From a virus, in the IMG/VR virus record IMGVR_UViG_3300030333_005378, positions 9,724 to 41,178 of that record: a stretch of DNA of 31,455 nt. The stretch is one strand, 5' to 3'. Below, piece by piece: positions 1-31,455 of this stretch. How positions within the stretch are numbered: the stretch's first letter is position 1; the number at the start of each line of letters is the position of its first letter. The notes under the pieces are model-generated. The model had not been told where the DNA came from. It saw only the letters and a program-made list of their open reading frames with translations, and ran no database searches. A program made the position numbers and the translations under genes.

Positions 1-1
1 T

Positions 2-166
2 ATTACAAGTTTAGTAGCATCAGGTTGGGTAATTGAACCACCAAAAGGAACAAAAGAAACACCACATATGCAATATACTAGAATTATGTTAGAAGTCCAA
101 GGGAAAATGGCACAAATACAAAAAATAATTCCTTTATTGGAGGTAGAAGAAAATGGTGAGAAGTAG
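2..166 (+). CDS. 3' end of an unidentified virion-module protein (partial)
   Basis: An open frame enters from the left edge and ends at TAG 164-166, giving 54 residues. The visible tail contains a VASGWVIEPPKG stretch and then a helical segment rich in Met, Gln and Ile, ending LLEVEENGEK. It overlaps the next gene by 14 bases, and the GGAGGT ribosome-binding site of that gene (138-144) lies inside it. It is the first of the + strand structural genes, so a head or connector protein is likely from position alone. No family can be recognised from this fragment. Confidence 0.7.
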   Translation: MTSLVASGWVIEPPKGTKETPHMQYTRIMLEVQGKMAQIQKIIPLLEVEENGEK

Positions 167-812
167 CACGTTAAATAACGCATTGAGTAATAACCAAAAT
201 CAGACATTTAAAGCAGTAAATAACTTACTGACTTTACAAGAAAATCATGTTGAAGAGTTCTTTCAATATCATGGTGAAGATTTCTTGCAAGCATTTGAAA
301 AATTATTAGAAGATGTTGTCCAAAGAGTAGTATCAGATATGTTGGCTAATCTACAATTTAGTTTAGATACTACTAGTGGAACTATTACTTTAATTGATAA
401 ATGCCTAAGTGACTATCAAAGAATTACTCAAGAGAATATTGACTTAGATATTGCTCAAATTCTTTCAACGGCAGTAAATTCTGAAGTCATTATGCAAAGA
501 AAAATGGCTAAACAACAATATCTTGAATCGCAAGGATTTTCGCCCTCTACAACGGGCCAAAATACGCATCAAACGGTAAATGCAGGGGTTGGCATGGGTG
601 CGGCTCAAGGAGGCTACGGAGGGGCCGCTATGGGCATCAATCAGGGCATTCAAAGCGGCTATCCAATTCCCCCAAATGGCTATGACCAAATGAATAACCC
701 ATATTGGATTGACCCGCAAACAGGACAAATGAGTTATTCTCCACCAAATAGCGGAATGGGACTTGGTGGGAAATTAGTCAAGGCTGCTGCTTGGGCTAAA
801 TGGCTTGCTTAA
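153..812 (+). CDS. unidentified Gly/Gln/Asn-rich structural-module protein
   Basis: This 219-aa protein starts at ATG 153, 8 bases after a GGAGGT site. Residues 1-130 are predicted mainly helical and acidic (LLTLQENHVEEFF, FEKLLEDVVQRVV). Residues about 130-200 are low complexity, rich in Gly, Gln, Asn, Pro and Tyr, with short GG, GYGG and NPYW segments. The protein ends in a short amphipathic helix (KLVKAAAWAKWLA). The codons for the Gly-rich part (about 540-680) use more G and C than the rest of the gene. It lies upstream of the head-tail adaptor, so it is probably a head or head-vertex protein. That role is inferred from position only; I do not recognise the family. Confidence 0.75.
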   Translation: MVRSSTLNNALSNNQNQTFKAVNNLLTLQENHVEEFFQYHGEDFLQAFEKLLEDVVQRVVSDMLANLQFSLDTTSGTITLIDKCLSDYQRITQENIDLDIAQILSTAVNSEVIMQRKMAKQQYLESQGFSPSTTGQNTHQTVNAGVGMGAAQGGYGGAAMGINQGIQSGYPIPPNGYDQMNNPYWIDPQTGQMSYSPPNSGMGLGGKLVKAAAWAKWLA

Positions 813-834
813 ATTAAATGAGGGAGGAATATGA

Positions 835-2328
835 ATGAACACCAATTTTTGGTGGTTTAAGGTTGATGCCAAAGGTGTCAAGGAACCCGCTATGGTTCAA
901 TTAACCAAAGAGAATTTAAATCTAAGTATTGGTGAATACATTGTTAATCCTGATAATAGAAATGTGTTAGAACTCATACCTGAAGCAATCAAAAATATTG
1001 AAAAAAGAACTAAAAATAATATCCCCGGTTCTAATGAAGTTAATATGGAATATTTTAGAGATAATCTAAAAACTGCATTTAATGAAGTAATGTCATCGGA
1101 AGTAAGAGATTTAGTAAATAAACATATAGATAAAAATGAACCATTATTCAAGGAATTAAAAATTTCTTCTGAAACAGAAACTTTAGAAGATTTAACTGAT
1201 ACTCAGTCTGCCCGCGATTTCGCTGGTTCTGCCTTATCTTTAGATAAGGATAAAAGTAAAGCCCAAAAGGATTTATTAAACCGTAAAGTAGATTATACTA
1301 ATGATGAGTTTTTTAAGGGCGTTGAATTAAATTTTAATGATATTACTGCTAAAAAATCTTCTATAACCTTTAAAGTAGATTTAATATCATCTGATATTAC
1401 TGAAAAGAAATTCAAAAAGGTTTTTCCAAAATCTGCGGTAAATATTATCGAACATCCTAGAATGAAAACTTCTAGGGGTGGTGGGCCTTGGGTTGGAACA
1501 ACCCCATATTCTGGTAGAACTGAAACAAGTAGTATGCATGGAATTAGGGAACAATTTGATAGAGGGGCAGGAACTACTTCTTTCCCTAATTGGGCCGGAT
1601 TAGATGTTAATAAGCATACTGCTAAATATTTAGAATTATTGGATAATTCTTGGAAAGCAGAAAATAAAACTGATAAAGCAAGATTGGCAGATTTAAGAAG
1701 ATTTATTGGGGATAAAACTTTTAAAAATAAAGATGAACAAACTAAATTTATCAAAGGTTTAATTTCAAAATTAATTTCTCTAGGGAATGCACAAAAAGAT
1801 GCACCTAAAGCAAAAGCAATGAGTAAATTTAAAATTGAATTAAAGGGACCGGAAGGAAAACTTTTAAAGGAAGCCCTTAAACAATATGAGAATAAAAAAG
1901 GCGGAGAATCATTATTCAAAAAATTCGTTCAAGGTATAATTGATAATGGTCAATTGTATAAGCATTTAAGAAAGGCTCATAATGTTGATTTTAGTATAAA
2001 TGATTTATCTGAATTTGATATTAAATTAACATTTAATACTGATATAAAACCGAATAAATACGGTGATTATGCTTTAGATTCTACTATAAAAGAAACAAAA
2101 TCTCAAACTGTTGATTTATCAGCATTAGTTACCGCAGAAGGTGTCACTCAATCAGTTAAGCCATATATTGCCGGAGATAGTAGGAAACAAAAAGAGAGAG
2201 CGTTTAGAACCATGATTGATAAAAAGGGATTTAATCGTGCAAGAAGTTATTTTACTACACAAATAAATAGTCATATTGATGAACTTAAAGAGGCGGCTGC
2301 TAAAATTAATGTGGCATTGGAGGCATAA
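835..2328 (+). CDS. unidentified 497-aa head-proximal protein
   Basis: The start is ATG 835, preceded by GGGAGG at about 822-827. The out-of-frame ATG at 831 hits a stop within ten codons. The protein is Lys/Asp/Asn-rich with no signal peptide or membrane segment. The N-terminal third looks helical. Around residues 210-250 there is a Gly-rich, probably β-structured region with RGGGPWVGTTPYSGR and FPNWAGLD. Several Lys-rich helical segments follow, ending DELKEAAAKINVALEA. It sits immediately before the head-tail adaptor (2-base gap), so a role in the capsid or neck is likely by position. I cannot assign a family. A large antisense open frame at 1293-1919 is a codon-composition shadow. Confidence 0.75.
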   Translation: MNTNFWWFKVDAKGVKEPAMVQLTKENLNLSIGEYIVNPDNRNVLELIPEAIKNIEKRTKNNIPGSNEVNMEYFRDNLKTAFNEVMSSEVRDLVNKHIDKNEPLFKELKISSETETLEDLTDTQSARDFAGSALSLDKDKSKAQKDLLNRKVDYTNDEFFKGVELNFNDITAKKSSITFKVDLISSDITEKKFKKVFPKSAVNIIEHPRMKTSRGGGPWVGTTPYSGRTETSSMHGIREQFDRGAGTTSFPNWAGLDVNKHTAKYLELLDNSWKAENKTDKARLADLRRFIGDKTFKNKDEQTKFIKGLISKLISLGNAQKDAPKAKAMSKFKIELKGPEGKLLKEALKQYENKKGGESLFKKFVQGIIDNGQLYKHLRKAHNVDFSINDLSEFDIKLTFNTDIKPNKYGDYALDSTIKETKSQTVDLSALVTAEGVTQSVKPYIAGDSRKQKERAFRTMIDKKGFNRARSYFTTQINSHIDELKEAAAKINVALEA

Positions 2329-2330
2329 AA

Positions 2331-3398
2331 ATGAAATACTCATCCCCTTCAGATTTTACTGCTATTAACCCTAGTTATTCTAATGGTAGAGGTTATTATA
2401 CAAATGTAACTTTAGTAGAAAATTTATTACAAATCCCCGCATTAAGTGGTTCTACTAATCCTAGCATTTCTGATGTTGGTGAATTTATTCAAAGAGCAGA
2501 AGATTATGTTGATACAAAAACAGGAACATCTTATAGGGCAATTACTTATGTAGATGAATATCATGAATTTAATTTTACAGGTGGTGTTTATCCCAGATAT
2601 TGGAGTGATTATGTAGGATTTATTCAATTATCTCAACCTTACATTCAAAAAATCTTAAGATTACAAGTTTGGAAAGGAAATTCATGGGATGATTTGGCTT
2701 CGGCTACTGCTAAAATTACTGTTGAATCAACGAATAATGCTGTTACTAGCACAATAACTTTAGGATTACCAAATGGGACTTCAATAGTATTAGATAGCGG
2801 GTCATTAAATACTCATTTTAATAATGAATTTGGTCCTAAAACTACTGCTCAAGAAATTGCATATCTAATTAATGAAACTTTCCCAACTAATACTGCTTCA
2901 GTAACAAATGCAACTGCATCTAAATCTGAATCTGGTAATCCTTCTAAATACTTTTATGCAACTGTTGATACTGAAGATGAAAACACAGTTATTATTTCTT
3001 CTAAATTACCTAGTGATGATGGTTCTGCTTGCACAATTTCAGCAACAGGAACAGGTTTAACAGTATCGGGTTTTACAGATGAAGAAAATATGAAGAGATT
3101 AGGTCAACATTGGAGAATTGATTCAGAAGGTAAAATTTTCTTTAGGACAACTTTCCCATACTTAAGGCAGAATTCGATTAAAGTTACTTATATTGCAGGA
3201 AAACCTAGAGTTCCTGGAATTATTTCTGATGCTACAACTAAACTTGTTGCTTGTGAAATTTTAAGACATGATGACCAAACTGTTTTAATTTCAGAAACAG
3301 GCGCACAAATTGATACTAAAGGAAAATATGACTTACTTAAGGCAGAAGCAGATGCTTTATTAAATATGAGTAAAGAAACTATTTATTTAATAGAGTGA
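2331..3398 (+). CDS. head-tail adaptor (connector) protein, gp6/gp15-like, with a β-domain insertion
   Basis: This 355-aa protein probably forms the ring that joins the portal to the tail. The start is ATG 2331, just after the TAA of the previous gene. Residues about 40-65 (ISDVGEFIQRAEDYVDTKTG) and the C-terminal part (IKVTYIAGKPRVPGIISDAT, then a helix with KLVACEIL) match the usual pattern of HK97 gp6 / SPP1 gp15-type adaptors: helix, β-sandwich, a VTY..G...VP.I strand-turn, helix. Typical members have about 100-200 residues. Here residues about 130-255 are extra, β-rich and Ser/Thr-rich, so a separate domain seems to be inserted. Assignment rests on these patterns and on its position before the tail terminator and tail tube genes. 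Confidence 0.65.
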   Translation: MKYSSPSDFTAINPSYSNGRGYYTNVTLVENLLQIPALSGSTNPSISDVGEFIQRAEDYVDTKTGTSYRAITYVDEYHEFNFTGGVYPRYWSDYVGFIQLSQPYIQKILRLQVWKGNSWDDLASATAKITVESTNNAVTSTITLGLPNGTSIVLDSGSLNTHFNNEFGPKTTAQEIAYLINETFPTNTASVTNATASKSESGNPSKYFYATVDTEDENTVIISSKLPSDDGSACTISATGTGLTVSGFTDEENMKRLGQHWRIDSEGKIFFRTTFPYLRQNSIKVTYIAGKPRVPGIISDATTKLVACEILRHDDQTVLISETGAQIDTKGKYDLLKAEADALLNMSKETIYLIE

Positions 3399-3403
3399 TT
3401 ATT

Positions 3404-3652
3404 ATGGATGATATAGAAGAATTAAGATTAAAACTAATGCGTTTAAGTGAAGAAGTAAAACGTCGCCAAGATAGAGAAATAGAATTGGCAGCATTTTTGA
3501 AAGAAAATGACCTTGATGCTAATTTGGCTATGGTTTCAGAAGATAATGCATTAAAAGAGGCATTAGAATTTTTATTACTTAGTCCTGAAGCACAAAATAA
3601 ATTAAGTAAGGCTATTATAAAAGGCTCTTTTGGGGTGGATTTGCTTGGATGA
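3404..3652 (+). CDS. small acidic coiled-coil protein, neck region
   Basis: This is an 82-aa protein. A GTG at 3395 is in frame, but ATG 3404 is the better start because the GTGATT before it (3395-3400) fits the ribosome-binding site used in this genome. Residues 1-35 form a charged heptad-like helix (IEELRLKLMRLSEEVKRRQD). The rest is helical and ends FGVDLLG. It overlaps the start of the next gene by 8 bases. It is located between the adaptor and the tail terminator, where tailed viruses often encode a small neck or head-closure protein. No family is recognised. Confidence 0.7.
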   Translation: MDDIEELRLKLMRLSEEVKRRQDREIELAAFLKENDLDANLAMVSEDNALKEALEFLLLSPEAQNKLSKAIIKGSFGVDLLG

Positions 3653-4199
3653 AACTACATTTTTAGTTGCTTTAATTGACCCTGTTGGTGCAGGTGTTAC
3701 TTCAATTAATTCCGATACTTCTTATAGTAGTAGTAATAGTTGGGCTAAATCTTCAACAACAGTTTTAGGGACAAGTGTTATTAGTCCTACTGTAATTGAT
3801 ATTAGGACTACTGCGGCAAATAGAGGAAGAAGGTATGATATGTCATCTGGAGATATTGTTGTTGCATATGAAGAATCACAAACATTAGATTATCCTACTA
3901 TTGATTGGTCTGTAAGAAATGAAGGTTATACGCTTACATTACACATTAGAACAATTCAAGATGAAAGAGGGGTTAGCGACGAAAACTTCGCCCGCGACAG
4001 ATTGGAAAACCTCTATAAAGTGGTAAGGCATAGGTTGGAACAGAACCGGAAAGGTGCTACTATTGTTATTGGAAGTCAAAGTAAAACAATAGACCAAATA
4101 CACACAGGTTCCAGAACAGAATCTAATGATAGAAACAAAAGACTGTTCGGATATAAATTAACTGTTGAATTAAAGAAATTTGCAGTTACATTACCTTAA
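3645..4199 (+). CDS. probable tail terminator / tail completion protein (TTG start)
   Basis: This 184-aa protein follows the adaptor and precedes the major tail protein, the usual place for the tail terminator that caps the tail tube. No ATG or GTG fits the 5' end. TTG 3645 lies 4 bases after GGTGGAT (3634-3640), and the protein then reads MDETTFLVALIDP. Residues about 45-85 are a β-rich strand pair. A helix follows at about 110-130 (ENLYKVVRHRLEQNRKG), then strands with KRLFGYKLTVELKKF. This αβ plan with one long helix is typical of tail-terminator folds, but there is no diagnostic motif. Codons near 3970-4060 are more GC-rich than elsewhere in the gene. Confidence 0.55.
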   Translation: MDETTFLVALIDPVGAGVTSINSDTSYSSSNSWAKSSTTVLGTSVISPTVIDIRTTAANRGRRYDMSSGDIVVAYEESQTLDYPTIDWSVRNEGYTLTLHIRTIQDERGVSDENFARDRLENLYKVVRHRLEQNRKGATIVIGSQSKTIDQIHTGSRTESNDRNKRLFGYKLTVELKKFAVTLP

Positions 4200-4221
4200 T
4201 AGTAAGTAAGTAGGTGAAAAA

Positions 4222-5886
4222 ATGGTAGACAATACAGAAATTTGGACAGGGGCAAACGCACATTTAACGTTAGTCCCAGAAAGCAATTTAATGCTAGGTT
4301 TTGCGTCAAATACGACAAACTTAGCAAGTGCAGTAACGGCAGAAACAAGCGGAACATATACAGGTTTGTATAAACTTGATTTAGGTGTTCTAAATACTAA
4401 AAGCACTAGCGGTGCTGCGGTTAGTGGAACAATGAAATTAGTAACCGGATTATATGCTGGTTGTATTGCTGATTTCTATACTCATGGTAATGATTTGAAT
4501 CATTCTTTAGTAGTAGCAGATAATTCTGATACTGAATTTTATTTTCACACGGATTATGCTAATTCGGCATTAAATAATGCAGCGGCTTATGTTGTTCTAA
4601 GAAAATTTGGAACACCCATTCCTGGACCAATTACAAGTGCTAATCCAACTTTACTTGCAGATAATTGGCTAGGATTAGTTAATACTGCAACATTCCCCAA
4701 TGTTGAAATTGAAATGAAACAATTAAACTTAGCAATTGGTGGAAGTCGAAATTGGACCCATCAATACAAAGGTCCAGAAAATGCAACAGGGGCTAATTTA
4801 GATATTAGTGCAAATCATGGTGCATGGTTATATTACGCATTAGGACAATGTTCAAATATCGAACTTGGTGCAGATGGCGTAGGATGGAATAATGGTGCGG
4901 CTACACCAACAACGGCTTATACAATTTCAGCGTTTAGTGGAGATACTTACTTTTTAGAGGCTGAAGGCGCAACAGGAACAGGAACTTTTTCTTCACAAGG
5001 ACCGTTCTTTTATCGCGCACCTGCTGGAATAGGAAGTATTCATCCACCTTTGGTTGGTGGGCAACATACTGATGGAACAGCAATTGGTTCAATTGATACA
5101 TTAATTGCCGCAACACAAGATGGCAATAATAACATTGTAGCACCAATTGAATATACTTTTACAGAATCTAATGGTGATTTATTACCGTCATTTAGTTTAG
5201 AACATACTTTGTTTAAATCCGGACAATCTGTTCCTTATCAAGTTGATGCAGATGATGAAGTTTGGACAAGAATTGCAACCGGAAATACTGTTAACACATT
5301 AACAATGACCGCTAATGAAAATGAAGAATTAAAGATTACTGTTGATATGGTAACTAAGGCTGTTTACGAAGCACCTGCAAATTATAGAGCATTGGGTGGT
5401 AAATCCTTTACAAGTGTTGATAGCCTACAAAACAAATCAACCGTGCAAGATTTCTTAACACCGTTTATGTTTTATGATGGTAGCATTTCAATCTTTGGAC
5501 AACAATATTTGAAGATTAGTTCAATGTCTTTAACCATTAACAATAATCTACAAGAGAAAAGATATGTTGGTAATTATGATAAAAAGAGTAAGAGTATTGT
5601 TCCAGCACAAAGAGATTATGAATTAACATTTAGTGGGTTTGTAACAGATAAAGCATTATTTACTCAATTGTTAAATGAAGATGAAGAGAATACTAGTGCT
5701 TATATTGACCTACATTTCACTAAAGATAATGGTGAATACATTAGACTTAAATTTAAAGATTATTACCTAACTTCAAATACTTGGCCTATTCCTGAAGATA
5801 AAGGGCCAATTCAAGTAGATTGGACTATTAAGCCTAGAAATCTACAAGAATGTAAAGTAAATACACATTGGGTTTTACAGGGGTGA
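4222..5886 (+). CDS. major tail (tube) protein
   Basis: This 554-aa protein probably builds the tail tube. ATG 4222 is preceded by AGGTGAAAAA. The last third carries a pattern seen in many tail-tube proteins: ISSMSLTINNNLQEKRYVG, then PAQRDYELTFSGFVTDKALF, then a closing strand pair (GPIQVDWTIKPRN). The N-terminal and middle parts are rich in Ser, Thr, Ala and Gly, and are probably extra surface β-domains, which would explain the large size. Position supports the call: terminator before it, tail chaperone with frameshift and tape measure after it. It is the only tube candidate and no sheath gene is seen, so the tail is probably non-contractile. Confidence 0.75.
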   Translation: MVDNTEIWTGANAHLTLVPESNLMLGFASNTTNLASAVTAETSGTYTGLYKLDLGVLNTKSTSGAAVSGTMKLVTGLYAGCIADFYTHGNDLNHSLVVADNSDTEFYFHTDYANSALNNAAAYVVLRKFGTPIPGPITSANPTLLADNWLGLVNTATFPNVEIEMKQLNLAIGGSRNWTHQYKGPENATGANLDISANHGAWLYYALGQCSNIELGADGVGWNNGAATPTTAYTISAFSGDTYFLEAEGATGTGTFSSQGPFFYRAPAGIGSIHPPLVGGQHTDGTAIGSIDTLIAATQDGNNNIVAPIEYTFTESNGDLLPSFSLEHTLFKSGQSVPYQVDADDEVWTRIATGNTVNTLTMTANENEELKITVDMVTKAVYEAPANYRALGGKSFTSVDSLQNKSTVQDFLTPFMFYDGSISIFGQQYLKISSMSLTINNNLQEKRYVGNYDKKSKSIVPAQRDYELTFSGFVTDKALFTQLLNEDEENTSAYIDLHFTKDNGEYIRLKFKDYYLTSNTWPIPEDKGPIQVDWTIKPRNLQECKVNTHWVLQG

Positions 5887-5891
5887 TTAAT

Positions 5892-6026
5892 TTGGTTAGT
5901 ATTAAAAGTTACACCACTTCAAATGCAGGACAGGCTGCAAAATTGGCTGCAAAAAAACGTAAGCCAAAAATTATTAAAAAGAAAAAAACAACTGCCTCTA
6001 AAGCAGAAGAAGCAAAAGAGGAGTGA
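5892..6026 (+). CDS. 44-aa lysine-rich basic peptide (TTG start)
   Basis: A short open frame runs from TTG 5892 to TGA 6024-6026. GGGGTGATT at 5881-5888, overlapping the stop of the tail tube gene, is a strong ribosome-binding site just upstream. The peptide begins MVSIKSYTTSNAGQAAKLAA, continues with a cluster of about ten Lys/Arg (KKRKPKIIKKKK) and ends AEEAKEE. It has no Cys and no membrane segment. The highly basic core could bind DNA, RNA or an acidic virion protein. The start codon, ribosome-binding site and tight fit between neighbours support a real gene; its function is unknown. Confidence 0.55.
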   Translation: MVSIKSYTTSNAGQAAKLAAKKRKPKIIKKKKTTASKAEEAKEE

Positions 6027-6035
6027 TTTCAGTTT

Positions 6036-6065
6036 CCACCATGTATGTATGTAAATGGTCGGTGG
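6036..6065 (+). promoter_or_regulatory. hairpin in the leader of the tail chaperone gene
   Basis: CCACC at 6036-6040 can pair with GGTGG at 6061-6065 across a 20-base loop that contains a short ATGT repeat. ACCAT/ATGGT offers an overlapping alternative pairing. The GGTGG arm lies about 10 bases before the preferred ATG 6076, so the hairpin could hide the ribosome-binding region and tune chaperone synthesis. The stem is short, so this is tentative. Confidence 0.3.
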
Positions 6066-6075
6066 ATGTGAGAAA

Positions 6076-6459
6076 ATGTTTGAAGAAAAAAAAGTAGTAG
6101 GAAATAAAAATAGCCTGTTTGCGGAACAAGAAAGTAAATTGCATTATGTTAAGGTTGCACCAGATTCAGATGAATATCTGAAAATTTGGATTAAAGAGCC
6201 AACATGGTTGCAAGTTGAACAGGCGATGAATAGTGTAATGAAAGTTGATGCACAATCAAAATCTATGGATTTAGATTTAAATGCAATGTATCGCTATATG
6301 TTAGACAATTTCATTGATAAGACAGAACCCCATTTGAGTTCTGTTGATTTAATTAGACTCAAGCCCTATGTGGGCAATCAGATTAAAGATATTCTCCCAA
6401 ATCCTTTCGAGGAAATGCAGGAGGATGAAGCAAAAAACGAAGAATTAGAGATGCAGTAA
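6076..6459 (+). CDS. tail assembly chaperone, short (gpG-like) form
   Basis: This 127-aa protein is acidic and mostly helical. An in-frame ATG exists at 6055, but ATG 6076 gives the natural start (MFEEKKVVGNKN). It contains a small N-terminal β part and helices with WLQVEQAMNSVMKV and MYRYMLDNFID, ending in a Glu-rich tail before TAA 6457-6459. Its position between tail tube and tape measure, its size and the overlapping second frame match tail assembly chaperones, which coat the tape measure while the tube polymerises and are not in the finished virion. Ribosomes that do not shift frame make this form. Confidence 0.75.
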   Translation: MFEEKKVVGNKNSLFAEQESKLHYVKVAPDSDEYLKIWIKEPTWLQVEQAMNSVMKVDAQSKSMDLDLNAMYRYMLDNFIDKTEPHLSSVDLIRLKPYVGNQIKDILPNPFEEMQEDEAKNEELEMQ

Positions 6460-6683
6460 GAAAGGGAACAACAGACCCTAAAACTGCCTCTCTATTAGTC
6501 GTTTATTCGCTATCAAAGGCATTAGGTATAAGTCCTTTAGAAGTGTATGAAATGCCAGCAAGTTTAGTAACTGATTTATTAAGTATGCACTGTGAAGTTG
6601 AAAAATACAAAGCAGAAGAATTAGAAAAATCAGTAAATAAAAGTAGTAATTCAGCAAGTAGTTCTATAAATAAATTTAGGTGA
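6076..6683 (+). CDS. tail assembly chaperone, long (gpGT-like) form made by -1 frameshift
   Basis: Translation from 6076 to the slippery heptamer at 6432-6438 and then one base back gives a 202-aa product: 121 residues of the zero frame plus 81 of the -1 frame, ending TGA 6681-6683. The -1 part is uninterrupted and protein-like (KTASLLVVYSLSKALGISPL, then VYEMPASLVTDLLSM), followed by a charged Ser/Asn-rich tail. It has no plausible start of its own, so it is best explained as a fusion. The stop codon overlaps the GGTGAT ribosome-binding site of the tape measure gene. In phage lambda the T part of gpGT recruits tail tube protein; the same role is inferred here. Confidence 0.75.
6432..6438 (+). 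promoter_or_regulatory. -1 programmed frameshift slippery site A_AAA_AAC
   Basis: The heptamer is in the correct phase with the zero-frame codons GCA AAA AAC. AGGAGG at 6419-6424 lies 7 bases upstream. An internal Shine-Dalgarno-like element at about this distance stimulates -1 shifting in bacterial dnaX, so a similar aid is possible here. I did not find an obvious strong downstream stem-loop. Confidence 0.75.
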
Positions 6684-6688
6684 TATTT

Positions 6689-8614
6689 TTGTCCTATGAA
6701 GATACTAAAAAGGAAGTCAAGGAAATTGACGACGCTTTAAGTAATCTTCAAGAAACAATTTTAAATGTAAGAGATACTAATAAAGAAATGGGTAGAACTT
6801 TTGCCCAAAATGCTTCAATGTCAAAAACTTGGACCGCAGCATCAAGGATTCTTTCGGGTTCAGGTCTTTGGAAAATTCAGAATAGAGTAAGAGCCGTTAT
6901 TGATTTAATGGCAGTATATGATACAATGCAAGAAAAATCTATAGAAAATACAACCAAGCAAACGAATATTATGAATAAGTTTGCTAAGGCTCAAGGTAAA
7001 AGAATTGAACTTGATGAAAAATTAGCATTAATTAAAACTGCAGATTCTGGTATTATTGAAGCAGAATATGAAAAATTAGGTATAATAGATGCAATGGGTA
7101 AATCTACTGAACAACTATTAAATGAGGAATTTGCTTCATATGCTTTAGCCAAGAAAAAAGGCGCAACCCATGAGCAAGCACTTAAGATGCTTGAAATGGA
7201 ATTATTGCACACTAAGAAATTAGAAGAGCGTCAAGAAAAAAGAATTTTTGGAACAGAAAAAAAGAAAGAAAAATTTAGAAAAAAGCAAGAAAAGTGGTTT
7301 CAAAAAAATCAAGCAAGAATAGATTTACAAGCAAAGATAGAAGAAAGAAAGGATTTAAGAGCAGAAGCATCTCAAGAAAAATTATTAGCATTAAAAAGAG
7401 AAGCAGCAACTATGGTTGAACCAACTCTTTTAGAATTATCAAGGCATTCTCTTGATACACAAGCAGATATGTTAGCACAATGGGATAACATTCATAAACA
7501 AATTGATGATGTAACTGAACAAATATCTGATATGGATAAAGGTGCTGGAGGTTTATTTACTGATATGGTTACCTTAATGAAATCTGATGCGGGCAGTATT
7601 GGCGATAAAATATTTGGTAAAAAACAAGTAGATGAAGAAGGAAATGAAACCGGCGAAAGAAAAGGCGGTATGCTTGGATTATTAAGAGCAGCAGAAAGAA
7701 GAGAAAAATGGGAAAATTTCTCAGCAAAGATGCAAGATAATGCAGGTAAGTTTAGGGATAATATAAGAATGAAATTATTACCTAAAATATATATGTTTTT
7801 AAGAAATATGTTTATGGGATTCATATACTTTACAATATTCCTTGCAGCAGCATTTGTAGTATTTAAGTTGTTACAAACTGCTTGGAATGATTTTACAGGA
7901 AGATGGGATGAAATCTTCCCTATATTTGACGAAAAATTCGCAGCCATATCTGAGTTAATGGATGATTTATGGACTAGCGCAGAAGATTTATGGTTAGCAT
8001 TTACTACCGGAGGATTAGGAGAATTTATTAATAAATCGTTTGTCTTTTTGGGTAAACTATTACACTTGGGTATTAAACTTTTAGGTGTGATTTGGGAAGT
8101 AGCATGGCAAGTAATTAAATCATTATGGAATGGTTTCTTATCATTATTATGGAAACAACCTGATAAAATAATTAAAGGTATAATGATTGGGTTAGCAGTT
8201 TGGGGAACGTGGATGTTAGTTAAATGGTTGGGAGGTCATCTTATATCTACAATGACTGCAATTATTGGTGCAGTTCCAATGGCTATAATTGTTGCTGGTG
8301 TTGCTTTACTTGCATTATTTGTTATTGCACTACAAAAGGCAATTCCGGGTTGGTCGCAAGGTGGTGTTCATGGTGGTGGTGTTGCTATGGTTGGAGAAAA
8401 GGGTCCAGAATTAATAAACTTACCTTCAGGAACAAGAATACATTCTAATAAAAAATCAAGAGGGATGATTTCTGGACAAACAAATAATATAAACGTATCT
8501 GTTAATGGAAGAGTTGGTGCTTCTGATTCAGAAATTAGAGATATTGCTAGAAAGATTGGACAACAATTAAATAGAGAAATAAATAGAACTACAAGTTCTG
8601 CAACAAGGTTGTGA
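6689..8614 (+). CDS. tape measure protein
   Basis: This 641-aa protein sets tail length and is probably ejected during infection. A GTG at 6680 is in frame, but TTG 6689 lies 4 bases after GGTGAT (6679-6684) and gives MSYEDTKKEV. Residues 1-300 are long charged helices, probably coiled coil. Hydrophobic segments lie at about 366-397 (FIYFTIFLAAAFVVFKLL), 450-485 and 495-550. Residues about 555-585 contain GGGVAMVGEKGPELINLPSG followed by TRIHSNKKS, a very common C-terminal motif of tape measure proteins. At about 1.5 Å per residue the tail would be near 95 nm. It directly follows the chaperone, as expected. Confidence 0.9.
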   Translation: MSYEDTKKEVKEIDDALSNLQETILNVRDTNKEMGRTFAQNASMSKTWTAASRILSGSGLWKIQNRVRAVIDLMAVYDTMQEKSIENTTKQTNIMNKFAKAQGKRIELDEKLALIKTADSGIIEAEYEKLGIIDAMGKSTEQLLNEEFASYALAKKKGATHEQALKMLEMELLHTKKLEERQEKRIFGTEKKKEKFRKKQEKWFQKNQARIDLQAKIEERKDLRAEASQEKLLALKREAATMVEPTLLELSRHSLDTQADMLAQWDNIHKQIDDVTEQISDMDKGAGGLFTDMVTLMKSDAGSIGDKIFGKKQVDEEGNETGERKGGMLGLLRAAERREKWENFSAKMQDNAGKFRDNIRMKLLPKIYMFLRNMFMGFIYFTIFLAAAFVVFKLLQTAWNDFTGRWDEIFPIFDEKFAAISELMDDLWTSAEDLWLAFTTGGLGEFINKSFVFLGKLLHLGIKLLGVIWEVAWQVIKSLWNGFLSLLWKQPDKIIKGIMIGLAVWGTWMLVKWLGGHLISTMTAIIGAVPMAIIVAGVALLALFVIALQKAIPGWSQGGVHGGGVAMVGEKGPELINLPSGTRIHSNKKSRGMISGQTNNINVSVNGRVGASDSEIRDIARKIGQQLNREINRTTSSATRL

Positions 8615-8618
8615 TTAA

Positions 8619-9326
8619 ATGCCCTCATATACTGAAAACCATAATGTAATTTTGAATTTAGCCGCTAATGGTGAAAATTCTGAAAGTGCTTGGCTTACAA
8701 ATAGAATTGCTCTTAAGGCAGATAATATAAGTATTAGCACCACAAAAAATGTTCTTGCTACACCTTTACCTTTTACTGGTATTTATTATGGTGAGGCTAT
8801 GTCTGTTTCGCTAGATTGGGGTAATTCATCTAAGACTTTATCTTTAAGTGGGATTTTAACAGACCAAACCATTAAGAAAAAATTTAAAGGTGTTGATGAT
8901 GCTAAAACAGTTTATATGACGGCACATGAAATTGCTCAATTAATTCATTCATATGTTGATTCTTCATTTATGCAAGAACATCAAAACTTAAATTCACTAA
9001 TTCTTTTAATCCCAAGTAGAGTAGATAAAGACTATAATTACCATAGCGGTGTTGATGAAAATACTGATGCAGGTGATTGTCCTTTAATTCCTTTTACTTA
9101 CAAAGTTAGAGCAGGTTCAGGTGATTCATTGGATGCTGCTTCTAAATTTGGTGTAGGAAAACAATTAGGAGATTGGCCTGATACTGTTAACGCGACTTCA
9201 GCACCAAAAAATTTACCCGGATTTATTAGAAGTTTCAATACGACTTTAATGGGTGGACAACCTTTTATTGAATTTAGTTTAGATTTTGAAGTAGCAGTAA
9301 ACCCAATGACGGAGGGAGGAATATGA
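8619..9326 (+). CDS. distal tail protein, unidentified (Dit-like by position)
   Basis: This 235-aa protein starts at ATG 8619 shortly after the tape measure stop, behind a GTGATT motif. It is mostly β-structured. The N-terminal part carries AMSVSLDWGNSSKTLSLSGI, and the middle has a helix with AHEIAQLIHSYVDSSF. The C-terminal part ends GQPFIEFSLDFEVAVNP, a strand pattern common in small tail-tip proteins. The gene after the tape measure usually encodes the distal tail protein that connects tube and hub, and that is the best guess here. No sequence motif proves it. It overlaps the next gene by 4 bases (ATGA). Confidence 0.5.
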   Translation: MPSYTENHNVILNLAANGENSESAWLTNRIALKADNISISTTKNVLATPLPFTGIYYGEAMSVSLDWGNSSKTLSLSGILTDQTIKKKFKGVDDAKTVYMTAHEIAQLIHSYVDSSFMQEHQNLNSLILLIPSRVDKDYNYHSGVDENTDAGDCPLIPFTYKVRAGSGDSLDAASKFGVGKQLGDWPDTVNATSAPKNLPGFIRSFNTTLMGGQPFIEFSLDFEVAVNPMTEGGI

Positions 9327-10516
9327 GTTATAGAACTTTAGTGGGAACTAAAAAGAGTTTAATCTTTCCTGTTATGTGTTATGGTGGATTAAAAATGCCA
9401 TACGATAGTAATATCCCCGATGCAAATACTTCTGGAACTACTGATGATGAACCTTATGGTGTTTTTGATTGGGATGATTCATTCACTATACAAACTATAT
9501 TAACTCCTTATGATATTCATGGTTTAGGGTGGGGTGCAGTAAATTCAGATAACCCTGTTTCAAAAATAGGAATAGTTACATCAAAAAAAACTATGCCCGG
9601 AAATCAAATTAAAACTTATACCGTCAAGGGGGTTAATATGAATATGGCTAGTAATACTTTAGAATCAGATATTTATTTACCTTTGGCTGATAAAGTTGGA
9701 TATGAAATGTCTATTTTTCATAATACTAACGTTCAATTATCTTTAATTAATACCGCTGATTCAACGATAGAAACTGCTATGGCGGCTGGAGTTCCACCAA
9801 ATACCCCATCAGAATATAAAATTAAATTTACAGTAATTGCTGATGGTTCTAGTGATAGTTTAACTAGTGATAAAGTAATTACATATGATTCAGAATATGC
9901 ACCTAGAAGATGGGAAGATGATAAAGGTTATAATTCTATGACTGTGGGGTATGAATTAGTTACTGCCGTTAGTGGTGCATCAGGTTCAAATGCTTCAGTT
10001 TCAAATGGTGACCAATTGTTTGTTGTAGGAGAATCAATATATGTCATAGACCCAGCAATTAAAAAATTAGGAACAGTAGCAACTACTAGTTCTGGTGGAC
10101 TTTCAATTACTTATGAATCTGACGCAAGTGCTTCAGATATTACAAGTGCCTTTCAAAGAGAAATTTATAGAAAAGCAAGACCTGAAGCATTATATTTAAT
10201 TAAAAATCATCATATTACTGCTATATTTGATGTAGTTTCTGGAGATATGTCCATTTACTATGATGGTAAATTAGTAGCATCAAAAAAACATTCTGCTGCA
10301 CCAATTGCTAGTTTTAATTTTGCTAGAGAAGATTGTTATATTGGGACAACAGTATTATCAAATGTAACTAAAACTAGAAAACAGTTTATGGGAGAATTAC
10401 ATGAATTAGCAATTATGGGTGGAAAACAAAATAGTTTTACTACCTTAGATACTTTAATGCCTAATTTTAGAAATACATTATTGTATCTTAATTTTAATGA
10501 GAGTGAATTAAAATGA
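9323..10516 (+). CDS. tail-tip protein with a LamG-like (concanavalin fold) domain
   Basis: This 397-aa protein has ATG 9323 inside the previous stop (ATGA), with GGAGGGAGG just upstream. Residues about 290-397 follow the pattern of a laminin-G/concanavalin domain: a strand with HHITAIFDVVSGDMSIYYDG, then GKLVASKKH, CYIGTTV, and GELHELAIMGGKQ before a closing strand. The first half of that fold may lie at about 175-210 and be separated by an inserted segment with GDQLFVVGESIYV. Such domains bind sugars or cell-surface proteins, so it may help the tail tip stick to the host. It overlaps the giant hub gene by ATGA, which suggests coupled production. Confidence 0.55.
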   Translation: MSYRTLVGTKKSLIFPVMCYGGLKMPYDSNIPDANTSGTTDDEPYGVFDWDDSFTIQTILTPYDIHGLGWGAVNSDNPVSKIGIVTSKKTMPGNQIKTYTVKGVNMNMASNTLESDIYLPLADKVGYEMSIFHNTNVQLSLINTADSTIETAMAAGVPPNTPSEYKIKFTVIADGSSDSLTSDKVITYDSEYAPRRWEDDKGYNSMTVGYELVTAVSGASGSNASVSNGDQLFVVGESIYVIDPAIKKLGTVATTSSGGLSITYESDASASDITSAFQREIYRKARPEALYLIKNHHITAIFDVVSGDMSIYYDGKLVASKKHSAAPIASFNFAREDCYIGTTVLSNVTKTRKQFMGELHELAIMGGKQNSFTTLDTLMPNFRNTLLYLNFNESELK

Positions 10517-13500
10517 CATTATATGTTTATGACGCAGGTAGTAAATTAAATGCTACTCCCCATGATGGCACAGATGTTGCCACAAATCCCTTAATTGTTA
10601 ATACTGACGCGACAGCAAATGTTGGTGTTGTTTGTTATGAGATAAGAAATGATAATAGCATACCAACAAGTGCAGGAACTTTTACTCATGGTGGTAGTAT
10701 TTATCCGGGCGTTTCTTATAGTGCTTCTTTTGATGTATTAAATAGAGAATATCCAGATAATACAACTAACGGTTCAGCAGGTGCTACTGATGAAACAAGT
10801 TTCTTAAATAATCTTTCTACTACTGCGGGATATAAAATACATTGCGCAACATATGATATTAATGGTATATTAGTTGAAGGAACTAGATTTCAAGGAGATA
10901 TAACAACTAATGATTATTTTGTTGTATTATTTGCAGATGACCACCTTAAGCATCATGTTGCTAAAATTACTGAAATTTTGTCTGATGATATTACAGGGGA
11001 TGGGTTTGAATTTTCTCCAAAATATTCTAAAGAAATACCAGTAGGAACAAAATTTGCAATCTATAAAGGCCCACTTGTTTCTGACACTTCTGTTGTTGCA
11101 GTTGCTTATGGGTTAGAATCTAATATAGGGACTTTAACTAGTGATTCAGATGTTGAAGATGGAACCGGACACGTTAATGATGTTAGGCATGGTGGCATTA
11201 CTTATGGTGCTAGACCTTTATTTTACTTTTATAATGATAGACTAGATAAACCCAATGAATTAAACCATAATACTAAATATAAAATTCATTATTCAAAATA
11301 TGATTCAGGAGTATCTGCACCAAATGATAAATTGCATGATGTTAAATGTTTTATGACTCAAGTTGATTATAGTTTAAAAGTTATGGATTATAGTCCTTAT
11401 ACAATGAATATTGAAATGACAGATATGAATAGATATAATGATGGAATACATTTATATTCACCTGCGAGCGGAGTAACTCACGATTATAGTAGCACAAAGA
11501 ATTTTAGAAATTGGAATAATTGTTTATTAAATTGTAGAAGAAGCAATAAAGATATAGTTGCTTATTCTAGTGCTGATTCTGAATCAACTGCTTCAGATTT
11601 TGTTTTAACAAATAGCGATGCTACTGTAACTTGTGGTTCTAATGGAAACATTTATGTTGGTATGTTTGTTACTGCCCCAATATCAGGTTTCCCTGCTAAT
11701 GCAACAGTAGCATCAATTAACACGGGAACAGAAGGCTCAAATGTAACTTCTTTTGAATTAAGTGCAATCTATACAGGTTCTACACTTTCTGGTCAAACAT
11801 TAACTTTTACGACTAATAATAAAGTGGGACCGACCAAATATTTACATTATGATGATGCTAGAGAAACATTAAATTATATTCCAGAAGTAACTGACTTAAA
11901 TATTTATGATTCCATTAATAAATCTGGTAGTTATGCTGATTTACAATTAGTGGACCAAAGAAGAATTTATGGCACAAAAGTCAATGATAATGACCCAATT
12001 ATTATACGTAAAACCATAGGTGATGGAATTATAGGTGACCAGTATAATGCTAAATTGCCGGGATTAGTTTATTGCACAGCAGGTTCACCAAATACAACAC
12101 TAACATTTAAGGGTTTAAGTAAAAATCAAAATTTAAATTTATTGTTAACTACTACTGAAAGTAGTGTCCTAAAAAGTAGTATAATTTTATTGGGTAATTA
12201 TTATTATGAAATAGATACTGTTGGTGGTTGGCCCACTTTTGTTACAGGTAGCACAACAGGAATGCAACAAACTGTTGAAATAAAACGTTCTAGACATATA
12301 GATGAAACTGATTGGAATTATTTAGATTTCTATGTAAGAGAAACTTTTTCTGGAGAACCAGCATATAGAAGGCATTGGTGTGATTTAACTGAAACTTTAA
12401 TGGTTAATTGGAAAATTGATACAACAGTTAATCATGCTTTTCCCTTTAAGGGGACTGATGGAACATCTCCAACATTTTATTATTTAGGAAATGAAATTTC
12501 TTCAAATGATAGTAGATTATCAAAGCATAGTATTTTATTAACAGGAAGTAAATTAAATGGCTATAAATTTGATATTGATTGGGGGGATTATGATAATAAT
12601 TTTGTGAAATTAAAAAATCCTAGACAACAACTATTCCAAGATGAAACCACTGAAGAAAATTCAAATATATTAGATTATTATTTAGGTGGATATATTTTAG
12701 AAAAAGAAGTTTTTAATGGTAGTGTAGAAAATTTTGAAGATTTTACTGAAGATGGGGCGTTTAAATATAGAATGGCTGGTAGAGGAAAAATTTCTAAATT
12801 ATTAGGTCCAATCATTAATAGGAATTATACTCATAGTAAAGATATGATTTATTCTACATTAGGTCCTATTTTGGAAAATGTAAATACTGCATCAATAGTA
12901 ACTCATTCTAGTAATACTAATTCAATTGGTGCTAGTCAAATTTTACTTAATGCTGCGCCAACAAATGTATCTGTTGGAGATTATTTATTTAGATACACAG
13001 GTGAATTTATTGGGCAAATTTCTGCAATAAATACTTCACCCCATTCATTTACTTTAACTGAAAGTTCTCTTAGTCAAACAAACCTTAGTGAAAATTTGCA
13101 AATCGCAAAACCTAATATGTTATCTTTTTCTAAAGCAATGTCTGTTAATACAAATACCCCCAATAAAGCAACATCATTATATGGGACAGCAGAAAAAGGG
13201 TTACTTTTTACGGGCGGTAAAAAATTAAAAAATATGTATTCAACTAGTGCGGCTTTAGAAGGCGTAGATTTATCTGGAACTTCTGCTAATTCTCATTCAA
13301 ATGCTATTGGTTATCATATTAGAAGTCCCCAAAGTATAAGACAAGGTGAAGATTCATTTAATAAATGGAAAAATGGAAGTGGTGAGGGAACAGGTTCAGT
13401 TATTAATATAGATTATCCTTTTTATTGTTATTTAGGAGATGAAACCGATACTTTTGAATTAACACCTATAGATACAGTTAATTGTTTAACTGAATATTCT

Positions 13501-16500
13501 GTTGTTTCTATTGTTGAAGATGATGAAGGAGGAAGCACAATTTCATTAGCCCCAAATATGCCAACAGTATTGGGTAGAATTGATTCAAATTATTATGATA
13601 CAACAGGTGAAGTTTTAAATGAACATCTTTCTATTATTTGTGCTTCAACACATAATAAAGGATATGTTGGGTCTATATTGGTTCATGTTCCTTTTGACCC
13701 ACATTCGGGAACCGCAAGTGACCAAGTAAGAGTTAATGAATTTTTTGACTTAAAAGATAAACATTTGTATAATAATAATAAGCAATATTTAGGTAAAGTC
13801 ATGGGAGTAAGTGCGCCTGAAGGGTGTAAAGTTGGTGGCGCACATAAAGAATGTTTTATCATATTAGATAGGCCACTTGAACATGGTGTTGCTAATACTG
13901 ATAAATTTTATATTATATCAGGAACGGTTAATAGTTTAAAGGCTACTGCTAGAAATCATGGATTATATTTACTTAATACCCAAGGGTTAAAATCTGGAGG
14001 AACATTACAATTATTAAACCCATCTCTTTCTAGTGGTAAAAGACCAGTAATTTTTAATGCGCCTAGAAGTAATGACTCTATACAAAATTATACTGTTGCT
14101 TCTGATGCTAGCATATCATCATTAAGTGACCAATTCGGCTCATTTTCTTGGAGATACTTTAATTTACAAAAAGGAACTCCTGGCGCAATTTATTATAGAA
14201 AATTTAAATTAAAAGATGGAACAAAATCGGATTTATATTCACATAAAACTGGGAATTTTTCAGCATATGCTAATTCCATAAGATATGAACCCATGAAAAG
14301 TGGACCTGTTAGACATTCATATATGGGTCAAGATAATTATTATGATGATGACCAATATAAGCAAGGTTCTCCAGAAACTAGGGGAATTAAACCGGCTGAA
14401 GGTAGTGCTTTTTCTGATTGGAATATTTTTTCAGATGAACAAATAGTAAATTATGATTACATTCGTATTCCTCAAAGTAACAATTCAAATGGTGGTGGAG
14501 GAAATTGGGATGATTCTGTTAGTTCAAATACATTAACTACTTTGAAAAATTCTAAAATTAATGGTTTTACTAACAATCCTGTTACCATAGCAAAAGATAA
14601 TTTTGAAATTATAGACCCTAAAGTGACTAGGACTTTCTTATTCGGTAATTGTGATTTATATCCAGATAGTATGAGAAGAAAAAATCACATAGGAAATATT
14701 TCAAGGGATTTTTCTGGCTATAATATTACTATTAGGTCTAAACCTATGTTAACTGCTAGTAATATACAACATGAAAATTATGCAGGAAGTTTATCTTACT
14801 TAGAGGAGAAAGATTCAAATTATCAAACATTAAGTATTTCATCCTCTAATATTAATTCTAATGAAATGAAAAGGTTTGGATTAATGAGATTAACTGAAGT
14901 TACTTATGATTGGCATTTTAATGAAGTAGACCCAGAAAACCCACCTCCTAAATCAAACATAGTAGAACCATTTTATTATACTCTATATCAAAAATTAACT
15001 GCCATTAACACATCAACACTACATATTGATGCTTATGGGACAGGTTCAGATTCTAAGAAATTAACAATGAGTGATGCATCAACGCCAGCACTTAATTATT
15101 CAGCAGGAGATGGCATATATTCTTCTGATGGGCAATTAATTGGAATTGTTGATTCAATAAGTGGGGCAACAATTACTTGCACCGAAGACCCATTTTATGT
15201 TAATGGTAAACAACATATTAATCTCCAAATTGCTAAAATTAGTAAAAATCCATTAACTAGTAAAACTAGAGCAACTTACGATTATAAGATTTCAGGAAGG
15301 GGTGGTAAAGAAATTGCGACAGGAAAAGCCTTTGATGGCACTACTTTTTCAGGAGATAAATTAGGCTTACATATGCTTCAAGGTCTTATTTTTAATGGAC
15401 AACTTAAAACTCAAGGTTATGGGAATTATGATAGTAATAGTAATATTTGGTTTCAAAATTATGCGGCTATGTATCTTTCAGCAACTAATGATGAAAATAT
15501 GTCTGCTCTTTCTAAATCTTACCTAATGCATTTTATTATTCCGCCAATTTTTGATGGCGCATTAGAAGGAAATAATCTTAGTGTAACTACTGCTGGTGGT
15601 GCAGCAACTCATGTTGATTATTACGATACATCATTTATAGTTAATTTGGATAGAGATGTAGTTACAGGTAGTGGTGGGTCTAACAAAAATCTTAAAGCAA
15701 ATGATAGATTGTATAATGTTAATGGGCAATTTTTAGCAAAAGTGGTTAGTATTGGTGGAAGTCCGGGTGATTCTGCACCAACAACAATTAATACTACTAA
15801 TTTTAGAATGGGTCATCCTGCTGGTATAGTTATGACCATAGGTAATAAAACTAATACCGATTCTTATAATGTTAGAAAAGTTGGGGTTGAAAGTGAATAT
15901 ACTGCTGATGGCCGTTTTGGTGGAGGAGGTCATGTTGGTGGTAGAAAAGAAGATATTTCTTTATATGAATCAGCCGTTAATGACTATATTCATCCTTCTA
16001 GGGTAATACAAGAACTTAGTCGAAGTAACGCAGTTGACCGTTCAGATAGTGGGGTGTATAGTTCTTTATGGGATGGAAATGCTTATGAAGATTTTGTTCA
16101 AGAGTTTGACCATACTAACCCATCAGAACCAAATTGGCCCAATATATCACCCGCTTCTTTAATGAGTTCTGCCAATGAAACAATCGTTAATACGGGTGGA
16201 ACACTTTATGATTATAAAAGATTAGTTTTCTTAGATAGATTTGGAATCGAAGGTGCAGATAGAGAAACTGAAGTTGGAATGTCCACATTAATTGGTTATG
16301 ATGGTCACCCAACAATTCAAATGCAAGGGAGAAATTTAACAGAAAATTGTCTTCAAACTCTTTATGCAATTAGAACTTTGCAAAGATTTTCAGAACAGTA
16401 TGTTAAAGATAATGGCACATATGCCACATATAATCCGGGAGATTCTAATGATGGTGTTTCAGGGGATGGTGTATATGCAGTATTCAAAGGATATTTGACA

Positions 16501-18369
16501 ACATATACTACTGCCATAACAAGTCATACTTATTCTAAGTCAGTAAATAATAATGATGATATTTGCACAATAGAAATAAATAATCCGAGGTCAAACGCCG
16601 CCTACAAAAATTACAATAATTTCTTAGATTATTGTCCAAATTTAACAGGTTGTTATTTAGTATCAGACGAGGCTAAATCGTTCAAAAAACAAGGTAGTTC
16701 ATATAATATAACGACAGCAAAGGAATCTATACACAATCATGTTCCTAAGAAAATACATTATATCATTTCACATACGGTTGTTGAAAAAGGTAATGCAAAT
16801 AGACATAGTATTGTTATAGATAATTGCCCAAGTGGGACTTTAGATACAAATGGTTATAGAATCATGCGACCAAATCAAGTATGTATTACTGAAGCAATGG
16901 GCCAAGAAATAGATTTATATAAAATGAGTTCTAATTATACATTAATGCCTAATAAAAATGAAGTTTATGGTGATATAGGTAGTTTTGAAATTAGTGGTGC
17001 GGTAGAAAATGACCATCTTAAATCTCATATGGACCATAATGAGGCTATACAATCAATGTTTGTAATAATTAATAATGACCATGCATATCGAACGGGAGAT
17101 ATTTTACCAAATGGAACAACTGTTACTTCTACCGTAGGAAATGCAACTTCTAAACATTTAATTCCTAGAGGTGTTAATTATGACCATATAGATGGGTTTA
17201 TAAGAGATAATGCTAATGAATCTATTTTTAATGTTCAGGACTCTTATAAAATGTTAATAAATGATGGTAATACAAAACAAAATGCAGTTATTACCTTTAA
17301 TAATAGTGACAGAATCGGTGCATCTTTACTTTTATCTGAACCGATTAAAAAGAAAATAGGTGCAGTTTCATTTGGTGAAATTTTTACAATTAATACATCT
17401 GAAGAAATTGAAATAAAAAATGTTGAATCTGCGACCATTGGAACTAGTGTAACAATATGTAGTGAAGTTGAATCAATAGTTAATGATTTATTAGAAGAAA
17501 ATAATATTATTTATACTCAAGATACTGATGCTTCAGGTAAAAAAATAGAATACCCTTATTTTACTAATCCAGATATTAAAGGGGCAGATTTATACAACAC
17601 TATTGATTATTTATTATCATTTAAAAATAAACAAATTATATTTGAAGGAAATGATGTAAAAACAACTAAATTAACTAACCAAAATAGATATACTGATATA
17701 CATTTAAATTATAAAAATACAAAAATTAAAATTGCAGAATTATCTAGAGCAAAATCAGTATTTGACTTTTATAATCATGTTACAGTATATGGTAAAAAAC
17801 ATAAATCCATTAGAAGAAATAGTAAAAGTGTAAAAAATATTGGAAAAAAGGCATTAGAAGATTTTAATGAAAATTTAGTTACACAAGAAGATGTTGATAG
17901 AAGGGCGCAATTATTATTGTCACAACATAGTGAGCAAGAAAAAAGAGTGACAATTAAAGTTGCAGATAAAGGATTGGAATTATTAAAAGCCGGTGATATT
18001 ATAACTATGGATTTTAAGAGGGACCATATACCTGTTGATGATTATATGGTTATTCAAATAAGACAGTTAGGCACAGGATTTATGGAATTAGAAATAGGTA
18101 AATATAGAATGGGATTAGAAAATAGATTAGCAGAATTATTAATGGATGGTAAGCGGGTTAATTCATTATTGAGAACAAAATCATTTCCTTCAAATCCAAT
18201 TATAGAACAACATTCTGAAACATTAAAAATAAAACCATTAAAACTTACAGCATACAAGATTTTAGCAACGGGTTCACAGTTAGGCTTTAATACCAACATG
18301 AATTTCGTAAACCTGATGGGCTTTGGCACTACATCTACCACAAAGATTTTAGAAGAAGATTTAACATAA
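10513..18369 (+). CDS. giant tail hub / tail tip protein (2618 aa)
   Basis: This is the largest gene of the window, starting at ATG 10513 within the previous stop. Residues about 735-785 carry MAGRGKISKLLGPIINRNY, and residues about 2410-2510 carry YNHVTVYGKKHK, RAQLLLSQHS, then KRVTIKVADKGLELLKAGDI and DDYMVIQI. This is the layout of siphovirus tail hub (Gp37/Tal-like) proteins that close the tube end. The long middle is a chain of β-rich Ser/Thr/Asn-rich segments with at least four copies of a D-x-(I/L)-(Y/F)...G/K-(E/Q)-x-(I/L)-(G/A)-x-(V/I) unit. No membrane segment or clear enzyme motif was seen. Hubs of about 600-1500 aa are more usual, so this one seems enlarged by inserted domains that could contact the host surface. 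Confidence 0.65.
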   Translation: MTLYVYDAGSKLNATPHDGTDVATNPLIVNTDATANVGVVCYEIRNDNSIPTSAGTFTHGGSIYPGVSYSASFDVLNREYPDNTTNGSAGATDETSFLNNLSTTAGYKIHCATYDINGILVEGTRFQGDITTNDYFVVLFADDHLKHHVAKITEILSDDITGDGFEFSPKYSKEIPVGTKFAIYKGPLVSDTSVVAVAYGLESNIGTLTSDSDVEDGTGHVNDVRHGGITYGARPLFYFYNDRLDKPNELNHNTKYKIHYSKYDSGVSAPNDKLHDVKCFMTQVDYSLKVMDYSPYTMNIEMTDMNRYNDGIHLYSPASGVTHDYSSTKNFRNWNNCLLNCRRSNKDIVAYSSADSESTASDFVLTNSDATVTCGSNGNIYVGMFVTAPISGFPANATVASINTGTEGSNVTSFELSAIYTGSTLSGQTLTFTTNNKVGPTKYLHYDDARETLNYIPEVTDLNIYDSINKSGSYADLQLVDQRRIYGTKVNDNDPIIIRKTIGDGIIGDQYNAKLPGLVYCTAGSPNTTLTFKGLSKNQNLNLLLTTTESSVLKSSIILLGNYYYEIDTVGGWPTFVTGSTTGMQQTVEIKRSRHIDETDWNYLDFYVRETFSGEPAYRRHWCDLTETLMVNWKIDTTVNHAFPFKGTDGTSPTFYYLGNEISSNDSRLSKHSILLTGSKLNGYKFDIDWGDYDNNFVKLKNPRQQLFQDETTEENSNILDYYLGGYILEKEVFNGSVENFEDFTEDGAFKYRMAGRGKISKLLGPIINRNYTHSKDMIYSTLGPILENVNTASIVTHSSNTNSIGASQILLNAAPTNVSVGDYLFRYTGEFIGQISAINTSPHSFTLTESSLSQTNLSENLQIAKPNMLSFSKAMSVNTNTPNKATSLYGTAEKGLLFTGGKKLKNMYSTSAALEGVDLSGTSANSHSNAIGYHIRSPQSIRQGEDSFNKWKNGSGEGTGSVINIDYPFYCYLGDETDTFELTPIDTVNCLTEYSVVSIVEDDEGGSTISLAPNMPTVLGRIDSNYYDTTGEVLNEHLSIICASTHNKGYVGSILVHVPFDPHSGTASDQVRVNEFFDLKDKHLYNNNKQYLGKVMGVSAPEGCKVGGAHKECFIILDRPLEHGVANTDKFYIISGTVNSLKATARNHGLYLLNTQGLKSGGTLQLLNPSLSSGKRPVIFNAPRSNDSIQNYTVASDASISSLSDQFGSFSWRYFNLQKGTPGAIYYRKFKLKDGTKSDLYSHKTGNFSAYANSIRYEPMKSGPVRHSYMGQDNYYDDDQYKQGSPETRGIKPAEGSAFSDWNIFSDEQIVNYDYIRIPQSNNSNGGGGNWDDSVSSNTLTTLKNSKINGFTNNPVTIAKDNFEIIDPKVTRTFLFGNCDLYPDSMRRKNHIGNISRDFSGYNITIRSKPMLTASNIQHENYAGSLSYLEEKDSNYQTLSISSSNINSNEMKRFGLMRLTEVTYDWHFNEVDPENPPPKSNIVEPFYYTLYQKLTAINTSTLHIDAYGTGSDSKKLTMSDASTPALNYSAGDGIYSSDGQLIGIVDSISGATITCTEDPFYVNGKQHINLQIAKISKNPLTSKTRATYDYKISGRGGKEIATGKAFDGTTFSGDKLGLHMLQGLIFNGQLKTQGYGNYDSNSNIWFQNYAAMYLSATNDENMSALSKSYLMHFIIPPIFDGALEGNNLSVTTAGGAATHVDYYDTSFIVNLDRDVVTGSGGSNKNLKANDRLYNVNGQFLAKVVSIGGSPGDSAPTTINTTNFRMGHPAGIVMTIGNKTNTDSYNVRKVGVESEYTADGRFGGGGHVGGRKEDISLYESAVNDYIHPSRVIQELSRSNAVDRSDSGVYSSLWDGNAYEDFVQEFDHTNPSEPNWPNISPASLMSSANETIVNTGGTLYDYKRLVFLDRFGIEGADRETEVGMSTLIGYDGHPTIQMQGRNLTENCLQTLYAIRTLQRFSEQYVKDNGTYATYNPGDSNDGVSGDGVYAVFKGYLTTYTTAITSHTYSKSVNNNDDICTIEINNPRSNAAYKNYNNFLDYCPNLTGCYLVSDEAKSFKKQGSSYNITTAKESIHNHVPKKIHYIISHTVVEKGNANRHSIVIDNCPSGTLDTNGYRIMRPNQVCITEAMGQEIDLYKMSSNYTLMPNKNEVYGDIGSFEISGAVENDHLKSHMDHNEAIQSMFVIINNDHAYRTGDILPNGTTVTSTVGNATSKHLIPRGVNYDHIDGFIRDNANESIFNVQDSYKMLINDGNTKQNAVITFNNSDRIGASLLLSEPIKKKIGAVSFGEIFTINTSEEIEIKNVESATIGTSVTICSEVESIVNDLLEENNIIYTQDTDASGKKIEYPYFTNPDIKGADLYNTIDYLLSFKNKQIIFEGNDVKTTKLTNQNRYTDIHLNYKNTKIKIAELSRAKSVFDFYNHVTVYGKKHKSIRRNSKSVKNIGKKALEDFNENLVTQEDVDRRAQLLLSQHSEQEKRVTIKVADKGLELLKAGDIITMDFKRDHIPVDDYMVIQIRQLGTGFMELEIGKYRMGLENRLAELLMDGKRVNSLLRTKSFPSNPIIEQHSETLKIKPLKLTAYKILATGSQLGFNTNMNFVNLMGFGTTSTTKILEEDLT
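12970..13110 (+). repeat. protein-level repeat unit A in the hub gene
   Basis: Residues 820-866 run from SVGDYLFRYTGEFIGQISAI to LQIAK. The Asp of GD (D823) is 39 residues before L862 of LQIAK. Unit B at 15100-15237 has the same landmarks with 38 residues between them. The bases have diverged, so this is a duplicated domain and not a recent DNA repeat. Confidence 0.55.
15100..15237 (+). repeat. protein-level repeat unit B in the hub gene
   Basis: Residues 1530-1575 run from SAGDGIYSSDGQLIGIVDSI to LQIAK, matching unit A in order and spacing. After LQIAK both units continue into a segment ending in a Gly-rich LLFTGG or LIFNGQ strand. Two weaker copies occur at residues about 1079-1096 (DKHLYNNNKQYLGKV) and 1727-1744 (NDRLYNVNGQFLAKV). 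Confidence 0.5.
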
Positions 18370-18383
18370 TAGAAGTGATTAAA

Positions 18384-18821
18384 ATGATAACAGACACAGC
18401 AAGAAGAAAAGTAGCATTATACTTAAAAGAAATAGTTGATTACGCTAATGTGGGTGTTGGCGGAAATGCCAGCAGCCCCGCAGCAGGTAGTTTAGATGTT
18501 CCAATTTTAGCAAATACTACTGTTACTACGGTTAATTCAGAATCTGATGTTAACCAAATTGATTTTAAAGCAACATTTAGTGGTAGTCAATTACAAGGTA
18601 ACACTATTAGAGAATTTGGACTATTTGGTAAGTTTCCATTAGATACAAGCCATAATGATATGGTTGATGCAGATGGTTATAACGCAACAATTTATGATTC
18701 GGTGTCAAATGCCACCGGAGATTTAGAAGAAAAAATGTTTGCTAGAGTTAATTTTGATGGAATAGGGCCATTCACATCAGATGACCAAATTGAATTTATA
18801 TTTACAATGGAGGTGGAATAA
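18384..18821 (+). CDS. tail fibre-associated / baseplate protein
   Basis: This 145-aa protein has a GTG at 18375 in frame, but that is part of the GTGATT ribosome-binding site; ATG 18384 is the better start (MITDTARRKVALYL). An N-terminal helix is followed by β strands. Residues about 70-80 have NTIREFGLFGK, and residues about 116-145 have MFARVNFDGIGPF and IEFIFTMEVE. This E-x-G-L-F ... F-A-R-V ... W/F-x-(I/M)-x-(V/I) order is frequent in small proteins next to tail fibre genes and in fibre N-termini. Its end overlaps the fibre gene by one base (TAATG). Probably it connects or primes the fibre; the exact family is uncertain. Confidence 0.55.
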   Translation: MITDTARRKVALYLKEIVDYANVGVGGNASSPAAGSLDVPILANTTVTTVNSESDVNQIDFKATFSGSQLQGNTIREFGLFGKFPLDTSHNDMVDADGYNATIYDSVSNATGDLEEKMFARVNFDGIGPFTSDDQIEFIFTMEVE

Positions 18822-20539
18822 TGTCAACATTAGAAATTAAAAACCCAGGATATATTAGCACATTAACTAAAACTGCCGGTGTTCCGGGAACAAAAACAGT
18901 AGATGAAACTGATTTTATTCATACAGGTTTAATTAAAACATTGGCTTTACAAGCAAGAGGAAATTTTGCTGTTGCTAATGGTGCAAGTTCAGCAGATATG
19001 GGTTTTAAAATTACACAAAGTGATGTTGGGGGTAAAACTAAACTTACTGTAACAACGGGTAAAATCTTTAGAGATGGTAAATATGAAACTGTTCCAGCAG
19101 AAACATTTACTGCAAATGGGACAACTTCAGTTCAATCACCGGCAGTAAGTTTGACTTCATTTGACCAACCAACAAGCGGTGTTTCTTATTTCTTATTAGT
19201 CGCAGATACTACACCAGAATTACAAATTAGGGGAGATAAAACTGTAACTGATAGAGTTCCTGATTATACTGCGGGAGATACAATTATTGCATTAATTAAA
19301 ATGGATTCTGGAGATGCAAGCACAATAGCAAGATATGTTCAATATTTAACAACAGATAAAACTCAAAACTCATTATCAATTGGATATGAAAATTCAAATG
19401 CTTATGCTGAAGCAGCATCATTAACAGGTAGTTCTGATGGTTTAGCAGTTGAAGGTATTACTACATTAAAACAGGCTTCAGGTAGCCAAAGTGGGCAATT
19501 AAGATTTATGGATAATGATAATTCTCATTATTCTGGATTTCAAGCGGCAGCAACAACTACAAGTAATTCTGTTTATACATTACCGGCAGCATTTCCGGGT
19601 TCAAATAAAATTTTACAAACAACCGCAGCAGGTGTATTATCTTGGGAAGATAATGCAGCATTAGATATTGATGGTTATTCAGCATTAGGTGGAACAGGAT
19701 TACATCAAACTCAGGACCATTTCGTATTTTCCGATAATGGGACCGAAAAGAAAATCACCTTTTCAAATCTACAAGATGCAATTTTTGCTGATGTTAGCGG
19801 TGATGCTACAATTGCTGCTGGAGGTGGTTTAACAATTGCGGCAAATGCAGTAGAAGGTTCTATGTTAAATTCTAATGTCGCAGGAACAGGATTAGATTAT
19901 GGTTCAAATCAATTATCTGTTGATGTTTCTGATTTTATGACTAATGGTGCAAATAACTATGTTGTTACTGCAACAGGAACAGATGGTATGAATGCTGAAG
20001 CAAATATGCAATTTACAGGTTCTGCTTTATCAGTTACAGGCTCAATTGCAGCATCAACAACAGTAACAGGGGCAACTAATTTAATCGCTTCTACTCAATT
20101 TACAAGAACACCTGTTGGTTTAGGTCTTACTTCAGCAGCAATAGGGTCAGCAACACCAATTCTCCCTAAATCAATACAAATTTTAGAAGTTTTACCTGCC
20201 GTAGATAATTTCTTTGCTTTACCTGATGCTAATGCTCTTCCTGCTGGAACAATTATTACAGTAAAAAATCTATGCACTGTTGATGCTAAAATTATACCAA
20301 CAGGTGCTAATGTAATTGATGGTGGCGAAATTCCAGCAGCATTTCCAAATGGAATTACTTGCACTAAAGCAGCAGGTGGTGTTCCATATTTTATTACTTT
20401 ACCGGCGTTAAGAGCAATTACAGTATATTCTTATACAGACGGTGGTTGTGCATTAAATACACCAGATTTAGCGATAGGTTTTGCTGGCACACCTATTTTC
20501 CAAGGAACAAGTGGTTGGTTGATAATTGGAACATTTTGA
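18821..20539 (+). CDS. tail fibre / receptor-binding protein
   Basis: This 572-aa protein starts at ATG 18821 in a TAATG overlap. Residues 1-190 look like an attachment and β-rich shaft part. Residues about 250-278 contain YTLPAAFPG, then ILQTTAAG and VLSWEDN, a motif typical of tail fibres. A Gly/Ala/Ser/Thr-rich repetitive shaft follows (DATIAAGGGLTIAANAVEG; LSVTGSIAASTTVTGA). The C-terminal 130 residues form a compact hydrophobic β domain ending GTSGWLIIGTF, the likely receptor-binding tip. It is the last gene of the + strand virion module. The receptor cannot be told from sequence. Confidence 0.7.
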   Translation: MSTLEIKNPGYISTLTKTAGVPGTKTVDETDFIHTGLIKTLALQARGNFAVANGASSADMGFKITQSDVGGKTKLTVTTGKIFRDGKYETVPAETFTANGTTSVQSPAVSLTSFDQPTSGVSYFLLVADTTPELQIRGDKTVTDRVPDYTAGDTIIALIKMDSGDASTIARYVQYLTTDKTQNSLSIGYENSNAYAEAASLTGSSDGLAVEGITTLKQASGSQSGQLRFMDNDNSHYSGFQAAATTTSNSVYTLPAAFPGSNKILQTTAAGVLSWEDNAALDIDGYSALGGTGLHQTQDHFVFSDNGTEKKITFSNLQDAIFADVSGDATIAAGGGLTIAANAVEGSMLNSNVAGTGLDYGSNQLSVDVSDFMTNGANNYVVTATGTDGMNAEANMQFTGSALSVTGSIAASTTVTGATNLIASTQFTRTPVGLGLTSAAIGSATPILPKSIQILEVLPAVDNFFALPDANALPAGTIITVKNLCTVDAKIIPTGANVIDGGEIPAAFPNGITCTKAAGGVPYFITLPALRAITVYSYTDGGCALNTPDLAIGFAGTPIFQGTSGWLIIGTF

Positions 20540-20572
20540 TTAAAATGGATTAAATTAGGACTATTACACAGG

Positions 20573-20697
20573 CCTTCTACGGCACTTTCAAATGTGCGGT
20601 GGTAGGTGGACAACCCCCCATTCAAGAACGTCGCTTAGAGGGCATCCCTGACCCCTCTACGGGCCTATTCTGAAGGGGTTCAATCTGTCAAATCAGA
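20573..20697. other. GC-rich structured intergenic region between converging modules
   Basis: The gap 20540-20762 has no gene, and its core is clearly richer in G+C than its flanks. Pairings seen: GCAC 20582-20585 with GTGC 20594-20597, extended by CTAC 20577-20580 with GTAG 20602-20605; TAGAGGG 20636-20642 with CCCTCTA 20653-20659 (7 bp, 10-base loop); TCTG 20684-20687 with CAGA 20694-20697. AGGGG 20674-20678 can compete with the second stem by pairing to CCCCT 20652-20656. It could be a non-coding RNA, the 3' end of the tail transcript, or a cis-acting DNA site. It does not fold as a tRNA. Confidence 0.45.
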
Positions 20698-20753
20698 CCA
20701 TCCAAAATGCTGTAAGAAAACGGACCCAAAATATAACATTGTAAAAATTGAAT

Positions 20754-20790
20754 AAAAAAATTTTAGGCCGATGAAGTGCTAACTTCACCG
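20754..20790 (-). terminator. hairpin plus T-tract at the end of the replication operon
   Basis: On the - strand CGGTGAAGT (20790-20782) pairs with ACTTCATCG (20777-20769) around a 4-base loop, with one G-T wobble. Eight bases later comes T7 (20760-20754), and T5 follows at 20747-20743. The stem lies in the last codons of the zinc-ribbon gene. Archaeal RNA polymerase stops mainly at T-tracts; the hairpin may also stabilise the RNA 3' end. Confidence 0.6.
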
Positions 20791-20948
20791 ACCTTTAAAT
20801 TGGGGTTATGTTGGGTATTGGTCCAAAGACCAAAGCATTCACGACATTCCCATATTTTAATGGAATCTGCCGACCCAACATAAACCCCTATAATCCTCTT
20901 AGGTATCGTTTTCAAATCGCAAAGAGGACAATTTACTCTTAATCCCAT
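20763..20948 (-). CDS. small zinc-ribbon protein
   Basis: This 61-aa protein starts MGLRVNCPLC. It has CPLC near the N-terminus and CREC about 27 residues later (KIWECRECFGLWTN), the spacing of a two-knuckle zinc ribbon that binds one Zn. It is the last gene of the - strand operon, 2 bases after the membrane peptide gene, and its last codons form the terminator stem. Small zinc ribbons in archaeal viruses often act as DNA-binding or transcription factors, but no target can be inferred. The two Cys pairs and the clean operon position make a real gene likely. Confidence 0.7.
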   Translation of the reverse strand: MGLRVNCPLCDLKTIPKRIIGVYVGSADSIKIWECRECFGLWTNTQHNPNLKVGEVSTSSA

Positions 20949-20950
20949 AT

Positions 20951-21109
20951 TTATCTTCCGCCACTGTCCCTTTTTACTTTCTTCATAATGTTTTCCATGT
21001 ATTCTTCAATTGTATCTTCTGTAACTTGCGATGTTCCAAACGCCGCAAAGAACAACAATGTAATTACGATTGAAAAGATTAACCACGCAAATACTTCACC
21101 TGTTTCCAT
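20951..21109 (-). CDS. 52-aa single-pass membrane peptide
   Basis: The frame runs from ATG 21109 to TAA 20953-20951. GGTGA lies a few bases before the start, overlapping the stop of the exonuclease gene. Residues about 7-24 (FAWLIFSIVITLLFFAAF) form one membrane helix. The rest is a charged helix (TEDTIEEYMENIMKKVKR). The short N-terminal end and the Lys/Arg-rich C-terminal part suggest the tail faces the cytoplasm. It could be a holin-like or membrane-anchoring peptide; late position in a replication operon argues neither way. No family is recognised. Confidence 0.65.
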   Translation of the reverse strand: METGEVFAWLIFSIVITLLFFAAFGTSQVTEDTIEEYMENIMKKVKRDSGGR

Positions 21110-21114
21110 TTTTT

Positions 21115-21708
21115 TCACCATTCCATTTTTAATTCAACATCTTTTTCTTGCTCTATACTAAACGCCTTTACTACATTATCTAATCCATGATGATACAAAT
21201 CATATACTAATTTACAATCCTTAAGACAATAATCTACTACTTCTTGATATTCACCGGCTTTCCACATAGCAGGGGCCATAATACTTTCTAATGATTTAGT
21301 TTCCCCTAAAGTATTATCCACTAAATTTTGTAGACTGATTCTTTCACCATGCTGTTTTACAATTTCTTTACTTGTATCAACATATTGTTTTTCTGATAAG
21401 AATTTTCTAACACAATAAATATCTAATGAATCTCTAAGAACAGGTAAGTCAAAAGCCACAATATTATGTCCTAATAATTTTTCTCCTGACTTTAGTATAT
21501 CATCTAAATCATATTTTAATTGTCTAATTGGCAATATTTGTGTATTTGATTTAGCAATAATTTTATCAGTCACATCTTCATCGACATATATTTTGCCAAT
21601 TTGTCCATCCCACGTTGCCACCGTCGATACGAGAAACATATGCGTATTGCCCCAACCACCGATTTCCGTAGAAAGGTTTTTAGTTTCAATATCAATTGCT
21701 ACCACCAT
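21115..21708 (-). CDS. DEDD-family 3'-5' exonuclease (RNase H-like fold)
   Basis: This is a 197-aa protein. An in-frame codon exists at 21762, but ATG 21708 is one base after the preceding stop and gives MVVAIDIETK. The four acidic residues are visible: D6 and E8 in VAIDIETK (Exo I), D87 in LLGHNIVAFDLPVL (Exo II), and D164 in YCLKDCKLVYDLY, with Y160 making a DEDDy-type Exo III (Y-x3-D). The enzyme should remove nucleotides from DNA or RNA 3' ends. PolB of this virus already carries an intact proofreading domain, so this stand-alone enzyme may serve repair, recombination or host-DNA degradation. It sits downstream of the helicase in the same operon. Confidence 0.8.
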   Translation of the reverse strand: MVVAIDIETKNLSTEIGGWGNTHMFLVSTVATWDGQIGKIYVDEDVTDKIIAKSNTQILPIRQLKYDLDDILKSGEKLLGHNIVAFDLPVLRDSLDIYCVRKFLSEKQYVDTSKEIVKQHGERISLQNLVDNTLGETKSLESIMAPAMWKAGEYQEVVDYCLKDCKLVYDLYHHGLDNVVKAFSIEQEKDVELKMEW

Positions 21709-21709
21709 A

Positions 21710-21946
21710 TTATTCACTACCGTTATTGCCCCATAATTTATTAAGTTGCTTTTCGGTATCACCTTTCACATCAGGGATGGTAAAGGATGGTTTTACTAAA
21801 AAGAAAACCAAATTTGTTCCTGCTACATTTACGGTAGAAGCGGGATACCACCCATCTTTACCTCTAGCATTTAATTCTTCCACAATAGCCTTTGGCCCCT
21901 TTGTTACATCAAATATCATGTAATCTGTTTCATAAGTTACTTTCAT
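21710..21946 (-). CDS. small DUF4177-like protein
   Basis: This is a 78-aa protein with ATG 21946 overlapping the helicase stop (ATGA). It shows a strand, a helix with IVEELNARGKDGWYPAS, and two strands ending TNLVFFLVKP, the simple β-α-β-β layout of DUF4177-like proteins (LN..G..GW motif and a final hydrophobic F-K/R strand). A polar tail follows (KQLNKLWGNNGSE). The function of that family is unknown. Its tight place between the helicase and exonuclease genes suggests a part in viral replication or its control. Confidence 0.6.
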   Translation of the reverse strand: MKVTYETDYMIFDVTKGPKAIVEELNARGKDGWYPASTVNVAGTNLVFFLVKPSFTIPDVKGDTEKQLNKLWGNNGSE

Positions 21947-23358
21947 TCTGTTCCCTCCAATAATTTAACATATACTGTTCTTCCCTGTTTATCAATTTCA
22001 AATTTATGGGCAATTTTTTCCCACGTTCTATAAAATTTGGCTTGAGGAATATTATAATGGGTTTCACAGAATACTCTTAATTCTGCTTTATTAACCCAAC
22101 CTTCTTTCTTATCCATTCGATTGTATGCCGCAATATAATCATTTAATCCTGCATCTTCAGCAATCGAAGTTCTTCTAACCTTTAGGGCTACAATCATCCA
22201 AGCAACAAGACTCATATAACCTTGTCGGACAATCCACGCCGCTTGTCTTACATTACGCGGAAAAACAATCCATTTTTCATTTTCGGCTCTTCCGGGCGTT
22301 TCAGTAATAGCGCATAATACTGCAAGTTTAGTAATATAAATAAGTGAATTTGTTTCAAACAAACTAACAATCTTTCTTACTTCTTCGGGGACTTTACTCA
22401 AATATCTAATCATGTTGTCATATTCCATTTCAATTAAATCATGTATTCCTTCGCTAAATGTAACCATTTGAACTTTTTCTACATCTTCTGCTCTTTCCTT
22501 TACAAGACTGAAAAGAGTTAACAGGGCTTTAGCAAATTTAAGTTGAGGTGTTTCTCTTTTCTTAATGCTACCAATATCGTGAATTAAAGTCTTTCTCATT
22601 TCATCAAGAATATATTGTGGAACTTCTCTAACATACATAAACATTCGCTGAAGAACACCTTTAGTTGCAATAACTTCTGTTAGATGTTCAGGAACATATG
22701 TTGTTGCCCATACTGCTCTTTGACAATCACAAGTAATAATTGGACCATGTGCTAATTTCTTTTTAATTAAATAACCATCAGTAGTTAAAGTATTCATTAA
22801 TTTTTGGAAATAAGTAATTACATTTTCTTTATGCGCACCTTTCTTAAATACCCCACTTGCTTCAAACTCATCGAATAAAGCAATTCCGCTACCTTCAAGC
22901 GCACCATCTACTTGTTCATCAATTTCTCTTGGTTCACCTTCTTCACCATAATTAGGATTAGGAACTTTTCTTGTTGAACCAATTAAAGCCGCATCTGTAT
23001 AATCAACAATATCAAACATATTAAAATCAGTTTCATGCACATTGTTAATATATTCAAACGTTTTTTCTACAATCTGTGAATAAAAATCATTCAATACTGA
23101 TTTTCCACTTCTTGCTGTTTGAATATGAGCAACATGGAATCTTGTATCTTCGACAGTATATCCATAAGGTATATGCACATAGTCTTTAATAATTTCTCCT
23201 AGTAAATTAAAATATGCTAATGTTGCTGGAAATTCATTATATCTGGAAACCTTTCCAAAAGTTTCAACCCATTCTCTAACTAAAGCGGGTAACTGTTCAT
23301 CTCCCTGAATATCAACAGGGTTTTCAATTGCATAGTATTCATCTTCTTCATTATTCAT
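21943..23358 (-). CDS. MCM-like AAA+ ATPase, putative replicative helicase
   Basis: This 471-aa protein has ATG 23358 overlapping the nuclease stop, with GGTGAA upstream. A degenerate Walker A lies at about 80-88 (QTARSGKSV, with G85 K86 S87) and Walker B at 158-164 (GIALFDEF, with D163 E164), close to the IDEF box of MCM proteins. A GVLQRMFMYV segment follows with R238 as possible arginine finger. The last 70 residues look like a winged helix (VNKAELRVFCETHYNI and RTVYVKLL). MCM proteins are longer and have an N-terminal OB/zinc part, which is missing. The neighbourhood (primase, PolB, PCNA) makes replicative helicase the best call, though assignment to the MCM group is inferred. Confidence 0.6.
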   Translation of the reverse strand: MNNEEDEYYAIENPVDIQGDEQLPALVREWVETFGKVSRYNEFPATLAYFNLLGEIIKDYVHIPYGYTVEDTRFHVAHIQTARSGKSVLNDFYSQIVEKTFEYINNVHETDFNMFDIVDYTDAALIGSTRKVPNPNYGEEGEPREIDEQVDGALEGSGIALFDEFEASGVFKKGAHKENVITYFQKLMNTLTTDGYLIKKKLAHGPIITCDCQRAVWATTYVPEHLTEVIATKGVLQRMFMYVREVPQYILDEMRKTLIHDIGSIKKRETPQLKFAKALLTLFSLVKERAEDVEKVQMVTFSEGIHDLIEMEYDNMIRYLSKVPEEVRKIVSLFETNSLIYITKLAVLCAITETPGRAENEKWIVFPRNVRQAAWIVRQGYMSLVAWMIVALKVRRTSIAEDAGLNDYIAAYNRMDKKEGWVNKAELRVFCETHYNIPQAKFYRTWEKIAHKFEIDKQGRTVYVKLLEGTE

Positions 23359-24047
23359 TGTTTCACCTTCTTTTCTGAATTTAAGACATTTAGTATTCTA
23401 TCTGCGACAATATCACCAATGCCTTTAGCGATTGTTAATTCATCTTTATGGCTATCGCCTATTTCCATAATAGAGCCATTGAGTTTTAACAACTCTTTGG
23501 CCTTCGCACTACTAACCCCTTTTATAGTAGTTAGCATATCAACGCGAACATCATTTGTCGCTATTCTGCGTGGTATGCTTGGCATAATAACCTTTCGGTC
23601 CACAGGGGCCATTTTTGATAATGTGATTATCTCGTTTGCAGCATCTTCAACACTATCTCTCCAAATTACACCAATATCATAATCTAATCTAAGTCTACCA
23701 ATTGCACCCTTAAATTTCAATTCATACATATTTTTCATTGCTTTTGGATTTGGGTTATTAAACGTCTTTATGTATTTCATTGCCCCTAAAGCCTCTTTAA
23801 CAGAACCATAGATTACAACAAAGTTTTTATTATAGTTACGGTCCATATTATCTACTTGAGTCCAAATACGTTTACTAATTACAGAATTAAGAAAGTCCAT
23901 AGCCGACTTTGCTTCAAAACAAACATCACCAATAACGTAATCGCCAACTTCAAGCCACTGTTTCTTATTTTGTATATTCATCTGATTTGCTTTCTTTTCT
24001 ATTAATTCTGCTAATTTTGAATTTTCTCTACTATCTATTAATAGCAT
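23355..24047 (-). CDS. ERCC4/XPF-type structure-specific nuclease with HhH domain
   Basis: This is a 230-aa protein. ATG 24047 follows GGAGGT by 7 bases and gives MLLIDSREN; longer in-frame starts lie inside the primase gene. The nuclease core shows D5 and E8 (IDSREN), D36 (VGDYVIGD), E45 and K47 (FEAKSAMDF) and D51. The usual G-D...E-R-K...D motif has Ala in place of Arg. The C-terminal 60 residues are two helix-hairpin-helix motifs (TTIKGVSSAKAKELL, IAKGIGDIVADRIL). Such enzymes cut branched DNA such as forks and flaps. Archaeal viruses encode versions for recombination-linked replication. It lies between primase and helicase. Confidence 0.85.
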   Translation of the reverse strand: MLLIDSRENSKLAELIEKKANQMNIQNKKQWLEVGDYVIGDVCFEAKSAMDFLNSVISKRIWTQVDNMDRNYNKNFVVIYGSVKEALGAMKYIKTFNNPNPKAMKNMYELKFKGAIGRLRLDYDIGVIWRDSVEDAANEIITLSKMAPVDRKVIMPSIPRRIATNDVRVDMLTTIKGVSSAKAKELLKLNGSIMEIGDSHKDELTIAKGIGDIVADRILNVLNSEKKVKQ

Positions 24048-24049
24048 AA

Positions 24050-25057
24050 TTATACCTCCGGAAATCTCCAACACTTTCCTACACAATAACCCTCACTAAT
24101 CAATTTTTGACAAGTTGGGGCCATATAACCACCATCGTTATTTACTGTATACCAAGCATGATAACGAGTAACTTCTTCATCCCAATCTAACCAAACACCA
24201 TCATGTTCAGCAATCTTTTTAATCTCATTAACTATCATATCTAAAATTTGAGCATTTTTATCTGCATCATAACATTTCTTATTTTCAGCCAATAATGTTC
24301 TATACCAAGATACTAAATAATATCTTGCTTGATGCGTTGGATTCTCCACCATGATGCTATTATTCAAACAAGGTAGAATTGGTAGTTTTCCAACCCGTTC
24401 AACCGCACTAATTTCAACAGGCGCGACGGAAATAGAGGGGGCTTTAGGCCACGACACCTTATTTTTTCCATACCTTATCGGGGGAGAGAAAGTCGGTTCT
24501 TTCGCTAGAGCAATTATATTGCTAACAGTTGTTAAATCCCCACGTTTTAGTGGAATACAATACAAACACTCTTCAGTATTCATATTAACAGTATTGGGTA
24601 TTCGGCGCAATCTTCGGGTTTGAACCCCTGATTTATCTAATGTCCCGTTTACTGCAATAGGATATAACTTATAGAAAAATTGTTGAATATCTCTAATATT
24701 ATCTGAAATCTCTCCATAGACAAAAACATGAAAACCGTTACCACTAAAAAATATCTCAAATTCATAAGCATTTTCAACTAAATAATCTACAACCAACTTA
24801 GTATCTTGTAAAGATAAATCTAAAGGTTTACCATGTGAATCAAAATCAAGAAATAATCTGTCAAGAATTACAGAAGAAACTACTGCTTCATTTGAACCAA
24901 ATCTTCTATAATCATAAACACTTGTATAACAATTCATTTTATTATTAAAGCGTTCTAAAAAAGTTTTGAAGCCATCCTTAGAATGAACAATTTGTCTTTT
25001 TAATTGTTGTTTTTTACTTAAATGACTTCCTGCCCATACTTCTCTTGGGTATTTCAT
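24050..25057 (-). CDS. archaeo-eukaryotic primase (AEP, PriS-like)
   Basis: This is a 335-aa protein with ATG 25057 overlapping the previous stop. Catalytic motifs are visible: D71 and D73 in LFLDFDSHG (motif I), SGNGFH at 105-110 (motif II with H110), and a likely third acidic residue D141 in GTLDKSG. QTRRLRRIPNTVNMNT at about 147-161 is a basic stretch seen in viral and plasmid AEPs. The C-terminal end has TC (316), YC (325) and KC (329), perhaps a metal site with another ligand. It should make primers for the viral polymerase. No PriL-like partner is visible in the window. Confidence 0.85.
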   Translation of the reverse strand: MKYPREVWAGSHLSKKQQLKRQIVHSKDGFKTFLERFNNKMNCYTSVYDYRRFGSNEAVVSSVILDRLFLDFDSHGKPLDLSLQDTKLVVDYLVENAYEFEIFFSGNGFHVFVYGEISDNIRDIQQFFYKLYPIAVNGTLDKSGVQTRRLRRIPNTVNMNTEECLYCIPLKRGDLTTVSNIIALAKEPTFSPPIRYGKNKVSWPKAPSISVAPVEISAVERVGKLPILPCLNNSIMVENPTHQARYYLVSWYRTLLAENKKCYDADKNAQILDMIVNEIKKIAEHDGVWLDWDEEVTRYHAWYTVNNDGGYMAPTCQKLISEGYCVGKCWRFPEV

Positions 25058-25461
25058 ACTCTTTTCACACCTTTAGGCATATCTGTTCCATCAGAATTTT
25101 TTACAGTTTCTTTAGGTTTATCTTTTTTTGCTTTAGGTAAAGGAGGTTGTTCTGGAATTATAGACAAATCCTCCGTTGGTTCTTGAACGGGTGGCTTAAA
25201 TGAAACAGTTGCAGTTTCAAAGTATTTTTGGAATGAATTAATAAATTCTTCTTGCAATATTCTTCTACATTCAGTTCGGATTATTTGACCAAAAGTATTA
25301 TCTGCATCAACCTTTGAATGCCATACCAATTCTAGAATTTCTTCTGTTGATAACTCACTATACAAATCATCAGCCAACTCTTGAGAAATTTCCTTTAGTT
25401 TTAGTAATTTACTAAATTCCCAATCGCCTTCCTTTACAATGTTATCAATTTTTTCTCTCAT
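25054..25461 (-). CDS. unidentified small protein with helical head and Pro/Lys-rich tail
   Basis: This is a 135-aa protein. An upstream TTG is in frame, but ATG 25461 overlaps the Cas4-like stop as ATGA and fits operon style. Residues 1-80 are charged helices (REKIDNIVKEGDWEFSKLLK; TEEILELVWHSKVDADN). Residues about 85-135 are disordered and rich in Pro, Lys and Glu (PEQPPLPKAKKDKPKE). It is directly upstream of primase and downstream of the Cas4-like nuclease, so a protein-interaction role in replication is plausible. No known family is recognised. Confidence 0.65.
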   Translation of the reverse strand: MREKIDNIVKEGDWEFSKLLKLKEISQELADDLYSELSTEEILELVWHSKVDADNTFGQIIRTECRRILQEEFINSFQKYFETATVSFKPPVQEPTEDLSIIPEQPPLPKAKKDKPKETVKNSDGTDMPKGVKRV

Positions 25462-26381
25462 AGCCAACCACCTGTATTCATATTGGCGTCAATTGCCGCA
25501 GGACAAATACCTGCAAATGAACAATGCACACACTTCTTATGAAAATAAGAAGGAGGAAATTCATCTAATTCATAAGCATAAAGTAATTCAGCAATTGCTT
25601 TGCTCATAGCACCTTCAGAACGCTTATTCACTTTTTCTACTTCAACATAATTAGATGCTGGATAATACCAACCCCAATGTGTAACTTCTCCGTCCCAATC
25701 AGGGGAAGCATCCATTAACATTTTGTAAAAGGACATTTCTCTTCTCATCATAGTTTTCTTACTATCTTTCCAAACACCTGTCTTAAACTCAAAGGGAATA
25801 AAGAAATCCCCTTCTTTGTAAATTCTATCAATGATACCTTGAATATGAACCACATAGTTTCTATTCAATGGGTATTTTGGGTTATCATTCATTCCTACCA
25901 TAATTTTAGCATCTAATTGTAATTCATTACCAACAGGAATAAATTGTTCCAATGTTCCTGCATCTCTAGAATCAACAAATCGTTGTGCTTCAAATGTGGC
26001 AATTGTATCACTCATATCAACAAAATCATCAATAGGAAATAAAGAAGTAAAATAGTCCTTCAATTCAAAAAAGGTCATATTTTCTGCTTTCTTAATATCC
26101 ATATCATTATAAAATGCTTCATATGAATCATGCAAAATTGTCCCTTTATACATAGCATCTGTTTGGTCTTGAGGTCGTCTATCAATATATGAATATTCAT
26201 ATTGCTTCTTACACCACTTAAAAGAACCAAGTGAAGATTTTGTAATCTTCAAAATTGGCTTTGTGGGGTCATTTGCCCAATCTGTATTCCATTGATAAGT
26301 AAATTCATCTTCTGGTTTTGGAACGGGTCTAACCCAATTTCCTTCTTCATCTTCATGTCCATACGTTCTAATATAACTCAT
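25458..26381 (-). CDS. Cas4/RecB-like PD-(D/E)XK nuclease with Fe-S cluster motif
   Basis: This is a 307-aa protein. A GTG at 26396 is in frame, but ATG 26381 just after the PolB stop gives MSYIRTYG. The nuclease core has H84 (GTILHDSYE), D185 (QGIIDRI), E198 and K200 (FEFKTG), and a Q-x3-Y-type REMSFYK helix with Y219. Four Cys lie where Cas4 and AddB-type enzymes hold a 4Fe-4S cluster: C57 (FKWCKKQ) and C284, C287, C293 (KKCVHCSFAGIC). No CRISPR array or other cas gene is present, so this is a viral exonuclease for end processing or recombination and not a CRISPR adaptation gene. It follows the C-terminal PolB gene. Confidence 0.85.
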   Translation of the reverse strand: MSYIRTYGHEDEEGNWVRPVPKPEDEFTYQWNTDWANDPTKPILKITKSSLGSFKWCKKQYEYSYIDRRPQDQTDAMYKGTILHDSYEAFYNDMDIKKAENMTFFELKDYFTSLFPIDDFVDMSDTIATFEAQRFVDSRDAGTLEQFIPVGNELQLDAKIMVGMNDNPKYPLNRNYVVHIQGIIDRIYKEGDFFIPFEFKTGVWKDSKKTMMRREMSFYKMLMDASPDWDGEVTHWGWYYPASNYVEVEKVNKRSEGAMSKAIAELLYAYELDEFPPSYFHKKCVHCSFAGICPAAIDANMNTGGWL

Positions 26382-26382
26382 T

Positions 26383-27171
26383 TTACATCCACTCACTTAA
26401 ATTTTTCTGTTTTTCATCTATCATAAATTCTCTAACATTCCAGCCCATAGCATCATAAATTGGCTTGGCCTTTTTAACAATTGCGTTTGCATACGCACCC
26501 CAATCAGGGGTATATTTTTCATTAAACTCTTTCATCTCCTTAACAGCAATATAACTTGCTCTTCTTTCTTTTCCATTTGGTAATATGATAAATTGAGGCC
26601 CAATTATATCTGAACATTGTATGTATAAAAAGGAATCTTCAATAGGATTATCGGGGTTAATGTGTTGATTGTAATAACATACACCCGCCATTCCACCTGA
26701 AATAGATTTGTAATCTTCTATTTTACGTCTAACTCTCTTTTGTTTAACAATATCAGATAATTCATATCTTCCATGTTTTGCATCATTATAAATTCCTTTA
26801 CAAAACATATTTATTTCTTCTAGCGTTTCTTCTGAAACCCACCGTTGTAATAATTCTTTTTGAAAATCACGACAAATTTTACTTTCGCTTCTTCTCTTCA
26901 TAGAATATCCCGTTACAACAAATTCGGGATTATCTAAATAATAACCATCTTTCCAAGATATAAATCCTGCATTTCTATTTTTCTTAATCCCAACACCTAA
27001 TGTTTTATAGAACTTTTCAAATTCTAATTGAACAGGGTGATTATCTAATTCTAAAACATTAGGAAACGCTTCTTGCACCTTAGCATTGATTTCTTTACAA
27101 ATTACTTGTGCCTTATCTACATTTTCAATAGGAATGTAGACTGAATCTGTGTGTGCATAAACTACTTTCAT
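26383..27171 (-). CDS. family B DNA polymerase, C-terminal part (motif C to PIP box)
   Basis: This 262-aa protein carries the rest of the palm and the thumb of a PolB whose other part is at 27419-29065. It starts with motif C itself: MKVVYAHTDSVYI, with H7 in place of the first Asp of the usual Y-x-D-T-D and D9 kept. GIKKNRNAGF at about 61-70 corresponds to the K-K-x-Y motif. GYSMKRRSESKICRDFQ at about 88-104 is the thumb entry. The last residues, QKNLSEWM, are a PCNA-interacting (PIP) box at the usual C-terminal place. The frame has a stop (TGA) two codons before ATG 27171, so it is not a truncated reading of a longer gene. Confidence 0.85.
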   Translation of the reverse strand: MKVVYAHTDSVYIPIENVDKAQVICKEINAKVQEAFPNVLELDNHPVQLEFEKFYKTLGVGIKKNRNAGFISWKDGYYLDNPEFVVTGYSMKRRSESKICRDFQKELLQRWVSEETLEEINMFCKGIYNDAKHGRYELSDIVKQKRVRRKIEDYKSISGGMAGVCYYNQHINPDNPIEDSFLYIQCSDIIGPQFIILPNGKERRASYIAVKEMKEFNEKYTPDWGAYANAIVKKAKPIYDAMGWNVREFMIDEKQKNLSEWM

Positions 27172-27419
27172 TCTTCATCACCCATCCATTCCCATATAGT
27201 TCTACTTTTTGAAGTTGTATATTTTTGCTTTATTCCGATTTTAGGATTAGCATATAGTAAATTAGATAATCTTTGGGAATTAACAGTTAAATGTGTTGTG
27301 CCATAACCATGATTATTTGGGTAATTATTTAGAATATCCATTAAATCACTTGTTGTGAATTCACCAAGACGTTCTGCTTCTTTATTAATTCTATTTTTAA
27401 GAATTTTATGTCTAGGCAT
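27168..27419 (-). CDS. 83-aa winged-helix protein between the two PolB genes
   Basis: ATG 27419 overlaps the N-terminal PolB stop by one base (TAATG), and its TGA overlaps the C-terminal PolB start by four (ATGA). The protein begins with a basic helix (MPRHKILKNRINKEAERLGE). A helix-turn-helix pattern follows (FTTSDLMDILNN and NSQRLSNLLYANP), then a likely wing (KYTTSKSRTIWEW). It shows no intein, maturase or homing endonuclease motif. It may be a DNA-binding accessory subunit of the polymerase, a transcription regulator, or a gene that happened to land in the split. The coupled overlaps on both sides suggest equal expression with the polymerase parts. Confidence 0.75.
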   Translation of the reverse strand: MPRHKILKNRINKEAERLGEFTTSDLMDILNNYPNNHGYGTTHLTVNSQRLSNLLYANPKIGIKQKYTTSKSRTIWEWMGDEE

Positions 27420-29065
27420 TATTCCATCTCCTGTGCCGTAAATGCCGCTAATCTTGTTGCTTCTCTTGCACTTGCAGTAATTGAAGCCGCTAATGTAACA
27501 TCAGCCCAACCAAACCCTTGATAGGCCAATACACCATAAAATGACGCCATTAATCTTTTAACAGCCAATTGATTATTATCCCAATTAAGTCTTTCTGCAT
27601 CACTTGTTGCTTCTTTCTTTCTACGCTTATATTCGTCACGTAAAGTTTTCAATTCTAATACTGAACGAGGTAAAAGTCCTAATTCATCTGTTTTGAAATA
27701 CACCCATTTCTCTTCAGTTACAGGACTTAAATCTCTTGGTGTCATAATATTTACCTTAAATTCAGTTGGTATTGGACTACGAGTTTCCCATGAAATGTTT
27801 CTTGCAATCATCATTGATGGGTATAGACCTGCGAAATCGAATGCCGCTACATTTTGATATAATCCTTGAGTCCCATATTTCTTAGGTTCATAGATTAGTG
27901 CGCCATCGTATTCTTCGCGCATTTTAGATTTATCACCTGTTGGTGCTTTCCACCATGCATTACGCATAAAATAAATACTACCCATATTTGACGCATAAAA
28001 GCAAGCATCAAATGGTGCGACTAGTAATCTTTGTAATGCTAATACACCTTCAGATAAAGCCATTTCTTCATCTAAACGCTTAAGTAATTCACTATCTTTA
28101 AGAGCATAAGTAAGATAATTTTCTGTATCTTCTAACCACCCTCTTCTAAAAAATTCATTCTTATCGGGAAACTTTTCTGATACTAATTTCTTATCACCCA
28201 ATACTAATTCTGATACATAGTCAAGTGCCAATGATGGTAATGTTCCACGTTGCGAATCATTCCATTGTCGCTCAAAAGCAAGGTCTAAGTTCAATGTAAT
28301 TCTTCCGCGTATAGGTTGAGAAACCGGAGAATACTTATCAACATAATCTGAAACCTTTCCTCCTTCAACACCTTTCACATCATTATACGGTGAAAGTAGT
28401 CTTGGGTCAATGTCATTATACGCAAGTCTATGAATCAACTTTGGCATATCTGCAAAATTACCAAACCATGTAATGAGCATATCGGGGTCTTGTTCTCGCA
28501 TATCATTAACATATGCTTCAAGCATTTCTTTTTCACTATCATAAGCATCCCCCATGTGAGGATGTATTCCTTTAGGTAGCCAATAATAAATTGTATATTT
28601 GTCTGTATAGTTATCGTATAGAGATATAGCCGTAATCGCATCACCATGTATAGGGTCATTATTCACCCATTCCATATCCCAATACCACTTACGCATATTG
28701 TATTCCTTTATTTCTTCTAAGTTATCAACACAATAACGGTTGATAAACGGAACATCACCCTCATACGTCTTAGGCCACATCTTACGCGCATACTTAATAT
28801 CATCAGGTTTGAGAACTTTTACCTTCTTCAACTTCTTCTTCTGAAGATTATACCATTCACCTTCTTCATAACGGAAAGGATATTCTAATTTAATACGCTT
28901 CCCATTGACTGATACCGAGGTGGTATAGGCTTCCGGCTCATCCTCTAAAGCATAGATATAGAAATATGGGTCGAAATCTGTAATCGTAGATTCTTGTCTA
29001 TTCCCATCTTCATCACGCCATCTTAGATTTATAGCACGATTTGCATCTGTATAACATATAATCAT
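27419..29065 (-). CDS. family B DNA polymerase, N-terminal part (exonuclease, motifs A and B)
   Basis: This is a 548-aa protein; ATG 29065 is chosen over GTG 29074, which is part of the ribosome-binding site. The N-terminal domain has the FDPYFYI strand. The 3'-5' exonuclease is intact: Exo I D130/E132 (WDMEW), Exo II D206 (NFADMP), Exo III Y320/D324 (YALKD). Motif A is AFDFAGLYPSMM with D410 kept and Gly in place of the Ser before LYPS. Motif B is KRLMASFYG with K503 and Y510 kept but Ala507 where Asn is usual. The protein stops at EATRLAAFTAQEME, just where motif C should follow. The two products (548 + 262 aa) add up to a normal archaeal PolB. Confidence 0.9.
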   Translation of the reverse strand: MIICYTDANRAINLRWRDEDGNRQESTITDFDPYFYIYALEDEPEAYTTSVSVNGKRIKLEYPFRYEEGEWYNLQKKKLKKVKVLKPDDIKYARKMWPKTYEGDVPFINRYCVDNLEEIKEYNMRKWYWDMEWVNNDPIHGDAITAISLYDNYTDKYTIYYWLPKGIHPHMGDAYDSEKEMLEAYVNDMREQDPDMLITWFGNFADMPKLIHRLAYNDIDPRLLSPYNDVKGVEGGKVSDYVDKYSPVSQPIRGRITLNLDLAFERQWNDSQRGTLPSLALDYVSELVLGDKKLVSEKFPDKNEFFRRGWLEDTENYLTYALKDSELLKRLDEEMALSEGVLALQRLLVAPFDACFYASNMGSIYFMRNAWWKAPTGDKSKMREEYDGALIYEPKKYGTQGLYQNVAAFDFAGLYPSMMIARNISWETRSPIPTEFKVNIMTPRDLSPVTEEKWVYFKTDELGLLPRSVLELKTLRDEYKRRKKEATSDAERLNWDNNQLAVKRLMASFYGVLAYQGFGWADVTLAASITASAREATRLAAFTAQEME

Positions 29066-29070
29066 ATTAA

Positions 29071-29316
29071 TCACTCTAATGGGTCTTTTATATTAATATC
29101 ACCAAGAACCCAACGAAGTGCTTGAACAACACCTTGAAGGGCTTTAAAATTTCTAACGTGATATACTTTATCTAATTTTCTTATTGCAGAATGAGCCTCA
29201 GTTTCATGAAAATTCATTTTTCTTTCGGCTCTATCTAACATATCTTCAATTTCACCCCAACTTCTATCGTAGGTAAAATGTTCACTATCTTGATGGTCAC
29301 TTAATTCTTTCGCCAT
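29071..29316 (-). CDS. small charged helical protein
   Basis: This is an 81-aa protein. ATG 29316 follows GGGTGA; an upstream TTG at 29328 is part of that region. It begins MAKELSDHQDSEHF and then forms charged helices (WGEIEDMLDRAERKMN; LQGVVQALRWVLGD). There are no Cys residues or membrane segments. It overlaps the zinc-ribbon frame upstream by 16 bases, and its TGA lies 5 bases before the PolB ATG, within the polymerase ribosome-binding site. Its place between PCNA and PolB hints at a replication accessory role, but no family is recognised. Confidence 0.65.
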   Translation of the reverse strand: MAKELSDHQDSEHFTYDRSWGEIEDMLDRAERKMNFHETEAHSAIRKLDKVYHVRNFKALQGVVQALRWVLGDINIKDPLE

Positions 29317-29411
29317 TTTTTCACCCAATTACAATCTACACAAAATATTTTTTCTTCGTCACCCATAAATCTTCCACATCCACATTTAGGACAATGAAAA
29401 TAATCTTTAAT
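29301..29411 (-). CDS. 36-aa zinc-ribbon peptide with ATT start, or read-through tail of PCNA
   Basis: Directly after the PCNA TAA (29414-29412), in the same frame, 36 sense codons run to TAA 29303-29301. They encode HCPKCGCG and, 15 residues later, FCVDCNWVKKW: a compact four-Cys zinc ribbon that would hardly be kept by chance. There is no ATG, GTG or TTG before the first Cys pair. The possible starts are ATT 29411, about 6 bases after GGTGG, or read-through of the PCNA stop, which would add a zinc ribbon to the clamp C-terminus. Starting at the internal ATG would lose two Cys. The peptide is not in any ATG-based gene list. Confidence 0.5.
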   Translation of the reverse strand: MKDYFHCPKCGCGRFMGDEEKIFCVDCNWVKKWRKN

Positions 29412-30194
29412 TTAAACCACCACATAAGGTGCGCGAGCAATTGTCACGTTAGGCATAGTAAATACAACTACGCTATCGTCATTAAAATGAATAGATAATC
29501 CACTTCCACCATCAACACTTTTATGAATAGGTCCAGTAAAATCTACAATTGCTTCTCCCATAGTTAATATACCATCTTCTTCAGTCCAATAAGTAGCAAA
29601 CATTTCATTATTATGATTTGAGGTAATTGTTACCCCGTTATTTGCAACACATAATTTATACACACCATGACCCACATTTTCAGTAGATTTCATTGCTGAA
29701 ATAAAATCATCTGCTTGCACCAAAATCTGACTAGTTAATTGAGTTTTACCCCAAGTTAACGGTTCTAATTCCCATCCCCCAAAAAACGCAACATCTTTAG
29801 ATTTAAAAAATGAATTTAATGCCGCTTCATTTGGGTGGACAATTGCAGAAGGAAATTGCGCCGACTTATTATTTGCTGTCATGCAACAATCCCCTTCTGT
29901 AATTGATACCGTTACGTCACCACTAAATGTTTTGAGATACTTTTGGAACTTTGCTATTTCTACTACATATTCCTCTTCTTCTTCAATAATAGAAGGCAAA
30001 TAATAACTTACAAAGGTTTGAGGATTAGCATTAATAAAATAATATCCTGTTCTAAACCCCTCTCCTGTTGCAACAACCTTTACATATTCTCCTAAAGAAT
30101 CATTTGTTAAACCTGTTGCACCAAGCCATTTACCTTTCATAGAAACAATATCTAATATTTTTTGAAGATGCTTACTATCATAACAAAATTGCAT
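29412..30194 (-). CDS. PCNA-like sliding clamp
   Basis: This is a 260-aa protein. ATG 30194 follows GAGGTGAG by 5 bases and is preferred over an in-frame codon at 30233 inside the RadA-like gene. Length matches archaeal PCNA (about 245-265 aa). The pattern fits the two-domain clamp: a start with MQFCYDSKHLQKILDIVS, strands and helix repeated around residue 150 (SQILVQADDFISAMKST), then VTITSNHNNEMFATYW, and a final strand pair GLSIHFNDDSVVVFTMPN. The clamp should tether PolB, whose C-terminal part ends in a PIP box. No clamp loader gene is visible in the window, so the host RFC may load it or the gene lies elsewhere. Confidence 0.8.
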   Translation of the reverse strand: MQFCYDSKHLQKILDIVSMKGKWLGATGLTNDSLGEYVKVVATGEGFRTGYYFINANPQTFVSYYLPSIIEEEEEYVVEIAKFQKYLKTFSGDVTVSITEGDCCMTANNKSAQFPSAIVHPNEAALNSFFKSKDVAFFGGWELEPLTWGKTQLTSQILVQADDFISAMKSTENVGHGVYKLCVANNGVTITSNHNNEMFATYWTEEDGILTMGEAIVDFTGPIHKSVDGGSGLSIHFNDDSVVVFTMPNVTIARAPYVVV

Positions 30195-30204
30195 TTTTCT
30201 CACC

Positions 30205-31050
30205 TCAAAGTGTGCCTTCTTGAAGTCCTTCAATAGAATTCCAAGTTACTTTACCATTATCAATGGTTAAGAAATCAAATTCCTTATTAACCATTTCTGG
30301 ATTTCTTTTACTATCCTGAACTCTAGCCGTATAAACCGACTTCTTACCAATGTCTTTTCTTGAAATTTCAATAACTTCATTCATCTTATCCATTGTTGTC
30401 GAACGTAGATTAGGAACCTTTCCTGTTGGTGTTGGATTATTAATTCCTTCATATACTTCCTTTACATGAGTAATAAAAAATCTATCACAGTCTAAACCAT
30501 CTGTAATTTTTTCCATTAAATCCTCATAAACCTTATTTCTATTACCCCATAATACGGGTAAAAACTTGGCTTGGGTGCTACGTTTATCTTCAGTCATAAC
30601 CAAAAAGCAAAGTCTTAGCCATCTATCAACACCATCAAAAATAAATTTTACGTGTTGCCCTTCTTCAATTCTATCCTTAGCAATTGCGACAAAGGCTTCT
30701 GCTAATTCAATTGTTTTATCTAAATCAGGATAACCTTCCTCATCTCTAACAATAGGATTCAAAATTTCAATCGTTGAATCTGAATCCCAATTTGTTCTCC
30801 ATGTAGGTTCGCTACCATTATCAAAATCTAAAACCATAAGAATAGTTCCATTTTCAATTTCTTCTTTAGTTCGAGAATCAAGGGCTACACCACTTTTTCC
30901 GGTTTTTGCTTCCCCATAAATTAGGGTGCAAAGATTTGCTCGGTGTCTGCTTTGTAACTTTTCAATTCTATTCTTTACTTCGTTTTTTGCTAATTCAAGA
31001 CTACTTTCTTTCTTTACTGCTTCGCCTGTTGCTACACTATTCCAACTCAT
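30205..31050 (-). CDS. RecA/RadA-like ATPase (Sak4-type)
   Basis: This is a 281-aa protein. ATG 31050 follows GGTGA; the upstream GTG 31059 is part of that site. The Walker A is GEAKTGKSG at 46-54 (K52, S53) and the Walker B is KFIFDGVDR at about 135-143 (D139). A helix then leads to DRFFITHVKEVY, matching the β-strand with polar residue found in RecA-type cores. There is no N-terminal HhH domain as in full RadA, and the size fits phage Sak4-like single-strand annealing/recombination ATPases. It may load on single-stranded DNA to support recombination-dependent replication. It is the second gene of the operon. Confidence 0.7.
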   Translation of the reverse strand: MSWNSVATGEAVKKESSLELAKNEVKNRIEKLQSRHRANLCTLIYGEAKTGKSGVALDSRTKEEIENGTILMVLDFDNGSEPTWRTNWDSDSTIEILNPIVRDEEGYPDLDKTIELAEAFVAIAKDRIEEGQHVKFIFDGVDRWLRLCFLVMTEDKRSTQAKFLPVLWGNRNKVYEDLMEKITDGLDCDRFFITHVKEVYEGINNPTPTGKVPNLRSTTMDKMNEVIEISRKDIGKKSVYTARVQDSKRNPEMVNKEFDFLTIDNGKVTWNSIEGLQEGTL

Positions 31051-31261
31051 TTTCTTCACCTTCTATTCTATCAATCAAATTAAATAATTGTTGTTCATAT
31101 ACTCTTCTTGTATATTTCTTTCCACTTTTCGTGTGAAATACTATTTGATATAACTTTTCATCACTGTATTCCACTTTTTCTTCTGATACATCTGACCATT
31201 CAACTGCTTCTACTTCAGCCGGTTTAATAGCCAAACGATTTACTTTCAAAATTTTTGGCAT
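31037..31261 (-). CDS. small protein, first gene of the replication operon
   Basis: This is a 74-aa protein with ATG 31261 preceded by GAGGTGATTTT, the strongest ribosome-binding site of the operon. It begins MPKILKVNRLAIKPAEVEAV, has an acidic linker, then a β-hairpin (LYQIVFHTKSGKKYTRRVY) and a helix ending EGEENELE. It overlaps the RadA-like gene by 14 bases. The small strand-turn-strand with basic residues could bind nucleic acid. No family is recognised. Confidence 0.65.
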   Translation of the reverse strand: MPKILKVNRLAIKPAEVEAVEWSDVSEEKVEYSDEKLYQIVFHTKSGKKYTRRVYEQQLFNLIDRIEGEENELE

Positions 31262-31272
31262 AAAATCACCTC

Positions 31273-31359
31273 TTTAGTGGGAACGGGTTCATGCTAATAT
31301 GAAAAACACTATCCGCAAGACGGAGATATTTTCCCGTTATTACTGCGTAAACCACTAAA
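31273..31359 (-). promoter_or_regulatory. nested inverted-repeat leader upstream of the replication operon
   Basis: Three nested pairs are seen: TTTAGTGG (31273-31280) with CCACTAAA (31352-31359), 8 bp; AACGGG (31282-31287) with CCCGTT (31333-31338), 6 bp; TCCG (31312-31315) with CGGA (31321-31324) around CAAGA. The last base of the outer stem is next to the GAGGTGA site of the first gene. A TATA-like AT-rich stretch lies near 31293-31304. It could be a folded RNA leader, an operator or an origin element. Confidence 0.45.
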
Positions 31360-31370
31360 ATTGTATTTAC

Positions 31371-31454
31371 TCAAAACCATCCTGTGTCTGTTTCACCAGA
31401 ATCTGTTGCTGAAGAAGGATTTCCTCGCTTATTCAAAACAACCAGACCGCAAAC
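31371..31454 (-). CDS. 3' end of an unidentified gene upstream of the replication operon (partial)
   Basis: On the - strand an open frame enters from the right edge and ends TGA at 31373-31371. The 27 visible residues read VCGLVVLNKRGN and end in a Ser/Thr/Asp-rich tail, TDSGETDTGWF. Another frame closes within nine codons, so this one is the best candidate. It would be the gene before the operon, about 110 bases upstream of its first start. Too little is present to name it, and the gene itself is only probable. Confidence 0.4.
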   Translation of the reverse strand, partial: VCGLVVLNKRGNPSSATDSGETDTGWF

Positions 31455-31455
31455 A

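Follow-up and report, generated by a model that had tools for sequence, protein, structure and literature searches.

A predicted dnaX-like frameshift signal in the tail chaperone gene of a magrovirus-like archaeal virus

Phage lambda encodes a two-product tail assembly chaperone, gpG/gpGT, directly upstream of its tape measure gene, and phage Mu employs a -2 frameshift in its tail chaperone gene (PMC5009743). Among archaeal viruses, -1 frameshifting is reported in the tail chaperones of HVTV-1, HCTV-1, HCTV-2 and HCTV-5, and a +1 frameshift in the tail chaperone gene of Halorubrum sodomense tailed virus 2, HSTV-2 (PMC5009743; PMC8211752). HCTV-2 is a member of Saparoviridae and HCTV-1, HCTV-5 and HVTV-1 are members of Druskaviridae, all of them being Haloarcula viruses.

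Only a handful of cases of archaeal frameshifting are on record (PMC8211752; PMC5009743). The fucA1 gene of S. solfataricus shifts by -1 at A_AAA_AAT, at about 10% in vitro; the site has rare codons and a putative stem-loop at its flanks, and no SD-like element is mentioned in the available part of its account (PMC8211752). The same archaeal review refers to SD-like stimulators only generally, for prokaryotes (PMC8211752). In the bacterial dnaX gene of E. coli, an upstream SD-like sequence, an A_AAA_AAN heptamer and a downstream stem-loop are combined (PMC5600365; PMC5009743). No report of SD-stimulated frameshifting in Archaea was found in the accessible parts of the open-access literature, where absence is no proof.

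Here we describe a locus of an archaeal tailed virus which, judged from sequence comparison, very probably carries a programmed -1 frameshift signal that yields two tail assembly chaperones from one mRNA. The window, that is the whole stretch of DNA analysed, comprises 31,455 nucleotides of a 63,356-base virus record (IMGVR_UViG_3300030333_005378).

The chaperone locus and its virus

The features of the locus, in window coordinates, are as follows.

6055-6459, plus strand: gpG-like tail assembly chaperone G, zero frame (PHROG phrog_25860, E 1.4e-7; tblastn to HCTV-2, E 5e-4); the true start may be ATG 6076 instead of 6055
6419-6424, plus strand: AGGAGG, SD-like putative stimulator (synonymous-codon tests, anti-SD energy tests, spacing)
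6426-6428, plus strand: TGA shutting the -1 frame 5' of the shift site (sequence)
6432-6438, plus strand: slippery heptamer A_AAA_AAC, in phase (sequence; in-phase heptamer in the -1-frame relatives)
6438-6683, plus strand: T domain, -1 frame, 81 codons and TGA (alignment of relatives; PHROG phrog_9001)
6446-6494, plus strand: downstream stem-loop (fold z, covariation); outer stem 6446-6457 with 6483-6494, bulges at 6452 and 6488; inner stem 6463-6466 with 6476-6479
6457-6459, plus strand: TAA, zero-frame stop and end of G (sequence)
6679-6684, plus strand: GGTGAT, ribosome-binding site that serves the tape measure gene and shares bases with the T stop codon (sequence)
6689-8614, plus strand: tape measure protein (PHROG phrog_991, E 1e-10), probable start TTG 6689

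PHROG and Pfam matches give the gene order tail tube, G/T, tape measure. Both the position of the G homologue between tail tube and tape measure genes and the conserved second frame that overlaps the end of G at an in-phase slippery site place the locus with chaperones of the lambda G/GT type. Phrog_9001, a tail assembly chaperone family, is matched by 13 of the 16 members of the T alignment (best E 2.7e-11). A lysine-rich open reading frame of 43 amino acids (5895-6026, plus strand), lying between the tail tube gene and G, has no Pfam or PHROG match.

By its gene content the virus is archaeal. It carries a TFIIB-type transcription factor (TFB), a clamp loader resembling the RFC small subunit (RFC-S) and an ATP-dependent DNA ligase. 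Among 50,697 phage records, the only matches of its major capsid protein are to viruses of haloarchaea, Methanomassiliicoccales and Methanofastidiosa, and its tail tube protein and G match only haloviruses. The B-family DNA polymerase comes as two minus-strand genes (26383-27171 and 27419-29074), one each for its N- and C-terminal parts, and an open reading frame of 83 amino acids lies between them. A group I, GroEL-like chaperonin lies outside the window in the same virus (L318:7868-9388, minus strand); its assignment as a thermosome was rejected, phmmer indicating a GroEL-like protein.

TFB, RFC-S, PolB-NTD/CTD and GroEL all appear in the ICTV profile of Aoguangviridae, a family that infects marine archaea and is related to the viruses of Poseidoniales (PMC10768690). 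With TFB, RFC-S, split PolB, GroEL and an archaeal-virus capsid protein, the magrovirus/Aoguangviridae-type set is present here; for PCNA, which is also in that profile, the candidate open reading frame 29412-30233 has no Pfam match. Formal family rank aside, the genes thus point to a magrovirus-like virus whose host is probably a member of Poseidoniales. The host assignment draws on gene content, as a search of host genomes returned only a Maricaulis MAG contig with a virus-like locus and one weak match. This contig (L210, NZMJ01000011.1, bin Maricaulis sp. MAG) is a member of the viral clade in a bacterial genome bin, probably through a binning error.

The slippery heptamer and its flanking elements

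An earlier note on this DNA, made from the letters alone, had proposed a programmed -1 frameshift in the tail chaperone of an archaeal virus, and its description of the locus agrees with ours throughout. The heptamer is in phase with the codons GCA AAA AAC of open reading frame 6055-6459. The -1 frame opens at 6429, immediately 3' of TGA 6426-6428. After the slip it is read from CGA 6438 through 81 sense codons to TGA 6681-6683, inside GGTGAT; the note had given the 81 codons and the overlap with the tape measure ribosome-binding site. It had also denied this frame a start of its own, and the first candidates, GTG 6543 and ATG 6552, indeed lie deep within the conserved T domain. AGGAGG, which the note took for an SD-like stimulator, precedes the heptamer by 7 nt.

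Relatives were collected from IMG/VR by searches for G or T with a single protein, with alignments and with a DNA pattern, which brought the set to 309 loci, 251 of which carry G; 137 distinct junctions were left once identical ones were dropped. The gene family matched 331 viral contig stretches. The tape measure protein was rejected as search bait, having retrieved mostly unrelated tape measure proteins via a short C-terminal motif. T is in the -1 frame at 125 of the distinct junctions and in the +1/-2 frame at 12, and at none of the 137 is it fused in frame or lost.

Synonymous codon choice within the SD-like element is strongly constrained. The codon three upstream of the first heptamer codon specifies Glu or Gly, rarely another residue: Glu is GAG in 76 rows and GAA in one, and Gly is GGG in 53 of 53, against overall shares in the same viruses of 16% (GAG among Glu codons) and 11% (GGG among Gly codons). 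The Gln just before this position is CAG in 76 rows, against a usage of 15%. An argument of this kind has also been put forward for bacterial prfB (PMC5009743). Pairing was computed with AUCACCUCCU, the assumed 3' end of the host 16S rRNA, an assumption supported by the sharp peak of SD-ATG distances at start codons of the same viruses (modal 7 nt, 135 of 250 genes). Across 42 divergent representatives, less than 80% identical to one another, the mean pairing energy is -11.0 kcal/mol, while synonymous recodings reach -6.4 kcal/mol; the comparison with recodings is significant in the window (q=0.017) and at q<0.05 in 29 of the 42. Pairing of -7 kcal/mol or lower is found in 98% of representatives but only 2% of control windows of the same gene. 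With the host 16S tail taken as above, the locus has an upstream SD-like element selected for anti-SD pairing, as in the dnaX type.

Could the G-rich motif be kept only for the amino acids Gln-Gly/Glu-Asp-Glu, with no stimulator at all? Asp and Glu residues do follow it in nearly all rows. We nevertheless regard this as unlikely, given that relatives alternate between Gly and Glu at this residue and yet have G as the third base in 129 of the 130 codons concerned, and that anti-SD pairing is lost upon synonymous recoding. The spacing is also nearly fixed: in the window and in 126 of 134 cases, the zero-frame P-site codon follows the final G of the element at a distance of 8 nt, one more than is modal at initiation. 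Read mechanically, a -1 slip would therefore move the P-site codon to initiation spacing.

In addition to the elements named in the earlier note, a covarying stem-loop begins 7 nt downstream of the heptamer. The 60 nt following the heptamer have a fold z of -3.3 in the window and a mean z of -3.1 in the 42 representatives, 74% of which are below -2 (dinucleotide shuffles); z stays about 0 over the 80 nt that lead up to the heptamer, as it does in most windows lying farther 3'. When compared with synonymous recodings of the T frame, the hairpin has a mean z of -2.75 and a control region 0.10. No single consensus structure emerged when RNAalifold was run on the ungapped alignment of junctions, because the register of the stem varies, and the hairpin was assessed by folding each sequence, arm swapping and pair counting. 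The 5' and 3' arms of one sequence pair better with each other than with arms swapped in from other sequences (z -10.7, equalled by none of 20,000 permutations). The covariation score on the window structure 6446-6457/6483-6494 is 0.313, compared with 0.218 in shuffles that ignore kinship, and 0.12-0.16 when the structure is slid by 1-3 columns. A convincing stem is missing in a few divergent lineages (L002, L067, L123, L204); together with the RNAalifold result, this makes the hairpin widespread rather than universal. The downstream stem-loop of the dnaX type is thus present, being absent or unclear in a few divergent lineages.

An in-phase X_XXY_YYZ heptamer, the remaining dnaX-type element, is present in all 125 relatives with T in the -1 frame; in none of them is it lost while T stays in that frame. 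A_AAA_AAC accounts for 82, A_AAA_AAG for 12, A_AAA_AAA for 10 and A_AAA_AAT for one; G_GGA_AAC is found in 10, G_GGA_AAA in 6 and one more (where an overlapping T_TTG_GGA was listed first), G_GGA_AAT in one and T_TTA_AAA in 2. The letters of the heptamer thus vary while its capacity for tandem slippage is kept, which argues for slippage of the ribosome and against that of the polymerase. In the latter case a polymerase stuttering on the A-run would add a base, and the T frame would be read from edited mRNA; the run of six A in the window and of seven in many relatives would suit it. This is very unlikely, as some 20 distinct relatives retain this arrangement on G_GGA_AAN or T_TTA_AAA, short runs that would not be expected to cause polymerase slippage, and as the SD-like element and the 3' hairpin, at spacings relevant to the ribosome, would have no purpose.

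T might also be a separate protein whose internal initiation is driven by AGGAGG, the -1-frame codon AAA standing at the initiation spacing of 7 nt. Some ATG, GTG or TTG is present near the junction in 63 of the 125 -1-frame relatives. In the other 62, none occurs in the T frame between its opening and the 15th codon after the slip; this also holds for 20 of 40 divergent representatives, among them the window. The codon at initiation spacing itself is AAA, GGG or TTT, never a start. Separate initiation, which also leaves heptamer and hairpin unexplained, is therefore very unlikely. Judged by these relatives, the two conditions under which the earlier note would have been refuted, loss of the heptamer with both frames conserved and a start codon for a second protein, both turn out in its favour. 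Chance overlap of frames or an assembly error, with no recoding, has a practically negligible probability: one strict in-phase heptamer (Y=A/T) in the nine-codon shift zone of the window would arise by chance in about 5% of cases, but its presence in 125 of 125 relatives is far beyond chance, and all 137 distinct junctions, from many metagenomes, conserve the layout with an alignable T.

Comparison of the relatives thus establishes the elements of the signal, their conservation and the coding of both frames. That slippage occurs, how efficient it is and what role T plays are inferred. In the proposed mechanism, most ribosomes would stop at TAA 6457-6459 and release G. A minority, holding Lys-tRNA on AAA in the P site and Asn-tRNA on AAC in the A site, would slip back by one base onto AAA AAA and read CGA and the following codons, resulting in a G-T fusion; the T domain would be translated only after such a slip. 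Pairing of AGGAGG with the 3' end of 16S rRNA probably raises the rate of slippage, and so, probably, does the hairpin, which would impede translocation. By analogy with lambda, G and G-T would coat the tape measure protein and T would bring in subunits of the tail tube at the proper ratio.

Relatives with T in the +1/-2 frame

In twelve relatives (L081, L137, L139, L187, L194, L196, L201, L216, L218, L219, L223 and L293) T lies in the +1/-2 frame. All twelve junctions read GAA AAA AAG followed by GAT or GAC, i.e. AA_AAA_AAG_G, and both the SD-like element and the hairpin are kept. The A-site codon is AAG in 12 of 12 of these rows as opposed to 12 of 125 -1-frame rows (raw counts, phylogeny ignored). 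On a tree of G+T DNA from which the trait columns were removed, 4 frame changes are needed and the starred branches force at least 3; a single clade of +1/-2 junctions is rejected (AU p 0.0009). Recombination could contribute to these apparent repeated switches. Between L081 and its -1-frame relative L234, upstream identity is 95%, and the difference is one base lost just after the A-run.

The switch of frame suggests -2 slippage in these relatives. Re-pairing of both Lys-tRNAs two bases back needs AAG or AAA, and the observed AAG fits such slippage, as in phage Mu. Since +1 slippage reaches the same T frame, it may operate instead; the distance of the SD-like element exceeds what is optimal for initiation, which should pull the ribosome back, not forward. 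Mu (-2) and HSTV-2 (+1) concern the same gene function with another direction of shift, but in the present family, with -2 slippage taken as the reading of the twelve, the direction would have switched between close relatives at an otherwise identical cassette.

Comparison with described systems

The earlier note had expected a well-defined recoding case in an archaeal system where few are known. Few are indeed on record, but the chaperone cases of HVTV-1, HCTV-1, HCTV-2 and HCTV-5 had already been published and the G of HCTV-2 is homologous to that of the window (29% identity, tblastn E 5e-4, same gene order), so the basic phenomenon is not new. The HCTV-2 homologue is annotated as a joined frameshift CDS and has A_AAA_AAC, with no SD-like run upstream of this heptamer. 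Both the haloviruses and the present virus are archaeal tailed viruses, the latter belonging to a marine clade. Unlike the window, HCTV-1, HCTV-2 and HVTV-1 have no significant downstream hairpin (z -0.6, 0.2 and -0.3). SD-like runs are present about 10 nt 5' of the slippery sites in HVTV-1 and HCTV-5 (GGAGG; L315, L316) and in HCTV-1 (AGGGGAG; L314), and none of these three is significant against the G+C-rich background of its own genes.

The likeness to dnaX, which the earlier note had drawn from the position of AGGAGG alone, is closer than it could know, owing to the conserved downstream stem-loop. The two differ in gene and function and in the heptamer (A_AAA_AAG in dnaX, A_AAA_AAC in the window); the dnaX ribosome is bacterial, and the SD-heptamer gap of dnaX is about 10 nt, compared with 7 nt here. 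Its shifted frame ends at once, whereas that of the window adds T. The lambda gpG/gpGT site is G_GGA_AAG, and we know of no SD-plus-hairpin cassette there. FucA1 differs from the present locus as a cellular gene of Crenarchaeota.

For Archaea, a complete cassette of the dnaX type seems to be undescribed so far. What is new in the sequences compared here is the full three-part signal, its strong conservation in marine archaeal viruses and the apparent repeated change of shift direction. With some reserve we favour the broader view that a complete archaeal dnaX-like cassette is carried by a major clade of marine viruses and that -1 and -2 shifting were switched repeatedly by AAC to AAG changes in the A site plus a one-base indel, the stimulators remaining unchanged. 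If this is true, elongating ribosomes of Archaea, like those of bacteria, would use their anti-SD to scan mRNA, and this would support a property common to both lineages. The 331 stretches of the family offer natural variants in heptamer, SD strength, hairpin and two shift directions, through which sequence analysis and reporters could test the rules of frameshifting in Archaea. In the annotation of Poseidoniales viruses, G and T are to be joined.

A GGTGA-type motif precedes the next gene in relatives, too. Directly 3' of the T stop in L067, L068, L070 and L073, the following gene carries GGTGATTAAATTTCA or GGTGATTAGATTTCA and lacks an ATG, GTG or TTG where the usual spacing would place it; it may start with ATT.
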